From IMG/VR virus record IMGVR_UViG_3300044712_000786, positions 1 through 64,000 of that record: a stretch of DNA of 64,000 nt; one strand, given 5' to 3'. The translations under genes were made by a program, and so were the position numbers. The notes beneath the pieces are model-generated. The model was given only the letters and a program-made list of their open reading frames with translations. It was not told the origin of the DNA and did no database searches. Source of the stretch: a virus. How positions within the stretch are numbered: position 1 is the first letter of the stretch; every line of letters begins with the position of its first letter. Positions 1 to 64,000 of the stretch are shown piece after piece.

Positions 1-579
1 TTAAAAACGACTCTTAACGATAAGGGCAAGCCCATTATTAAAGAATCTCGCTATGAGACAATTAAGCGTCATTGCGAAAATTACGTTAAAATCTATAATC
101 AGAATAAGAAAGACGCTAAATTTGCTAATTGGTTCTATGAAAGATATCTATTGGGTTATAGCTATAATACGACCCTTAAAGAAGTGTTTTCCGACCAATT
201 CCCTCATATCGTAAGCATTAGGGACGTAGTAGAAGCCCCTGAGAATAAGAGAGTTTGCTTTGCGGGAGTTGTCGAGGAAACGGTTAATTCCGTATCCAAG
301 AACGAGAAAAAAACTAAATATTTCCGATTAAAGGTTGTGGACGAAACTGAGTCTATTAATACCCTTATATTCAACGATAAAATCGAGGACTGTAAATTAT
401 TAAATAAAGAATTACCCTCCGAAGATAATATTGTTTTAATTACTGGAACCCGTAAAAATGATGCCGTATTCGCGGATAAGATTGTAGTCCAAGATTATCG
501 GATATTCATGAAACTTAACCAGTTAAAATCTCAAGAAACTATTGACAAAAAAGTAAATAATGATGATAATAAGGTATGA
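1..579 (+). CDS. dnaE: DNA polymerase III alpha subunit-like, C-terminal part (5' truncated by window)
   Basis: The open frame runs from the first base of the window, so this is the end of a gene that starts upstream; a TTG at 151 is in frame but is not needed as a start. The readable 192 residues have a helical stretch followed by an OB-fold-like segment (VSIRDVV, then VCFAGVV, KYFRLKVVDE, INTLIF), which is the layout of the nucleic-acid-binding domain near the C-terminus of bacterial C-family polymerases, where the text is usually 'G.V......TKKG..MAF..LED..G'. The family elongates DNA in replication. The stop overlaps the start of the SSB-like gene (ATGA), consistent with a replication operon. 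The catalytic PHP and palm domains lie outside the window, so an isolated OB-fold protein cannot be excluded. Confidence 0.55.
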   Translation, partial: LKTTLNDKGKPIIKESRYETIKRHCENYVKIYNQNKKDAKFANWFYERYLLGYSYNTTLKEVFSDQFPHIVSIRDVVEAPENKRVCFAGVVEETVNSVSKNEKKTKYFRLKVVDETESINTLIFNDKIEDCKLLNKELPSEDNIVLITGTRKNDAVFADKIVVQDYRIFMKLNQLKSQETIDKKVNNDDNKV

Positions 580-1124
580 TTCAATTTTATAAACCTAATC
601 CTCGTGTTACTGGTTCGGCTTGCTCTTTTAGGGGCGACACGGTAGAAGGAAACGTATTTGTTAGTCTTTTGAAGCAGGCGTCTTGGGACGATAATGCAAA
701 AATTGGCTCCTTCAAAGCAAACAAAGATGATAAGAGTAAAGTCGCCAATATCAAGTTAAACTTTAATGAAGCGGCAGCTATCCTAGATTGCATTGAGCGA
801 AATAGGCCATTTAGCACGTATCATAAAACCGAAGCCCAAAAGGTAGGCATCAACTTTAAACCTTACATGAAGGAAGTGGAGGGGAAACAAACCCAAGTAG
901 GATTTAGTTTTTCTATGTCTAAAGAAGCTGGAGATACAAAAGAAAGTTTCCTGATTGGATTTACTTTTGCTGAAGCTCGCCATATTAGAGAATATCTGAT
1001 AGCCGTGATGCAGAACTATTATTCTAGACTGTTTATCTCAAACGAAAAGCGATTTAAGAAAACCGAGAAAGAGGAAGCCCCCGCCATTGAAGAAGCTCCC
1101 GTTGATGACACTTCTTTAGAATAA
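576..1124 (+). CDS. Putative single-stranded DNA-binding protein
   Basis: This 182-residue protein has a mixed beta core (NVFVSLLKQASW near residues 27-37, then IGSF, then VANIKLNF near 57-64) and ends in an acidic tail (KEEAPAIEEAPVDDTSLE). A conserved-looking core with a flexible acidic C-terminus is the general architecture of phage SSBs such as T7 gp2.5 and T4 gp32, where the tail recruits replication partners. It is translationally coupled to the polymerase-like gene (ATGA overlap) and is followed after one base by a glycosyltransferase gene. I do not recognise the exact family; the assignment rests on tail, size and neighbours. A PC4/whirly-type transcription factor is the main alternative. 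Confidence 0.45.
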   Translation: MIQFYKPNPRVTGSACSFRGDTVEGNVFVSLLKQASWDDNAKIGSFKANKDDKSKVANIKLNFNEAAAILDCIERNRPFSTYHKTEAQKVGINFKPYMKEVEGKQTQVGFSFSMSKEAGDTKESFLIGFTFAEARHIREYLIAVMQNYYSRLFISNEKRFKKTEKEEAPAIEEAPVDDTSLE

Positions 1125-1125
1125 T

Positions 1126-3072
1126 ATGAGGAAAAAGAAGGTCGTTTTTCATACAGATTACTCTAAGGCCAAAACTGGTTTTGGCCGTGCCATTAAAGCT
1201 CTTCTTAAAAAGCTTTATAAAACTGGCAAATATGAGATAGTTCATTATTGTATGAACTTGCCATATTCGGCTCCAGAGCTATCTGTTACGCCATGGAAGT
1301 CAGTTGGTTGTCTACCCAACGACCAAAACGAGACTAACAATTATTTGTCTCAATTACCTCCCGAGCAGCGAGACCCGCATTTTAGGCAAATGTGCTATGG
1401 CTCTTATTACTTGGACAGAATTATTGCCGAAGAAAAACCTGACGTTTATTTTGGGATACAAGATATCTGGGGAGTGGATTATGCGATTGGTAGGAAGTGG
1501 TTTGGTGATATTACTTCGGTAATATGGACTACTCTTGACTCTCTGCCTATTCTCCCTAATGCGGTAGAAAAAGCTCCATTAATTAAAAATTATTGGATTT
1601 GGAGCGATTTCGCTACCAAGGCTCTACACGAGCTTGGTCATAAGCATGTCAAAACGGTTCATGGGGCTATCGAGACTGAACATTTCTTTAGGATGTCCGA
1701 AGAAGACAGGGCTAAATTACGAGCGTTTCATGGGATTCCTCAGGATTTATTTATTGTCGGTTTCGTCTTTAGAAATCAGCTTAGAAAATCCGTTCCTAAC
1801 CTTCTTGAGGGTTTTAAGAAATTCCAAGAACAAAATCTATCTGCTAAAGCTAAGTTATTGCTACATACACATTTCGGTGAGGGATGGAACATCCATAAAT
1901 TGGCTGACGAATATAAGGTCAATAAAGATGATATCCTAACTACTTACGTTTGCAAGAACTGTAAAAATTACGAAGTAAAACCCTTTACTGGTCACGATAT
2001 CGCCTGTAAGCATTGTGGCTCTCCAAATTCTCAGGTAACTACTTGTATCTTTGATGGAGTTACCGAGGAACAATTGAATCATGTTTACAACCTGATGGAT
2101 GTTTATTGTCACCCATTTACCAGCGGTGGACAGGAAATTCCCATTGAAGAAGCTAAGCTTGCTGGGCTTATTACATTAGTTACTAACTATAGTTGTGGAG
2201 AAGAGCTTTGCTCGCCAGAGGCTAAATCCCTGCCCCTAGAGTGGACTGAATATAGAGAGCATGGCACAGAATTTAGGAAAGCTTCTACTTTGCCAGCTTC
2301 TATTGCTAAGCAATTAGCGGTAGTTTACAGAACGGGCAAACAGGAAAGAATTAAATGGGGACTAGCGGCGAGAGAGTGGACCCTTAAGAATTACTCCGCT
2401 GAAGCTATCGGAAAGATAGTAGAAGAGCTTATTGATACTGCTCCGTTCATTGAAGACCAAACCGTATTTGATGTTACTAAAGCGGAAGATGCCCCAGTCC
2501 CATTTGTCGAAGATAACTTGGCATGGATTAAGTCTCTTTATCGCATCATCTTAAAGATGGATGTTTTGGATTCTGATGATGGGGTTAAGCATTGGATGAA
2601 TCGTCTATCTCAGGGCGAACAAAGACAGAATATTGAAAGCTATTTCCGAAGTGTTGCTAAGAATGATAATCTTAAGGCTAAGGGTTTCGACCTGAATACT
2701 TGGTTAGACCCCAAGGATGGGAAGCGCGTCTTATTAGTTATGCCCGAAAGCATTGGCGACGTATTCATGATTACTAGCTTGCTTCCTTCTATCAAAAGAG
2801 TATACCCCGAGCACAGCCTTTATGTAGCTACTAAACAGGAGTATTTTAGTATCTTCGATTGTAATGAGCATGTCAAGGCAGTTATTCCATATATCCCGCA
2901 AATGGACTCTCTTCTTTGGTTAGAGGGACAATGGACGAATAAGGGCTTCTTCGATATCGCCTTTTTGCCTTTCGCTGGGACACAAAGATTCCTCGATTAT
3001 ATGCACAATGGCAAAGATAAAATCGAATTCGATATGAATACTCGTATGATGAAGTGGGACAGTGGAAAGTAA
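1126..3072 (+). CDS. Two-domain glycosyltransferase: GT4-like domain with zinc ribbon plus N-terminal half of a GT9 fold
   Basis: Residues 1-440 look like a GT-B glycosyltransferase of the GT4 type: N-terminal VVFHTDYSKAKTGFGRAIKA, a central IVGFVFRNQLRKSVPNLLEG and the donor-site stretch FTSGGQEIPIEEAKLAG. A zinc-ribbon-like insertion is visible with C276, C279, C294 and C297. From residue 533 a second Rossmann domain begins (KRVLLVMPESIGDVFMITSL), which reads like the N-terminal half of GT9 heptosyltransferases, but the protein ends before the GT9 C-terminal half. That half is encoded by the next gene, 14 bases downstream in another frame. The likely role is transfer of sugars to phage DNA, a virion protein or host surface glycan; the acceptor cannot be told. 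Confidence 0.75.
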   Translation: MRKKKVVFHTDYSKAKTGFGRAIKALLKKLYKTGKYEIVHYCMNLPYSAPELSVTPWKSVGCLPNDQNETNNYLSQLPPEQRDPHFRQMCYGSYYLDRIIAEEKPDVYFGIQDIWGVDYAIGRKWFGDITSVIWTTLDSLPILPNAVEKAPLIKNYWIWSDFATKALHELGHKHVKTVHGAIETEHFFRMSEEDRAKLRAFHGIPQDLFIVGFVFRNQLRKSVPNLLEGFKKFQEQNLSAKAKLLLHTHFGEGWNIHKLADEYKVNKDDILTTYVCKNCKNYEVKPFTGHDIACKHCGSPNSQVTTCIFDGVTEEQLNHVYNLMDVYCHPFTSGGQEIPIEEAKLAGLITLVTNYSCGEELCSPEAKSLPLEWTEYREHGTEFRKASTLPASIAKQLAVVYRTGKQERIKWGLAAREWTLKNYSAEAIGKIVEELIDTAPFIEDQTVFDVTKAEDAPVPFVEDNLAWIKSLYRIILKMDVLDSDDGVKHWMNRLSQGEQRQNIESYFRSVAKNDNLKAKGFDLNTWLDPKDGKRVLLVMPESIGDVFMITSLLPSIKRVYPEHSLYVATKQEYFSIFDCNEHVKAVIPYIPQMDSLLWLEGQWTNKGFFDIAFLPFAGTQRFLDYMHNGKDKIEFDMNTRMMKWDSGK

Positions 3073-3086
3073 TTAACTGAAAAATT

Positions 3087-4253
3087 ATGCATTTATTGGA
3101 ACGTTATGCCCTAGCTTGTGGCGTCAAGATAGATAAGCCATTTATCTACGAGAAGTATTTTCCCTTACTAGTGGATAAATATATCACTATCCATACTACT
3201 AGCAAGGACTCCAAAACATATTCTTATTGGCAAGAAGTAGTAGACATCTTAATCCCTATTCTGTCCAAGCATCAAATATCGATAGTCCAAGTTGGGGGAA
3301 AATCAGATAGGCCCCTAAATTTTGTCTATACTACCTTAGGACAAACGAACATTAATCAGGTTGCCTATATTGTTAATAATGGAATACTTCACCTAGGGAT
3401 AGATAGTTTTCCCGCTCACCTAGCTGGTTACTATGATAAACCTATTGTTGCATTATACTCGAATAATTTTGTCGAGTGCGTTAAACCGTATTGGGGCAAT
3501 CCAGAAAAGCAAATCCTGATGGAGCCCGAACATGGAGATTTGAAGCCCTCTTTTTCTTATAACGAAAATCCCAAAACGATTAATCGAATTAAGCCTGAGT
3601 CTATCGCTTGTTCAGTTTGCAAGCTACTCGATATTCCATTCACTTACGAATATGAGACGGTTTATATTGGCCCATTATTTGAAAATCGTATCTTGGAAAC
3701 CCTTCCAAATCAGGTAGTTAATCCCGCCCAGTTCAATGCTCAGAACATGGTAGTTAGAATGGACATGGAATTTAACGAGCAGAATCTAGCTAATCAAATT
3801 GCGGTAAGTAAGTGCATCATCATTACTAACAAGCCCATACATCCAGAGCTATTGTCTAAATTCAAACAAAATATCCAAGAAATTCATTATGAGCTAACGC
3901 CAGAACACAACATCAAATTCGTGGAGTATGCCCGTAATCTAGGAATAAAGGTAGACCTTTTTACTTATTTCAGTAATGAAAAATTGGAAGCTCTAAAAAT
4001 GGACTATTTTGATTTCGGGATGATTCACCCTCAGAATAAAGATGTCCCCGAAGAAATAACCAAGCTAGGAGATATTCCATTGTTTTATAAGTCGAGCAAG
4101 TTTACTTTAAGCTCTGGCAAAATCTTCGTTAGTCACGCTGGAATGCGTAATGGGCAATTAGTAAATAATCTATCTGACCATTTATTACCCGTTGTTAATA
4201 CGGAAGAATTTTGGAAAGAGAAACATCACTTTAGAATAGTTAAATATAAATAA
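3087..4253 (+). CDS. GT9-like glycosyltransferase C-terminal domain protein
   Basis: The 388-residue protein opens with a linker-like helix (MHLLERYALACGVKID) and then a Rossmann domain with the hallmarks of the donor-binding half of GT9 heptosyltransferases: KYITIHTTSKDSKTYSYW, ISIVQVGGKSDRP, INQVAYIVNNGILHLGIDSF, PAHLAGYYDKPIVALY. The N-terminal GT9 half is at the end of the preceding gene, so together the two products could rebuild one GT-B enzyme. A TGA at 3078 in this frame stops the ORF from extending upstream, so fusion would need recoding. Residues of about 200-388 form an extra domain I do not recognise. It is probably co-transcribed with the upstream gene. Confidence 0.65.
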   Translation: MHLLERYALACGVKIDKPFIYEKYFPLLVDKYITIHTTSKDSKTYSYWQEVVDILIPILSKHQISIVQVGGKSDRPLNFVYTTLGQTNINQVAYIVNNGILHLGIDSFPAHLAGYYDKPIVALYSNNFVECVKPYWGNPEKQILMEPEHGDLKPSFSYNENPKTINRIKPESIACSVCKLLDIPFTYEYETVYIGPLFENRILETLPNQVVNPAQFNAQNMVVRMDMEFNEQNLANQIAVSKCIIITNKPIHPELLSKFKQNIQEIHYELTPEHNIKFVEYARNLGIKVDLFTYFSNEKLEALKMDYFDFGMIHPQNKDVPEEITKLGDIPLFYKSSKFTLSSGKIFVSHAGMRNGQLVNNLSDHLLPVVNTEEFWKEKHHFRIVKYK

Positions 4254-4255
4254 TT

Positions 4256-4951
4256 ATGTATCAAGACCCCCCATTCAAACTGTATAGAAACGACCTTGGG
4301 CTTATTAAAGACGGCTCAGTCACATATGTTTATAACGAAGATGGAACTATTAATTGGAGGAAGATGGTAAAGCCCCAATATCTTGTTCCCAATAAACAAC
4401 TTACAGATGAAACCGACATCACGAAACTTGATGATTCGAAGATTCTGATTACCCTAGCTGGTATTAGGGATTTGGCTAAAATCAGGGGCTATACTCGCGT
4501 AAGACATCATCCTACCGTAGGTGATAGCTATTTTGCTGACATGTGTACTATTTCGTGGTTGCCTAACTACGAGACTAGCGGTAACGAAATAGAATTCTCT
4601 GCGCTAGCTGATTCTTCGCCCGATAATACAAGAGGATTTTCTATGAATTATCTCGCAGCGATTGCCGAAAATCGCGCTTTTATTAGATGCGTGAGAAATT
4701 TTTTAAATATTAATATTGTTGGCGAAGAAGAAGTAGGAGCAGCCGCTCCCGCTCCCTCTACTGGGACAGACCTTCCTACCCCCATCAATATTCTTAAATC
4801 CCTAATGGACAAAAAGGGAATCGACTTTAATACCATCAAGGGAAAGCTTGTAGAAGAAAAATTTGAGAAAGCTTCTAGCCTTAAGAGTCTTGAAGACCTT
4901 AGTCAGGTAAAGATTTTCGAGCTAATAGAGCGGCTTAAAAAAGCTTCTTAG
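4256..4951 (+). CDS. Putative single-strand annealing recombinase (Rad52/Erf-like)
   Basis: Of 231 residues, positions 60-160 resemble phage single-strand annealing proteins: ILITLAGIRDLAKIRGYTRV, a beta stretch (YFADMCTISWLPNY), then the helix AENRAFIRCVRNFLNIN ending in GEEEV. The last element parallels the 'kEA...A.kRAlr.fG' helix of Rad52/Erf-like families. A low-complexity hinge (AAAPAPSTGTDLPTP) leads to a small helical C-terminal domain, as in many annealing proteins where the tail contacts SSB. Such proteins pair complementary strands during replication or recombination. It lies beside the SSB-like and polymerase genes and its 3' end overlaps the next, convergent gene by four bases. 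The family match is from pattern only. Confidence 0.42.
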   Translation: MYQDPPFKLYRNDLGLIKDGSVTYVYNEDGTINWRKMVKPQYLVPNKQLTDETDITKLDDSKILITLAGIRDLAKIRGYTRVRHHPTVGDSYFADMCTISWLPNYETSGNEIEFSALADSSPDNTRGFSMNYLAAIAENRAFIRCVRNFLNINIVGEEEVGAAAPAPSTGTDLPTPINILKSLMDKKGIDFNTIKGKLVEEKFEKASSLKSLEDLSQVKIFELIERLKKAS

Positions 4952-7900
4952 CAGGCATAGACACAAGTCATTACAAATTTGTTGGTTCCGTTCGAGGGGT
5001 TGTTTCTAATATAAATAGATTCAACCCCTGTTATCATTCCAGTCATAAAACCCCCGTAATAGTAGTTAACTAGGAATTGATTATAATCTCCCATCCATGA
5101 ATTATCACTAATATGTAGGTTAATTCCCGTAACGCCTTGTAGGGCTCTAGTGCCATTAGGAATTAGCTTCAGGCCAGTGAAAGTTCCCCTGTTTGGGCGA
5201 AGCTCTATATCACAAACAAAAGCTGTATCGGTTCCTTCAGAAAACGTATACAACCCGTTATGACCTTCTAGAACTTCCGCTTTGTGATAAGTGTCTTGAG
5301 CTAGAATATAGACGTTAGAAATCTTTTGAGGCTCATAGAATTTGAATTCCCAGAAACCCGAAGCTACCCCAGCAGAATAACCGCTTAGAGTAACATAAGG
5401 CGTGGTAGATACCTTATCCAGCGTAAGTATTTGTTTTGGTTGTCCACCGATATTAACTACGTAATTCTTACCAAAAATTTTATTCCAATTAGACAAGTTT
5501 TCAGCTAAGCAGTTCTCTTTAGCGTGGGGGCGATAAGTATTTATATGATAAACATCTTGATTGGCCTCAGCAGTTAAAGTAGCCGCTATAGTGAGAATTT
5601 CATTAGAATTCCATATGTTAAAGTCATAAACATACTCTCCATAATTAAACATCCTAGTTTGATGGTCTAATGCCCCAGTAAACACATAACCTAACTGAGT
5701 GCGGATTTTATTATTAATATGACGTAGCTCGATAGGAATGAGGGTATGATTTAGAGTTACCCCATTACGTACCCCCAGATAATAAGTGTCAAATCCATAG
5801 TCAACAGTGTGGGTCATATCTGGCGTCCAAATTTGATTAAGGGCCATCTTTTTATGGAATGGGAATACCTCACGCCAAGTTAAAGGGCCATTAGGGGTAT
5901 TCTGCGTAGAGTAGTCCTCGCTCCAAAAAGTTCCACTTTCACTATCCATATCAGTAAATAATCCATAAATATACCAAGGATTATTATCTGAATCCATACC
6001 GCCCGACATAGAATGTCGAGAAAGGACTCCCCCAGTTATAGCTAAGCCAGTCATAACAATATCCAGTCTTGACCCAGCTATATCCATCGGAAGCGAAATT
6101 CGACCCGTAGGAATTACATAGCCAAACATATTAACTTCTGCATTCAATGCGGAAGCTGGATAATCGTAGTTTTCGTAACCAGCTTTATGAGATTGCCACT
6201 GACCCGTTAGATAAATCCTGTCAATTAAATCAAGGTTTTTACCCTTGAGGGTTAGAATATCCGCTCCTACATCCTCTAAGTATGTATAGAAGTATAGCGG
6301 GTTTTCAATTAGTATATCGTCAATAACAGTATTAAAGCTAATATCGATACTTACGTCATGGGGATTAGGAAACTCATTACCATTATAATCCAAGATTCTA
6401 ACCTTACCGTCAAAATCGCTTTCACTCTGTCCTAGGGTAACATTAGCGGTATAACCACTGAACCACATCGGCTGAGTCCAATTTTCATTCCCAAAGGTAT
6501 TAACTCTCTCGGCGGTAATTAGTTGATTGCCCATCCTCATTAAGAAATTTACTTTATTATTAGATTTTAAGCTAGAGTTGAGGATATAGTAATCTAGGTT
6601 ATAGGCTAGTCCTGAAAAGACTTCGTTCTCTAGGAACGTGGGATTAAATTGCATCGAAGCATTATACAGTCCACCAGAAACAAATGCGATGGGCCTTAAA
6701 GACGGAGTTTGGATATCTAAATGAGATAAGCCGCCATATGAGAAATCAATTTTTAGCGGTCCTTCGGTTCCGCTAGCTGGCATAACCACATTTATACCAG
6801 AAGAAGTCATGGATAATACTGAACCAGTATTATACTTGTTGTTTACATAATTGAAAAACTTAACGTTGGGAGAACACCAGAAGTTTGACCCTTTGATTTC
6901 GATTACGGAACCGGGAATTCCCGTTTTGGGAACAATATCTTCTATTTTAGCGTATGGAGCAAAATTTCTAGATGAAACCCCAGTTGCACTATAAGTATCT
7001 GATATTACATACAGCGGTGCCCCAGTGAACGAAGTCGAGTAATTGGGAGCCGTAAAAGTTAAATTATGCTCATCTATTACAGAAAATTGCGTGTCATAAC
7101 TCCCTAATTTAACGGAAGTTATCCCTAGGAAGTCCGAGCCATATACAGCGACTTGCTCACCCCTATCTATAATTCGGATACTAGAATCATCTATAGTAAT
7201 ACCGAAAGGCAATATAGTAAAATTCTGAGAAGAAGAAATAACGCTCTGTGATGGAGACCAAACTTCAGCGGATATAGGCCCCGTAAAACTATTAAAGGGA
7301 ACGGTAAATCGATAGAATTCTTCGTTCTTTTGCATTGGCGTTACCCAATCTCCCCCATTGCCAACCTTGGTCATCGTCACGGTATTAAGGTTATTACCAT
7401 AAACCGTTACGGATGTCCCATGTTTTCCTGAAGTTGGTATAAATGAATCAATACTAGGAGAAAACCTAGAAGCGAGTCTCATTAAGTCTAAGACTTCTGC
7501 ATGAGTAATAATATCATAGGAATTTTCTAATACCCCATCGGAACCGACGCTCAGAGACTTAGAAGCTAATAGTCCAGATATCAAGAAAATTTCTTCCAAA
7601 GAGCTATCAACTGGTCGATAAGCATTAATTCTCATGCCTATAAAATTTCCAGAACTAGAAAAATTCATATGTTCTGAATTGGTAAGTATGGAAGAAGTTA
7701 CTTGGCGCTGGCCAAAGAAAATCCTATCTGGGGAAATTTCACCAGTATAATTTGATTTCTGTTTGTAATCTGCTAATACGTCCGCTTGATATTTTAAAGA
7801 AAAGTCTTTTATTTCGTCTATTGTTTCGGTGGTTCCCGCCATGTCCTCTAGAGTAATAGAGTTAGCGTGAAGAGCTTCTTCAATATTTATAGACGAATTA

Positions 7901-8277
7901 TTAGAATAATTGGGAATGATAGAGCCCTTAATCGGTTCAAAAAACTTGATTACCCCGTCTATCCTAATGGAAGAATTAGCTTTGCACGAAACAGAATAAT
8001 CGCTTAGTAATCCACTATTGAAATAAAGTCCTCCAACATAACCGCTTATTTTAGCCGACTCTTCCCTTATGATATAATCCAATAGAAAGTCCGTTCCAGT
8101 GATAACATAGCTAAGAGATAAATTTCCTTGAATACCATCTGTATAGTTAAAATGGTTATTCATGGTCTGACCAACTACGTAATTGGGAACTAAGGAATTA
8201 CTTAATCCAATTTGAGCGTTTTGAACTTTAATCTCGCTACCATTCAGATAGACGTTTATGTTATCAAAAGAGTACAT
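4948..8277 (-). CDS. Large tail protein: tail-tube-like N-terminus with IPT/TIG domains
   Basis: This 1109-residue virion-type protein is all beta by appearance. Residues 1-130 (MYSFDNINVYLNGSEIKVQN... then GLLSDYSVSC) match the N-terminal fold of the two genes that follow it on this strand and of the tail-tube protein at 42997. The middle has at least two IPT/TIG (Ig-like) domains, marked by IDSFIPTSGKHGTSVTVYG and IEDIVPKTGIPGSVIEIKG, and others less clear. The C-terminal third may be sugar-binding but is not recognised. Its start overlaps the stop of the upstream gene (TAATG). The likely place is the tail surface or tip, where the tube fold would dock and the Ig-like domains protrude. Confidence 0.65.
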   Translation of the reverse strand: MYSFDNINVYLNGSEIKVQNAQIGLSNSLVPNYVVGQTMNNHFNYTDGIQGNLSLSYVITGTDFLLDYIIREESAKISGYVGGLYFNSGLLSDYSVSCKANSSIRIDGVIKFFEPIKGSIIPNYSNNSSINIEEALHANSITLEDMAGTTETIDEIKDFSLKYQADVLADYKQKSNYTGEISPDRIFFGQRQVTSSILTNSEHMNFSSSGNFIGMRINAYRPVDSSLEEIFLISGLLASKSLSVGSDGVLENSYDIITHAEVLDLMRLASRFSPSIDSFIPTSGKHGTSVTVYGNNLNTVTMTKVGNGGDWVTPMQKNEEFYRFTVPFNSFTGPISAEVWSPSQSVISSSQNFTILPFGITIDDSSIRIIDRGEQVAVYGSDFLGITSVKLGSYDTQFSVIDEHNLTFTAPNYSTSFTGAPLYVISDTYSATGVSSRNFAPYAKIEDIVPKTGIPGSVIEIKGSNFWCSPNVKFFNYVNNKYNTGSVLSMTSSGINVVMPASGTEGPLKIDFSYGGLSHLDIQTPSLRPIAFVSGGLYNASMQFNPTFLENEVFSGLAYNLDYYILNSSLKSNNKVNFLMRMGNQLITAERVNTFGNENWTQPMWFSGYTANVTLGQSESDFDGKVRILDYNGNEFPNPHDVSIDISFNTVIDDILIENPLYFYTYLEDVGADILTLKGKNLDLIDRIYLTGQWQSHKAGYENYDYPASALNAEVNMFGYVIPTGRISLPMDIAGSRLDIVMTGLAITGGVLSRHSMSGGMDSDNNPWYIYGLFTDMDSESGTFWSEDYSTQNTPNGPLTWREVFPFHKKMALNQIWTPDMTHTVDYGFDTYYLGVRNGVTLNHTLIPIELRHINNKIRTQLGYVFTGALDHQTRMFNYGEYVYDFNIWNSNEILTIAATLTAEANQDVYHINTYRPHAKENCLAENLSNWNKIFGKNYVVNIGGQPKQILTLDKVSTTPYVTLSGYSAGVASGFWEFKFYEPQKISNVYILAQDTYHKAEVLEGHNGLYTFSEGTDTAFVCDIELRPNRGTFTGLKLIPNGTRALQGVTGINLHISDNSWMGDYNQFLVNYYYGGFMTGMITGVESIYIRNNPSNGTNKFVMTCVYAC

Positions 8278-9191
8278 TAATAAAACCTAACTATATTGGT
8301 AGAGACCTTCAAGACGCTTGAGCTTTGACTGTCTATACTATTTGATTTAACTAAACCATTCTTAATAGAGATAAATGGAACATTTTGACTTTTTACCGTG
8401 TTGTCAATAATAGCTTCGGAATATGGATACAACATTACTCCTAAGTCTACAATGGAATTTTTGCCGATATTCATGGATTTATTTAGATTACGGCTATTAT
8501 AAGTATTTGATGTAACGAAACTTATGGGGTCTTGTTTGGTCATTTCTAAATTTTTTAGATACTCATGGCTTATTTCTATGCTCTCTTGGGCTTCCAAAAG
8601 CTTTACGTATTTTGGATACCTCATTCCTACATATGTCATTGGAGCCCAATTAGTAGAAAACGAATATGAAAGATTATTTAAATTAATGCTTTCTTCCCAT
8701 ACTTGATTTGTTCTCGATAAATTATCATATTTAGAGATAACAGCAGAAGAGAAATAATGAGCTAGCCCCTCTGCATTATCTTCATTATAGGTAATAGAGC
8801 CATTAGATTCTACTAAAGTCCCAGAAGTAGGGGCAAAGCAAATAAATTCAGCCGAAGCTTTAACGATGTCATTTGTTGCAACGTTGATATTATAGGTTTT
8901 GAGATATCCTTGTCCTGTTATACCGCCGATAATTATAGGGATAGCTGGAAAAGTAATAGCATTAAATTGTTTGATTTGATTGACTAAGCTATAAATAGGT
9001 TCATTGTTTGGCTCTAGGAAATATGAAATACGTATATCAGATTGAAAAGCCCCCTCAAAGGAATTCGTATAAGCCCCCCTTTGCCCTAGTATTCCGATTT
9101 TTTCAATAGGATTACTACTTGAGATAGAGGCTGAGTCAGCCATTATCCCAGTTCCGTTAACCGTTACGTCACATTTTTCAAAAGAAATCAT
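8277..9191 (-). CDS. Tail-tube-like structural protein, paralogue 2
   Basis: This 304-residue protein starts MISFEKCDVTVNGTGIMADS, parallel to the start of its 1109-residue neighbour, and has the signature GQGYLKTYNINVATNDIVKA, which aligns with GNGYLSSYSVDASVGDFPRA of the tail-tube protein at 42997. The same order of elements (NG near the N-terminus, G-x-G-Y-L, later an aromatic-rich strand block) occurs in all five paralogues. It has no recognisable enzyme motif. A GTGTAA motif lies 19 bases before its start and overlaps the stop codon of the upstream gene. It may form a tube cap, distal-tail or tip ring; that is inference from the fold and from its place beside the tail-tip genes. Confidence 0.6.
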   Translation of the reverse strand: MISFEKCDVTVNGTGIMADSASISSSNPIEKIGILGQRGAYTNSFEGAFQSDIRISYFLEPNNEPIYSLVNQIKQFNAITFPAIPIIIGGITGQGYLKTYNINVATNDIVKASAEFICFAPTSGTLVESNGSITYNEDNAEGLAHYFSSAVISKYDNLSRTNQVWEESINLNNLSYSFSTNWAPMTYVGMRYPKYVKLLEAQESIEISHEYLKNLEMTKQDPISFVTSNTYNSRNLNKSMNIGKNSIVDLGVMLYPYSEAIIDNTVKSQNVPFISIKNGLVKSNSIDSQSSSVLKVSTNIVRFY

Positions 9192-9210
9192 TCCTTATAC
9201 CTAACAAAAA

Positions 9211-9216
9211 TTACAC
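9211..9216 (-). promoter_or_regulatory. GTGTAA motif upstream of the 8277-9191 gene
   Basis: On the minus strand the sequence is AAGTGTAATTTTTG, ending 19 bases before the ATG at 9191; its TAA is also the stop of the upstream gene. It belongs to a set of similar motifs before structural genes. A promoter role is inferred. Confidence 0.35.
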
Positions 9217-10086
9217 TTGGCTCTTAAACTGAAGGCTTACGATTACATTATTTTGCGTAGACCCGATTTGTTCTTGAGATATTAACTGCATATCCTGATA
9301 GCTAAACGAAGCTATAGAAGAAAAATCCCGATAATCAGACAGCGAAATATTGATATCCTTAACTAGATTATTCTCAACGACTTGCGACAAATTTTTGAAT
9401 TGATAATCCCCTAATTCTAATCGAAAGCCTATGGTTATTTCCGCTGGGGGCATTACGTCTACCCTATATGGTATAACCTTTCCCATAGAATATTGCGGGG
9501 TAACATTGGCGGTATAACTAAGGTCTATGCCAAGCACCCGATTAGTTGTAAATTCACTTAAGCTTACGCTGACCGAATTACGAGCGGGTATTTTTAAATT
9601 GTAATTGGGGTCAGAAGTGGGGATAACCGAGTTACTATTTAGTATGTTGGCGTCATCTGTAGTTACCCATCCTATGTTAGAAAACGTAACGAAGGAAGCG
9701 GTAGAAGTTGGAATTTCCCCATCGTTATACCTAAAAGAATAATTCGTTAAATAACCATTCCCAATCATCATTCCCAATAAGCTATTACTAGGGGTTCTCG
9801 AACTTAAGCAGTATCCAGTTATGGGGGCGCTTCCCGTATAATTAAACAATTGCTCCGAATTAACAAGCAGCCTGTCTACGTCCATCGTCCCTACTAGCTG
9901 TCCACGAACTAAAGATGGGTTTTTTGTCATCCCAAGGTAAACGGGGGACGAAAATGGAGAGTTAGAGGAAAATCTAACCGATTGCACGCCGACTATTTCA
10001 GAATTATTCAAGAATAATCTTTGGTTTTCTTTGGCTACCCGATAATTAGCGAATGAATTTTTGAAAAGTATTTCGTTTAGCGCCAT
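9211..10086 (-). CDS. Tail-tube-like structural protein, paralogue 3
   Basis: A 291-residue protein with the tail-tube signature GNGYLTNYSFRYNDGEIPTS (compare GNGYLSSYSVDASVGDFPRA at 42997) and a second half of alternating beta segments ending in VIVSLQFKSQV. It begins a three-gene minus-strand unit divergent from the M-L-K-I-J block; the 53-base gap between the two starts holds one GTGTAA motif on each strand. This placement points to the distal tail or tip complex. No catalytic motif is visible. A distal-tail-protein role (like gp19.1 of SPP1, which also has a tube-like fold) is possible but not shown. Confidence 0.6.
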   Translation of the reverse strand: MALNEILFKNSFANYRVAKENQRLFLNNSEIVGVQSVRFSSNSPFSSPVYLGMTKNPSLVRGQLVGTMDVDRLLVNSEQLFNYTGSAPITGYCLSSRTPSNSLLGMMIGNGYLTNYSFRYNDGEIPTSTASFVTFSNIGWVTTDDANILNSNSVIPTSDPNYNLKIPARNSVSVSLSEFTTNRVLGIDLSYTANVTPQYSMGKVIPYRVDVMPPAEITIGFRLELGDYQFKNLSQVVENNLVKDINISLSDYRDFSSIASFSYQDMQLISQEQIGSTQNNVIVSLQFKSQV

Positions 10087-10098
10087 AATCTATTATAA

Positions 10099-10104
10099 TT
10101 ACAC
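10099..10104 (-). promoter_or_regulatory. GTGTAA motif upstream of the 9211-10086 gene
   Basis: Minus-strand text GGTGTAATTATAAT, 12 bases before the ATG at 10086. It lies back to back with the plus-strand copy at 10114, so the divergent gap would hold two outward promoters. Confidence 0.4.
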
Positions 10105-10113
10105 CGCTTTCAA

Positions 10114-10119
10114 GTGTAA
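10114..10119 (+). promoter_or_regulatory. GTGTAA motif upstream of the M-L-K-I-J block
   Basis: AAGTGTAAATTATT sits 20 bases before the ATG at 10140, followed by an AAAAGG ribosome-binding sequence. All later genes to 22758 are coupled by overlaps or tiny gaps, so this could be the single late start for the tail-tip operon. Confidence 0.4.
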
Positions 10120-10139
10120 ATTATTAAAAGGCAAAAGGT

Positions 10140-10664
10140 ATGTCGTTATACAATGTAGCTACTTGGTCAAGCGCAATAGATTATCCAGAGCATTCTATTG
10201 TTTGGGGCGGAAGCTCGTTCCCATATTATTACTATGCCCTAGTATCACATACCTCAACGGCCTCGCTAGAGAATGATATTAATAATGGCAAATGGGGTGG
10301 TATTGCTAAATTCCGAAGTCAGAGTAGAGCTAACTTTATCTGGAAACCGTCTTATAACCCTAATATTCGGACAGAACCCACCATTAAAGTAATTAAATTT
10401 GGTGATGGTTACGAGCAAAGAGCGCCAGATGGCATATCTAATGATTTGCTGCAAATAGACTACGTATTCGAAAACCGTAATCTAGCCGAAGCTACAGCTA
10501 TAGCCCACTTTTTGAGAACTAGGGGGGCTTGGGAATCATTTCTGCATACTCCACCAGCGCCTTACGATGAATCCAAACTCTTTGTATGCAGGGCTTGGGA
10601 CTTTGTCCCCGTCTTTATTGATAACTTTAGGATAACGGCTAAATTTGAGGAACAGGTTGTATAA
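10140..10664 (+). CDS. M: Minor tail protein M (lambda gpM family) with an added N-terminal carbohydrate-binding-like segment
   Basis: Residues of about 75-174 match the lambda gpM family closely: KVIKFGDGYEQRAPDGIS, then TRGAWESFLHTPPAPY, then a C-terminal FRITAKFEEQVV. Lambda gpM is about 109 residues and joins the tail tip under gpL. Here about 60 extra N-terminal residues (WSSAIDYPEHSIVWGGSSFP, YYYYAL, KWGG) have the W..Y..G..V...YY...W spacing seen in CBM5/12-type chitin-binding-like modules. The stop overlaps the start of L (TAATG). The family call is firm; the binding role of the extra segment is inference. Confidence 0.9.
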   Translation: MSLYNVATWSSAIDYPEHSIVWGGSSFPYYYYALVSHTSTASLENDINNGKWGGIAKFRSQSRANFIWKPSYNPNIRTEPTIKVIKFGDGYEQRAPDGISNDLLQIDYVFENRNLAEATAIAHFLRTRGAWESFLHTPPAPYDESKLFVCRAWDFVPVFIDNFRITAKFEEQVV

Positions 10665-11650
10665 TGGATAAGGAAACAGCACAAGGTAGTATAAAAGAGC
10701 TAAATTCGGAGTTAATTAAATTAACGCCAACGGCAATCATTTCTTTATTCGAAATAGATTTTACTGACATTGCTATTGACTTAGGCGTCAATCTGTTTTC
10801 TACTGGCACTGTATTTCGATTTCATAATACTAAATCTTTACTAAGCACTACTATTACTTGGAGGGGTCTTAGGTATGTTGGAGCACCAATTCAAGCGGAA
10901 GGATTTGAGCTTAGTTACTCTGGTAGTCCCCCTACGCCTACTATCTCTATTACTTCATCTGAGGAAGGTATTCCAGCTATTGCACAAATCAAAGATTCAA
11001 TTCGTTCTATAGGAGATTTGATAGGAGCTAAAGTAACTAGGTATAGAACGATGGCTAAGTTTCTTTTGGAGAAAGACGAAACAGTAGAATTTCCGCCAGA
11101 TATCTATTTCGTGTCTAGAAAATCAAAAGAAAATAAGTTCATATTGGAATACGAACTAGCCTCTATTTTAGATATAGATGACATAGTATTACCAAGGAGG
11201 ATAGTAAGCATAAAGCGATGTCCATTCAGATATAGAGGTATTGGCTGTTTTTACGATTGTAAAAAGAACCTTAAAAATGACGCAGACTTTTACGCCAGCG
11301 AAGAATGTTCCCCCAACGACTGGAAAGAGGATACTCAGTTAGTAAAACCTGTAGCCACAATTAATGATGTATTAATAACAGATGTTATCAGTGATGTAAC
11401 CCTAAAACCCAGAGACGCTTATGACTTAAATGCCCAATACAGCAGGGGCGACTATTTCTATATCAATAAAGATAATGTCAATTACTATTACGTAGTGCTT
11501 AAATCAGCGTTAGGGGTTCCCCCTCCTAATGACGAATATTACATACCCGACCAATGCTCTAAAAGTGTTTTTGGGTGTTCGTTGCGATGGGGCAACTCAG
11601 AATCAATCCCATTCGGAGGCTTTCCTTCTGTAAAAAGTAGATATGAATAA
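10664..11650 (+). CDS. L: Minor tail protein L (lambda gpL family, cysteine cluster)
   Basis: The 328 residues follow lambda gpL: FEIDFTDIAIDLG near 29-41, TITWRGLRYVGAPIQAEGFE near 63-82, TPTISITSSE, and a C-terminal cysteine region CPFRYRGIGCFYDC (C186, C195, C199) with C298 and C305 near the end. Family members bind an iron-sulfur cluster through such cysteines and sit between the tail tube and the tip fibre. Between the cysteine groups (about 255-297) is an insert, YSRGDYFYINKDNVNYYYVV, that resembles a CBM5/12-like module, as in M. The gene overlaps K by eight bases. Confidence 0.9.
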   Translation: MDKETAQGSIKELNSELIKLTPTAIISLFEIDFTDIAIDLGVNLFSTGTVFRFHNTKSLLSTTITWRGLRYVGAPIQAEGFELSYSGSPPTPTISITSSEEGIPAIAQIKDSIRSIGDLIGAKVTRYRTMAKFLLEKDETVEFPPDIYFVSRKSKENKFILEYELASILDIDDIVLPRRIVSIKRCPFRYRGIGCFYDCKKNLKNDADFYASEECSPNDWKEDTQLVKPVATINDVLITDVISDVTLKPRDAYDLNAQYSRGDYFYINKDNVNYYYVVLKSALGVPPPNDEYYIPDQCSKSVFGCSLRWGNSESIPFGGFPSVKSRYE

Positions 11651-12353
11651 CTTAAGAGATAGTCATTTAAGCCTAATTAGGGAACATGCTGAAAAAGTAT
11701 ATCCAGAGGAATGCTGTGGTTTAATTATTTCTGTTTCAGATGCTTTCGTAATTCTGGAATGCAAAAACACGGCAGAAGATAAGAACCATTTCTTTTCATT
11801 GTCTCCAACCGACTATATTCGCGGGGGGCAGATAGGGAAAATAGTTGGTTACTATCATTCCGAAAATATACCAGTGGATGGGCGAGTGTTTTCAGAGTTA
11901 GATATTATTAATTTTAAAATTCATGGTTTATGGTCAGTGATTTATAATAACATATCTAAACAGTTCTATTGTTTATCGGGTCAGGAGGAACTTAAATACT
12001 TGGGCAGAAATTTCAGCATTGGTAATAGCGATTGCTTTTCTCTCGTGAGGGATTACTTGAAAAACGAACTTGGAATTAACGTAAGGGACTATAAAAGAGA
12101 TTCCAAATGGTTCCTTAAATCACCAAGACTATGGCTAGATAATTACTCATCTGAAGGTTTTCGTCCGACAAATGTAGCTCAAAAAAACGATATTATCCTT
12201 TTCGGAGAATTCGATTTACCTACGCACGCTGGCGTCTATATGGGTAATAACCTCATATTACATCATCCTAGAAATCAATGGTCTACAATTGAACCTATTA
12301 ATGAGAATCTTAGACAACAAATCAAACTTATTTTAAGATATGAACCTAGTTAA
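11643..12353 (+). CDS. K: Tail tip protein K: JAMM-like plus NlpC/P60 domains
   Basis: The order of domains is that of lambda gpK. Residues 1-110 are JAMM/MPN-like (PEECCGLIIS at 21-30; GYYHSENIP at 69-77; FSELD at 83-87). Residues 120-236 are an NlpC/P60 peptidase with catalytic C131 in GNSDCFSLVRDY and histidines in THAGVYMGNNLILHH (H195, H207). NlpC/P60 domains of this type cut cell-wall peptide stems or act in tail-tip assembly. The JAMM site is unusual: the usual H-x-H has H72 but E74 in the second position, so metal binding may be lost or altered. The gene overlaps L (eight bases) and I (14 bases). Confidence 0.9.
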   Translation: MNNLRDSHLSLIREHAEKVYPEECCGLIISVSDAFVILECKNTAEDKNHFFSLSPTDYIRGGQIGKIVGYYHSENIPVDGRVFSELDIINFKIHGLWSVIYNNISKQFYCLSGQEELKYLGRNFSIGNSDCFSLVRDYLKNELGINVRDYKRDSKWFLKSPRLWLDNYSSEGFRPTNVAQKNDIILFGEFDLPTHAGVYMGNNLILHHPRNQWSTIEPINENLRQQIKLILRYEPS

Positions 12354-12975
12354 TATTAAATTGCACGGTCATTTAGGAGAAAAAATAGGCTCAGAATGGA
12401 ATCTCGCCGTTTCCAGCATTAGGGAAGCGTTGCACGCAATTAATACTTTAACCAAGGGCAAACTGAATCGATATTTAGCTAAGACAGAACAAGGACACGC
12501 AAAATATAGATTTCTTATTAATGAAGAAAATGTGAAGCATAGCGTTCCCATAATAGACGAATCTAATAAAGAAGAAGTATCTAAAACAGAACTCTATACA
12601 GAAAGAAGTGACTTGCGTTCAATAGATATCGTCCCAGTCATTGAGGGTAGCGAATTAAATCAAATCCTTGGGGCGGTTTTACTAGTCATAGGTATAGTCT
12701 TGATGTTTATTCCCGGTCTCCAGCCCGTGGGATTCATGTTAGCTCTAGCGGGTATTGGAATGTTGCTCAGCAAGCCACCAGAGAAAGAAGACTTCAGAGA
12801 TATACAGGGCGCTGGCGAAACATCTTATTACTTTTCGGGTGGTCAAAATATAGTAGGCGAGGGGGGACCCGTTCCCCTAGGTTATGGGGAGTGCGTAGTT
12901 GGAAGCCAAACTATCAGCGTCAAAAATGGTATAGTTATGAGAGACTATATGGGAAAGGTAATTACTTTATTATAA
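12340..12975 (+). CDS. I: Tail assembly protein I
   Basis: The N-terminal 40 residues (NIKLHGHLGEKIGSEWNLAV, SSIREALHAIN) are the beta-grasp-like start of lambda gpI. A hydrophobic segment of about 105-145 (ILGAVLLVIGIVLMFIPGL and LALAGIGMLL) is the paired membrane-like helix typical of the family. The C-terminal GEGGPVPLGYGECVVGSQTI is the conserved end. In lambda, gpI is needed for tail-tip assembly and is not abundant in virions. It lies between K and J as in lambda, overlapping K by 14 bases, with J starting two bases after its stop. Confidence 0.88.
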   Translation: MNLVNIKLHGHLGEKIGSEWNLAVSSIREALHAINTLTKGKLNRYLAKTEQGHAKYRFLINEENVKHSVPIIDESNKEEVSKTELYTERSDLRSIDIVPVIEGSELNQILGAVLLVIGIVLMFIPGLQPVGFMLALAGIGMLLSKPPEKEDFRDIQGAGETSYYFSGGQNIVGEGGPVPLGYGECVVGSQTISVKNGIVMRDYMGKVITLL

Positions 12976-12976
12976 T

Positions 12977-15900
12977 ATGCAAGAAGCAGTAGAAGGTCTA
13001 TATGTTCCTGTAACTGGCGTGGCGTTTACCTTTTGGGACCCATTTGGCCCTGAGTATACTTTTGGCCCTTTTAGCAGGACTGTCAATGATACTACTTACA
13101 CTAAATGTAAGTCTATCCAGACCATTGACGTTTTAGACCTAGTATCTGAAGGGGAAATCTTCGGCTTTCCTCAGTATGATTATCATTTAGAGAATTATGG
13201 AACTGGGGGGCATGTAGGATATCAAAATTATCCCACAGATAATAGCGCACGAACTAATATTAGCCCTACTTCTAATGTCTACTATAATGATGTTCCTATT
13301 CAGAACGAACAGGGGCAATATAATTTCTCGTTTTTCGATTATGATATTTCATTAGGAAATTCTCAGGGGACTACTTCCGAAGGGAATATTTTTTCGTCTA
13401 CAGAGTCTAAATATCTTTCTCGAACTATAGGAACTAGACTATATGCCTCTACAATGGAAAATGCTAGTCATCCAGCTATTAAACCATTAGTCAATCCCCC
13501 TCCTTATCAGGATATGATGGGGGTAAATAGTTACGCGAATGATGAGGATACTTCTAATTTTGTTCATTATACTGTAATGTATGAAGGAAAATGGTTTACC
13601 GCTAGTGATGTTTCAGAAGCTCACCCATATTTACAGCCTTTAACTACTGAATTTAAATCAATATTAGGGTCTAGGATTGACGAACCCTTCGGTGCCGCTA
13701 GAACCATGCACGAAATTGGGGAAGCTGGTGGTAATATGGCTTGGCCGAAAGACTTACCTATAGGCGGCGAACCTCCTGATTATCCACATGCTAACGCACA
13801 AGTATTCAGAATATCTAATAGAGAATGCGCGGGAGTAGTTATTATTTTCCGAATTGGTGGATTACTATTTCAAGTTTTACAGGGTTATGATGATTTAGCG
13901 GACCAAGGAGATACCCTTAATAATACTATTTACGCCCATGCTACTTATAGGCCCGTTTTTAAAGACCCTAAAAGTCCACTCTCGGTTTGGAAAAAGACCC
14001 CGCTCTATCCTAAGACGGTCACAATGACTGGGAAGATTACTTCTCAGACATTCTATTCAATGGCCGTTGACTTTGACCCTTATGATATAGAATATTTCAA
14101 AAACTATCCCGACCTAATAGGATGGGAAATAATGATATACAGAAGCACGGCAGATTCTATACATTCTTATAATCGTTCTGACCTATTCATTGACAGCATT
14201 CTTGAAAAGTATTTTTATCCATTAAAATATCCTTATTCGGCTATTGTAAGGTCTTCTTTCAGCGCAGAATTCTTTAGCAGCATCCCTACGCGCTCTTATA
14301 ATTTATTACTTAAGAAGGTGAGGGTTCCCGAAGGATATGACACAATTACTAGGACTTATCCAGACATATGGAATGGAGTATTTAGCTCGGAAAAGAAATG
14401 GAGCAATAATCCAGTATGGTGCTATTATGATTTAATGACAAACAGGAGATATGGTTTGGGAGACTATATCAAACCAAGTCAAATAGATAAATGGACGCTA
14501 TATCAGATTGCTCAATATTGCGATACTTTAGTAGAGGACGGTTACGGGGGGCTAGAACCCCGCTTTACATTTAATTGGTGGTTTACTTCTAGGGAAGAAG
14601 CCTACAAGATAATGCAAGACATGTCTAGCGTTTTTAACTCCATGATTTATTATAATTGTGGGGCTATTTCCACAATTCAGGATTCGCCTAAAGAGCCAGT
14701 ATACCTATTTACTAACGCTAATGTCGAAGATGGCGACTTCCAATACAGTTCTTCCGCTAAAAGGGATAGGCATTCGGTAGCAATAGTAAGGTATAACGAC
14801 AAATTTAATTTGTATAAACCAGCTATTGAGTATGTAGAAGATATAGACGCCATTAGAAAATACGGAATTAGGGAGAAAGAATTAACGGCCTTTGGGTGCT
14901 CAAGTAGGGGACAAGCTATCCGCTTGGGACGTTGGATACTACTCAGCGAAACTTTAGAAACTGAAATTATTAATTTCACTGCGGGTCAGGAAGCTTCGAT
15001 TCTAAGACCGGGGGACGTATTTGGTGTTTTTGATGCTCATCGGCAAGTTAGGAAATACGCTGGTAGAACCATGGCTATAACTGGTTTGGGCGCTGGTCTT
15101 GGAACAAAATTTGTTCTAGATAGAACAGTGGGGGAATTAGACCCACAAACAACTTATAGTTTTAAATTACTTACGCCGACTTATAACTATGATAATACTG
15201 AAATAACGGATTTAGACTCAAGTGATATAGCAGATATTCGTAGAAGCCATATTCAGAGCTTTAATTTTAGCGGGTTGAATATGACAACTGGCAACGGTTA
15301 TTCATACTTAACCGTCACTGGCGATATAAATACTTCTGGTTATAACATTACCGACAGTTCCATCTGGACAATAGATTTGGCGAATGGAGCTAATTACAAC
15401 AATGAAGTTTTCGAAAAATATCATACCAATTATTACAGGGTAGTAAAAATTACCGAAAAAGAAGGTAATAAATATGACGTTGGCGGATTACAGTATTCTC
15501 CTGAAAAATTCTCATTGGCAGAAAGTGGCGTTGCCTTTTCTACGGGGCATATGGTTAACATAGAACCAAAAGTTCCCCTATCTCCATTAAAAATAAAAGA
15601 TACATGGTTTTGGTATAATTTGGGTGACCATCATGTCTATTACGATTATGGTCTATATGGCGGTCTATCTTTTGGGCTAACTCCAAGTTCCCCATCGTTG
15701 GAGTCTCAAAATGTTGATACTATTCTAGTCTATGCAACGGGACAGCAAGCATCCGTTGGCAATCCTAACGGTTATCCAGCATATGTAGAATCACCAATGT
15801 TCCAACAAAACACGATGGTTCCTCCCCTAGGTAACTTAGTCTATATAAGGAACGGTCCTCAAAATTCTATTGAGCAGGAAACGAATATTCCATTTTTAAC

Positions 15901-17080
15901 TAGGATGGATAATTATGCTTTCAACTCTCTGGTTAAGTTTAAGGTATTCACCCGCAATAATGCAACTAATACCTATTGTCTTACTCCTTTTATTACAGGT
16001 ATCCTATTACCTAAGTTATATTATTATGGACCTAACGTATTACCTTCAAGTAAGATAGGCGGATTAAGATATAGTGAAACCAGCGAAAAAGGAAGAAAAA
16101 TTATATCCAATTCTTATAATCCAACATTTACTTGGCAATTGGCGTTTACTGGAGTGCCATTGGATACAGAGCCCCGTTTTAGAGCGACTATTCGTCCCCC
16201 TACATATACGGACGCTACGCCAATTTATCAGACTGGATATTACGAAACCACTGGTATTGGAACATCGTTTACTTTTGATTTCGACACTAACAAAGGTTTG
16301 ATAGGGGGACCGTATAGAGATTATGACGTTGTTATTGAATACGTAGACTCGCAAGGAAACACTTCCACAAATAGCACGATGGGTTCCTTTACGGGTGACT
16401 TTTCCAGACCCTTCTCTTATGACGTAATTACCTTGGTCAATCCTAGGCAGACGGGAATAGAGCTTTCGACTAGTATTCCTACTGCGCCTTACAGCGGGGC
16501 GGCAAAAGCTGCTCACTCAGGAAGTCATATATCCTCCCAATGGATTGGACCCAACGGAGATATTTCGATTCATTTCCATAGTGGCCTTTTCAATGAAGAC
16601 TTAGTAGGTGGTTATATTTATGTCAGTTCAGGGGAGTTCCCCAAGAGGGAAGCCGTCTTAGCGAATACTGGAGACTTTAGATACACTACGGGCAACCTAT
16701 GTGTTTATAGATATAAGTTCTCTGATTTCAGTAAAACTAATCCTTATATTTACCATCCTTATGCCGCTCAACATATCAAGGGTCTTCCGACTGGATATAT
16801 TTCAGTAAGCTTTACTGATTGGGTAGATGATTTCAGAATACAAACTCGACCCATAAGCCAGCATATAGAAAGTATCACTGGCCTATATGTCTCTGATAAT
16901 GCCCTAATACTTAATAAGGCGGAAGTTGGGACTCTTACTTTTTCTGAAACGTTGGAGATTAAGAGGATGAATAACGAATCAGTCGGCTCAATCAAGTTAG
17001 TCAATGATGGTGGTGTAACTAGATTAGTAACCGTAGATAAGAATGGCGATGAGACTATAATGTCATCTAGCTTAACATGA
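12977..17080 (+). CDS. J: Tail tip/central fibre protein J (lambda gpJ family)
   Basis: At 1367 residues this is close to lambda gpJ in size. Near residues 42-60 it has QTIDVLDLVSEGEIFGFP, then VYYNDVPIQNEQGQYNF, the conserved opening of gpJ. The central part (YPDIWNGVFSSEKKWSNNPV, WCYYDLMTNRRYGLGDYI) matches the hub domain, and TAGQEASILRPGDVFGVFD resembles the later beta domain. The C-terminal third is fibre-like and probably holds host-specific binding. It forms the tip trimer that contacts the receptor and opens the channel. Its start follows the I stop by two bases and its end overlaps the next fibre gene (ATGA). Confidence 0.92.
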   Translation: MQEAVEGLYVPVTGVAFTFWDPFGPEYTFGPFSRTVNDTTYTKCKSIQTIDVLDLVSEGEIFGFPQYDYHLENYGTGGHVGYQNYPTDNSARTNISPTSNVYYNDVPIQNEQGQYNFSFFDYDISLGNSQGTTSEGNIFSSTESKYLSRTIGTRLYASTMENASHPAIKPLVNPPPYQDMMGVNSYANDEDTSNFVHYTVMYEGKWFTASDVSEAHPYLQPLTTEFKSILGSRIDEPFGAARTMHEIGEAGGNMAWPKDLPIGGEPPDYPHANAQVFRISNRECAGVVIIFRIGGLLFQVLQGYDDLADQGDTLNNTIYAHATYRPVFKDPKSPLSVWKKTPLYPKTVTMTGKITSQTFYSMAVDFDPYDIEYFKNYPDLIGWEIMIYRSTADSIHSYNRSDLFIDSILEKYFYPLKYPYSAIVRSSFSAEFFSSIPTRSYNLLLKKVRVPEGYDTITRTYPDIWNGVFSSEKKWSNNPVWCYYDLMTNRRYGLGDYIKPSQIDKWTLYQIAQYCDTLVEDGYGGLEPRFTFNWWFTSREEAYKIMQDMSSVFNSMIYYNCGAISTIQDSPKEPVYLFTNANVEDGDFQYSSSAKRDRHSVAIVRYNDKFNLYKPAIEYVEDIDAIRKYGIREKELTAFGCSSRGQAIRLGRWILLSETLETEIINFTAGQEASILRPGDVFGVFDAHRQVRKYAGRTMAITGLGAGLGTKFVLDRTVGELDPQTTYSFKLLTPTYNYDNTEITDLDSSDIADIRRSHIQSFNFSGLNMTTGNGYSYLTVTGDINTSGYNITDSSIWTIDLANGANYNNEVFEKYHTNYYRVVKITEKEGNKYDVGGLQYSPEKFSLAESGVAFSTGHMVNIEPKVPLSPLKIKDTWFWYNLGDHHVYYDYGLYGGLSFGLTPSSPSLESQNVDTILVYATGQQASVGNPNGYPAYVESPMFQQNTMVPPLGNLVYIRNGPQNSIEQETNIPFLTRMDNYAFNSLVKFKVFTRNNATNTYCLTPFITGILLPKLYYYGPNVLPSSKIGGLRYSETSEKGRKIISNSYNPTFTWQLAFTGVPLDTEPRFRATIRPPTYTDATPIYQTGYYETTGIGTSFTFDFDTNKGLIGGPYRDYDVVIEYVDSQGNTSTNSTMGSFTGDFSRPFSYDVITLVNPRQTGIELSTSIPTAPYSGAAKAAHSGSHISSQWIGPNGDISIHFHSGLFNEDLVGGYIYVSSGEFPKREAVLANTGDFRYTTGNLCVYRYKFSDFSKTNPYIYHPYAAQHIKGLPTGYISVSFTDWVDDFRIQTRPISQHIESITGLYVSDNALILNKAEVGTLTFSETLEIKRMNNESVGSIKLVNDGGVTRLVTVDKNGDETIMSSSLT

Positions 17081-18036
17081 TAACTAAATACATAGGCGAT
17101 AGATATGTTGGTTTGTCTTCGGACACTAAACCAGCTAATCTAAAAGACGGAGGACAGTTCGAAGAAATCGATACTGGTAAAAGGTATACGTTCATCAGTG
17201 GCGGCTGGATTTGGAATACCCAAAGGGAAATTCAGGACATTTTACCTGATGGCGTTAATATAACAGGGGGAAATTACGACTATGGATATAACACTTCGGG
17301 ATTTGATACATTCGATGTTTCAGGGGCCTTAGGTTTTATTTACGAGACTGGCAAACATCAACTGGAAGTAGTGGTTGACGGAGTTAGATTGGTTCCTAAT
17401 TTAGATTATGAAGAAACAAGTACGTCTATTATTACATTTAAGTATCTGCTTCCTTCGTATAGCGATATTTATGTAAAGGCTATCTATCCTAGTGCTACTG
17501 CGGGTGCTCCCGACCAGACCATTACTTACGAAGTAACTGGAGACTCCACATTCCTAATGGTTACTGGGGCTCAAGACGTATCTGGCGTTAAAACATTTAA
17601 AGTTCCAGCATTTTTTGAAAGTGGCCTTTATATTTCTGGAAAAGCGGCTACAACGGGCGGTCCATATTATCCCCTTAGTGCAAACCCTAATGGTTATTTA
17701 ACAAGTTCCACGGTGGGGGGCGTGAATTACTTGAGCGTGACAGGGAAAAATATCTCTGGCACTGTCGGAATTTCTGGCAAAGGTTCAATCTATGTAACGA
17801 CTGGAAACAACAACACAATCCTAATTAGCGGCTCCAATTCTACCTTAGTAGACGATGGAACGTTTGTAAGAACTAGTGGAGACCAAATCATTTCAGGAAA
17901 TAAGTCTTTTAAAAATAACGTTTATATTAGTGGGATAGCCGAACTTTCTGGAATATCAGTTAGGGCTAGCGATGGGACTACCCATCCTCTTACTATGATA
18001 AAAACAGGCAGTCTTTACATTTTTCAGATAGATTAA
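17077..18036 (+). CDS. Tail fibre protein with YLSVTGKxISG repeat module
   Basis: This 319-residue fibre-like protein is rich in G, S, T and I. Its C-terminal part holds NYLSVTGKNISGTVGISGKG, then SIYVTTGNNNTILISGSNS and VRTSGDQIISGNKSF, a module found three more times in the next gene. Residues of about 80-150 (DVSGALGFIYETGKHQLEVV) look like a small beta domain. It is coupled to J by an ATGA overlap and to the next fibre gene by a one-base gap. It may be an adaptor or short shaft attached to the J tip; there is no enzymatic motif. A trimeric shaft is inferred from the repeated TGxxISG pattern. Confidence 0.7.
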   Translation: MITKYIGDRYVGLSSDTKPANLKDGGQFEEIDTGKRYTFISGGWIWNTQREIQDILPDGVNITGGNYDYGYNTSGFDTFDVSGALGFIYETGKHQLEVVVDGVRLVPNLDYEETSTSIITFKYLLPSYSDIYVKAIYPSATAGAPDQTITYEVTGDSTFLMVTGAQDVSGVKTFKVPAFFESGLYISGKAATTGGPYYPLSANPNGYLTSSTVGGVNYLSVTGKNISGTVGISGKGSIYVTTGNNNTILISGSNSTLVDDGTFVRTSGDQIISGNKSFKNNVYISGIAELSGISVRASDGTTHPLTMIKTGSLYIFQID

Positions 18037-18037
18037 T

Positions 18038-21000
18038 ATGGGAACAAGATTAAGAATAGCAGACGGAGGCAGTTTAGAAATATTTTCTTCGGATAATAGC
18101 TATAGGCATATATTATCTGGTACTGCCCAAGGATTTTTGTCCATAGGGAGCAACGGCTATGGAATTAAGTTACAGACTACTACACCGGGAGGATTCGAAG
18201 CGGGGCAGCTATCATTCGATGGGAATGATTTCTATGTAACTACTTATGATGGAGCTAATTTAAACTATGTCAAGGTAGCTACGGGCAACGGTGTAGGAGG
18301 GGGCTCTACTATTAATAACTATTACCAAGGGGTTAATTATCTCTCGGTAACTGGTAAGCAAGTTTCTGGCAACATTCTTTTATCTGGAAGAGGTAATGTA
18401 TTCTTAACAACTGGCTCGAATGGGACAATCTTTATTAGCGGCTCTGGAAGCAATTCCGTATTAGTAGATGACGGAACGTATGTCAGGACAACGGGAAATC
18501 AGTTAATCCAAGGTCTTAAAGTTTTTACTGGATTTTATATTAGCGGAACTGGCATTAATAAAGGTTTATCTAGTCTAACACAAACTTTCGATACTGCAAA
18601 TGGAGCAGTAGAGGCTCTATACGTAGAACCTCCCGCTAGCGTTGGACAACCAAGGAGGGTATTTATAGGTTCAACAAATAAACCCGCCTATAGCCTTAAT
18701 TTAGTTAATTGTCAAGCGGGGATAGAATCATTAAGTAACTTGGTAGCGTCGAATAGCATTGGCCATGTTTTTGATAAATGGAAAGGTGGAGACACTAATC
18801 AGCAAAGCCAATATGGTGCCGCTTACACCATCTGCTTGAAACCGTGGATGTTTGGGGATTATGACCAAGCTTATTCCAGTGTAGATAATTTCGATGATTA
18901 TGGAGTTATAATAGCTTGTCAAACTGGCACCAAGCCTCAATTAGTAATTAAGGCTCCCACTGGTCATAATCTTACAGCAGACTTTACGCAGTGGATGACT
19001 GGTAGCGGAACCAACAAATATATTGTTGCTAAAGTTACTAATGACGGAATATTTTCTGGCAAAAATTTCTACGTAGGGACAATTCCTGTTGTTACTGGAA
19101 ATTCTACCCTAGTTAGAACCTACGGAGACTGGCAACTAGACGGAGAAATTACCTTCACGAATAAGATTCATGCTGATTCGATAATTGGGGGGTCTAATGG
19201 AGCGCTTAGAAATGGGCTGGACGCTGGTCTCCCAATGTCGGTTGATTGGATGAACGGGAAGCTTTATGAAGCTCTTTCTTCTGAAACCCTGAGGCTAGAT
19301 TGGCATAATAGAGTATTGACGGGGGGAATTTGGAATGCTCAAGGATTAAAAGTTTCTGGGGTCTCCGTGTCTACTGGATACGCTTTCGATTCCGATAAAT
19401 TAGATGGTCAACAGGGGAGTTATTATTTAAACGCCGGTAATTTGAACGCTGGTACTTTGCCTAACGCTCGATTATCTTCAAATTCCGCTTACTATTCTAT
19501 AGACCCATTAATTCCTAAATCTAATTTGCCTTATGCAAGTTTGGGTCAGGCGACAATGCTCCAAGCGTCAGTCGTTAAGGGCCTAATGACTAATAAACTT
19601 CAATTTACTCCCCCTGCGTTCATAGATTATACGATAGATTGGTCAACTTGGTCACCATATCCTACTGGTGTGACTGACCCTGTTATTGAGGATGTCTTTT
19701 TAGGAAGATTCGGTAATGGTAATATTAAAGTTTTGTCTATTCCCAATGGCAATTGGTCGGGCCTTAGAATGGTATTTGACGCGGCTTTGTTAGGAGGAAA
19801 TCAATACGTCTATCTAGATGTGCTTCATATGTATGTATCTACTGTTGGTTTGAGTATCAATGTCCAAGTAGAGAAAAGTTGGGGAATGGAAACGGGAGTC
19901 ACGGGATGGATAAACGTAGCGAGTGGCAGTTTTGCTGGATGGCCATGTCATATGACTTTGCCTCATACGGTTATTCCTTGGAGGGCTAATCCAACTACGG
20001 GCACTCACTCAAGATATGTAAGGTTGACTATTGGACAACCAGCTTGGCGTACAGATTCTTATAGTGGTCAGAATATTGAAATTTATAACGTGGATTGGTA
20101 TGGAACTTATCCTAATTCTAATTATCCTGACTCAGTATATTATTGGGACTTTGACAAAAACGTTTATTTCTTTTCTGGTGTTCAGGGTTATAAATGGACA
20201 TCGACCGCCCCTATCGGAGTGGCTCCTTTTACGGTAACCTCTTCTACATTAGTATCTAATCTTAACGCAGACATGTTAGATAGTCAGCATAGTTCCTATT
20301 ATGCCTCTACTGGTTTTGGAGTTCGCAATCTTTCTGTTACTGGTAAATCTATTTCAGGAGCAATTAATTTATCTGGTGCTGGAAATATTTCTATCTTTAC
20401 GGGGGTAAATAACACCATTATTATCAGTGGATTGGGAAGCGTGGGTGGCGCGGGAACGGGAAGTCAAACCCCTTGGACGGGAAACGTAGATGGAAATACA
20501 AAAACACTTACTAATGTAAGTAACATAACCGCTGGTACTATTACAGCTTCTACCAGTATGGCTACGCCAATTATTTATAAGTATTCAGCGGGAAGCAATG
20601 GGAATACTTATATTAATATGGAAACGGCCCAGCTTTATGTAGACCTAATAGGAACTACAGTTGATTGGAGTGGTCGAGTTCTTTCTGGAGATTGGACGGC
20701 TAGTAGTTTATTTATTAGCGGAAAACCAGTCACCACAGGGGGGCCTTACTATCCTTTGAGTTCTAATCCCGCTGGTTATCTGACAACAGCTTATGGAGTT
20801 AGCTATCTCAGCGTTACTGGCAGAAATGTATCAGGAAATATCATTCTTTCTGGACAGGGTGGAATTACCATTTATACTGGTATTAATAATACCATTTTAA
20901 TTAGTGGGTCAAATTCTTCTTTCGTAAGTGATGCGACATATGTTAGAACCACTGGTATTCAGCTTATTCAGGGGATAAAGACGTTTACTGGATTCTATAC

Positions 21001-21919
21001 TAGTGGAACGGGCATTAATAAGGGTTTAGGTAGCTTGACACAAACATTTGATACATCGAATGGAGCCGTAGAAGCCCTGTATATTGAGCCTCCTTCTACT
21101 GGCCCCGGCGATTATAAAAATGTATTTATTGGCTCAGCTAGCAAGCCTGTTTGGACTCTTCAGATGGGAAACGTTAATCAGGGGATAGCTGGATTAAATA
21201 AACTAACCGTTGGTGTTGACGGGTTGGGTCATCCGTTTGACAGATGGAAGGGCGGGGACACCAATCAACAGTCCCAACATGGAGCCGCTTATACTATTAC
21301 TTTAAAACCTTGGATGTTTGGAGCTTACGACCAACCTTATTCCAGCGTTGATGGGTTCTCGGATTATGGGGTTTTGATAGCCTGCCAAACTGGAAATGTT
21401 CCCCAGTTAACCATTAAAGCTCCTACTGGTCAAGCGCTTACTTCTGACTTTACTCAATGGATAACGGGCACGGGGATTTATAGAGAAACTCTGGCAAAGG
21501 TAACCAACGATGGAATCTTCTCTGGTAAAAATTTCTATATCGGGAATACTAGAGTAGCTAGAATAGATGAAATACCAACTTCTACTATTGTTGCTTATTC
21601 TGGGCTACCTACCCCTAACGCTAATCAGACAATTACTATCGATTTTTCGGGGACTCAAAATCAGCTAATATATTTAACTGGCCAATTCACATATACTTTT
21701 ACTGGAAGTAACTATCCAGATAGTGGTAAAATAAGTGATATTTATCTTAATATTTTTTATACCAATAATAACACGGCTCCTACAATCTTTCCTTCTGGTT
21801 GGAAAAATTTAGGTGGTGGCTGGCCTACTGGATTGTATAGTGGAAGAGCAGCAATGCTTTGGGCTAGGGCTATAGATAATACAGGTTTAGTAGTCGGAAC
21901 TTTTAACGCAGAATTATGA
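18038..21919 (+). CDS. Long tail fibre with internal duplication
   Basis: A 1293-residue fibre-like protein. It carries three copies of the YLSVTG[KR]..SG module and two near-identical blocks of about 250 residues (encoded at 18329-19080 and 20795-21546), each holding TQTFDT.NGAVEAL, KWKGGDTNQQSQ or RWKGGDTNQQSQ, and FSGKNFY. Between them are two fibre motifs of a widely seen type, DSDKLDGQQGSYYLNAGNLN and LNADMLDSQHSSYY. The last 120 residues (GLPTPNANQTITIDFSGTQN) look like a beta-sandwich tip. The protein probably forms a trimeric side or tip fibre for host attachment. It overlaps the next gene by four bases. Confidence 0.75.
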   Translation: MGTRLRIADGGSLEIFSSDNSYRHILSGTAQGFLSIGSNGYGIKLQTTTPGGFEAGQLSFDGNDFYVTTYDGANLNYVKVATGNGVGGGSTINNYYQGVNYLSVTGKQVSGNILLSGRGNVFLTTGSNGTIFISGSGSNSVLVDDGTYVRTTGNQLIQGLKVFTGFYISGTGINKGLSSLTQTFDTANGAVEALYVEPPASVGQPRRVFIGSTNKPAYSLNLVNCQAGIESLSNLVASNSIGHVFDKWKGGDTNQQSQYGAAYTICLKPWMFGDYDQAYSSVDNFDDYGVIIACQTGTKPQLVIKAPTGHNLTADFTQWMTGSGTNKYIVAKVTNDGIFSGKNFYVGTIPVVTGNSTLVRTYGDWQLDGEITFTNKIHADSIIGGSNGALRNGLDAGLPMSVDWMNGKLYEALSSETLRLDWHNRVLTGGIWNAQGLKVSGVSVSTGYAFDSDKLDGQQGSYYLNAGNLNAGTLPNARLSSNSAYYSIDPLIPKSNLPYASLGQATMLQASVVKGLMTNKLQFTPPAFIDYTIDWSTWSPYPTGVTDPVIEDVFLGRFGNGNIKVLSIPNGNWSGLRMVFDAALLGGNQYVYLDVLHMYVSTVGLSINVQVEKSWGMETGVTGWINVASGSFAGWPCHMTLPHTVIPWRANPTTGTHSRYVRLTIGQPAWRTDSYSGQNIEIYNVDWYGTYPNSNYPDSVYYWDFDKNVYFFSGVQGYKWTSTAPIGVAPFTVTSSTLVSNLNADMLDSQHSSYYASTGFGVRNLSVTGKSISGAINLSGAGNISIFTGVNNTIIISGLGSVGGAGTGSQTPWTGNVDGNTKTLTNVSNITAGTITASTSMATPIIYKYSAGSNGNTYINMETAQLYVDLIGTTVDWSGRVLSGDWTASSLFISGKPVTTGGPYYPLSSNPAGYLTTAYGVSYLSVTGRNVSGNIILSGQGGITIYTGINNTILISGSNSSFVSDATYVRTTGIQLIQGIKTFTGFYTSGTGINKGLGSLTQTFDTSNGAVEALYIEPPSTGPGDYKNVFIGSASKPVWTLQMGNVNQGIAGLNKLTVGVDGLGHPFDRWKGGDTNQQSQHGAAYTITLKPWMFGAYDQPYSSVDGFSDYGVLIACQTGNVPQLTIKAPTGQALTSDFTQWITGTGIYRETLAKVTNDGIFSGKNFYIGNTRVARIDEIPTSTIVAYSGLPTPNANQTITIDFSGTQNQLIYLTGQFTYTFTGSNYPDSGKISDIYLNIFYTNNNTAPTIFPSGWKNLGGGWPTGLYSGRAAMLWARAIDNTGLVVGTFNAEL
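18329..19080 (+). repeat. Fibre duplication, copy 1
   Basis: First copy of the duplicated unit of about 250 codons, from GVNYLSVTG to SGKNFYVG. Protein identity to copy 2 is high through KGGDTNQQSQ.GAAYTI and AKVTNDGIFSGKNFY, while the DNA has drifted at many silent sites. Confidence 0.85.
20795..21546 (+). repeat. Fibre duplication, copy 2
   Basis: Second copy, from GVSYLSVTG to SGKNFYIG, in the same reading frame of the same gene and about 1.7 kb after copy 1. Confidence 0.85.
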
Positions 21920-22758
21920 ATGTAAATAACGCACTATTAGGGGAGCAAATTCATCCAGTAGTCAGGGAGTGGGCGTTTAGAGTCAGCAAAAACGGGGGGG
22001 GTGTTCCATTGAGGCGCACAGTCGTAGCTATTAATAAGTTTTATAAATCCTTAAGACAAACATCTTTTTTTGGCAAAATAAGGGTTGTTAACTGTTTTGC
22101 TACTGATAATTTAGTCTCTTGCCTGACCCCATTAATAAGGGGCAACGGCGCAGAAATCTGGACGAATACTAATTTCATTTCCACAGATATTAATGCGGAC
22201 GGACTTAAAGGGAATACTACTTCTAAATCTTTAGCCACTGGGATTAATCCTTCTACTCTTTTTGCAAGCTTAACTAGCGTAGGAGCAACGATTTATAATA
22301 CGGATGCGGGAGCTTCTTCTGGACATATGTGGGGTTGTGCTGATAGCGGAGCATATACGAATGACTTTGTAGGCACCCATTCTTTGGGAGCTACAGGAGT
22401 CCACTTTGATTCATTCAATACTGGAACGGGACGCATTTTAAAAACGACTGGCGGTTTTTATACTGGGTTTACTTCTTATAGCCGCCTATCGGCTACGGAT
22501 ACTAGGATTTTTTATAGAAAGACGGGTATTAGCGTAACCGAGGCTGGAAGTATAGCTACCAGTGGTGGGACTTGTCCTAATACGAGTAATTTCTATGTAT
22601 TCGCTAGTTATAACGGAAGTGCTGCGGCGTTTTGGACTAGCGCCCGATGTTCATTTATAGCTTGGCACGATGGGTTAACCATAGGAGAAACAACTATCTT
22701 TTGTGAGTTAATCGAAGCAATGAGAAGAGAAATGGGGGGCGGAGCGGTAGCTCCTTAA
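21916..22758 (+). CDS. Putative receptor-binding or tail fibre tip protein
   Basis: The 280 residues begin with a charged segment (LGEQIHPVVREWAFRV) followed by a beta-rich body: INKFYKSLRQTSFFGKIRVV, TLFASLTSVGATIYNTDAG, SYSRLSATDTRIFYRKTG and FYVFASYNGSAAAFWTSARC. The body resembles jelly-roll domains that phages place at fibre ends, but I do not recognise a named family. It overlaps the long fibre gene by four bases, so it is probably made with it. No catalytic residues stand out. A fibre chaperone is less likely given the length and composition. Confidence 0.45.
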   Translation: MNVNNALLGEQIHPVVREWAFRVSKNGGGVPLRRTVVAINKFYKSLRQTSFFGKIRVVNCFATDNLVSCLTPLIRGNGAEIWTNTNFISTDINADGLKGNTTSKSLATGINPSTLFASLTSVGATIYNTDAGASSGHMWGCADSGAYTNDFVGTHSLGATGVHFDSFNTGTGRILKTTGGFYTGFTSYSRLSATDTRIFYRKTGISVTEAGSIATSGGTCPNTSNFYVFASYNGSAAAFWTSARCSFIAWHDGLTIGETTIFCELIEAMRREMGGGAVAP

Positions 22759-22762
22759 TATT

Positions 22763-23011
22763 ATGCTAATTACAGGATACCTATTGAGTAAACCCGAGTT
22801 TAATAAATTCGAGAATTTTAACGACTCTAAGATAAGCGAGAATAAAAGGATTTCCTGCGTTAATGATGGAAATACTCATATTCTAGAAAAGGATATCGTT
22901 GATGGCTGTTTAGCTGACCCATATTGGGCTAATTGGTCTGGAGCCATCATAGAGCAAAGAGATAGTCATTCCCTTACTGTAATCGATATAAATTTTCAGA
23001 CATTTATCTAA
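22763..23011 (+). CDS. Small hypothetical protein, end of tail-tip operon
   Basis: An 82-residue acidic protein (CVNDGNTHILEKDIVDGCLA, then YWANWSGAIIEQRDSHSLTV) starting four bases after the previous stop. It has no signal peptide or membrane segment and I do not recognise it. The position suggests a fibre-linked accessory protein. The next GTGTAA motif begins six bases after its stop, which marks the end of the unit. Confidence 0.6.
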   Translation: MLITGYLLSKPEFNKFENFNDSKISENKRISCVNDGNTHILEKDIVDGCLADPYWANWSGAIIEQRDSHSLTVIDINFQTFI

Positions 23012-23016
23012 AAATT

Positions 23017-23022
23017 GTGTAA
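23017..23022 (+). promoter_or_regulatory. GTGTAA motif upstream of head gene cluster
   Basis: TTGTGTAATTTTTG, 11 bases before the ATG at 23034. The eight bases GTAATTTT are shared with the minus-strand copy at 9216. It would start the head gene block. Confidence 0.4.
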
Positions 23023-23033
23023 TTTTTGAAAAG

Positions 23034-23372
23034 ATGTCTAATTATTCTCGTAACAATATTGATATATCAAATAAGATAGTCCAATATCTTTATGGAAAAC
23101 ATAGGGAGGGGTTTTTCCCTAGTATTAGCTTTAATAAACTAATAGATATATTTTTAAGCGAGGATACGCTGGAAAAGAGCATGGCGAACGTTTTAGTTTA
23201 CGAGTCTAAAGCTAAACATACCATGACTATTAATATAACTGAGCCCCTAGAAGAAGCTCGGGGGGTTTTAGCTGCATTAGGAATTGAGAATATGCCTACT
23301 TCAGACATCTATTTAGAAAGTCCTAGAAACTCATCTAAAGAACGACTTACTTATATTTTAGGAGATTTATGA
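23034..23372 (+). CDS. Hypothetical protein, first gene of head cluster
   Basis: A 112-residue protein (ISNKIVQYLYGKHREGFFPS, ISFNKLIDIFLSEDTLEKSM) with a helical first half and a short beta segment (HTMTINITEP). No recognised family. Its stop overlaps the start of the next gene (ATGA), and it lies just ahead of the protease-scaffold and capsid genes, so a role in head assembly is possible. Confidence 0.65.
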   Translation: MSNYSRNNIDISNKIVQYLYGKHREGFFPSISFNKLIDIFLSEDTLEKSMANVLVYESKAKHTMTINITEPLEEARGVLAALGIENMPTSDIYLESPRNSSKERLTYILGDL

Positions 23373-23746
23373 ACGAAGAAAGCAAGAAACTTAGAGAATC
23401 ATTAGCTACTATTACTAAGAGCCTAGAGAAGATAAAGGCTGACATGGGAGACATGGAAGACGGGGATAAGATGGAAGAAATGCGGACTCAAATGATGAAC
23501 GAAATGTATAGCGCATTTAGTTCTATTATGAAATATGTCTATTCTGTAGAAGACCAACTTTGGAGTTATCAATCCCAACATGCCAAAGGCCACTTACCCC
23601 CTATTAAGGGAGCTTCTCAGATGCAAAGCGTTCTAGAAACCCTAGGCATGGATGGTGATTATGAAGTTTATAAGCCAGTAATAAGTGTAGCTAGCACGAA
23701 AAAGGGCACTACATTTACCTTGGATATCGGGGGTAAAGATGAGTAA
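23369..23746 (+). CDS. Hypothetical coiled-coil protein of head cluster
   Basis: The first 70 of 125 residues are strongly helical and charged, with heptad-like spacing (LRESLATITKSLEKIKADMG, then EMRTQMMNEMYSAF), followed by a short beta tail (VISVASTKKGTTFTLDIGG). It overlaps the protease-scaffold gene by eight bases. A capsid-assembly or scaffold-helper role is suggested by place and shape only; no family is recognised. Confidence 0.65.
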   Translation: MNEESKKLRESLATITKSLEKIKADMGDMEDGDKMEEMRTQMMNEMYSAFSSIMKYVYSVEDQLWSYQSQHAKGHLPPIKGASQMQSVLETLGMDGDYEVYKPVISVASTKKGTTFTLDIGGKDE

Positions 23747-25211
23747 ATCATCTAAGGAGCTTCTTAAATTATCTTTTTCCTCAGTAGTTAAACCAATAGT
23801 TTCTGCTGAGAAAGATAAGTACTTGTCACTAGCTTCTTTAGAAGATTTGAGAGCCTTTATACCTAAGGTTGACCTAGAGAAGAATATCGACGTAGTTCCC
23901 GTAGCTTTTAATGCATGTGTCGTAAATAGAGCTAATAAGAATGGGGACGCTATTCTAACTGATACGGCTTTAGAAATACTTGGCGGGTTTATTCATAAAC
24001 CTATTAATCTTGAGCACGATAGGAAGAAGGTTATAGGAACAATTGTCAGCGCCTCTTTTTCTGCATTTGGTTCAGACGAACCCCTGACGGAAGAAGAAGT
24101 AAAAGGAACTAAGAAGCCATTTAACATAACTTTGGGTGGTTACATTTGGAGGACAGTTAGCGAAGATGTTGCTGATTTTGTTGAGGAATGTAACGACCCT
24201 TCTTCTAAACATTATCTGCAAGTATCTGCCAGTTGGGAACTTGGGTTTTTTGATTGGGTTATTGCTGAAACTGAACTTGACGAGTCTAACTTGGAAAATG
24301 CCCGATTTATCGAAGATGAGAAAGAGATATCTGAATTAGAGGGTAATTTACGAGCAGCCAAAGGTAATGGGCGTAATAAAGATGGCACTAAGTCAATTTG
24401 TAGGGTAGCCGTTGGCAAGGTAATACCGTTTGGGGTTGGATTTACTGAAAATCCCGCCGCCGATGTAAAAGGGGTAGCTGTCCCTGAAGAATTAGCTCAA
24501 ACCGAAGTAGAAGCTACCGCTAAGGGAGAAAATAAAGAAAATGGGGATAAATTTTCACAAACAGCAGAAACAAATGTAAACAAAGTTAGTTCAATTATGA
24601 AGATAAATGATTTGAAGGATATTACAGACGAGTCTCTTAAGTCAATCGCCGCCTCTGAAATTACTGAGTTTATCTCTAATCAGCTTAAACAGGCTGAAGA
24701 GAAATATCTCCAAGAGCAGAATGCGAGTAAAGAAGCTGCCGAAAAGAGTAAGCTTGAACTTGAAACTCTTAAAGCAGAAAACGAAACTAATAAGACTAAG
24801 CTTAACGAAGTCAATGAAAAGCTAGAGAAATTAGCCTCCGAAGCTAAGGCTAAGGAAGAGCAAGATAAGTTCAGCGCTCGAATGACTGCTTTGAATGACA
24901 AATATAACCTTGATGAAGAGATTAGTAAGGTTCTTGCTAGCGACCTTCAGGGTATGTCTGATGAAGCCTTCGAAAAGTATCAAAAGAATTTAAGTGTTAT
25001 GCTGAAGGGTAAGGAAAAGAAACCCGCTACCTCTACTGCATCCACTACTGCTCCCGCTCCTGAGAACGTGCTCGAAGCTGCGGTAGAAGCTGGTAAGAAA
25101 GAAGTTCCGTCTGTTCCCGCTACCCCTGCCGCTAGCAAGAGTCCTTACGATGAGTATAAGGAAGCTTTTGGCGAAGATGGTTGGGAAATTTCGACAAGAC
25201 GCAAAAAGTAA
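23739..25211 (+). CDS. Prohead protease fused to scaffolding domain
   Basis: Residues 50-240 have the herpesvirus-type prohead protease pattern: NRANKNGDAI, PINLEHDRKKVIG with candidate catalytic H93, and HYLQVSASWE with candidate serine S163 or S165. Residues of about 286-400 form a long charged coiled coil (EEKYLQEQNASKEAAEKSKL onward), then an A/P/T-rich linker and a basic end (ISTRRKK), as in scaffolding proteins whose C-terminus binds the capsid shell. The expected function is to template head assembly and then degrade the scaffold inside the prohead. The decoration-like and capsid genes follow directly. Confidence 0.82.
   Translation: MSKSSKELLKLSFSSVVKPIVSAEKDKYLSLASLEDLRAFIPKVDLEKNIDVVPVAFNACVVNRANKNGDAILTDTALEILGGFIHKPINLEHDRKKVIGTIVSASFSAFGSDEPLTEEEVKGTKKPFNITLGGYIWRTVSEDVADFVEECNDPSSKHYLQVSASWELGFFDWVIAETELDESNLENARFIEDEKEISELEGNLRAAKGNGRNKDGTKSICRVAVGKVIPFGVGFTENPAADVKGVAVPEELAQTEVEATAKGENKENGDKFSQTAETNVNKVSSIMKINDLKDITDESLKSIAASEITEFISNQLKQAEEKYLQEQNASKEAAEKSKLELETLKAENETNKTKLNEVNEKLEKLASEAKAKEEQDKFSARMTALNDKYNLDEEISKVLASDLQGMSDEAFEKYQKNLSVMLKGKEKKPATSTASTTAPAPENVLEAAVEAGKKEVPSVPATPAASKSPYDEYKEAFGEDGWEISTRRKK
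24597..25211 (+). other. Possible nested scaffold-only product (internal start)
   Basis: An ATG at 24597 opens the coiled-coil half in frame (MKINDLKDITDESLKSIAAS), right after the protease domain ends. It is preceded by ATGTAAACAAAG at 24574, a one-base variant of the GTGTAA motif. Lambda makes its scaffold Nu3 from an internal start of the protease gene C. No strong ribosome-binding site is visible, so this is tentative. Confidence 0.3.
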
Positions 25212-25234
25212 ACAATTTTTTAAGGAGATAAATT

Positions 25235-25783
25235 ATGCCAAATATTCAACCATTTCGTACTTTAAATGAATACGATATCGTTAACTTATACGCTTACTCC
25301 GGTTCTCTTCCTGTAACTAAAGGAACCGTTGTTCGCATCGTAGGTAGCGGTTGGGATACGACTCAGGAAATTCAGGAACTCGGCTCTGTAGGAGCTAGTT
25401 ATTCTAATACTGTGTCCCTTCGCTACGGAGTTGCTTCTAAAGTAGCTCAACATTCCGCCACTGGAACCGCTTGCTTCGGCATTCTTTTGAATGACGTTCG
25501 AGAATTTGATGAAAACGGCGAAAAGCTGATTTTCAATCCTCGTAAAGCTGCGGAAATGCAAGTTGCTGTTTCTGGTCAGGCCGTACCTATCGCTGTCCGT
25601 GGTATGTTCTTATACTCGGGTATCGCTGGTGCTCCTACTCCCGGTGCAACTGCTTATGCTACTGGTGACGGTGGGCTTTCGACAACTGCTTCGGCAACTG
25701 TCCACGCCTCTACAGAAACCGTTGGTAAGTTCCTTGGCGTGAAGAACGCTCAAGGCCATGCCCTTGTTTTCCTTGATTTCTAA
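25235..25783 (+). CDS. Putative capsid decoration/stabilising protein
   Basis: This 182-residue beta-rich protein (LPVTKGTVVRIVGSGWDTTQ, GTACFGILLNDVREFDENGE, MQVAVSGQAVPIAVRGMFLY, TVGKFLGVKNAQGHALVFLD) lies between the protease-scaffold and the capsid genes, the usual place for a head decoration protein. The repeated G-x-F/V strand pattern resembles DUF2190-type and related capsid cement proteins. A strong ribosome-binding site (AAGGAG at 25222-25227, seven bases before the ATG) and a shift to codons shared with the capsid gene suggest high expression. Confidence 0.6.
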   Translation: MPNIQPFRTLNEYDIVNLYAYSGSLPVTKGTVVRIVGSGWDTTQEIQELGSVGASYSNTVSLRYGVASKVAQHSATGTACFGILLNDVREFDENGEKLIFNPRKAAEMQVAVSGQAVPIAVRGMFLYSGIAGAPTPGATAYATGDGGLSTTASATVHASTETVGKFLGVKNAQGHALVFLDF

Positions 25784-25807
25784 TTTTAACAAAAAGGAAT
25801 TTTTTAT

Positions 25808-26929
25808 ATGAAGATTAAACTAAAAGCAAATGAAAAGCAGTTAGAGCTTATTAAGGCTATCGGGGGTAAAGACCTCGTTAAGTCCCGCGAAGCTCTTGAA
25901 ATGCTTGCTGGTTTTATTGCTGGTGTTATTAAGAAGGTTATGCTTCAAGCTAGCACTACTGGAGCCATTTTCAGTGACTTAAACTATAACGAAGACGATG
26001 ACCCGTCCATTCCTTTGGACCTGTTCTATGACCAGAATAATACCCAATGGGTAACTGTTTGGTCTCAGAATATGGCGGGTGGTCTTCCTACTAGCCAAGT
26101 TGAAGGCGTTGCGGAAATGAAGGTTAGCACCTATCGTTTGGATAGTGCTGTTTCTTTCGCTAAGAAGTATGCTCGTAAGAGTCGCCTCGACGTAATTAGT
26201 AAGGCTGTTGAGCGCCTTGCACAGGAAATCCTGATTAAGCAAGACCGTAACAACTGGGCTGTTATTCTTCGCGCCCTTGGCGAAGCTACCACTGCTGGTG
26301 CCGACCATATTATTACCTCTACGACTGCTGATGTCCTTCAGGTTGATGACTTTAGCCGTTTGATGACGCTTATTCGCCGCATGAATACCTCGTGGGCGGG
26401 TGGCACTCCCACAGTTCTGGATAGCATCGGTCTTACCGACCTGTATGTTTCCCCCGAAATGAAGGAGCAAATCCGTGGTTGGGCTTATAACCCCATGAAT
26501 ACCCGCGCTCTTGCTGCTGGTACTCCTAGCAACGTTTATGGTCCCGCTGTAGCGCTTCCCGATAACGTTCGCGAAGAAATCTATCGCTCCGCTGGTAGCT
26601 CCGAAATTTTCGGAATTAACATCGTGGACTTGAACGAACTTGGCATTAGCCAGAAGTATAATACGCTGTTTGCTACTTTCGCCCCTGCTGGCGTAGCTCA
26701 TAGCTCAGCTAACTTCGCTACTGCCTCGCACGAAATTCTTGTCGGCTTCGACCTTAGCAAGGAAGCTTTTATTAGCCCAATTGCTCAGAATGCTGATAGT
26801 GGTTCTACCGTTAGCGTTCAGCCTGATGACCAGTGGGTTATTAGGTCCGACAAAGCGGGTTACTATGCTAGTGTTGAGCGTGGTGCCGTTTGTATTGACG
26901 CCACGGCGGTTTGCGGTCTTATTTGCTAA
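25808..26929 (+). CDS. Major capsid protein (HK97 fold)
   Basis: At 373 residues the size and order fit an HK97-type capsid protein: a helical N-arm, LDLFYDQNNTQWVTVWSQNM, a long helix near YARKSRLDVISKAVERLAQE, then IRRMNTSWAGGTPTVLDSIG and a C-terminal strand block QPDDQWVIRSDKAGYYASVE. The codons are much richer in C and G at third positions than in most neighbours (CGC, CGT, GGT, ACC), as expected for the most abundant virion protein. It follows the decoration-like gene and is directly followed by a strong terminator. A ribosome-binding AAGGA lies before the start. Confidence 0.85.
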   Translation: MKIKLKANEKQLELIKAIGGKDLVKSREALEMLAGFIAGVIKKVMLQASTTGAIFSDLNYNEDDDPSIPLDLFYDQNNTQWVTVWSQNMAGGLPTSQVEGVAEMKVSTYRLDSAVSFAKKYARKSRLDVISKAVERLAQEILIKQDRNNWAVILRALGEATTAGADHIITSTTADVLQVDDFSRLMTLIRRMNTSWAGGTPTVLDSIGLTDLYVSPEMKEQIRGWAYNPMNTRALAAGTPSNVYGPAVALPDNVREEIYRSAGSSEIFGINIVDLNELGISQKYNTLFATFAPAGVAHSSANFATASHEILVGFDLSKEAFISPIAQNADSGSTVSVQPDDQWVIRSDKAGYYASVERGAVCIDATAVCGLIC

Positions 26930-26939
26930 TTAATTCATT

Positions 26940-26970
26940 AAACCGAACTTTTTTAAGTTCGGTTTATTTT
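26940..26970 (+). terminator. Rho-independent terminator after the capsid gene
   Basis: A perfect 11-bp stem (AAACCGAACTT / AAGTTCGGTTT) with a TTTT loop is followed by ATTTTT. It begins about 10 bases after the capsid stop and would end the head transcript. Confidence 0.9.
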
Positions 26971-27010
26971 TACTAGAAAACTTCTTCTATAGTATACATA
27001 ATAGTATAGT

Positions 27011-27892
27011 ATGATTAATTATAAAATTTGGACTCTAGAAGAAGAAAAAGAGCTTGAGAGGCTATTGAACGAAGGATTATCTCATAGTGCAATTGGAATT
27101 AAATTAGATAGAACTCCCGTTTCTTGTAAATCTCATTCCAGCAAGCTGAAAATTAAATGTAAGTATCTAAGCGGCAAGAAGTATACTCAAGATGAAGATT
27201 TTTGGGCAATTCCTAATTTGATTAATTCTTATTGGGCGGGTTTCAGTGCGGCAGATGCGTCAATACAGGTAAGAAATAAAAAAAATTTTACATATAAACT
27301 AGAAATTCAACAATCAGATATGGAGCATTTACAAAAGCTAGCTTCAGATTCTAAATTTATGGGTAAAATCCTCTTATCGAAAAGACCAGAGCGAAATAGT
27401 ACGACCGTAAGAATTTGTGTAAACAGTACTAAATGGGCGGAAGACCTTAAAAACAACTTCAATATCATTCCTAATAAAACCAGAAGACTAGAACCGCCGA
27501 ACGACTTATCTAAGGAAAATCTACTAAGTTGGTTAATTGGTTATATCGATGGAGATGGAACCATTCACTATAATAAGACAACGAATCAAATAAATATCAA
27601 TTTTGTTAGTTCGAGCGAAAATCTGATTAAATTCATTCATTATTTTATTAATTCTAACTTTCCTCAACGATTGATAAATAAAGACAACAATTATTATAAA
27701 AATAAGAAATATAACTGTTGGTACATAAGCCTGAGTGGTATTAAAGTCTGTGTTATTATTGACTACCTCCGCTCCTTCCCAGTCCCTAAATTAGCTCGTA
27801 AGTGGGAAAACCCCCAAGTCCTCTCCTACATTTCCCAAAAAAAGCAAGAATTTCCCCATTTATTTCTTCCCCCTTATCCTAATTTGGTGTAA
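27011..27892 (+). CDS. LAGLIDADG homing endonuclease, free-standing
   Basis: The 293 residues contain two LAGLIDADG motifs, YWAGFSAADAS at 74-84 and WLIGYIDGDGT at 174-184, each with an acidic residue at the catalytic end, so one chain could form the two-fold active site. The N-terminal 50 residues (WTLEEEKELERLLNEG, then AIGIKLDRTPVSCKSHSSKL) resemble a SANT/Myb-like DNA-binding helix bundle. These enzymes cut a recognition site in genomes lacking the gene and so spread it. It lies between the capsid terminator and a late gene, with AT-rich codons unlike the capsid gene. Its stop overlaps a GTGTAA motif. Confidence 0.93.
   Translation: MINYKIWTLEEEKELERLLNEGLSHSAIGIKLDRTPVSCKSHSSKLKIKCKYLSGKKYTQDEDFWAIPNLINSYWAGFSAADASIQVRNKKNFTYKLEIQQSDMEHLQKLASDSKFMGKILLSKRPERNSTTVRICVNSTKWAEDLKNNFNIIPNKTRRLEPPNDLSKENLLSWLIGYIDGDGTIHYNKTTNQININFVSSSENLIKFIHYFINSNFPQRLINKDNNYYKNKKYNCWYISLSGIKVCVIIDYLRSFPVPKLARKWENPQVLSYISQKKQEFPHLFLPPYPNLV
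27887..27892 (+). promoter_or_regulatory. GTGTAA motif at the 3' end of the homing endonuclease gene
   Basis: TTGGTGTAAGTG; the TAA is the endonuclease stop. It lies 25 bases before the ATG at 27918, with an AAAAAGG ribosome-binding stretch between. The base after the core is G instead of T/A, so it is a weaker match. Confidence 0.3.
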
Positions 27893-27917
27893 GTGACTTT
27901 GGAAAAAGGAAAATTAT

Positions 27918-28253
27918 ATGCCTAGAATGAAAAAACTTACTCAGGTTGACGGAAAACAAGAAACCTATCAACCCACTACATTAGACCAGATTTGGGGTGA
28001 CTCAGGTCTTGGACTTTATAAAACATTAGACGCCAGCGATTACCAATCACAGCTTAACGAAATGTCCAAAGCTGACTTACAAGCTCATTCAATTCAAATA
28101 GGGATTATTCCCGTAGACAATAGGGATGTTCTTATTAAGAAACTAATGAAGGAATTCAATCGACATGTAGCTAGTTATCGCCGCCCCGCCGCCCATCAAA
28201 AACCCAAGCTTCCTTCAAAAGAAGCTATGAAAATTTTGTCTGAGGGAAGATAA
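27918..28253 (+). CDS. Small SAP-like (helix-extension-helix) protein
   Basis: The middle of this 111-residue basic protein reads LNEMSKADLQAHSIQIGIIP, then VDNRDVLIKKLMKEF. This is the pattern of SAP/HeH modules (a helix, 'L...A...G', a bend, then 'R..LI..L'), which bind DNA or structural partners. The C-terminal third is basic and proline-rich (RRPAAHQKPKLPSKEAMK). It follows the capsid region, so a role in head completion or DNA packaging is possible. The SAP-like call is moderate and the precise function unknown. Confidence 0.6.
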   Translation: MPRMKKLTQVDGKQETYQPTTLDQIWGDSGLGLYKTLDASDYQSQLNEMSKADLQAHSIQIGIIPVDNRDVLIKKLMKEFNRHVASYRRPAAHQKPKLPSKEAMKILSEGR

Positions 28254-28256
28254 TCG

Positions 28257-28262
28257 GTGTAA
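28257..28262 (+). promoter_or_regulatory. GTGTAA motif upstream of 28272
   Basis: CGGTGTAATAAAAGTATATG: the stretch from GTGTAA to the ATG is identical to that before 40571. The gap to the ATG is nine bases. Confidence 0.42.
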
Positions 28263-28271
28263 TAAAAGTAT

Positions 28272-28802
28272 ATGGCAAGTCTATTTTCATTTGGACAAGA
28301 TAATGGCGCAAGCGCTGGCAATCCCGCCAAAGGAACTTCTCGAAATTTCGGCGTTACTGGCCTTTATTGGAAGAACGCAGATACTTTTAGTTATACTGAC
28401 TGGACTAGTAATCCCATAACCGCTGGAAACAATAGCTATACCGTTTACTCTTTCGGAGTATTTACGGGCAGCTTTAACCAGATTTCTAACGTTAAGTATG
28501 GAAGAGTAACGGGTTTAATTACTGATACTGGAGTAAGCATTTTCTACAGTGGCACAACTGGATATGCTACGCCAGCTACAACGACTTTGAACGGCATTAA
28601 CGTGACCATTCCTAGCGGACTAGCGGCAAGCTCCCAGACCCTTACCTTGGGTCAAGCTGGACCCGAACAAGCTGGTGCTGCAACGCTAAGCACTACTGGA
28701 TATACCTGTTATACTGTAACGCAAATTAGGACAACCGCTGGCGCTCAAGCTGGTAACCTCGCTAATTATCTACAGTTTTCTATTCAGTACGATGAGAGTT
28801 AG
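28272..28802 (+). CDS. Putative virion protein, beta-rich
   Basis: This 176-residue protein is rich in G, S, T, Y and N with regular beta-like stretches (NFGVTGLYWKNADTF, NNSYTVYSFGVFTGSF, TLNGINVTIPSGLA, GYTCYTVTQIRTTAGA). The composition suits a head decoration or short fibre. It has its own GTGTAA motif nine bases ahead and its own terminator behind, so it may be a one-gene late unit. I do not recognise a family. Confidence 0.55.
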   Translation: MASLFSFGQDNGASAGNPAKGTSRNFGVTGLYWKNADTFSYTDWTSNPITAGNNSYTVYSFGVFTGSFNQISNVKYGRVTGLITDTGVSIFYSGTTGYATPATTTLNGINVTIPSGLAASSQTLTLGQAGPEQAGAATLSTTGYTCYTVTQIRTTAGAQAGNLANYLQFSIQYDES

Positions 28803-28831
28803 TAATTACTAATCAATAGTTTATGTGACTT

Positions 28832-28865
28832 CCCCATAATTTTTTAATTGTGGGGATTTCTTTTG
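28832..28865 (+). terminator. Rho-independent terminator after 28802
   Basis: Stem CCCCATAATT / AATTGTGGGG (one T-G pair) with a TTTT loop, then ATTTCTTTT. It ends the upstream virion gene and isolates the next gene. Confidence 0.8.
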
Positions 28866-28892
28866 GAAATTTTTTCAACTATCCGCTATAAT
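28863..28892 (+). promoter_or_regulatory. Host sigma70-like promoter for 28898
   Basis: TTGGAA (28863-28868), an 18-base spacer and a perfect TATAAT (28887-28892). The ATG at 28898 is only five bases after the -10 box, so the transcript may be leaderless or nearly so. No GTGTAA motif is found here, unlike at neighbouring units. Confidence 0.55.
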
Positions 28893-28897
28893 AAATT

Positions 28898-29287
28898 ATG
28901 ACCTATTTCTTTAAATGTCTTCTTAATACGGGCGAATTTATTACTCAAGGCCCCGAAGACCTGAGTAAAACCGACCCCACTCGCAATGCTTTTTATGATG
29001 TATTACAGAATCTAGACAAGGTTCGAGCCTTTGCTCTTTACTCTGAAGATGGTAAAAACGAATGGTTAGTAGATTTGGAAGATGGGCATTTCGAGCACAA
29101 CATGGAAAAGTTCTCTCTTTGTGATGAAGAGGTTACTAACCGCCGACTAATCTATTTTAAGAGAAATACATTAAACTTCGCAATTGGAAGCCCAGTCCCC
29201 ACAGATAAGAAAACTAAGTATTATTTTGGCTTTCAATGCAATACTTCTTCGGGCGAAAATCGAAAATTCATTCTTTCGGTCTCCTAA
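28898..29287 (+). CDS. Hypothetical protein in its own transcription unit
   Basis: A 129-residue acidic protein (MTYFFKCLLNTGEFITQGPE, VRAFALYSEDGKNEWLVDLE) with a mixed alpha/beta look and no signal peptide. It is not recognised. It has a sigma70-like promoter just before the start and terminators on both sides, so it could be expressed separately from the late genes. That arrangement resembles a 'moron' gene or an early gene embedded in the structural region. It could still be a virion protein. Confidence 0.6.
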   Translation: MTYFFKCLLNTGEFITQGPEDLSKTDPTRNAFYDVLQNLDKVRAFALYSEDGKNEWLVDLEDGHFEHNMEKFSLCDEEVTNRRLIYFKRNTLNFAIGSPVPTDKKTKYYFGFQCNTSSGENRKFILSVS

Positions 29288-29291
29288 TTTA

Positions 29292-29297
29292 GTGTAA
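29292..29297 (+). promoter_or_regulatory. GTGTAA motif before the 29301-29367 hairpins
   Basis: TTAGTGTAAATATTGG. Unlike the other copies it is followed by a terminator before the next gene, so a transcript from here would be about 65 bases unless it reads through. Confidence 0.35.
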
Positions 29298-29300
29298 ATA

Positions 29301-29367
29301 TTGGAGAGTAATCCAATACTTAGCGCTAATACAAGAAGCCAGAGTATCATTACTCTGGTTTTTTTTT
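29301..29367 (+). terminator. Terminator with possible attenuator structure
   Basis: The stem CCAGAGTA (29339-29346) / TACTCTGG (29351-29358) with TCAT loop and nine Ts is a clear terminator. An upstream AGAGTAAT (29305-29312) can pair with ATTACTCT (29349-29356), which would break the terminator, and that upstream arm is itself framed by TTGGA/TCCAA. A ten-base palindrome TTAGCGCTAA is at 29320-29329. The terminator is well supported; the switch is inferred. Confidence 0.75.
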
Positions 29368-29384
29368 ATTTATAGGAGACAAAT

Positions 29385-29807
29385 ATGGCAGAACTTTTAT
29401 GCAAAGCTGTTTCAGCGAGCCACTCTGACCCAGTCAAAGACCAACGTGGTTGTTACAAAATCGGTATGATTGTAGAAATCAGGCCCGATGGATGCATTTA
29501 TGGAACCTCAGAAGGGCTACCTACCTTCTTTAAGATTAAGATACCCTTAGTCCCAGTTGACCACCCCTTGCTTCTTAAGCTGATGGATATGCAAAAATCT
29601 GGGGAAACCATTACAAGGCGGCGTAAGTGCTGGCTGCAACACGCCAACATCCCCCTAGCTGCTCGCAATAAGCTTCGCGATACTGGCGAGCTAATCATTA
29701 AGGCTAGCGCGGCTTATAGTGGACCGTTTGATTATTCTTGGACCCAAATCAAGAACTATCTATGGGACGATGACGCACAAGCTAACTTTACTGATGACAT
29801 TAGCTAA
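29385..29807 (+). CDS. Hypothetical protein preceding the beta-helix fibre
   Basis: This 140-residue protein (IGMIVEIRPDGCIYGTSEGL, FFKIKIPLVPVDHPLLLKLM, RRRKCWLQHANIPLAARNKL) has a beta first half and a basic helical middle. A good ribosome-binding site (AGGAG at 29374-29378) precedes the ATG. Its stop overlaps the start of the 1368-residue beta-helix gene (TAATG), so the two are probably co-translated. The family is not recognised; a fibre-attachment or structural role is plausible from coupling. Confidence 0.6.
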   Translation: MAELLCKAVSASHSDPVKDQRGCYKIGMIVEIRPDGCIYGTSEGLPTFFKIKIPLVPVDHPLLLKLMDMQKSGETITRRRKCWLQHANIPLAARNKLRDTGELIIKASAAYSGPFDYSWTQIKNYLWDDDAQANFTDDIS

Positions 29808-32800
29808 TGGCAACCACAGTTATCAAGACAATTGCTCCCTCGGGTCAAAGTGGAGATTATCTTTCCCTTAATGCGTGGGAAGCGGGAGAACAGAATGACT
29901 TAACTACTGGCGACCTAATATCTTTAGGTGTTATTAGTGGTAATTGGAGTGGTGTCTATGATACCGCGTCTCCTGTTAGTATTGATGGTTGGACAACGAG
30001 CGCTACTAACTATGTAGGTGTTATTACTACTGGGAGTGCTCGCCATTGTGGTGTTTGGGACGCTTCTAAATATATTTTCAACATCCATCCTAATCATGGC
30101 CTTAACATCTATGAAGAGTATACTAAGGTAGATGGATTACAGGTTTGGGGGACGGGTTTACCGTTTCGTCAAGCTATCAATAACAAATGTAATAGTGCAA
30201 ACGCAGATATCTACATTACCAATAATATCATTAGGGGCGATGGACTTCTTATCGGTATCGCGGATGATGTAAGCACTTATCAGTCTGGTAGATTCGTTAA
30301 CATTTATAACAATCTTATCTATGGAATAACTGGTGATAATACTTATTCAATCCTCTTACAAACTAGCGCTAATCGAGTCTTCAATAATACTATTAGCACA
30401 GTGGGGGGGTATGGAATACTACAAAGTACGGCGGGTAATGAGACAGGATTCAGCTACCTAAGAAACAACATAGTTATTGGTGCATCTGTCTCTGATTATG
30501 GACAAGCTGACCATATGTCTGGTGGAGATTATAATATCTCTTATGATAGCACCGCCGATGATTTCGTCTTTGGGAACGGTAATATTAATAGTCGTTTACC
30601 ATTATTCATTAATTCTGGCGCGGGAGACTACCGCTTGTCCCCTTACGATACTGGAGCTATTTTACAGGGAACTGGATTATCTTCTATTTTCACAACCGAC
30701 ATAGCGCAGACTTCTCGCGGAACAGGAAATACATGGGATATTGGAGCTTACCATAGCCCTAGTTATATTCGCACGATTAAAAACACCAGCGGTCACTATA
30801 ATTCAGTAGCCGCATGGGAAGCAGCCGAACAGCAAGATTTAACATTAGTCAATAAAGCTTCTATTGCCGAATTCGGAGTTACTGGAGACTGGTATTATAC
30901 CTACATAAATGGGTGGACTACTAGCCCAACTAACTACATCCATATCAGCGGCTCATCCTTAAATAGTCACTCGGGTTATCTCGATTTGACCAAAAACTAC
31001 TTCATTGATAAGAGATTGACGTTCTATGAACAATACTTGCGGCTTGAAAAACTGCAATGGTTCATGCGAGCAACAGCCGAAGGAAACGAGCCTTGCCTGA
31101 ATAATCAAAATCCTGTAGATGATGCTGCCACTCTGACAGTTGATGACTGTATCTTTACTACTATTAACCCATCGGGCCAAAAAGCCGTTTACTTCTGGAA
31201 CAATGATAACGGAAGCGGCAACTACAGATTTACTAATTGTGTGTTCGACAATTTTTCAGGTAGTAATGGCGCGGCGATAGTTCTTAATGAATATGGCGCG
31301 GGTCGTCCTACCACTTTAGTCTTGAATAATTGTTCGATGCGTAATTGTGCTAGGGGTATGTCATTATACATATCCAATGGGTCTATTGTCAGTGGCTATA
31401 ACAATTTGTTTTGTAACTTGCAATATGATATCGAATCTAATATCAAGAGTCTATCCTATAGTGCAACTTCTTTGACTACGGGAGTTAATGGCCTCAACAC
31501 AGGGAACAATAATACTTTCAATCAAACCTTTACCTTTTTAAGCACGGGGTTAGGAGATGTTCGCTTATCTCCCTATGACACTGGAGCGATTCTGAAAGGA
31601 ACTGGCCTTTCTCATCTATTTACTAAAGATGTGGCGGGGACTTTTAGAGGGACGGGAACAACTTGGGACATCGGCGCTTATCACGCGCCTGAAATGATTC
31701 GCACAATAAAACCCGCTGGGCAAAGCGGAAGCTACAATTCTTTAAGTGCGTGGGAAGCGGGGCAACAGAGAGACTTAACTTTGGTGAATAAGGTAGCAAA
31801 GGGAGAGATAGGGGGAAATTGGAGTGGAGCCGACAGTAATGCATTAGTGGTTGATGGATGGATAACTAGTGCTGATAATTATGTCGAAATTTATACTACG
31901 GGTAACGCTCGCCATAATGGTAGTTGGAACCCAAGTTATCACTATCTTCAGCAAAGCGGGAGCGTGAACACAATTTACATCAATGAAGATTTTACAAAAT
32001 TAAAATGGCTACAAGCTACGAACCTCACGAGTAGCATAGGTAATGGTATTCGAATATTGGGCATTAGTGGAGAAGTCGATGGCTGTATAGTGAAAGGATA
32101 TGATACTACGCAACATAGCGCGGGAATCATGAGTAATACTGATGGCGTCTTAGTGCGTAATTGTGTGGTATCTGATTATCGTTCTACAGGGGGCGTACTC
32201 CATTATGGATTTGAATTTACTGAAGTAGTGAATAGGAAGCTTTATAATAACACTTGTGTTAATTGTGATTATAGCTTCGTAACAAATAGCTCTGTAGACA
32301 TGATGAATTGTTTATCTAACAATTGTCCGCAAGGATTTCATGGGGGAGCATCTGCTGCAAGTTCAAATAACCTTTCAAACTTAGCTAGTGATGCTCCCGG
32401 CCTTAATCCTCGAACTGGCGCAGCTTTGTTCATGGATTCAGGTAACGGAGACTTTCGCCTATCCCCTTACGATACGGGCGCGATGCTGCGAGGAACAGGG
32501 TTATCCCATATCTTTACTACGGATATCGTAGGAACTAGCCGTGGGACTGGCACCGTTTGGGACATCGGGGCACATCATAGCACTGAGATTATCAAAACAG
32601 TAAAGCCATCAGGACAAAGCGGAAATTATAATAGCCTCTCCGCTTGGGAAGCGGGAGAACAAAGAGACTTAACTATCATTAACAAGATAGAAATAGCAGA
32701 AATTGACGGTAACTGGACTGAGGTAGACCCGAATCAATTAGACATTAATGGCTACACAACCGATATAGATAACTATTTAGTCATAAGAGCCGTAGGCTCA

Positions 32801-33913
32801 GCACGACATGCAGGAAAATGGGATAATACGAAATATATCTTAAGTCCAACAGTCAGCCCCACCACGAGAACCTATGAAAACTATACTCGTTATGAGGGTC
32901 TGCAAATGACTACTCAAGTAACGGGTGCTTCAATCATTGTTCATTTCGGGTTTTCTTTTTACAATACTATTGACTCATGTTTAGTGGTTGCTAACGGGCC
33001 TCGCGCCGATTCGGGAATATGTTATGGTATTATCGCTGAAACAAGCGGAAGTTTAGTTAAAAATTGCGTAGTAACTAATGCCAAATCAGCAGACGCGAGT
33101 AGCGCAGAAGGGTTCTCAATACAATATAATAGCGTTGCTTTAAATTGCACGGCCTATAACTGTGGCAGAGGATTTAGGGCATATCCTAATGATGTTGCTA
33201 CGGTTATCAACTGCTTAGCCCAGAATTGCAATGATGGATTCTTCACGGCGTCTAACTGGCATACGGGTTCTTCTAATAACTGCTCAGACTTATCGAGCGA
33301 TACTCCCGGCGCTAACCCTCATACGGGCACCGTCCAATTTGTCAACGCTGCCAACGGCGACTTTAGACTTAGCAGTGAAGACACAGTAGCGAAAGGTCAG
33401 GGAGTTAATCTTTCTTCTCTTTTTACTACAGACGTTGGCGGCAATACTAGAACTGAGCCTTGGGACATCGGCGCTAGTATTTGGTTTGATGTTTCTGTCT
33501 CGGGTGCAAATGTTCAGATAAGTAGTCCAATTTCTGATGTCTCCACGGGCTTTTGGTCGATAGCCCCGCTATACGAGAAGATAGATGAAATTTCTCCGAG
33601 CGATTCGGATTATATCTACTCTTCAACTAATCCTAGCAACGATACTTGCGAAGTATTGTTAACTGGAGCAATTAATCCAAATGTTCATACTGGGCATTAT
33701 TTAACTTATAGATATCAAAAAGAACTGGATAATTCAAATCAAATTAATCTAGTAGTCGGGCTATATGAAGGAACGACTTTGATTTCTCAGCAAACCCACA
33801 ATGACATTCCTTATGGCTGGATAACTACTGGATTCTATTTAACTTCGGGCGAAGCGGCTACTATCACAAACTATAACAATATTAGGGTAAGATTGACGGC
33901 AAATAAGGTCTAA
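29807..33913 (+). CDS. Four-module beta-helix virion protein
   Basis: The 1368 residues consist of four related modules of about 300 residues (starting near 29813, 30764, 31694 and 32588), plus a C-terminal beta domain from about 33480. Each opens with a line like KTVKPSGQSGNYNSLSAWEA and closes with LSPYDTGAxLxGTGLS and RGTGTxWDIGA. Their middles, rich in N, V, I and C (VRNCVVSDY, LVKNCVVTN), look like right-handed parallel beta-helix rungs of the pectate-lyase type. Tailspikes of this fold bind or cut polysaccharide; no active-site residues can be assigned here. It is coupled at both ends. Confidence 0.7.
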   Translation: MATTVIKTIAPSGQSGDYLSLNAWEAGEQNDLTTGDLISLGVISGNWSGVYDTASPVSIDGWTTSATNYVGVITTGSARHCGVWDASKYIFNIHPNHGLNIYEEYTKVDGLQVWGTGLPFRQAINNKCNSANADIYITNNIIRGDGLLIGIADDVSTYQSGRFVNIYNNLIYGITGDNTYSILLQTSANRVFNNTISTVGGYGILQSTAGNETGFSYLRNNIVIGASVSDYGQADHMSGGDYNISYDSTADDFVFGNGNINSRLPLFINSGAGDYRLSPYDTGAILQGTGLSSIFTTDIAQTSRGTGNTWDIGAYHSPSYIRTIKNTSGHYNSVAAWEAAEQQDLTLVNKASIAEFGVTGDWYYTYINGWTTSPTNYIHISGSSLNSHSGYLDLTKNYFIDKRLTFYEQYLRLEKLQWFMRATAEGNEPCLNNQNPVDDAATLTVDDCIFTTINPSGQKAVYFWNNDNGSGNYRFTNCVFDNFSGSNGAAIVLNEYGAGRPTTLVLNNCSMRNCARGMSLYISNGSIVSGYNNLFCNLQYDIESNIKSLSYSATSLTTGVNGLNTGNNNTFNQTFTFLSTGLGDVRLSPYDTGAILKGTGLSHLFTKDVAGTFRGTGTTWDIGAYHAPEMIRTIKPAGQSGSYNSLSAWEAGQQRDLTLVNKVAKGEIGGNWSGADSNALVVDGWITSADNYVEIYTTGNARHNGSWNPSYHYLQQSGSVNTIYINEDFTKLKWLQATNLTSSIGNGIRILGISGEVDGCIVKGYDTTQHSAGIMSNTDGVLVRNCVVSDYRSTGGVLHYGFEFTEVVNRKLYNNTCVNCDYSFVTNSSVDMMNCLSNNCPQGFHGGASAASSNNLSNLASDAPGLNPRTGAALFMDSGNGDFRLSPYDTGAMLRGTGLSHIFTTDIVGTSRGTGTVWDIGAHHSTEIIKTVKPSGQSGNYNSLSAWEAGEQRDLTIINKIEIAEIDGNWTEVDPNQLDINGYTTDIDNYLVIRAVGSARHAGKWDNTKYILSPTVSPTTRTYENYTRYEGLQMTTQVTGASIIVHFGFSFYNTIDSCLVVANGPRADSGICYGIIAETSGSLVKNCVVTNAKSADASSAEGFSIQYNSVALNCTAYNCGRGFRAYPNDVATVINCLAQNCNDGFFTASNWHTGSSNNCSDLSSDTPGANPHTGTVQFVNAANGDFRLSSEDTVAKGQGVNLSSLFTTDVGGNTRTEPWDIGASIWFDVSVSGANVQISSPISDVSTGFWSIAPLYEKIDEISPSDSDYIYSSTNPSNDTCEVLLTGAINPNVHTGHYLTYRYQKELDNSNQINLVVGLYEGTTLISQQTHNDIPYGWITTGFYLTSGEAATITNYNNIRVRLTANKV

Positions 33914-36900
33914 TGCCTTACGATGTATTAACAAGTTCGAATGCTGCATGGCCATGGCCAAGCGGAGTAACGGGTTTGTACGTTGAAGGTATTGGTGGTG
34001 GTGGCGCTGGTGGTTATGGTGCTGCTAACCCCGCTTATTGCGGCGGTGGTAAAGGCGGTACTTATGTAAAGAAATTTATTACTAAAGGTGTTGAAAGCAC
34101 GTTAAATATTACTGTTGGCGCGGGTGGCTTGGGAAATAATACTGCGGCTCAAAACGGTTCAGCTTCTTATGTCATACAAAATGGCACGGCGGTTTTCTCC
34201 GCTCCCGGTGGTGCGGGAGTAGCTACTAATGGGACAGTGGGAGCAACGGCTCTTATAGGGGCCATCACTGGTACTACTTTTTATCACGGAGGCAATGGAG
34301 CTAGCTCAACGAGCACTTTTGGTGGTGGTGGTGGCGGTGCAGGTGGACCTACTAGTAGCGGAGTCAATTGTACGGCAGGAGCTTCGGCGGGTCTATTTGG
34401 AGCAGCAGGCAACGGGACTTTTCTTAATGGTTTGACTTATCAGGGTGGGGGTGGAGCCAGCGTAGCCGTTCGTACTGTTGGTAATACTGGTATAGCCTAC
34501 GGTGGTGGTGGTGCTGGCGGAAGCACTAACCAAGTTTCTGACAAAGCGGGTGGTAACGGCGGTCAAGGTATAATTGTTTTATCTTACTCAGTTATTAACA
34601 CTAACTCCATTAATGGTTTAGCGGCAATTACAGCAGGTTCGACTACTTATACTTATACCATTGACGGTCTAGCTAACATACAAAAGACTTTATCTAGTGA
34701 TTTATTGGGCCTAGCTCGAATTTTAGTTACTAATTTCAACTCAATAGATGGTTTATCTAGAATTTCTAAAAGTAGCGCTTCTGAGATAAGCGGTTTGACT
34801 AGAATTCAAAATAGTAGCACAGAAACGGCAAAAGGTAGCGCTCGTATTCAAGTTTCTAGCGCTTATAATCTAAATGGTTTAAGTAGAATCCAAGCAGTCG
34901 AATCTTTTAGCGTATATGGCTTAGCACGCATTCAATCCGCCCAATCCTATAGCGTTTTGGGTTGTGCGAGTATTGTTGCAACAGCGGGTAACTCTGCCCA
35001 AGTTTCTTGGGTTCAGTTTCAAGTTCCCCTAGTTCAGGGCGCGGCACCAACTACATATACAGAGACCATCAATGGCCTAGCTAGGATACTAAATACTTCT
35101 AGTTCTAATTTACTTGGCTTAGCTCGAATTCAATCGACGCTTATCAACAATATAGTTGGTCTAGCGAGAATTAGCAAATCTAGTTCATTTACGATTAGTG
35201 GCTTATCTAGAATACAATCTTCGTATTCTAATTCAATAAATGGTTTAGCCCGAATTCAAGTAACTAATTTAAGTTCTATATCGGGTCTTGCAAGAATCCT
35301 GAATTCAGCAAGTTACGCAATTTTAGGCTTAGCTAGAGTAAAAAATACCCTATATGGTAGTATCTCTGGCTTAAGCAGAATACAAAGCGCTTATTCTTTC
35401 TCGGTTCTTGGCTTAGCTAGACTTAAAATAACGAACGCTAATACCGTTCAAGGTTTAGCTCGAATTACCGCTTCTTCTAGTAGTTCAATTATCGGTTTAG
35501 CGAGAATAAGGGCTTCTCTATCTAATACTATTTCTGGTTTAGCTAGAATTTTAAATAGTTCTTCTGCCTCTGTTAGTGGTTTAGCTCGAATTTCTAGCTC
35601 GGCTAATTATAGTATTAATGGCTTAGCTCGAATTTTTGCGACAACTCAGTATTCGATTAGCGGCACAGCACTTATTCAGGGGTTATTCGAAAAGAGCCAT
35701 TCTATTTATGGTTTAGCTAGAATATTTAATACCTCTTCCGCTAATATTAGCGGTTTAGCTAAAATATCGATTACTTATTCTAATAGTCTTTCGGGCTCTG
35801 CTCGTATTACTTCTCCAGTTTCAAGCTATTTAATCGGCTCAGCTAGAATTCAAAAGACTTCTGGAAGCCAGATAAACGGTAACGCTAGGATACTAGTTCC
35901 CCTTACTTATAATATTCAGGGTCTTGCGAGAATTCTCAAGACGGTCTCTAGTGATATCCAAGGTTTAGCAAGGATTCAAAATAGCTCGGTTAATACGATT
36001 TCTGGTCTAGCCCGTATCTCTAAAACAGCCCTTTACAGCGCATCGGGCTTGGCGAGAATTCAGAAAGCTAGCTCGTTCACCATTTCTGGCCTTGCGAAAA
36101 TTGCCGTTAACTACAACTATTCAATTAACGGTCTAGCTAGAATATATGCAACTTCGACTAATAGCATATTTGGTCAAGCCTATATCGCAAGTTTAGTAGG
36201 TAAAACTAATAGTATCATTGGTCTAGCTCGAATCTTCAATACTAGCCGCTCTCAGTTATTCGGCCTAGCGAGAATTTCCAAGAGTTTCTCTAGTAACGTT
36301 TCGGGCCAAGCTCGAATACAAAAATCTCTATCTAGCAGTATTAATGGTCTAGCGCGAATTCAGGCGGCTCAAGTTTATACTGTTAATGGCTTAGCTAGAA
36401 TTCAGAATGCGTTTAGTTCATTTGTCTTGGGCTCAGCTAGGGTAAGTAAATCTTTAGTTAGTGCAATTTCTGGTCAAGCTAGGATTTCTAAGAGCTTGGA
36501 AAGCTCTATCTCTGGACTTTCGAGGATTAAGACTTCTTCTGTTTATTCCCAATTGGGGCTAGCACAGATTAAGAGCACGTTAAGTTATTCTATATCGGGA
36601 ACAGCTAACATAGTTCAAACGAGCAGTCAGGTTAAGACTATTTCTGGCTTAGTCCGAATTTATAACACCTACTCATCTTCCATTAATGGTTCCGCTAGAA
36701 TCTTAAGGCACATATCTACGGATATCGTTGGTTTAGCTCGAATCAAAGCCTCCAGTAGCCAGAATATCAGCGGATTAGGAAGAATTGAAAAGAGCTTTTC
36801 TAATACTGTTTCTGGCTTAGCTAGGGTGATGTTGGTTCAAAGTGGAGAAATCAGCGGCTCTGCTAGAATCTTCAATACTTACTCTTACGGTATCCAAGGA

Positions 36901-37110
36901 CAAGTTTTAATCATTGGAATTACCATAGGATTTGGAATAGACATTACTTTAAATACTTCCAAGCCCAATAATTCGGCTATTACAACTAAGCCTAATAATT
37001 ACGCTAATACAACTCAACCCGACAACAATATAACCACAACTAAGCCCAGTCACCAGCTTATAACGACTAAACCTTCATTTTCTATAGAAACTCAACGTCC
37101 TAATACCTAA
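33913..37110 (+). CDS. Fibre protein: glycine-rich domain plus about 52 GLARI repeats
   Basis: Residues of about 20-230 are a glycine-rich domain (GIGGGGAGGYGAANPAYCGG, ending GGNGGQGIIVLSY) of the kind found at phage fibre tips. Residues of about 232-996 are a near-continuous array of a 14-residue repeat, consensus GLARIQxSxSxxIS, with about 52 copies by my count. At units 9, 24, 36 and 46 the repeat is longer (16 residues or more). The last 55 residues carry a nine-residue TTKP repeat. The array probably forms a long, regular fibre shaft, perhaps a triple beta-spiral or solenoid. It is coupled to the upstream gene (TAATG). Confidence 0.75.
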   Translation: MPYDVLTSSNAAWPWPSGVTGLYVEGIGGGGAGGYGAANPAYCGGGKGGTYVKKFITKGVESTLNITVGAGGLGNNTAAQNGSASYVIQNGTAVFSAPGGAGVATNGTVGATALIGAITGTTFYHGGNGASSTSTFGGGGGGAGGPTSSGVNCTAGASAGLFGAAGNGTFLNGLTYQGGGGASVAVRTVGNTGIAYGGGGAGGSTNQVSDKAGGNGGQGIIVLSYSVINTNSINGLAAITAGSTTYTYTIDGLANIQKTLSSDLLGLARILVTNFNSIDGLSRISKSSASEISGLTRIQNSSTETAKGSARIQVSSAYNLNGLSRIQAVESFSVYGLARIQSAQSYSVLGCASIVATAGNSAQVSWVQFQVPLVQGAAPTTYTETINGLARILNTSSSNLLGLARIQSTLINNIVGLARISKSSSFTISGLSRIQSSYSNSINGLARIQVTNLSSISGLARILNSASYAILGLARVKNTLYGSISGLSRIQSAYSFSVLGLARLKITNANTVQGLARITASSSSSIIGLARIRASLSNTISGLARILNSSSASVSGLARISSSANYSINGLARIFATTQYSISGTALIQGLFEKSHSIYGLARIFNTSSANISGLAKISITYSNSLSGSARITSPVSSYLIGSARIQKTSGSQINGNARILVPLTYNIQGLARILKTVSSDIQGLARIQNSSVNTISGLARISKTALYSASGLARIQKASSFTISGLAKIAVNYNYSINGLARIYATSTNSIFGQAYIASLVGKTNSIIGLARIFNTSRSQLFGLARISKSFSSNVSGQARIQKSLSSSINGLARIQAAQVYTVNGLARIQNAFSSFVLGSARVSKSLVSAISGQARISKSLESSISGLSRIKTSSVYSQLGLAQIKSTLSYSISGTANIVQTSSQVKTISGLVRIYNTYSSSINGSARILRHISTDIVGLARIKASSSQNISGLGRIEKSFSNTVSGLARVMLVQSGEISGSARIFNTYSYGIQGQVLIIGITIGFGIDITLNTSKPNNSAITTKPNNYANTTQPDNNITTTKPSHQLITTKPSFSIETQRPNT
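34608..36900 (+). repeat. Coding array of 42-bp units (14-residue GLARI repeat)
   Basis: About 52 in-frame units with consensus GLARI followed by nine variable residues ending in I-S or I-N. G at position 1 is almost invariant and R at position 4 is common. DNA units differ at many silent sites, so the array is old and kept by selection on protein. Confidence 0.92.
36950..37107 (+). repeat. Nine-residue TTKP repeat at fibre C-terminus
   Basis: Units such as ITTKPNNYA, NTTQPDNNI, TTTKPSHQL and ITTKPSFSI form about five copies at the extreme C-terminus, a T/P-rich, probably extended tail. Confidence 0.85.
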
Positions 37111-37117
37111 AATACAA

Positions 37118-37123
37118 GTGTAA
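37118..37123 (+). promoter_or_regulatory. GTGTAA motif upstream of 37132
   Basis: CAAGTGTAATTAATA, eight bases before the ATG at 37132, in the short gap after the GLARI fibre gene. Confidence 0.4.
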
Positions 37124-37131
37124 TTAATAAC

Positions 37132-37470
37132 ATGGCAGTCGAGACATCAAATTTTTCGATAAGGCAAGGCGACACAGTTAATATCAGGATTTACGCTAAG
37201 GATTCTGAAGGCAATTATCTTGATTTAACTAATTATTCGGTAACAGGGTCGGTAAGAGAAAGGTTTTCAAGCACTACAGCTTTATTCCCTTTAAGTCCGA
37301 CAATCCATCCCTCGTTAGTCAGCGGAATAGTGGATATAACCATTAGTAGCTCCGATACGGAGTCTATTCCTGTTAACCGATATGTCTATGATATAGAGGT
37401 TTACGACTTTTCTTCAACTTATAAAGTCGCCAATGGTTATTTATCTATTCAGCCTGAAGTAACGAGATGA
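37132..37470 (+). CDS. Small Ig-like beta protein (baseplate/fibre adaptor type)
   Basis: The 112 residues (FSIRQGDTVNIRIYAKDSEG, LDLTNYSVTGSVRERFSS, SGIVDITISSSDTESI, VYDIEVYDFSSTYKVANGYL) read as a single Ig-like sandwich of the kind seen in BppU-type phage proteins, which often link a receptor-binding protein to the tail. It overlaps the tailspike gene by four bases (ATGA), which supports a partner or adaptor role for that spike. The fold call is by pattern. Confidence 0.6.
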   Translation: MAVETSNFSIRQGDTVNIRIYAKDSEGNYLDLTNYSVTGSVRERFSSTTALFPLSPTIHPSLVSGIVDITISSSDTESIPVNRYVYDIEVYDFSSTYKVANGYLSIQPEVTR

Positions 37471-40400
37471 CTACTAGAATTCCTGTAACAGACATATCGG
37501 GTAAGATGGTTTGGCCATCTGCCATATCTAACTATCAGACGGTAGTAGATTCCATGGCCGCTTTAAGGGCTTTTGACGTAGGACCAGTAGTAGATGGACA
37601 AACGGTTTTCGTCAAAGGGTATTATGCCGTAGGCGACTTAGGAGGGGGAAATTTTCGTTGGGACGCTACTTCTACCGCTACTGACGATAGCGGCATGTAT
37701 ATTGTTCCCGATTCTAATCCCGCTGCTGGACGATGGATTCGGTTTCTTAATGGGGAAGCGTTTAACGTCAAAATGTGGGGCGCGAAAAGCGATATGGTGT
37801 TTTCAGACCCAGACCATTGGGTAGATGGAGCGGGAACAGATAATGCCCCCATGTTTAATAGGGCTATTCAGTCAATTGCTGGCCAGCAAGTTTTTAACCA
37901 TTCTCGGGAATTAATATTTCCTCATGGAGCCTATTTAGTTAAAGATACTATTTATCTTTGGGCTAATATGAAATATTCTACAGACGGTGCATTAAATAGC
38001 ACGTTTGTATGGATGTCAAGCGGAGTTAATAAAGACATCTTTGTTTCTAGAAATGCTTCTGGAGCTATAGATAGGATGAATCGCCCCCCTCCCGCCGCTT
38101 CTGGAACAGTCCCAGATGGATATTATCAAACAGTGGGAGATGACCATGCGCTGAAATTTGATGGAATGGTTATCGCTTACTGCGGGTTTAATGATGCACA
38201 ACCCCCTGATGCTGGAATAGTTAGTTATACCTCCCAGACTGGATATAGCTGCTTTGTTTGGTGTCATCCCGGTGAAGGTTCAGAACTTAACAACCTTTAT
38301 ACTTGGGGTGGTAAATATGGTATTAGAACAATAGGCGGGGGCGCTCCCGGTCCTTACGTTAGAAGAGTTTCGGCTTGGCACCCAGCTAAAGCGGGTTTCG
38401 GTTACGAAGCTATTAAAAATTGGTTCAGGGTAGATGGCTCTTGGGTTCTCAAAAAAGATGGCGCTGGGAATATCTTTAGTTTAGACAATCCCTCCTGTGA
38501 TTATAGGGCTTGGAATTGGTCTGGCGGTATGGTTCATATTCAAGATAACGCTGGAAGCGTTTATCTCAAGGGGCCTAAATTCGAAGGAATTGCTAGGAAT
38601 GGGGTAGTATGCGTAGAATACGGTCCAGACGATTGGACAATAGGACAAATCGATATTCAGGGGGGAACATTCAACTGTGGTATTCTGGGAGCCGTTGCAG
38701 ATTATAATAATGTTTGGTCTAGCGCCGTTACATTTAATAAGATTCAAGATACTGGCACTTATGGGGCGGCTATCTATTCTGGGAATTATGACATGCCTAC
38801 TGTTACTATTGACAAAGTCAATATGTATCAAGTCAAATACCTTGTGGAGGATAGAGTAAACGATTATCGATGGGGAATCAGGAGTCTCGGTTTAGACCAA
38901 GGTAGATGTAATAGAAGATTTACTTACAATGGAAGAAGAACTCTTGCTTCTGGGGTAGCTCATTCATCTTATTTCAAGCCATTCGTATCGACGGAAGATA
39001 CGTCTGTAATTCAATTCAGGCCCGACAAAACGGGTTGGTGGAGAATTGCTACGGCAACTAATTATAATTTCGGCGGGACTTTCGAAATTAACGGTGTCTA
39101 TTCTGACTCTACTTCTTTTAACGTAAGTTGTCCTACTTGGTTAGAGAGTGGTTCGGCTAGAGAAGTCGAACTTTCATTAAATAGGTCACCCAACGTAAAA
39201 TCTAAAACAAGCACCTATAACCAAAAACATGTTACTAAAGCTCGTGCGTATTTAGCTTATGGACCGAAGGGGGCTAATTATGAATCTGGTTATACTTGCT
39301 ATTTAGATGTTTATGTAGATAAACCCTTATGGACAAACCCAGCTTGGACGGGCGTAAATTCGGAAGAGTCTTTTATTTATGATTTTCTTTATATAACCTC
39401 TAGAACAGAAAATCGTTATGCGGACTCTAGGGACGAATCCTCATTTATTAAACCAATTTTCTTAGGAACTGGTAAAATAGACTATAGCGGGTTCAATCCA
39501 AATGACCCCAACCTTTATTCATTCGGACAGTTGGATTTCGAAAATCAGGGATTTGTTTGCAACGATGGTTCGCCCGTGGGCGCTCACTTAAAAATGGGCG
39601 ATGAGCATATCTTTGTAGATAATAACGGTGTTCTGAAAAGATATAATCAGGGCGCTCAAGTTATCATAGTAGATAATCAGAACGCTCAAACTTATACAGA
39701 TTATAGAGCCTTCTTTACTTCTGGTGGTGGTGGAGTTGAATATATTTTAAGAAGTCATACGGGGAACCTGAGGGATGCGATTACTACTCCTAGAGTATTT
39801 GTTTCCCCATACGAGACGGGAAATGGTATAGGCGCGTTGTTTTCAGCTACCCCATTCTATCTAACTGGTATTACCGTAGTCAATGCGGGTTCTGGCTATA
39901 ATAAGAATCCCTCTATGACAGATGGCCATAAAATCTTATTTGAAGAAGATTATGGCAACGAAATAATGGCGAGTCGCAGGTTATACGCTAATGACGTATT
40001 CTATATTACTAATCCCAGCGCTAATTCTAGAATTATCTCGGGCTCTGGATTTTATACCAGTCTATTCGTAGGAGACAGACTAGTAGGACCCAACAACTCG
40101 AACTATTTAATTGATTACGTAGTAGACGATAAAGTTGCTATTATAAGCCCTTTTTATCCAGCAGCCGTAACCAATGGTATGTTCAGGAGAGCTGGATATA
40201 GTTTAGTTAAACAGGAAACTGGTTTTTATCATGCCGTAACTGATGTAAAAATTTCGTTATTACATGATACGCCTTGGCATTCTGGCAGCGGATTTACTAA
40301 ACTTGTGGTGCGCTCTACTAATGGGGCAACGGTAGCCGAAATAGCAAGGACGGGTATGTCTGGTGTTCTTCAACCCCCAATTAGCTTTTATTGGCCTGTT

Positions 40401-40556
40401 ATCGGAACGGGTGGATTTGGCGGGGCATTAGAAAATAACGCTGGTCTTGAGGCTGTTTTTGTTAATAATAGTAATGTTATTACCCCTCCCACAGGTTCGG
40501 GGATTGCTAGAATCACCGTTTATTCAGTTAAAAATAAAGTCGGCATAGCATACTAG
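37467..40556 (+). CDS. Tailspike protein with pectate-lyase-like beta-helix
   Basis: A 1029-residue spike. The N-terminal part has DSMAALRAFDVGPVVDGQTV and GGGNFRWDATS, a pattern at the start of many phage tailspikes, followed by FNVKMWGAKSD and GAGTDNAPMFNRAIQSIAGQ, the classic entry to a pectate-lyase-type beta-helix (as in 'GA.gDg.tdda.ai..Ai'). The helix runs on through IGQIDIQGGTFNCGILGAV. Later segments (from about residue 500) are beta-sandwich-like and could trimerise or bind sugar. Such spikes bind and often depolymerise capsule or O-antigen. Active-site acids cannot be assigned. The stop overlaps a GTGTAA motif. Confidence 0.78.
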   Translation: MTTRIPVTDISGKMVWPSAISNYQTVVDSMAALRAFDVGPVVDGQTVFVKGYYAVGDLGGGNFRWDATSTATDDSGMYIVPDSNPAAGRWIRFLNGEAFNVKMWGAKSDMVFSDPDHWVDGAGTDNAPMFNRAIQSIAGQQVFNHSRELIFPHGAYLVKDTIYLWANMKYSTDGALNSTFVWMSSGVNKDIFVSRNASGAIDRMNRPPPAASGTVPDGYYQTVGDDHALKFDGMVIAYCGFNDAQPPDAGIVSYTSQTGYSCFVWCHPGEGSELNNLYTWGGKYGIRTIGGGAPGPYVRRVSAWHPAKAGFGYEAIKNWFRVDGSWVLKKDGAGNIFSLDNPSCDYRAWNWSGGMVHIQDNAGSVYLKGPKFEGIARNGVVCVEYGPDDWTIGQIDIQGGTFNCGILGAVADYNNVWSSAVTFNKIQDTGTYGAAIYSGNYDMPTVTIDKVNMYQVKYLVEDRVNDYRWGIRSLGLDQGRCNRRFTYNGRRTLASGVAHSSYFKPFVSTEDTSVIQFRPDKTGWWRIATATNYNFGGTFEINGVYSDSTSFNVSCPTWLESGSAREVELSLNRSPNVKSKTSTYNQKHVTKARAYLAYGPKGANYESGYTCYLDVYVDKPLWTNPAWTGVNSEESFIYDFLYITSRTENRYADSRDESSFIKPIFLGTGKIDYSGFNPNDPNLYSFGQLDFENQGFVCNDGSPVGAHLKMGDEHIFVDNNGVLKRYNQGAQVIIVDNQNAQTYTDYRAFFTSGGGGVEYILRSHTGNLRDAITTPRVFVSPYETGNGIGALFSATPFYLTGITVVNAGSGYNKNPSMTDGHKILFEEDYGNEIMASRRLYANDVFYITNPSANSRIISGSGFYTSLFVGDRLVGPNNSNYLIDYVVDDKVAIISPFYPAAVTNGMFRRAGYSLVKQETGFYHAVTDVKISLLHDTPWHSGSGFTKLVVRSTNGATVAEIARTGMSGVLQPPISFYWPVIGTGGFGGALENNAGLEAVFVNNSNVITPPTGSGIARITVYSVKNKVGIAY

Positions 40557-40561
40557 TGTAA
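40556..40561 (+). promoter_or_regulatory. GTGTAA motif upstream of connector genes
   Basis: TAGTGTAATAAAAGTATATG, nine bases before the ATG at 40571. From GTGTAA to the ATG it is identical to the copy at 28257, a repeated regulatory cassette. Confidence 0.45.
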
Positions 40562-40570
40562 TAAAAGTAT

Positions 40571-41059
40571 ATGCTAGTTGTAGACATCGCAGATTCTCTC
40601 TATGAGGACTTGGGACAACCAAGTTCGACAAGTATTGCTTCTATTGCGTTTTGGTTAAGAAACCACATAGGACACTTAAATACTTTAATTGGAACATCTT
40701 ACGTCTTAGACGAAGACCAAGAAATTATGTCGGGAGACAACGAGATTGGAACTTCTGAAGCCGACATTCTTAAACAATTGTATATGGTTTATTGGGCGAA
40801 GCTCCAAGTTAAGAATTATTTGGGCGCTTCTGGCACCGAATCCGTTCTAACTATAGAAGATGATGGGGCGAAAGTAACCAAAATAAATAAAACAACTCTA
40901 GCATCTGAATATAGGAATTTAGCGAAAGATGAGCAATTAGCCTTAGACCAAATGGTTAATTCCTATAAGAGGCATGGCTCTTTGCCAGTTCAGGTTACTG
41001 GAGACGATACAGTTGCAGCAGTTTATCAAGTAGTTGACCCAAGGACAAGATATGTCTAG
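40571..41059 (+). CDS. Putative head-tail connector (adaptor) protein
   Basis: The 162-residue protein is mainly helical (DIADSLYEDLGQPSSTSIAS, IAFWLRNHIGHLNTLIGTSY, LYMVYWAKLQVKNYLG), with a helix pair like gp6/gp15-type adaptors that sit under the portal. It opens a run of small coupled genes leading to the tail tube, which is the usual connector-neck-tail order. Its stop overlaps the next start by eight bases. The family assignment rests on shape and order. Confidence 0.55.
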   Translation: MLVVDIADSLYEDLGQPSSTSIASIAFWLRNHIGHLNTLIGTSYVLDEDQEIMSGDNEIGTSEADILKQLYMVYWAKLQVKNYLGASGTESVLTIEDDGAKVTKINKTTLASEYRNLAKDEQLALDQMVNSYKRHGSLPVQVTGDDTVAAVYQVVDPRTRYV

Positions 41060-41486
41060 TTTAATAGGCGCAGCCGCTCAAGCGGAATTTACTGGTCAAT
41101 TAATAGACCATTTTGATACTTTTAAAAAGCCTCTAATAGTCTTTAAAGAGCCTATACAGACGGTCAATACGGACGCTAATGTTTACGTTGGTTATAACGA
41201 AATACAAGGAGAAACCGTTACTTATGCTCCCGTAAGCGGAGCGTTTTACGCTTTAAAAGTAGCTAATAATAAAGTAGCCGTCAACTATGTCCCCCGAACA
41301 GATAACGTTGTTTATTCAAGCATTATCAGAATTAAAGTCCTTCCCGAAACTCATAAATTTATAAGCGAGGGAAAAACTGAGTCGGTTTTATTCAACGATA
41401 TGACTTATAACGTAATTAGCTCCCCTATCCCCAAAGACATATTTGGGCTAAGGTTTTATTATTACGATTTAGCACAGTCCTTCTAA
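41052..41486 (+). CDS. Putative head-closure/neck protein
   Basis: I place the start at the ATG 41052 (MSSLIGAAAQAEFTGQ); an in-frame TTG at 41034 would lengthen the overlap with the upstream gene. The 144 residues hold a small beta-barrel-like core (KPLIVFKEPIQTVNTDANVY, SIIRIKVLPETHKF, VLFNDMTYNVISSPIPKDIF), reminiscent of head-closure proteins such as SPP1 gp16. Its gene is between a connector-like and a tail-completion-like gene, with overlaps on both sides. Confidence 0.5.
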   Translation: MSSLIGAAAQAEFTGQLIDHFDTFKKPLIVFKEPIQTVNTDANVYVGYNEIQGETVTYAPVSGAFYALKVANNKVAVNYVPRTDNVVYSSIIRIKVLPETHKFISEGKTESVLFNDMTYNVISSPIPKDIFGLRFYYYDLAQSF

Positions 41487-42094
41487 TGAAAAACATTGTT
41501 TTAAATATTAACTCTATCAATGAAAGGGTAATTAAAAACGCCCCGAGTATGAAGGGTTTTATGAACAATGCGGCTAGAGCAAAGCTTGTATCTAGAAAAA
41601 ACGCGCTAATTAAAGCGTTTGACGCGCATTCAGTAACCCGAGAAATAGAAAAGGGACCAGATTCTACCTCTAATTCTAGTTCTACTTTAGGCGGAAAACC
41701 CAACTTATTCAGTTTTATTGGATTCGAAAGCGGGAGTAACCCCACATCGGAACTTAGGCAGTTCCTAATGAGTTATATTGATTTGTATAAAACTCCCCCT
41801 AAGATAAAGGGAAATAGTAGAGAAGTCTTCTTCGAATATCAAGTTAAAATCCCTAGCAAAGCTGAAATTGGCGCAGTTACGCCATTACCATTTAAAACAA
41901 GGTCTTCTAATAAAAGCTGGGCGCTTAGTATCGAAAGTGGCCTTTGGGGACTCTCCCATTACCTCTTTGGACTTTTTGCTTCTTCTCGTTCAGGCACGGG
42001 CTTAGAGTCTAAGTATAAAGTAAGGGATACCGAATTTGCCCCCGTTCCGTATTTGACTAAATTGTTATACGATTTTCAGGAATCATTATTTTAA
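41486..42094 (+). CDS. Putative neck/tail-completion protein
   Basis: A 202-residue protein with a basic helical start (MNNAARAKLVSRKNALIKAF) and a beta-containing second half (VFFEYQVKIPSKAEIG, WALSIESGLWGLSHYLFGLF, FAPVPYLTKLLYDF). This resembles HK97 gp10-type proteins of the neck in size and layout, but the match is loose. It overlaps both neighbours by single bases (TAATG), so it is part of one translation-coupled neck operon. Confidence 0.45.
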   Translation: MKNIVLNINSINERVIKNAPSMKGFMNNAARAKLVSRKNALIKAFDAHSVTREIEKGPDSTSNSSSTLGGKPNLFSFIGFESGSNPTSELRQFLMSYIDLYKTPPKIKGNSREVFFEYQVKIPSKAEIGAVTPLPFKTRSSNKSWALSIESGLWGLSHYLFGLFASSRSGTGLESKYKVRDTEFAPVPYLTKLLYDFQESLF

Positions 42095-42942
42095 TGAAGG
42101 CGCAATATAAAAATAAGTTATTGTCGAGTTTTACGTTATGGTTTAACCATCAGTTACTATCTGAAGGGGAAGCTTTCAAAAATCATGGTTCGTATTTTTA
42201 TCCTACTAATCAGATTTTTAATGGATTCCATACATATGCCTGCCCTTTTAATCAATTGGTCTCTGATTCTTCTATAAGTGGGGCACAGGTTCCCACTGGG
42301 CTTTATGTTAATAATGTCTTTGTTACTTCTGGCGTAAGTGGTTTCCATGGAATAGATTACGAGAGAGGCAGAGCTTATTTTACCTCTCCTTTACCTAGCA
42401 CCGCTAAAGTTTCTGGCAACTACGCATATAAAGAAGTTAATGTTGTCTTAAGTAACGAGCCAGAAGAAAAATTATTGTTCGAAACTAAGTATTCCCCTCG
42501 TTCTCCCATAGGTAAGACACCAACTGGACTCTTCTCTAACGAACTTACGTATCCCGTTGTTTTTATTAAATATTTTAAAAATACAAATACCCCCTTTGCT
42601 TTAGGTGGAGACGATAACTCAACCAGTCAAATCTCAGCTATTGTTTTAGCTGATTCAGACTTTACTCTTGATGCTATTACTTCGATTTTCGAAGATAAGG
42701 CTAGGACTATAGTACCCCTATTTAGCCCTAACGAATATCCATATAACTATTATGGTGAACTTAGAAGCGGATTTAACTATACCGCAGCTTCCGAGAATAA
42801 AGATTATGCCTTTATAGATGACTCTAGCTCAACATATTTCAGCCCTAACTTCCAAAATAGGATAAGAGAAGTTAACCCTAATCTATTCTTAGGTGTAATA
42901 GATTTTGTTGTGACTAAAGTCCGTGCCCCTCGAACAGATTAA
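42094..42942 (+). CDS. Putative tail terminator-region protein
   Basis: The 282-residue protein (LSSFTLWFNHQLLSEGEAF, TGLYVNNVFVTSGVSGFHGI, IDYERGRAYFTSPLPSTAKV, VVFIKYFKNTNTPFALGG) is beta-rich and lies immediately before the tail tube gene, where the tail-terminator gene normally is. I do not recognise a family. The stretch NNVFVTSGVSGF...DYERGRAYF resembles structural 'head-proximal tail' proteins found next to tube genes in uncultured phages, which I recall only loosely. Function is inferred from order. Confidence 0.42.
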   Translation: MKAQYKNKLLSSFTLWFNHQLLSEGEAFKNHGSYFYPTNQIFNGFHTYACPFNQLVSDSSISGAQVPTGLYVNNVFVTSGVSGFHGIDYERGRAYFTSPLPSTAKVSGNYAYKEVNVVLSNEPEEKLLFETKYSPRSPIGKTPTGLFSNELTYPVVFIKYFKNTNTPFALGGDDNSTSQISAIVLADSDFTLDAITSIFEDKARTIVPLFSPNEYPYNYYGELRSGFNYTAASENKDYAFIDDSSSTYFSPNFQNRIREVNPNLFLGVIDFVVTKVRAPRTD

Positions 42943-42964
42943 TTTTCACAAAAAAACAAAAATA

Positions 42965-42970
42965 ATGTAA
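42965..42970 (+). promoter_or_regulatory. ATGTAATA variant motif upstream of tail tube gene
   Basis: AATAATGTAATACTC lies 26 bases before the ATG at 42997; the first G of GTGTAA is A. A full GGTGTAATAG is at about 42891, inside the upstream gene. Either could start the tube transcript. Confidence 0.3.
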
Positions 42971-42996
42971 TACTCATTAACAATAGGATTTAAATT

Positions 42997-44121
42997 ATGG
43001 CAAGAAATCGTGTTATTTACCAGTCTGAAGGCGTGTTCGTTGGTCAAAAGACCCCTTGCACTGGCGACCACTACCCCGCAGATATCAAAGAAATTTATCG
43101 TGTACAAAGCGCGAACTACTCTTTCAACCTTAATAAGCGTGACGTTAACCAGTTTGGTGAACTAGCCGCTATTGATAGAGTCGTTCTCGACCCTCCCACT
43201 GTTTCCCTTGACGCTACTTATTTGCTCGCAAACGCTTATAATGAGAACGCTTTGGGAATGAACGTTGCCGTTGCTGGAACTGCTACTTGGAGCAATGCTC
43301 TAACTGGTATTCTTGGCGGCACCACTGACCAAAAATGTATTTGGGTGAAGACAGTTGCTTATGGCTCCGACCTTCATAACCTTAATACTACTGGCGCTTC
43401 AGTAACTCCTTTCGGCGTTATTGGCTTTGGTAATGGTTATTTAAGCTCATATTCTGTTGATGCTTCGGTTGGTGATTTTCCTCGCGCTAGCGTTCGTTTC
43501 GACGCATCAAACGTTAAGTTCGATAACTTTACTGGCGGTGGATTTACTAACTATGCAACCCAAGCTTTAGTAAGCCCCGCTATTTCGATTACGGACGGCA
43601 CGCTTATTAACTCTAAGTATTGGTTGCCTTCTGGTGTTTCGACTACCGACGCTACGGATAAGACTACTGTGTTACGTCCCGGTGACCTTGTGTTTGATTG
43701 GGCTAGCGCAACTGGCTTCATGGGAGCTAACCTTGCTGACGCTAAAATTCAGAGCTTCTCGATGTCTGCTGACGTTGCTAGAACCCCGCTGAATCGTCTT
43801 GGCACTAAGTTCCCATTCTCATACGAAATTAATTTCCCTATTAATGCTACGTTGAGAGTGTCGGCTAACGTTGGTGATATGAATACTGGCTCGCTTACTG
43901 CCCTAGTTAGCGATACTGGTAGCTTCGACCTGACCGTTAAGATTAATAAGCCGGGTACTACTACCGTTGCTTATGCTGCCGCTCTTAAGGGCGCTCAGCT
44001 TGACTCTCAGGAATATAGCTCGTCCATCGGTGATAACAAATCCGTTAACTGGAGCTTCTCGGTTCCTATCGGTGGCGTTAACGATGTTACTAAGGGCTTG
44101 TTCATCAGTGGTTTGCTGTAA
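42997..44121 (+). CDS. Major tail tube protein
   Basis: The 374-residue protein begins MARNRVIYQSEGVFVGQK and includes LDPPTVSLDATYLLAN, FGNGYLSSYSVDASVGDFPR near residues 144-163, LNRLGTKFPFSYEINFPINA and a C-terminal KGLFISGLL. It lies before possible chaperones and the tape measure gene, the tube's usual place. Like the capsid gene it uses many C/G-ending codons, as expected of an abundant virion protein, and a strong terminator follows. It is the most conserved-looking of five paralogues in the window, so it is the likely tube; the others may form cap or tip rings. Confidence 0.78.
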   Translation: MARNRVIYQSEGVFVGQKTPCTGDHYPADIKEIYRVQSANYSFNLNKRDVNQFGELAAIDRVVLDPPTVSLDATYLLANAYNENALGMNVAVAGTATWSNALTGILGGTTDQKCIWVKTVAYGSDLHNLNTTGASVTPFGVIGFGNGYLSSYSVDASVGDFPRASVRFDASNVKFDNFTGGGFTNYATQALVSPAISITDGTLINSKYWLPSGVSTTDATDKTTVLRPGDLVFDWASATGFMGANLADAKIQSFSMSADVARTPLNRLGTKFPFSYEINFPINATLRVSANVGDMNTGSLTALVSDTGSFDLTVKINKPGTTTVAYAAALKGAQLDSQEYSSSIGDNKSVNWSFSVPIGGVNDVTKGLFISGLL

Positions 44122-44143
44122 TTAATCTAAGTTAATCAAAAGT

Positions 44144-44177
44144 AAGCTCGATTTTCCAAAATCGGGCTTATTTTTTT
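44144..44177 (+). terminator. Rho-independent terminator after tail tube gene
   Basis: Stem AAGCTCGATT / AATCGGGCTT (one T-G pair), loop TTCCAA, then ATTTTTTT. It begins 23 bases after the tube stop and separates the tube transcript from the assembly genes. Confidence 0.88.
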
Positions 44178-44194
44178 CCCCTTTATCTAAAACA

Positions 44195-44200
44195 GTGTAA
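44195..44200 (+). promoter_or_regulatory. GTGTAA motif upstream of 44225
   Basis: ACAGTGTAAATCTGA, 24 bases before the ATG at 44225, directly after the tube terminator. Confidence 0.4.
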
Positions 44201-44224
44201 ATCTGATTGGTAAAAGGTCTATCT

Positions 44225-44527
44225 ATGGATACGGATGAAACTCGTTTAAAGGAATACGCATTATTCCATATAAATCGAAAAGTTGTTAATCTCTACAAAC
44301 AATTACTATTTGTTTTAGAGGACGTTCGAGACGAAAAGTATAACATACAAGATGATAGAATCTATCAAATTACCAGAAAGCGAATATTAGATTTGGGGAA
44401 TGACACTATTAGAGAAATAGAAGAGCACTTTAAATTTTTAGAGCTAAATGTCAAAAATGAATATAGAGAATGTCATCAGACAAAGATTAAACCTTCAGAG
44501 CACGCAAAGGGCGCTGGAGGAATTTAA
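44225..44527 (+). CDS. Possible tail assembly chaperone (first of pair)
   Basis: Starting at ATG 44225 (MDTDETRLKEYALFHINRKV) this gives 100 residues; an in-frame TTG at 44207 is less likely because it overlaps the AAAGG ribosome-binding stretch. The product is helical and charged (YKQLLFVLEDVRDEKYNIQD). It lies between the tail tube and tape measure genes, where siphophages keep chaperones that escort the tape measure. It overlaps the next gene by 80 bases in another frame, and AAAGGGC near its end is a canonical -1 slippery heptamer, but a -1 shift would add only about ten residues. Confidence 0.5.
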   Translation: MDTDETRLKEYALFHINRKVVNLYKQLLFVLEDVRDEKYNIQDDRIYQITRKRILDLGNDTIREIEEHFKFLELNVKNEYRECHQTKIKPSEHAKGAGGI

Positions 44528-44672
44528 CGTTTCCCCTAAAATAGACTTTATAAAGTCGAGCACTTTCGCTATAATTTATAGAACATGGACCGTAGAAAAA
44601 CAGAAAAAGTTTTTAATCAAATTGGGCGGTCATGTTAATTTAAAAGAAACGGAATCATTTATAAACAGGTAA
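44448..44672 (+). CDS. Small protein overlapping the first chaperone candidate
   Basis: This 74-residue basic protein (MSKMNIENVIRQRLNLQSTQ, FIKSSTFAIIYRTWTVEKQ, LIKLGGHVNLKETESFINR) begins inside the previous gene in the +1 frame. The overlap of 80 bases is the longest same-strand one in the window. An alternative start is the ATG at 44457. The text beyond 44527 is fully open to 44672 and ends five bases before the next start, so it is probably real. It may be the second half of a chaperone pair made by coupling or recoding. Confidence 0.55.
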   Translation: MSKMNIENVIRQRLNLQSTQRALEEFNVSPKIDFIKSSTFAIIYRTWTVEKQKKFLIKLGGHVNLKETESFINR

Positions 44673-44677
44673 AAGGC

Positions 44678-45424
44678 ATGAAAAAACTACATGAATTCAC
44701 AGTAAACAAAGAACAAGAAGTTGACGAAGCTATTGTTAGCAAAGACGAAAAGGGTCAGGAAATTACCACTATTACTAAGGTAAAGAAGCCCGTTCCCCAA
44801 AAGTTTTTCCTAGCTAAGCCAACTCGTTCCTTATATGACGAAGCGGACCTATTCTACGCCGTAAAGCTATCTGAAGGCATTAAGGCGGGGCTGCTAACTA
44901 AACCCCTGCTGGCTAAGCGTTATGCTAACGATGGCGGCTCCATGAGCGAACCAGAAAAGCAAACCTACGCTAACTTATATGTTAATCTGTTTGAAAAGCA
45001 GAGCGAATATCAGAAATTTATTTCCGAGAAGCCTGAGACAGAGCGCACGGCAGAAGATAAAGCTAAGATTAGCGAGATTCTTAAGGATTTAACTAATCTT
45101 CGTCAGCAAATTCAAGAATTTGAGCTATCTCAATCTAGTTTGTTCGACCAAACCGCCGAAAGCAGAGCTAGGAATAAGACTATCCTTTGGTGGGTTCTTT
45201 TCCTTTGTCACAAGGTAGAAGGGGATAAAGAGCTTCCCTATTTCGGTGAAGGGGACTATGACTCTAGGCTAGCTAAATATGACGAGATAGAAGAAATAGA
45301 AGACCAGTTCGTTACTGATACTGTGTCCAAGTTCCTTTACTACGTAAGTTTCTGGTATATGGGTAAAGCGTCCAATCCCGAAGATTTTGCCATGTTAGAT
45401 AAGCTCCAAGAAGAAAATAAATAG
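44678..45424 (+). CDS. Possible tail assembly chaperone or accessory protein
   Basis: This 248-residue, highly charged helical protein includes FFLAKPTRSLYDEADLFYAV, KAGLLTKPLLAKRYANDGGS and RARNKTILWWVLFLC. It lies in the tube-to-tape-measure interval, where chaperones and tape-measure-binding proteins are found. No motif gives a precise function. Its end is six bases before the next start, with no obvious frameshift site at the junction. It is probably cytoplasmic, as it lacks a signal or membrane segment. Confidence 0.5.
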   Translation: MKKLHEFTVNKEQEVDEAIVSKDEKGQEITTITKVKKPVPQKFFLAKPTRSLYDEADLFYAVKLSEGIKAGLLTKPLLAKRYANDGGSMSEPEKQTYANLYVNLFEKQSEYQKFISEKPETERTAEDKAKISEILKDLTNLRQQIQEFELSQSSLFDQTAESRARNKTILWWVLFLCHKVEGDKELPYFGEGDYDSRLAKYDEIEEIEDQFVTDTVSKFLYYVSFWYMGKASNPEDFAMLDKLQEENK

Positions 45425-45429
45425 TCCTA

Positions 45430-46434
45430 ATGTTCGATAAGTTTCAAGAAGTTAAATTAAAAATAGCTCTCTTTGAAATTATTCGGGGGTTTACAGTAAT
45501 TGACGTAGGTAGGCATAAGTCTATCTACGTCAAACACTTTACATTCATCGATACTGCCAGTATTGATTTAAAATATGCCGAAGCTTACAAATTCGCTATA
45601 GGTAAAGGCTTGCCCCTTATAGACGAACAGATAAAAACCGCTATTGGCAATAATACATGGACGGAAAAACAGGAAAAAAGATATTCGGAAATTCCCGCCG
45701 AAATCAATACTCTTAAACTAACTAAATCTAAGCTATTTTTAAAAAGGGAACTAGACTCTATTAACTCCGAAATAGAGACGCTGGAAAAAGAGCTTCTTCG
45801 CTTGGAGTATGAGCGTTCTGAGGTAGTAGGTTATACAGCGGAAATATTTGCTACTAAAAAAGCAAATGAACATGCTATTTATTACTCATTCAGGGGTAAG
45901 AACTTAGATACATTTTACTTCTCGGAAGAAGAATACGAAACCTTCTCCAACGAAGAAATTAGCAATCTTATCGTGGGACACGCAGGTTATGTAGCCAAAT
46001 TTACTCCGAAAGAAATGAAGCGTATAGCTATTTCTACGGCTTTCATGAATATGATATATCTAGCTGGAGAAGATATCATGTCATTCTTCGGGAAACCCGT
46101 CTTAGAGCTAACTAATAGACAGATGGAAGTCTATAATTTAGGGCGTTATTTCAAAAATCTAATGGCTGAATATAAGGGAACTATTACGGATGATTTACTA
46201 GCGGACCCAGATAAGTTTATCGAAGCGGCAGAAAATACCAAAACAGCCCAAAATTTCGCAGATAAATTAGATAATAAAGAATCTTCTGGAACAGCTATTG
46301 TAGGCGCTACTAAAGAAGATATCGAAAAACTAGGACTTACTAAAGAAGCTGGAACCATCAGTTTGGCAGACGAAGCCTCTAAAAAGGGCGGCAGCTTGAG
46401 TATGGAAGAGTTAATGAAACTCCACGGATATTAA
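45430..46434 (+). CDS. Hypothetical protein before tape measure gene
   Basis: A 334-residue protein with a beta N-terminus (FDKFQEVKLKIALFEIIRGF, SIYVKHFTFIDTASIDL), a coiled-coil middle (LKRELDSINSEIETLEKELL, then RLEYERSEVVGYTAEIFATK) and a disordered, charged C-terminal third ending SLSMEELMKLHGY. It is just upstream of the tape measure gene, so a tape-measure chaperone or tail-assembly factor is plausible. The short C-terminal helix after a flexible tail would suit a docking peptide. I do not recognise the family. Confidence 0.5.
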   Translation: MFDKFQEVKLKIALFEIIRGFTVIDVGRHKSIYVKHFTFIDTASIDLKYAEAYKFAIGKGLPLIDEQIKTAIGNNTWTEKQEKRYSEIPAEINTLKLTKSKLFLKRELDSINSEIETLEKELLRLEYERSEVVGYTAEIFATKKANEHAIYYSFRGKNLDTFYFSEEEYETFSNEEISNLIVGHAGYVAKFTPKEMKRIAISTAFMNMIYLAGEDIMSFFGKPVLELTNRQMEVYNLGRYFKNLMAEYKGTITDDLLADPDKFIEAAENTKTAQNFADKLDNKESSGTAIVGATKEDIEKLGLTKEAGTISLADEASKKGGSLSMEELMKLHGY

Positions 46435-46452
46435 TCATTTGCCTTATCCTAA

Positions 46453-46458
46453 GTGTAA
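46453..46458 (+). promoter_or_regulatory. GTGTAA motif upstream of tape measure gene
   Basis: TAAGTGTAATATTAAAAGGA, 20 bases before the ATG at 46479, with the AAAAGGA ribosome-binding stretch just downstream. Confidence 0.42.
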
Positions 46459-46478
46459 TATTAAAAGGATAAAGGCAT

Positions 46479-49400
46479 ATGAACTTAGACGGAAAATTAG
46501 TAATTGGTGCGGACGTAACCCCAGCCCTTAATGAGATAGTAAGGATGGCGGGTAAGCTGCCCCCCTTCAAAATTAGAGTAGACACCCGAAATTTCCCATT
46601 AGGCTCAATGGCGAAATCGGCTGACCAGTTTGCTCAATCCATTCAGGCCGCTAATCAACGTGTGTTAGCTTTCGGAGCTTCGGCGGGAACCATTTACGCA
46701 ATAGAAAAAGCTTTTAGATTCCTAGTATCTTCTACTATCGAAGTAGAAAAGAGACTTACTGAAATCAATGTAATTTTGGGGGCTTCTAGCTCGAACTTAA
46801 AACAATTCAGTAATGAATTATTTAACATTGCCAAAACGACTGGTCAAAGCTTTGATGAAGTATCTAAAGCAGCCCTAGAATTCAGCCGTCAAGGTTTGGG
46901 AGTAACTGAAACTTTAAAAAGAACTCGTGACGCCCTTATCCTGACCCGTCAAACTGGTATTGATGTTGGCGAGGCGGTTAGCGCCATCACCGCTACTTTA
47001 AACAGTTTTACTAAAGCTGCTTATGATTCTACTACGGTAATTAATAAGTTAGCTAAAGTTGACCAAAACTTTGCTGTTAGTGCAGGCGACTTAGTCGAAG
47101 CTATTAAGCGCGTAGGTAGCTCCGCTGAAGACGCGGGAGTTTCCTTGGATGAACTTATCGCTATGGTAACCTCTGCTCAACAGATTACCGCTCGTGGAGG
47201 TTCTGTTATTGGTAACGCCTATAAGACTATCTTTACTAGGTTACAACGTCCTGAAGTATTGAACCAGTTAGAGGAAATTGGTGTAGCCGTTAGAGATAAC
47301 AGTAACGCTATTCTTCCCGCTATTAAAATACTGGAGAACTTCTCTAAGTCCTATGATAACCTTAATCAGTCTCAGAAATCCGCCGCTACTGAATTAGTCG
47401 GTAGCGTTTATCAGATTAACGTTTTAAAAGCTGGATTGAAAGACTTGGGGAGTAGCTATTCTTTCTACGAAAGAGCTTTAAATGACTCCGCTTCCGCTAC
47501 TGATGAAGCTATCCTTCGTAACGAGAAGATGAATAAGTCTATCGCTGCAATGGTGAACTCTACTAAGGAAAGTTGGAAACAACTTTCTGCTGATATTGGC
47601 GAGCAAGCTATTGGCCCAGCTATTAAAAGGGCTTTGGGGGCTTTTGATTTTGCTGCTGGTGGATTAAGCGAACTCTTTTCCAAAAACAAGGGCTCTGGAG
47701 AACAATCAGTTAATATTGGTAAAGACATCGGTCAAGGAATTCTAAAGGGACTTTCTCAATTTATAGAAGGACCGGGATTAGCTTTGGTTGGCTTAGTAAT
47801 GTTTCGCTTCGCTAAAACATTTACTAAATTTGCGATTGATTCTGCTAAAGTAGTTGGCGAACTTAATAAAAATATAGAAAATCGGGCTATCTTGGAAAGC
47901 GAAATTGCGACTGTTTTAGCTCAACAACCTAAAATCTACGAAAGACTTCTAAGCGGAGAGATTACCCGAGAACAAGCGGAAAGGGAAGTTCTTACTATTA
48001 TTAGAAATCAAAATGCCGCCTTAGATATCCAAAAGGGTATTATTACTAGCATGGGAACTTCTATTTCTACTCGTGGAGCAGCGGCAGTTACAAGAGATAA
48101 AAAGGTTGTTGTGGCTGCTTCTAGAGGATACATCCCAAACTTCGCAAACCCCGTTCTTACTGAAAGGGCGGGGGCTTACAAAGCTGGTTACGTGCCGGGA
48201 AAAGTTAAACTTTTCGAAAATAAAGTCATTAATGATGCGGAAAGAGTTATTCCTCCTTCTAATCTAAAAAATCTGGGCTCGACAGCTAATACTTCTGCCA
48301 TCGTCCCTCCTTTAGCTAGCCCCGCTGGACAGGTTTATAAAGCTGCTTTTAAGACTATGTCGGGAGTAGATTTAGCTACTGGACAAAAGGGTTTCATGTA
48401 TGGAAGAAATTACTTTCAACGCGAATGGATTAAAAGCACGGCTAAAAATAGAAAGCTGAGCGTTAATGACCCCGATGTTATTATGACTTTGGGGAAGGAA
48501 TTCGCGAATAAATATGGAACTAAACAGGGGTTCCTTGCTGTAAATAAAGGTTTTGTACCTAATTTCGCGCAGTACCAGTATCCTACCATTGCTGCTATAA
48601 GGAAGCAGCGTCCTCAATTAGGGGATATCTTGAAAAATGCTCCTACAGTTTGGGGGCAGGCTACTGGACAGAGATTCCTTAATCATGATTTGACAGGCGA
48701 TAAAATCCCCATCAGCTATAGAGATAATATTAACTTAGGGGATATGATGAATAACATCCTAGCGAAAGGTAAATTCAGGGCTAGTGAGGGATTCGTTCCT
48801 AGTTTCGCTTCCTTTAAAGAATATAAGGGTATCGGTCTAACCGCCAGAGTCCCCGATAGCGAAATCCTTGACCCCGAAGCTGCTTCAAAATTTGCTCAAA
48901 AACTTTCCTTAGATGGAAACGTATCTACTTTGCTGAAAGTTATTCGTAAAGTTGCACCTAAAAGCCCCGCGCTCGAAGATAATTCTTTGAAATTTGAAGT
49001 AAACTCGGGACTTAGATTTGGTAACGATTTTAAAGCTAGTGGCTTATATCAGTCTGATAATGATACAATATCTATATCCTCTTCTGCTAGAAGCCAGACC
49101 CTAGCTCATGAAATGGGGCATATGGTAGATATATCTTCATTCAGTGATTTTTATAAACAGTCGGGTTTTTCAAGAAAAAAACTTATCAACGCATTAAGAA
49201 GGGACCAAATAAAGTTTAAATCTCGACCTTATTTAATGACTGGAGCTTTTGACGGAGACATGGTTAGAGACATGCTAATGATGTATAGAAGCCCAGATAA
49301 AAGAAATAAGGAAGCTATTGCTGATATTTTTGCGGATTCTGGAAGGATATTCAATCCCAAAATGGAGGATTATAGTCATAAAAAGTATCTAACTACTGGT

Positions 49401-52400
49401 GAAGCGCCGAAAATGATTCGCAAAGGGATTAAGAAAATATTAGGATTAAAATCTAGCGGATTTATTCCTAACTTTGGACCCATCAAAGACCCCTATAAGG
49501 TAAATCCTATTTATCATGTACTAGAGACGATTAGAAAATCAAGTGGCAGCGATTATCAAAATAATTGGGGTGAGCCCATAAACTACGATGAGAGACAAGA
49601 AGAGAATAAAAGACTAATAGCTTCTGTAAAATCTATCGGTTTTGCAGGCTACGGAATCAAAAGTGATAATAAAGATTACCAAATTGGTTCTATGTTTGCC
49701 CCTTATGCTATAACTACTGGATATGAAGAAAAGGAGGTGGCTAAATACATCCCCATGGATAAACTGAAGGCGGCTGGGCTATCCGAAAGACGTATTTATA
49801 AAATGCTCTTTAAAGGAGATAGACTGAGTTCTCGTTTCCAGCAGTATAACGACCCCTTTTCTATCGAATCCTCTCAGGCAAAAATACGCAGAGCCAAAGA
49901 GGGTATCGCCGTTAAAAAAGCCTCTGGAAATACTATAAACCTAAATGCTGCAACATATCTAGCTAGCCGAATGAAGGAAAATAGTCAAGATAAGTGGGCT
50001 CAGCAAAACGCTATTAGCGAAGCTCTTAACACTATAGTTCCTTATCCAGAGCTACAATCTGAGAAACAGGAAGGAAAGGTAGTTAAACAATATCTTAGTT
50101 CAGGCGACAATAAATATAAGCGCGGTTCCCTTAAGGAAACCAAAGAAAAGCTTATGCAATATTTTGGAATCAAAGTAAACAAAACAGACGCCGCAGGAAT
50201 GTTATCTGAGAAACGTCTACTAAGAAGTTTAGGTTTGGCTTCTCGTGGAAGCCCAACTTTAGCAGAGGACAGGGGGCTAGAGCTTAATGACTATAAAAAT
50301 AATCAACAAAGACGTATAACGGTCTCTTCTAAAATAGGTCAATATAGAAAAGAGTTAGAAATAGCTTCTTTAGTTGATAATCCTATATCTCCCGCGATGT
50401 CTTTAGATGACTATAGGCGTTATATTTTAACGCACGGCGCTACTCCAACTACCCCATTTTCGAGGGTAATTACTCAGTTACAAAGGGCGTCTGCTAAGGA
50501 GGACAAGGGGGATAGAAAAACTAATCTAGAATATGCATTACGAAGTATAGCGGGGGGAAGTGTATCATCCACTGCCACAATTAGAAATTTGCCGCGCCTA
50601 AATAAAATATTTCCAGAATTGAAATTGACAAATAAAGAAATTATTAGAGCTTTCAAAAATTCCACTTATGGAAAAATATTCCGACCCGCAGAACAAAAAC
50701 CGTCTATTTTAGGTCAAACGATGGAGTCCCTTAAGGCATTTAAAGGCTTTAGGTCAACTCAAGCAAAGGCTAGATTAGGTAGAGGGGAAGTAAAAGGCGT
50801 TACTCAAGATATGTTCAATTCGGATATAACCCCTTATGCATCATTCTCTATTATTCAAAGGGAAACCCCTAAAAATATACAAGATATCTTATTTAATCTA
50901 GAAAAATCATTTGCCGACAGAGTCAGTCAATCCAAGCTGCTATTTAGAGGCTCTAGTATAATTGAGCCAATGCTAGTTAATCTATTAGGTTCATTTACTT
51001 CTCTAGGAGGTAGGACAGACGAAAAAAGAATAAGGTCTTATCTTACTTCTTCTATTGTAAAATCCGCTAGTTACGGACTTAGCTCTCCGATAGGGGATAA
51101 AAAAGGCGTAGTAAGCATTTATTCTCGACCAATATTGGAAAATTTAGGACTGCTTCAATCTGGTTTAGTTCCTAGTAATGAACAAGCTAATTCTGTTGTT
51201 GCAGAAAGGCTACATAGAAAAGCTTTAATGGGGGTATTAAATCTAGAGAATGGCAGACTGCTTAAGCCAAAAGACTTCATGTCTTCAGTAAGAGATATAG
51301 AAATACCAGAAGAACTGATTCAATTTAATAGGGGACTAAACGAGTTAGCTTCTGGCTCTATTATAAATCGAGCAAGTCCTAAAATAACCTCCACTCCGAT
51401 GGGCGGGGTTATGAACCTATATCGAAAAGTAGAAACAAGTGGAATGACGCCAAGACAAAAAGATTTTAGAGGGCCTAAAACACCGCTGCCTTTCGAAGAT
51501 ATAAAGGGCTGGGATAGCGAGCGAATGGTTAAATACCTACGAAGTTCTCTAGGTGATACTGAAAGGGGAGTAGCTCCATTTGGTTCAGAACATTCTTCTT
51601 ATTTCGATTTAAGATACATGTCTTTTACTGATAGGAAGATGAGAAAAGATATTGCAGAAGGTAGAGTTAGTCTTCAAGATTACTCTTCTATTATTTTCCA
51701 AAGAAAAGTTCCCGTTCAGGAACTTGTAACCCCAGAAAACTTGGGCGATATAATGACTTCTGGGGAAGCTACTAAAAAGAAAATATTTGATAGGGGCGTG
51801 TTTTTTGACCTTCCTCGGTTTAGAGATAAGTTCGGAATTAGTGAACATACTTCAGAACGCGAATATCCATTTTTAACAACTGCTCCCGCTGGAAAAGTAT
51901 CTAACTTCGGTAAAATTTTCGGGCTTTCGAGAAGTAAGGGATATGTTCCTAATTTTGCCTATATTCCCGGCATAAGTCAATTAGCTGGAAGACTACTTAC
52001 TAATATAACTCATACCGAAAGCTATGGGTTAAAAGAAAGAATGGATTCCATCAAACAATTAAAACTTAAAGACTATATTGGGGCTCTGGTAAAAGATATA
52101 CCTACCCCCGCTGCATCCCCTAAAGGAGAGGTATGGAATACTTACGATAGGGATATCCTATTCCGTTCGGTCTTTAAATTGCCACATAGAGTTCTAATGC
52201 CCGAAAATCAAGACTTTCTTAAGTCTAGAAAATTAGTTAAAACTTCTGATAGTACATATAGGTTGACTAACAAAGGACGCATACTAAGTAATGCTTTACA
52301 AAGTCTATCTCAAGGCAAGTATGCTCCACAACCTAATAACCCCAACGAGCTTTATATTCTAGGCCAAAATAAAACTATGGGGGGTTTTGACTTTACGATT

Positions 52401-55400
52401 AACAAAGACCAAAATAAGGTCGGCTATCATGACCTTTGGGATTTCGCCAAAAACCCTTGGGAAAAATTCGATTTCAAAGGCGCGCTAAGTTTTGCTGGCC
52501 AATATGCTAAAAGCGTAGTTAAGAATCGTTCTTTTGGAATGACTGACGAATTAAGGTCTCACCCCTTTGTAGCGGAAGATAACTCGATGTATCGCCAAAG
52601 CCCAGCTTCTATGTTGGCTAGAATGGCAATTAGTCCGTTTGCTAGACCTGTTCGAGTTCAAGACTCTTTCTCCCCTCTAAGTAAAGAGAAAGTAGAAAGA
52701 CTGCAAAAACTCAAGTCCTCTTCTTCATATGGAAGCAAGAGACATAAAGTTTATAATCAAGCTCTAACAGATGATAGCCTAGTAAAGCAACTGCTAGAAC
52801 TAGCAAAAAATCCCCCTCCTTCTGTAGGCATAATGAATAAAGGCTTTGTTCCTAATTTCGTTCTACCCAACAAGGGTTTCTTGGGCTCTCCATTCCCGTT
52901 TGAAGACTTCAGAAAGCTTAAAACGCTTGAAGAGCAATATAAGTTCATTAAAAGCGAGTTTCCTAAAGTGGGGCTAGCTAACCATCCTATTGGCGAGGGC
53001 TCTTCTCGCGCCGTTTATGGTATCGGCGGTAATATGGTATTAAAAATGGTTAAAGATACCAAGCATATTATCGATGGATATAAAAGCCACCCTCTAAACG
53101 AAGCTATTAGACAGAAAGTTTTACTAAAAGGATTTGCTCAAAATCAAACAGAGGGAAGTCAAATGTTTGCTGGCTTCCGAGACATTGTTCCTTATAACTA
53201 TGAAGTAGACGATAGATTCAAATACATCATAGCCGAAAGAGCAGCGGCAATGACCCAAGCAAATGCGGTTAAATTCGGTTATCCATCTGTTTCCGATGCT
53301 CTATATGAGCCCCGCTTCCGTAGGAGACTTACTTCTCTTTATAAAACGGGAGTAATTCCAGATGAAGGTTCTAAAAACTTTGGATTTATAAGGAGAGGGG
53401 GAGAAAATAGACCCGCGTTAATCGACTATGGATTAGACACTCAAACAGCTAAAAATCTATATGGTTTTACTGGGCAGGATTTTATTTCTAAGGGTTTAAT
53501 CCCGAATTTTGCTATAGAGTTTAAGGATAGAAAGCGCATCTATAAGACAGGCTTTGGTGGAGATACAGAGTTTCTAGAAAAGGTTCTATCTAAAATTAGC
53601 CCCGATACATCCTTACTGCAAGCTACTATTCATGGTAGTAGAGACGAATTATTGCAGCGAGTTACCCCAGCGGAATTAGAAGAAATTCTCGCGCTTAAGA
53701 ATATACCTATTAATAAAGACACTATTGCTCATATTAATATAGTAAAAACCCGTTTCGGTAATCTTCCTCATACCTTTGGTATTCAGCAGAAACTTTCTGG
53801 AAGCACGGCCCCCCTTGTGGTTGTTCCTTCGTTCCCAGACCCAGTAATTAACGCTGAAACTGGATTAGGCACTAAAGAAGGTAGGGGAACACTTATTAAT
53901 ACTATCCTAACGAGAAATCCTCGCGGAGAAGGAATAGTTCGCCCATCAGTAGATAGATTTGGACAGATAATGAAGATTCTCCAAGATAAATGGGGTAATA
54001 CTACAGAAGTTATTGGACTAGAAAGAGCTAGGCAGATGTTCGGCCTAAACGCAAAAAGGAAGGCTAGTGGATTCATTCCTAACTTTGCTGACCCGCTTAA
54101 ACTTGCTATAGCTCGCGAAATAGCCGCTGGTGTTCCAGCTAGCTTAATTAAAGTAGAAAATCACGCAAGTCTTAAGAGCGCAAATAATCCATTGGGATTA
54201 GCGGTTACCAATAAAAGAGACGAGCCCAACGGAGTATCCCAAGGTATTTCCCGCGCTATACGCGAGGGAGCTAACCCTAAAACTTATGGTAGCGGTAGGG
54301 TTCCCAACTTTGCTGACCAACCCCGAATTCTAACTGGCTTAAAGGGAATTTTACAGTCTAATCCCGCAACCGATGCTAACTTCAATCAGGGAGTTAGAGA
54401 CGAAATACTAGAAAAAGCTAAGACCCTAGTATTAAAAATGAAAGATAGTCAGGTTCCTATTGGGGAACTCGGGGTTCAAGCAGATAAGGCAGTTAAACAG
54501 TTTACCAAAATGGTAGCTGGTTTGACTAAGTCTCAGGAAATGATTGACTCATTTTCTAAGTCAATTAGTTATTGGAAGAGAGAAAATCAGAAGAACCGCC
54601 CTTCTACTCCGCTGAAGAATCAAGCGGATATTGGGGCTGGATTAGCTGCCCAAAATGCTTTAGAAGCCGAACTTCAAGCAAAAAGACAAGCTCAAGAAGA
54701 AAGAACTCAAAAGAGAAGATTAGATGCTCAAAGTTTCAAAGAAAAGACAATTACATCTACAGTAGGGCGCATTAATCAAGGCGAATTTATTCCTAATATA
54801 AGAAAGCCTATTTTGGCAGATGAAAGAGTAAGCGGAGCCCTGAAAAATCAAGCGATTTCCGTTGTCTCTGATGGAGGATTTGTATTAAGTGGGGATAGGA
54901 AGAAATACTATGACTGGTTAGCGAAGAACGATAAACAAGCCTTCAGGGGCGCTAAACAAATGAGAAACGCTAATCTCCAAAACAGAGCCTTTGGAGTAAG
55001 TTTCGGGGCTTCTATGGTTGGTGGACTAGCTAGCCAATTTATTGGTGACGCTACTCAAGAAAGAAGAGGATATAGTAAAGCTGTCGAAGGTGGGGCTAAC
55101 ACTCTAGCTATGGGAGCATTAGGCTTTCAGGTAGCTGGGCCAGCAGGAGCATTAGCTTTGGGTGCTGTATCGGGATGGGGTGCTGTTACGGATACTATTA
55201 AAGCCTTTAATGACACTCTTCCTGATTTACAAAAGAATCTGGAAGCTGTAACCGAAAGGTCTACAAGGACTTCAGACGCATTTAGTAAGTTCATACAGAC
55301 TAGCGAACAAATCAATAGTATTTTACTAAGTCCTAAACCGGGAGCAGCTAGAGAGTTACAACGCTTACGCACTCAACAATCTTCGGCGCTCGCAGATATT

Positions 55401-58400
55401 CCAGATAGAGACTCATTTGGTAAGTCTGCACGACAAGACCTATTAGACGCATTTAAAACTGGCGACGTAAACAAACAAATCGAAATCTCCGAAAGAGTAG
55501 CTAAGAGAATAGGAACAGAGAAAACCGCTGCCGAATTAGAAACTGGCTTTGCCGAATATCTTGACAAAAATAAGAAGATAAACAGCGAGGGATTTAGCCG
55601 AATTGACAGCTTTGAAAGGACTCTAAGGAGTTCTGTTAATAAGCAGGGATTAACCTTTGACCAATTCTTAGCTACTAATCCCGGCTCCTTAGACTATATT
55701 AAAAGCTCTGGAAGCGCCGAACAAATGGATTCTCGCCTAAGGGAATTAATTAATAAATTCGACCCTAGCTTTAATACTTCGTTTTCTGGAGCATTAAATA
55801 AACTATTTACAGAAGAAGGACCGCTTAAGCAGAACGCATATAAGAGAGTATTTAGCGGAGCTACTAACGAACAATTGGATAGCGAGCGAAAAGCCCTTGA
55901 ATTAATGAATAGAAATCAAGTAGAAAGCGCTAAATATATCGAATCCTTCGGTAATCAAGTTTTCTTAACTAAGGAAAAATTCCGCTCATTTACTGATGAT
56001 ATCGTCGCCTCGATGGAGAGGTTTAATGCTAATCTGCAAGCCGCAAATGAAAGAATAGATATATTCGGTAAGGGTCTAATTGATTTAAATGAACCTTCCT
56101 TGCGCCCCGAGGGACAACTAAATATTAGTCAGGGATTTAGAGATATACAGACAAAAGCGCAAGCCCAATCTCAATTTTCTCTAATTCAGAAACAGTTTGA
56201 ATCTGCTATGAGCGCTGCCCTAACTAAGGCGGAAACCCAAAGGTTCGACGCATTTGAAAAGTTAATGGGCGAAAAAGCTGGTGTTCTAAGTGGCGCTCAA
56301 CAAGTATCTAACGCCGCTTATACCAACGTTCTTTCTGGCGGTGACTTACTACAAAAACTAAACAATATTAATAATAGGACCGAAGTAACGGGTGGATTAT
56401 CTGAGATTAACAAAATTAATCAAGAATCTATCAGAAACACTTTAGAGGAATTTAACAAGATTGCCCGAGAAAAAGATAGCTCTATTACTGCTTTAATAGA
56501 TACTACCGCTAATAAGTTAGCCGCTCTTGATTTAACCAAGACTTTGGAAACTAGCCGCCTTAACTTGAATCAAAAGTTGAATTACGGGGGCGGGTTATCC
56601 GAAATACTAAATGGTAATATCAAAGCCCAGATGGTTCAGCTAGGAACCTCCGCTAATGTAGCTAATACTCTTAGAAACAGCACTGCTCCCGGTGAAGTAG
56701 CTTATCAAAGGGCTGAAATTCTTAAGAAATTCAACGTAGAAGTTCCCGAAAGCCTTAGGAAAGAACTATTTACAGAAAGTAAAAAGAATTTAACTCAAGC
56801 TGGTTTTTCGATTCCCGATGAGGTAATTCAAAAACAAATAGATTCTACATTCCCTAAATCTGACCCAGAGCGAGAAGCTAAAATAATTAAAGCTATGGAG
56901 GAAATGGCTAAACTAAGCCTCGCTGCTGTAAATGAAGAGTCATTAATCAAGCAAACCGAGCTAAGTATTGCTACTCAAACCCAGATTAACACTAAGAATA
57001 TATCTGATGGAATAGCACAAATATTAAAAGATGGATTGAAGGTAAGCGAATCTAAGAACACTAAAGATAGTCCCGCTCCTAGCTCATTTGAAATGCCAAT
57101 GTCTTGGGACATGCCTGCTAATCCGATGCTAAAGTATGATATTGGCTCAGTTTCTAAATCTATTAAATCTAAGGAAGAAGAATTTAAGAAAATAGAAGAT
57201 AATCCTGTAATGACTGTAATGCAGCGCGAAGGATGGTCTCCGTTTGCCGAAGCTAAACCTAAAAAACTTTATACTTTTTCTGATTTAAGGGAGATGGAAA
57301 GACTACAGGGAGAAATTGATAAAGATAAAACGACTCTTGCTAAAATCAAATTAGACGCCGCCAGAAATCAAATCTCTATTCCGTTTGGAATGTCACAAGA
57401 CTGGGAAGATAGCAAACCTAGCAAAATTACCCCTAATATAGGAACAACGAAAGCTAACTTAGGTTATTACGGAGGGATGGCTTATGATTTACCGATGCCG
57501 ATGACCCCTTCTCTGCCAGTCTATAATAACAAGAATATTATTACTCTAGCGGAAATTAAAGCTAAACAAATTAACGCAGCTAACGAAAAGAACTTCGGGG
57601 ATGTTATAAGGGAAGGACCGTTGCCTATTTCAACTACGGACCCAACTGCTCGACCACAAGCTAAAAATACTAGATACGCGGCAGAATTAAGACAGAGAAT
57701 AGAATTAGACGCCGCTACTAAAGATTATATAGCTAGCACGAAAGAATTAACAGAAGCTATGTATGGTGCCGTTGGAGGTTTTACTACCTTTAATGATACC
57801 ATTATCTCTACTCAAAAAACTCTAATTGACTTTGCGGGGTCAGTAAAAGAAGGTTTCCATGACTTAATTGGCTTAGCTATAAGAGGAACGGGCGATATTG
57901 AGGAAAGATTCCGCGAAATGTTCGAGGAAATACTTAATAAAGCCGCAACAAATATGGCTTCTAGCGGACTTGACTTTGTATTTAGCCAAGTTACTAAGGG
58001 TATTGGAGTTGAAAGCCTATTCAAGAATAAGGGCGGTTATATTCCTCGATTCTCTGAGGGTGGAGTAGTAAGAGGGGGTTCGGGAACTAAAGACGATGTT
58101 CTAGCTCAGCTTAGCGGCGGCGAATACGTTATCAATAGGTCCGCTGCTGAAAAAATTGGTTATAAAAACCTAGAAGCAATTAATAAAGGAGGTTCTTCGG
58201 GCGGTCCTTCTAACTGGGACGCTTTTGGGGCTGCTGGTGGAGCCGATTCATTTATTAATCAGCGCTCTAGCGGGATTACCGCTCATTTACAGAATGCTTA
58301 TCGATATAATGACCCTCGTCAGCCAACTGCTGGAGAGGTTGTAGTTGACCCTAGGTTGTCTATCCAAGCTCTAACTGACATGGATAATCCTCAAAGCAGG

Positions 58401-59213
58401 ATTAGAATGGAAAGGGAAGAGAATCTATTAAACTACATAACAGATAAACAAGATTTTCAAAAAGCCCAAGACAAGGCTCAGAAACAGTATAAGGAAGGTC
58501 TATGGTGGAGCTTTGGAACATCTTTAGCTGGCGCTGCTGGCAATACTTGGGCAGCGGGAGCTAAACCTAATACTTTAGGTGGCAAAGACTTTAAGGGAGC
58601 TTATGATACCTCTACTTCGGCTGAAGGCGCTGATTGGTCTAATCCCGGCTTTGAATACGAAAGATTCCAGTGGGATAGTAGTGTATCTCGCAGACCCCTA
58701 ACCCGTAATTCGGGAGGTTCTATCAATTCTAAGACAGCTTTATTAACTGGGGGCGAATATGTTATGTCGCCTGCTACTGTAAGCCGCCTAGGGGTGTCTA
58801 GAATGAATACCTTGAACGCTGGACACGTTCCCACTTTCGCTCTAGGAGGGCTTATGGGCTCTTCTAACGCTGGAAGCTCTCCAGACTCACTTAAGGAGTC
58901 TATAGACAAGCTAGTAGCCGTTTCCCAAGAGATACGGGGCACCCTAGAGGGTAAGGATACTAAAACGGGTAATAAAGATTCGGCACCCGCTATATCCAAT
59001 AACGTTAATATAACTATTTCTGTTACTCAGACTGGAAAAGTCAACTCAGACACTCAAGTTTCGTCTGGTGCAGGGGCTTCCGAGAAGGAAGACAAGAATA
59101 AGAAGCAGGACGAATACAAGAAACTTGGTATGATGATTGAAAACAAGGTCTTGGAAGTTATTGTTCAGGAGCAGAGACCGGGGGGTCTGCTTTATGATTC
59201 CGAATCTCGTTAA
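46479..59213 (+). CDS. Giant tape measure protein carrying enzyme-like domains
   Basis: At 4244 residues this is much longer than lambda H (about 850). Residues of about 89-310 are the TP901-type tape measure core (TEINVILGASSSNLKQFSNE, FSRQGLGVTETLKRTRDALI). From residue 550 a motif of the form G-(F/Y)-(V/I)-P-N-F-A recurs about a dozen times. Between copies are a zincin-like domain (HEMGH at 877-881, EAIAD at 945), a possible ART-like region (R1490, TSS 1523-1525), and a kinase-like domain (G-loop 2172, K2189, D2295, N2300, D2316). Residues 2838-2904 are hydrophobic and could enter the host membrane. The C-terminus has two tape-measure modules around SGGEYVINRSAAEKIG and TGGEYVMSPATVSRLG. 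It sets tail length and probably enters the host with DNA. Confidence 0.93.
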   Translation: MNLDGKLVIGADVTPALNEIVRMAGKLPPFKIRVDTRNFPLGSMAKSADQFAQSIQAANQRVLAFGASAGTIYAIEKAFRFLVSSTIEVEKRLTEINVILGASSSNLKQFSNELFNIAKTTGQSFDEVSKAALEFSRQGLGVTETLKRTRDALILTRQTGIDVGEAVSAITATLNSFTKAAYDSTTVINKLAKVDQNFAVSAGDLVEAIKRVGSSAEDAGVSLDELIAMVTSAQQITARGGSVIGNAYKTIFTRLQRPEVLNQLEEIGVAVRDNSNAILPAIKILENFSKSYDNLNQSQKSAATELVGSVYQINVLKAGLKDLGSSYSFYERALNDSASATDEAILRNEKMNKSIAAMVNSTKESWKQLSADIGEQAIGPAIKRALGAFDFAAGGLSELFSKNKGSGEQSVNIGKDIGQGILKGLSQFIEGPGLALVGLVMFRFAKTFTKFAIDSAKVVGELNKNIENRAILESEIATVLAQQPKIYERLLSGEITREQAEREVLTIIRNQNAALDIQKGIITSMGTSISTRGAAAVTRDKKVVVAASRGYIPNFANPVLTERAGAYKAGYVPGKVKLFENKVINDAERVIPPSNLKNLGSTANTSAIVPPLASPAGQVYKAAFKTMSGVDLATGQKGFMYGRNYFQREWIKSTAKNRKLSVNDPDVIMTLGKEFANKYGTKQGFLAVNKGFVPNFAQYQYPTIAAIRKQRPQLGDILKNAPTVWGQATGQRFLNHDLTGDKIPISYRDNINLGDMMNNILAKGKFRASEGFVPSFASFKEYKGIGLTARVPDSEILDPEAASKFAQKLSLDGNVSTLLKVIRKVAPKSPALEDNSLKFEVNSGLRFGNDFKASGLYQSDNDTISISSSARSQTLAHEMGHMVDISSFSDFYKQSGFSRKKLINALRRDQIKFKSRPYLMTGAFDGDMVRDMLMMYRSPDKRNKEAIADIFADSGRIFNPKMEDYSHKKYLTTGEAPKMIRKGIKKILGLKSSGFIPNFGPIKDPYKVNPIYHVLETIRKSSGSDYQNNWGEPINYDERQEENKRLIASVKSIGFAGYGIKSDNKDYQIGSMFAPYAITTGYEEKEVAKYIPMDKLKAAGLSERRIYKMLFKGDRLSSRFQQYNDPFSIESSQAKIRRAKEGIAVKKASGNTINLNAATYLASRMKENSQDKWAQQNAISEALNTIVPYPELQSEKQEGKVVKQYLSSGDNKYKRGSLKETKEKLMQYFGIKVNKTDAAGMLSEKRLLRSLGLASRGSPTLAEDRGLELNDYKNNQQRRITVSSKIGQYRKELEIASLVDNPISPAMSLDDYRRYILTHGATPTTPFSRVITQLQRASAKEDKGDRKTNLEYALRSIAGGSVSSTATIRNLPRLNKIFPELKLTNKEIIRAFKNSTYGKIFRPAEQKPSILGQTMESLKAFKGFRSTQAKARLGRGEVKGVTQDMFNSDITPYASFSIIQRETPKNIQDILFNLEKSFADRVSQSKLLFRGSSIIEPMLVNLLGSFTSLGGRTDEKRIRSYLTSSIVKSASYGLSSPIGDKKGVVSIYSRPILENLGLLQSGLVPSNEQANSVVAERLHRKALMGVLNLENGRLLKPKDFMSSVRDIEIPEELIQFNRGLNELASGSIINRASPKITSTPMGGVMNLYRKVETSGMTPRQKDFRGPKTPLPFEDIKGWDSERMVKYLRSSLGDTERGVAPFGSEHSSYFDLRYMSFTDRKMRKDIAEGRVSLQDYSSIIFQRKVPVQELVTPENLGDIMTSGEATKKKIFDRGVFFDLPRFRDKFGISEHTSEREYPFLTTAPAGKVSNFGKIFGLSRSKGYVPNFAYIPGISQLAGRLLTNITHTESYGLKERMDSIKQLKLKDYIGALVKDIPTPAASPKGEVWNTYDRDILFRSVFKLPHRVLMPENQDFLKSRKLVKTSDSTYRLTNKGRILSNALQSLSQGKYAPQPNNPNELYILGQNKTMGGFDFTINKDQNKVGYHDLWDFAKNPWEKFDFKGALSFAGQYAKSVVKNRSFGMTDELRSHPFVAEDNSMYRQSPASMLARMAISPFARPVRVQDSFSPLSKEKVERLQKLKSSSSYGSKRHKVYNQALTDDSLVKQLLELAKNPPPSVGIMNKGFVPNFVLPNKGFLGSPFPFEDFRKLKTLEEQYKFIKSEFPKVGLANHPIGEGSSRAVYGIGGNMVLKMVKDTKHIIDGYKSHPLNEAIRQKVLLKGFAQNQTEGSQMFAGFRDIVPYNYEVDDRFKYIIAERAAAMTQANAVKFGYPSVSDALYEPRFRRRLTSLYKTGVIPDEGSKNFGFIRRGGENRPALIDYGLDTQTAKNLYGFTGQDFISKGLIPNFAIEFKDRKRIYKTGFGGDTEFLEKVLSKISPDTSLLQATIHGSRDELLQRVTPAELEEILALKNIPINKDTIAHINIVKTRFGNLPHTFGIQQKLSGSTAPLVVVPSFPDPVINAETGLGTKEGRGTLINTILTRNPRGEGIVRPSVDRFGQIMKILQDKWGNTTEVIGLERARQMFGLNAKRKASGFIPNFADPLKLAIAREIAAGVPASLIKVENHASLKSANNPLGLAVTNKRDEPNGVSQGISRAIREGANPKTYGSGRVPNFADQPRILTGLKGILQSNPATDANFNQGVRDEILEKAKTLVLKMKDSQVPIGELGVQADKAVKQFTKMVAGLTKSQEMIDSFSKSISYWKRENQKNRPSTPLKNQADIGAGLAAQNALEAELQAKRQAQEERTQKRRLDAQSFKEKTITSTVGRINQGEFIPNIRKPILADERVSGALKNQAISVVSDGGFVLSGDRKKYYDWLAKNDKQAFRGAKQMRNANLQNRAFGVSFGASMVGGLASQFIGDATQERRGYSKAVEGGANTLAMGALGFQVAGPAGALALGAVSGWGAVTDTIKAFNDTLPDLQKNLEAVTERSTRTSDAFSKFIQTSEQINSILLSPKPGAARELQRLRTQQSSALADIPDRDSFGKSARQDLLDAFKTGDVNKQIEISERVAKRIGTEKTAAELETGFAEYLDKNKKINSEGFSRIDSFERTLRSSVNKQGLTFDQFLATNPGSLDYIKSSGSAEQMDSRLRELINKFDPSFNTSFSGALNKLFTEEGPLKQNAYKRVFSGATNEQLDSERKALELMNRNQVESAKYIESFGNQVFLTKEKFRSFTDDIVASMERFNANLQAANERIDIFGKGLIDLNEPSLRPEGQLNISQGFRDIQTKAQAQSQFSLIQKQFESAMSAALTKAETQRFDAFEKLMGEKAGVLSGAQQVSNAAYTNVLSGGDLLQKLNNINNRTEVTGGLSEINKINQESIRNTLEEFNKIAREKDSSITALIDTTANKLAALDLTKTLETSRLNLNQKLNYGGGLSEILNGNIKAQMVQLGTSANVANTLRNSTAPGEVAYQRAEILKKFNVEVPESLRKELFTESKKNLTQAGFSIPDEVIQKQIDSTFPKSDPEREAKIIKAMEEMAKLSLAAVNEESLIKQTELSIATQTQINTKNISDGIAQILKDGLKVSESKNTKDSPAPSSFEMPMSWDMPANPMLKYDIGSVSKSIKSKEEEFKKIEDNPVMTVMQREGWSPFAEAKPKKLYTFSDLREMERLQGEIDKDKTTLAKIKLDAARNQISIPFGMSQDWEDSKPSKITPNIGTTKANLGYYGGMAYDLPMPMTPSLPVYNNKNIITLAEIKAKQINAANEKNFGDVIREGPLPISTTDPTARPQAKNTRYAAELRQRIELDAATKDYIASTKELTEAMYGAVGGFTTFNDTIISTQKTLIDFAGSVKEGFHDLIGLAIRGTGDIEERFREMFEEILNKAATNMASSGLDFVFSQVTKGIGVESLFKNKGGYIPRFSEGGVVRGGSGTKDDVLAQLSGGEYVINRSAAEKIGYKNLEAINKGGSSGGPSNWDAFGAAGGADSFINQRSSGITAHLQNAYRYNDPRQPTAGEVVVDPRLSIQALTDMDNPQSRIRMEREENLLNYITDKQDFQKAQDKAQKQYKEGLWWSFGTSLAGAAGNTWAAGAKPNTLGGKDFKGAYDTSTSAEGADWSNPGFEYERFQWDSSVSRRPLTRNSGGSINSKTALLTGGEYVMSPATVSRLGVSRMNTLNAGHVPTFALGGLMGSSNAGSSPDSLKESIDKLVAVSQEIRGTLEGKDTKTGNKDSAPAISNNVNITISVTQTGKVNSDTQVSSGAGASEKEDKNKKQDEYKKLGMMIENKVLEVIVQEQRPGGLLYDSESR
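48126..58841 (+). repeat. Dispersed GFVPNFA motif within the tape measure gene
   Basis: Seven-residue motifs begin at 48126 (GYIPNFA), 48549 (GFVPNFA), 48789 (GFVPSFA), 49458 (GFIPNFG), 51939 (GYVPNFA), 52842 (GFVPNFV), 53493 (GLIPNFA), 54069 (GFIPNFA), 54294 (GRVPNFA), 54780 (GEFIPNI, degenerate), 58035 (GYIPRFS) and 58821 (GHVPTFA). Each is often preceded by S/N-K or A-S and sits between blocks that differ from one another. Confidence 0.9.
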
Positions 59214-60072
59214 TCTGTTCTCTTAAGCTGATAATCTCACGCTCAAGCATGTTAATAGCCTGATTATAAACAACATCTATAGTCAGGCTGTTTTGCATCA
59301 TCATAGGAAGCTCTAAAACGGGGGTAAAATCTCTCGAAATTGAATAGGGAGCCCTATTTACTAAATTTGGGTATAGCGTATTAAGAACAAGCTTCCATTT
59401 TTTAACAGATAGCTTGCCCGAAGATAGCCCTTCTTGGATAGGGTTACTTACTATAATAGTAGAAGTGTTATCCTGAGAGCTTAAGGAGGATACTTCGCGC
59501 TCTAATACGAGGGCTTCATCTAAAACGCTAAAGCTAATATCGAATACAGCCCCCTCTCCAGAGCCCCCCTTCATTTTACATTCTCCTTCAGGCGCTTTAA
59601 TATACAAACCTCTATTCTTTACCCCTATACGAGATATTACCCCACCTTCTTTGATGTTGGTAACGATTATCTTAGTAGAAAGATACTCCCCCTCTTTTAC
59701 GTCAAGGGAGGGTATGCCAGCATCTACGCTCAAAATATCCCCTACTTTATATCCAGAACCATTGTTAAGAATAGCGGTAACTATGTCCATTTCATACTGC
59801 GGGAAACTTAGAAAAATAGAATCCCCATATTGAAGCTTTGGAATGACATCTTCAGCTATGGAAATACATTTAGAATCTACTACCTTGAAATCCCAAGCTA
59901 ACTCTTCCTTTGAAGCGAAGTTAATGACATAGAAAGCATTCTCTTTATTGACCCGTAAATAGCTGCCTTCTCTGACCTTAGATAGGTCATCTAGGGTACA
60001 ACAATACGCTTCATTAGTATTGTTTTTAATCGAAAGAGAACTTCCGTTAAACAAACTTCGTGGATTAATCAT
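59158..60072 (-). CDS. Hypothetical virion-type protein, convergent with tape measure
   Basis: A 304-residue protein with a beta body (CISIAEDVIPKLQYGDSIFL, then GSGYKVGDILSVDAG, a G-S-G-Y turn motif also seen in spikes) and a C-terminal coiled coil (NQAINMLEREIISLREQINE). The last 18 codons lie antisense to the end of the tape measure gene (56-base overlap). It follows the fibre gene on the minus strand by two bases, so the two are probably co-expressed. A fibre assembly or capping role is possible; the family is not recognised. Confidence 0.6.
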   Translation of the reverse strand: MINPRSLFNGSSLSIKNNTNEAYCCTLDDLSKVREGSYLRVNKENAFYVINFASKEELAWDFKVVDSKCISIAEDVIPKLQYGDSIFLSFPQYEMDIVTAILNNGSGYKVGDILSVDAGIPSLDVKEGEYLSTKIIVTNIKEGGVISRIGVKNRGLYIKAPEGECKMKGGSGEGAVFDISFSVLDEALVLEREVSSLSSQDNTSTIIVSNPIQEGLSSGKLSVKKWKLVLNTLYPNLVNRAPYSISRDFTPVLELPMMMQNSLTIDVVYNQAINMLEREIISLREQINEIRNHKADPPVSAPEQ

Positions 60073-60074
60073 TT

Positions 60075-62612
60075 TTAGCTATAAACGATAGGAATTAAAG
60101 GAACGTAAGTCCAAGCGGGAACGTTATTGTCTAGTCCCCCGCCTACGCCCGTAGAAGTATAACCCGTGCATACAAACAAATGAACGATAGAACCAGTCAT
60201 ACCCATGTCTGGATTACCAGTGCCTACGGTTACCATACCGGGGTATCCCGGTCTATAACCACGAGCCTTACTAGGGGTATACATGTTATTCTGAAGAACT
60301 AAAGCCCCACTTCTAACCCATACGTTTCCAGAAGCAAAGAAATTGACCGAGTTATCCCAAGTAGGAGACTTGGCATAAGTAGAAGCGTCTGCGATAACAC
60401 TCGCCCCGCTCTTAGTAGTAATGTTATGACCAAAAGCCAAGGAAGAATTAGCAGCCGTATTTTTTGTTCCACCTAGGACTAATCCGTAATCGCTAGAAAC
60501 AGTGTTGCCAGTTCCATTAAGAACTGTTCCATAATTAGCTGCGGAGACGGTATTGCCTCGACCATTACCGATGAATGAAAATGTAGAGCTAGAACTTACC
60601 GTTTGTCTTGTTCCATGAACAATAACCGAATACTGGGCGGAAGTAATTTGATTTAGCTTACCGTTTAAGATGACATCCATATGGTCACCAACGGGAGTAT
60701 CAATAGAGTTTCCAGAGCCATTACCTATCAACGAAAAATTACTATAGCAGAAATTAGTAACACCATTGCCAATGGTAGCATAATTAGCAGCGGTTGCTCC
60801 GCAATTAACGCCATTTGCTTCAGTATAATTACATTGAAGAATAACTACTCCAGAACCAAAAGACTGACAAAATGAGCCATCGCTTGTGCTGTTTTCCGCG
60901 CCTCCTAAAATCGTAGAATAATTATTTGAACTAATGGAGTTACTATAACCTCCAGCGGAAGAATAATCGCTGCTCGTAACATGGTTATCGAATCCAAAAA
61001 TAATAGAGCTATAGCTACTATCAACCGTATTACTATAACCTCCTAAAATTGTGCTGTATAGCTTCAAGGTTTTAATAGTATTACTACGTCCCCCGAGAAT
61101 TCCCCCGTAAGCTCCAGAATTAGTATTGCTGCGCCCACCAGCTATAACGCCATAAGTCGCGTCTAGATTATTATCGTTTCCTCCCCCGATAAAACTAGCT
61201 GATGAATTTATCTTGTTAGTATCTCCACCAGCAATAACGGAATTAGTAGCCTTTAGTAAATTAGCTTGCCCCCCACCCACAACCGAATATGTTCCGCTAC
61301 AAATGTTATTCAATCCCCCCAGCAGAGAAGAGAATCCTAGCAAACAAGAATTGCCTAATCCTCCACCAATAGTAACATACAAATCGGCGGCTGTTCTTCC
61401 AGCTACATTAGTAGCTCCACCCACAATACAGCTATAAGTGCTAGCAATAGTATTGCTTTCCCCACCTAAAGAGCAAGATTTAGCTCCACTTATTCTATTG
61501 GATAAGCCACCTACAATACATGAATCGGTAGCACCCGCTACGATAATGTTACTGGTTCCCCCCGCAATAACGCTAGAATCGCTCAGAACAGAGTTTTTAA
61601 ATCCCCCACCAATAGAAGCTCCGTCTGCATTTTGAAGTAAATTACCAGTTCCACCTACGCAAGAGCTATAATCAGAACCGCTGATAGTATTTGTAAATCC
61701 AGCTAAGCTAGCTACATATTTGCTTAACTTAACTGAGTTAGAGCTTCCCCCTAATATTAATGCTCCAGTAGCTCTATTAACATCTGAGTTCGTAGAAGAT
61801 ACAATAGAAGAATTAATTGCAGAAATTAAGTCGGAGTTATCTGAACCTATGACAGTAGAATAATTAGTTCCAGATACCATTGTATTAGTGCTGCCCACTA
61901 GAGAACATCCAGCCCCGCCAGTAACAGAATTATAATTACCTCCCAAAATTGAGCTATTAAGCGAGTCGGTAATCTGACTATAACCGCCCATAATAGTGCT
62001 CTGGTCCGAATTAACAATGGTGTTGCTATAACCTCCAATAAGAATTGAGTAGTCTCCAGAAGTTATTGAGCTTGCTTCGTTGGCTATAATAGAGGCATTA
62101 GTAGAAGCATGAATATTAGCGCTGCGAGACGAAATAACGGATGATAAAGTCGAATTTCCAGTAATATTACCCTGTCTGCTTCCTCCAATTATAGAATTAG
62201 AACCATAAATCGTATTGGTAAAGCCGCCTAGAACAATATTATTATTTCCAGAAATCGCCTGTTGATTTCCTCCTATAATATTACTGTATTGCCCAGTAAT
62301 CTTATTAGACCTAACCTGACCCACTACAAGACTTTCGAATAAACCAGTAGTATCAGCGGCACTAAAAACCGTGCCAGCCCCAGTCACCATTAAATTGCCG
62401 CTAAATATCCTCAGGGCTCCGTATCTCTCGCCAAAAAGACCATTCATCCCAACGGAGTTATTTAAAGAAATAAATAATCCAGAATGCAGGGCGCTCAAGA
62501 AGACGCTAGTCAAATCTACGCCATAACTAACCCCGCCCTTGTTAACGAATATTGTATCCGCTAAAGCTGGATTAGTAACCGTTGTCAATTGTGATACTTT
62601 TTTATCTGCCAT
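60075..62612 (-). CDS. YadA-head-like beta-roll fibre
   Basis: Most of the 845 residues are an irregular repeat of about 14-16 residues of the type GGxxNxIxxxxSxIxGG (NIIGGNQQAISGNNNIVLGG, SSIIFGFDNHVTSSDYSSAG). This pattern is known from the heads of trimeric autotransporters such as YadA and from fibres of some large phages and viruses, and forms a left-handed beta-roll. The N-terminus (KKVSQLTTVTNPALADTIFV) is a common phage fibre start. The last 70 residues (PGMVTVGTGNPDMGMTGSIV onward) are a distinct end domain. A trimeric fibre for adhesion is inferred. Confidence 0.78.
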   Translation of the reverse strand: MADKKVSQLTTVTNPALADTIFVNKGGVSYGVDLTSVFLSALHSGLFISLNNSVGMNGLFGERYGALRIFSGNLMVTGAGTVFSAADTTGLFESLVVGQVRSNKITGQYSNIIGGNQQAISGNNNIVLGGFTNTIYGSNSIIGGSRQGNITGNSTLSSVISSRSANIHASTNASIIANEASSITSGDYSILIGGYSNTIVNSDQSTIMGGYSQITDSLNSSILGGNYNSVTGGAGCSLVGSTNTMVSGTNYSTVIGSDNSDLISAINSSIVSSTNSDVNRATGALILGGSSNSVKLSKYVASLAGFTNTISGSDYSSCVGGTGNLLQNADGASIGGGFKNSVLSDSSVIAGGTSNIIVAGATDSCIVGGLSNRISGAKSCSLGGESNTIASTYSCIVGGATNVAGRTAADLYVTIGGGLGNSCLLGFSSLLGGLNNICSGTYSVVGGGQANLLKATNSVIAGGDTNKINSSASFIGGGNDNNLDATYGVIAGGRSNTNSGAYGGILGGRSNTIKTLKLYSTILGGYSNTVDSSYSSIIFGFDNHVTSSDYSSAGGYSNSISSNNYSTILGGAENSTSDGSFCQSFGSGVVILQCNYTEANGVNCGATAANYATIGNGVTNFCYSNFSLIGNGSGNSIDTPVGDHMDVILNGKLNQITSAQYSVIVHGTRQTVSSSSTFSFIGNGRGNTVSAANYGTVLNGTGNTVSSDYGLVLGGTKNTAANSSLAFGHNITTKSGASVIADASTYAKSPTWDNSVNFFASGNVWVRSGALVLQNNMYTPSKARGYRPGYPGMVTVGTGNPDMGMTGSIVHLFVCTGYTSTGVGGGLDNNVPAWTYVPLIPIVYS

Positions 62613-62627
62613 ATACCTTAAAGTAGT

Positions 62628-62633
62628 TTACAC
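62628..62633 (-). promoter_or_regulatory. GTGTAA motif upstream of the YadA-like fibre
   Basis: Minus-strand text TAGTGTAAACTAC, 15 bases before the ATG at 62612. Its preceding TAG is the stop of the upstream tube paralogue, the same TAG-TGTAA junction as at 40554-40561. Confidence 0.42.
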
Positions 62634-63943
62634 TAATAAATGAATCGTCGGGCGCTCTCTAATAGAATTCTATCCCCGTTTTCAAACAATAAATAGCCTG
62701 TTTCTGCTAATGCATCGAATTGTAGCAAATTAACATAAGCTGAAGAATTGAGTCCCAAAACACCGCTAATAAATAACCCCTTGGATAAGTCTTGAGGGTC
62801 TATTTCTGTTTCAAAATCGAATCTAGCTGTTTTATTAGCTCCGATTCCGTCTCTAAATGACACGCTATTTAATTTCGACTTTCTAAAAGCATAAACTACC
62901 TTTAAACTGTTCCTGTTACTACCACTTATGTCTATATTAAAATGATTATCATTGGCAAAAAACGAACCAATGGAGCCAGTTACTACATCATTTATCATCG
63001 CCTCAAAAGACAGGTTGACAAACACTGGTAAATTAATAACCCTATCCATGGGAGCCGTATACCCTAAATTAGTCAACGGTAACCTATTTAAGTCCATAGA
63101 CCATTCATAGGATTGTAATGACATAGAGCTAGAAGTAGTACCCAAATAACTATCTAATCCCGAGATATTTACCTTAATGTCTCCCGGTAATATAACGCTG
63201 GCGTAATTTCCAGAATCGAACATCGAAGGCAGAGAAAATCTTTGTTGAGCCCCTGAATAAGTTCTAGGGTCAATAGCGGGGACCATAATATTATCTGCCC
63301 CGCTGTTATAAGACATGTGTTCAGCTATATAAGAAACGGTGGTTTGAGGAAAAGCCCCCACCGAAGCAGAAGTTCTATAGGAAGTAAGATAACAATTACC
63401 AAAACCCAATGTATCGACATCACTTCTTCCGCTCACTCCATAAACATCCGTATTTAAATCTTGATTATCGCGAGCAATGCCCACAAAAATATTCCTACAA
63501 TCTCTATATCTCTTAGGCCAGCCCAGAGAACTATCAGAGCCGTCTTGTCTAGTTAGAAAACCAGATATAAGACATACGTTGTAATTATCTGGAAACGCCT
63601 GTCCACTATCATAATGGTTAATATAAAATCCCATCCTAACTTCATTAATAGGGTTGAAGTTAAGATAAGAGAAGCTAAGGCTAACACTGGGCGGCTCTAT
63701 CATTACGTTAGCAGCCGTTCCCATTTTTCCTAAAGAATAAACCTTTGTCCTTGCGGCGGAAATACTATAATCAAATGAGTTAATCCTATGTAATGGAAAG
63801 ACTAAGTTCTGATAATCTCCGCTAAGTAAACCATTATTACCAGTGCAAAACACCCCATAGTTATCCATGATATGGTAACCAGTGGCAGGAGCAGGGCCTA
63901 TAAAGACGCCCTGAACATTATAAATGATTCTATTCCTTGGCAT
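62633..63943 (-). CDS. Tail-tube paralogue (close relative of 42997 product)
   Basis: The 436 residues align along their length with the tail tube protein: MPRNRIIYNVQGVFIG at the start, IEPPSVSLSFSYLNF, FGNCYLTSYRTSASVGAFPQ, PLTNLGYTAPMDRVINLPVF and LSKGLFISGVLGL near the end. It is about 60 residues longer. The codons do not show the strong bias of the 42997 gene, so it is probably less abundant, perhaps a tube end or a specialised ring. No GTGTAA motif precedes it, and a short upstream frame overlaps its start, suggesting it lies inside a longer minus-strand operon. Confidence 0.72.
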   Translation of the reverse strand: MPRNRIIYNVQGVFIGPAPATGYHIMDNYGVFCTGNNGLLSGDYQNLVFPLHRINSFDYSISAARTKVYSLGKMGTAANVMIEPPSVSLSFSYLNFNPINEVRMGFYINHYDSGQAFPDNYNVCLISGFLTRQDGSDSSLGWPKRYRDCRNIFVGIARDNQDLNTDVYGVSGRSDVDTLGFGNCYLTSYRTSASVGAFPQTTVSYIAEHMSYNSGADNIMVPAIDPRTYSGAQQRFSLPSMFDSGNYASVILPGDIKVNISGLDSYLGTTSSSMSLQSYEWSMDLNRLPLTNLGYTAPMDRVINLPVFVNLSFEAMINDVVTGSIGSFFANDNHFNIDISGSNRNSLKVVYAFRKSKLNSVSFRDGIGANKTARFDFETEIDPQDLSKGLFISGVLGLNSSAYVNLLQFDALAETGYLLFENGDRILLESARRFIY

Positions 63944-64000
63944 CTATTTGACTTGCAAAAAGAATAGATGCTAGATACCCATCTAATTGATGTTCTTCGG
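63930..64000 (-). CDS. C-terminal end of an upstream gene (truncated by window)
   Basis: On the minus strand a frame open from the window edge encodes EEHQLDGYLASILFASQIDA then KE and a TAG at 63932-63930. It overlaps the start of the tube paralogue by 14 bases, like other coupled genes here. Only 22 residues are visible, so no function is given. Confidence 0.4.
   Translation of the reverse strand, partial: EEHQLDGYLASILFASQIDAKE

Follow-up and report, generated by a model that had tools for sequence, protein, structure and literature searches.

Within the 64,000-nucleotide stretch of DNA analyzed here (the window, part of a 202,704-base virus record), we identify a siphovirus tape measure gene whose product probably doubles as a cargo carrier, with cassettes bordered by a short motif that are swapped among phages and would be delivered to the host. 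The motif array, a scaffold shared among related proteins, the exchange of cassettes at the motif, and the near-absence of cysteine in cargo and ruler alike are directly supported; we infer the location of the cargo in the tail lumen, its unfolded passage, its delivery and its activity. In the proposed mechanism, unrelated domains lined up in tandem, each preceded by G-[FY]-[IV]-P-N-F-A, would lie between an N-terminal core and a C-terminal part, and cassettes made of motif plus domain would be swapped among phages with breakpoints at the motif. The cargo would lie in the tail tube as part of the ruler molecule, probably not natively folded, would exit the virion together with the ruler when infection starts, and would then fold in the host into enzymes or other effectors. 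In its available text, PMC13277306 describes tape measure proteins as ejected and inserted into the cell membrane, which lends support in print to such a delivery route.

The gene (Table 1) is a single open reading frame carrying every motif copy. The initial annotation of this DNA had called it a tape measure gene, and we agree: the Pfam domain PhageMin_Tail (PF10145) matches the N-terminal part of the protein at an E value of 6e-29, and PHROG tape measure families match it with E values down to 7e-49. The same window encodes a lambda-like set of tail proteins, comprising a central tail fibre J match (E 7e-139) plus minor tail and tail fibre proteins, and no sheath family is found among the 20 window proteins scanned, of the 202.7-kb record. 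Because lambda-type tail genes lie nearby and a sheath is missing from these 20 proteins, the phage is most likely a siphovirus. Elsewhere in the window, an endonuclease-like gene is located at 27011-27889 (phrog_4645, E 2e-23, with a weaker HNH match).

Nine copies of G-x-[VI]-P-[NS]-F-x are present in one frame between 48126 and 54314, separated by blocks of 68 to 820 residues. All nine fit the broader pattern G-x-[VILA]-P-[NS]-[FL]-[AGSVN], which has no further match elsewhere in the window in any of the six frames, and the reversed motif has 0 matches in the protein. In 2,000 residue shuffles of the protein, the motif count averages 0.02 and reaches a maximum of 2, versus the nine observed. 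About a dozen copies over 10.7 kb of a single gene had been reported at first; the single gene stands, and the array shrinks to nine copies over 6.2 kb, with three more being weak and falling outside the pattern (EFIPNIR at 54783 and the two look-alikes in Table 1). Codons vary between the copies, so that the repeat appears to be kept at the protein level; on the same grounds, an array maintained as a DNA repeat is ruled out.

Table 1. Parts of the tape measure gene in the window (positions count from the first letter of the window)
Feature	Position	Strand	Remarks
Tape measure gene	46479..59213	+	4,244 aa, no cysteine
N-terminal core, residues 1-440	46479..47798	+	profile matches 63/63 proteins; PhageMin_Tail at residues 118-305
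Motif 1 GYIPNFA	48126..48146	+	
Scaffold block W1	48147..48548	+	profile in 35/63 proteins, window included
Motif 2 GFVPNFA	48549..48569	+	
Block W2, 73 aa	48570..48788	+	absent from all other loci compared
Motif 3 GFVPSFA	48789..48809	+	
Cargo block W3	48810..49457	+	zincin-like HEMGH signature; Pfam DUF6782 only at E 0.06
Motif 4 GFIPNFG	49458..49478	+	
Cargo block W4, 820 aa	49479..51938	+	second part common to the L127 tape measure
Motif 5 GYVPNFA	51939..51959	+	
Cargo block W5	51960..52841	+	first part common to L127
Motif 6 GFVPNFV	52842..52862	+	
Cargo block W6, kinase-like by eye	52863..53492	+	phrog_4301 match; 26% identity to an L251 block
Motif 7 GLIPNFA	53493..53513	+	
Cargo block W7	53514..54068	+	absent from other loci compared; no Pfam match
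Motif 8 GFIPNFA	54069..54089	+	
Scaffold block W8	54090..54293	+	profile in 43/63 proteins, window included
Motif 9 GRVPNFA	54294..54314	+	
C-terminal region	54315..59210	+	W9a (first part) in 28/63; W9c (last part) in 42/63, window included
C-terminal region, middle part W9b	within 54315..59210	+	window and L127 only
Look-alike GYIPRFS, C-terminal	58035..58055	+	left out of array count
Look-alike GHVPTFA, C-terminal	58821..58841	+	left out of array count

The array region has no match among 50,697 isolate phage records (E 1e-3), and the N-terminal part of the protein has matches in 236 isolate records. A DNA pattern built on one variant of the motif picked up at least 120 stretches in IMG/VR. 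In 120 motif-seeded loci, the motif is found 369 times forward and once reversed, seeds included; seven of these loci show no frame of 80 aa with the strict motif and are therefore taken as chance hits. Across two scans of whole records (45 and 49, with 13 shared), the copies lie on one strand per record, except for a single stray in record G038. A control pattern gave four matches in the first scan, two of them in a 1.4-Mb bacterial bin, and 0 in the second. In the fetched regions, copies are confined to one gene each, with three regions adding single second-frame matches. These regions supplied 66 proteins with at least two copies, of which three were dropped as over 90% identical; the resulting set of 63 includes the window protein (L128), and its source loci were found by the motif and largely picked for several copies. 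Eight of the 63 are cut at the C terminus. Frames were taken from stop to stop, and N-terminal lengths and some N-terminal cysteines may thus precede the true start.

Conservation of the motif in related tape measures, on which the first reading of this gene had been made to depend, is seen in two sets. At least two copies are present in 62 other nonredundant proteins from uncultured phages, a count drawn from loci largely picked for the motif. In a set seeded independently of the motif, with loci fetched by the signature of block W8 alone, 49 of 51 new loci carry at least one copy and 44 carry at least two, for a total of 138 copies forward versus one reversed; these 51 include 12 pairs over 90% identical, and three loci are equally close to members of the first set, so that about 40 count as independent. 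One locus (L346) was excluded because no W8 frame could be located in it. All such counts come from related sequences and are not independent events. A genome scan gave, among at least 119 stretches listed, 44 loci with the motif in an open frame of at least 80 aa. Forty-two of these listed loci have a single copy and look like chance occurrences; the other two are L144, with five copies, and L197, with two. The five-copy array sits in a bacterial bin, on a MAG contig labelled Proteobacteria bacterium WB5_3A_111, and may be a viral contig binned with its host. Among 61 genomes of the same family, a search for W8 found none, not even in the genome of L144 itself. Weak W8 matches to a cyanophage helicase and to marine viruses were set aside, the three loci read having no motif array.

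The 63 proteins share a common architecture. In 60 of them the first motif lies 538 to 654 residues into the frame, and a motif is found at both ends of the array in most proteins as well as between domains. The proteins carry 2 to 16 copies, with gaps of 8 to 1,249 residues (median 183, n = 246). Of the window blocks, the scaffold profiles W1, W8, W9a, and W9c recur, and W2 to W7 do not, with the exception of W4b and W5 in one relative; W2, W3, W4a, W6, and W7 are found in no other locus compared. This relative, whose loci L005 and L127 are the same record, is the only one to have W4b, W5, and W9b in common with the window. Its frame comprises 5,469 residues and 15 blocks, and one HExxH block recurs in it three times (blocks 2, 5, and 11), always flanked by motifs, suggesting that a cassette was duplicated. 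Some inter-motif stretches are not cargo, since they match the C-terminal profiles or tape measure families: three of the four blocks over 850 residues match W9a or W9c, a PHROG tape measure family is matched by one block, and a Pfam tape measure C-terminal domain by one. A few proteins have a late motif copy far downstream, and the stretch that precedes this copy is taken as ruler. A site-specific recombinase or integrase gene is located upstream of the tape measure gene in SPbeta (L323), Lactococcus 949 (L325), and FADO (L327), directly so in 949 and FADO.

In lambda-type phages, tail length is set by the length of the tape measure protein. The span of the array correlates with motif number (rho 0.90) and both ruler and cargo contain almost no cysteine, as would be expected if the blocks served ruler length only, being cysteine-free filler that lengthens the tail, and the motif were a repeated contact with the tail tube. 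We regard this explanation as unlikely. The gaps between motifs vary widely and show no period clearly beyond jittered controls: the best period, 62.5 aa, was matched or surpassed by 40 of 500 jittered sets. A periodic tube contact is accordingly set aside, and the clip suggested earlier is disfavored if placed at regular positions along the tube. In addition, the composition of the cargo is of the globular-protein type, unlike that of the ruler. In 149 blocks of at least 95 aa without a scaffold match, proline amounts to 4.2% and aromatic residues to 8.3%, versus 1.2% and 5.1% in the N-terminal core and 2.6% and 5.8% in the C-terminal part. Length alone would also leave unexplained the catalytic-type residues that are invariant across diverged members of cargo families, and the one block that passes the curated cut-off for staphylococcal nuclease (SNase; 38.4 bits versus 21).

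Exchange of the blocks is evident from comparisons across proteins, for which blocks of less than 45 aa (in some analyses less than 95 aa) and pairs whose alignment covered under 70% of the shorter member were omitted. Among 163 blocks of at least 95 residues, we observe 126 homologous cargo-size pairs across proteins, 59 of them at differing ordinal positions. When the neighbors of homologous pairs are compared, 10 of 96 comparisons are homologous, and for pairs of at least 60% identity, 24 of 30 are not. With near-identical blocks standing beside unrelated neighbors, and with their globular-type composition, the blocks resemble exchangeable cargo and not ruler, in line with the cargo domains of the initial annotation. 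At the DNA level, 12 pairs, hand-chosen, sharing members, and with a like downstream neighbor in one, show a mean identity of 94% in the 5' motif and 80% in the 3' motif, versus 76% (s.d. 9%) for unrelated motif pairs. For the second blocks of L258 and L277 (95% protein identity), the DNA sequences match from the 5' motif's first base onward; identity is at the unrelated level of 76% in the 3' motif and at 23 to 37% in both flanks. Since the 5' motif matches and the 3' motif is near the unrelated level, the mobile unit looks, on these alignments, like a motif together with the domain that follows it.

The coincidence of breakpoints with motif codons in the examined pairs could also mean that the motif is mainly a DNA-level recombination site, acting through microhomology and without a function in the protein. 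This appears very improbable, as the copies differ in their synonymous codons and unrelated motif pairs have on average only about three-quarters of their bases in common, yet the residues are kept.

What the blocks encode can be named in few cases. Several enzyme signatures had been claimed for the window blocks by the initial annotation; the HEMGH of W3 is plain, and it is the only plain one in the window, with the Pfam support given in Table 1. By eye, W4 resembles ART and two other blocks resemble HAD or GNAT proteins; Pfam lent these resemblances no support, and they are set aside. No window block could be placed securely in a family. W6 matches phrog_4301, a family of unknown function, at E 1.2e-5; this family has hits in two of 43 records and in one of 14 control genomes, and the link between W6 and the L251 block is seen solely by profile matching through it. 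An AlphaFold2 (AF2) model of W6, at a pLDDT of 34.2, gave no usable fold. We found no relatives of W6 or of W4b in viral contigs, and the best matches of W6 are at E 0.3 in isolate phages and E 0.24 in the PDB; relatives of the kinase-like L251 block are two loci, both 100% identical.

Across the wider set, the HExxH signature is found in 6 of 131 block representatives versus 0.2 in shuffles. A cargo family of 11 aligned rows keeps a P-loop, which is invariant, and two arginines. The commonest cargo family, which is not present in the window, has 46 unique members, and all 41 rows of its alignment (one row being identical to part of another) keep E, D, and K. The E-D-[DE]xK order of this family is the pattern of PD-(D/E)XK nucleases. 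The AF2 model of the family has a pLDDT of 77.7, and a fold search with it gave no PDB match at Z of at least 5 (best Z 4.6, over 63 residues), for which reason the name PD-(D/E)XK is not established; the family profile likewise retrieved no nuclease from the PDB, with a best E value of 0.0015 to a short lectin stretch. Among the 131 representatives, the best Pfam E values (best 25 of 48 families) include those of HIGH_NTase1_ass, a cytidyltransferase-associated region (3e-8), PcfJ (3e-7), and GNAT (4e-7); at E 0.05, 80 or more of the representatives lack any Pfam match. Regular expressions, with patterns that may be too narrow, gave no excess over shuffles for GNAT and GHKL ATPase and 0 matches for SNase, HAD, HIGH, and ART in the same 131. 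Antidefense models (PADLOC) gave no match better than E 0.0016, and no cell wall hydrolase was recognized among the best 25 of 48 Pfam families and the 25 PHROG families listed.

A further property links cargo and ruler. The window protein contains 0 cysteines in its 4,244 residues, versus 0.87% in 40 other window genes. In the first-to-last-motif spans of the 63 proteins there are 3 cysteines in 52,973 residues, and in the 149 scaffold-free blocks 3 in 39,282 residues, where about 300 would be expected at the 0.77% found in 312 other genes of the same loci; the ruler parts are as cysteine-poor as the cargo. Frames bearing W8 (51 loci) have 0 cysteines in 82,107 residues; in 260 other genes the share is 0.64%. 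Isolate phages agree, with 0 cysteines in the 11,743 residues of five tape measures that include lambda gpH and SPbeta YomI. Among other genes of at least 400 aa, 1 of 97 and 5 of 65 are without cysteine. Histidine in the cargo is near normal (0.69%, versus 0.88% in other genes), which argues against a general loss of reactive residues. We read the absence of cysteine as a rule of tape measure proteins, which the cargo would obey because it travels with the tape measure protein. The likely reason for such a rule would be oxidation during unfolded passage or storage. The few cysteines include close pairs at residues 1988/1996 in L251, 2441/2450 in L278, and 1801/1805 in L302, which are perhaps disulfides or metal sites; those outside close pairs are located at N termini, plus a single one in L259. 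Two other window genes, at 45430-46431 (334 aa, directly upstream of the tape measure gene) and 17077-18033 (319 aa), are also cysteine-free and have no PHROG match at E 0.01.

The cysteine rule bears on a further explanation, in which the protein is a polyprotein cut by a protease at each motif in the infected cell, with only the ends forming the ruler and the freed proteins acting in that cell or being packaged elsewhere. One conserved short site between domains, mostly present at both array ends as well, would suit such processing, as would the enrichment of small residues at positions -2 and -3 of the motif and the HExxH domains of some arrays. Cargo that shares the cysteine rule of tape measures speaks against it, as this would be needless for separate cytosolic products. 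HExxH blocks are found in only 5 of 63 proteins (7 of 242 blocks, a count that divergent zincins without the signature escape), because of which self-processing by such blocks is not general. We consider the polyprotein improbable and retain the cargo-carrying tape measure as the preferred explanation.

As for the motif itself, the initial annotation had seen in it a remnant of the C-terminal docking module of tape measures. This is not borne out by our data: within their final 800 residues, 35 of the 63 proteins have a GEYVI-like module and 12 have PxF (shuffle mean, 2.9), and a GEYVI-like stretch followed by PxF within 60 residues is seen in only 3 of 63. The motif may tentatively be regarded as a release or recognition site. 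A docking site for the tube or for a tail chaperone is conceivable though doubtful, while a tolerated joint, kept mainly by selection on junctions together with recombination, seems rather unlikely, and a role other than these three more so. It is possible, and we put it forward tentatively, that in this uncultured phage group the tape measure forms an exchangeable magazine of cysteine-free effectors, for which the motif would be the border, the exchange joint, and the release recognition site at once, its recognition in the virion or in the newly infected cell freeing each effector separately.

Tape measure proteins are rulers and helpers of DNA entry, sometimes equipped with a cell wall enzyme. 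If our reading is true, swapped modular cargo would make the tail tube a general route of protein delivery, and a sequence rule (motif borders and no cysteine) would find injected effectors among unannotated phage genes. With the cysteine rule, the old question of whether these proteins travel unfolded through tube and envelope becomes testable. Such arrays could further show how selected harmless proteins might be loaded into phage tails.

In the part of the literature covered by our search, we found no description of the motif, the architecture, or cysteine-free tape measures, and GFIPNFA returned 0 papers. The polyvalent proteins of phages and conjugative elements (Iyer et al. 2017, PMC5512222) are similar in that unrelated enzyme-type domains, including zincins, are joined in one long polypeptide that is thought to enter the host with the DNA. 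According to the available text of that source, they differ in being packaged in the head, joined to RNA polymerase or another enzyme, or transferred by conjugation, whereas here the carrier is a tape measure with one short motif at the joints; the term "tape measure" is absent from its main text as far as available. Several activities, as in polyvalent proteins, may be present across the relatives, which bear SNase, HExxH, P-loop, and other signatures, and the window has only HEMGH and a weak kinase-like match; a pervasive zincin is not seen, given the few proteins with HExxH. For packaging in the virion and entry with the DNA, the cysteine pattern gives indirect support. The Sle1/Tme effectors of contractile injection systems likewise combine a tape-measure-like part with an exchangeable domain in a tail-like particle (PMC13277306, available text). 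They belong to bacterial contractile particles and consist of an N-terminal coiled coil and a C-terminal functional domain, in contrast to the phage ruler described here, in which the motif occurs up to 16 times and the cargo occupies the protein's middle part. Polyvalent proteins and Sle1/Tme thus bound the novelty of our finding, and neither is described, in the text available, with a motif-delimited cassette array in a phage ruler. Enzyme activity within a tape measure is also described for mycobacteriophage TM4 (PMC1796659) and, by annotation, for the SPbeta-like YomI; these enzymes act on peptidoglycan, whereas here many unrelated cassettes are carried. Finally, polymorphic toxin systems (PMC3482391, available text) resemble our arrays in joining a constant carrier to variable, recombining domains, with one C-terminal domain in the toxins and several internal cassettes per protein in the tape measures described here.
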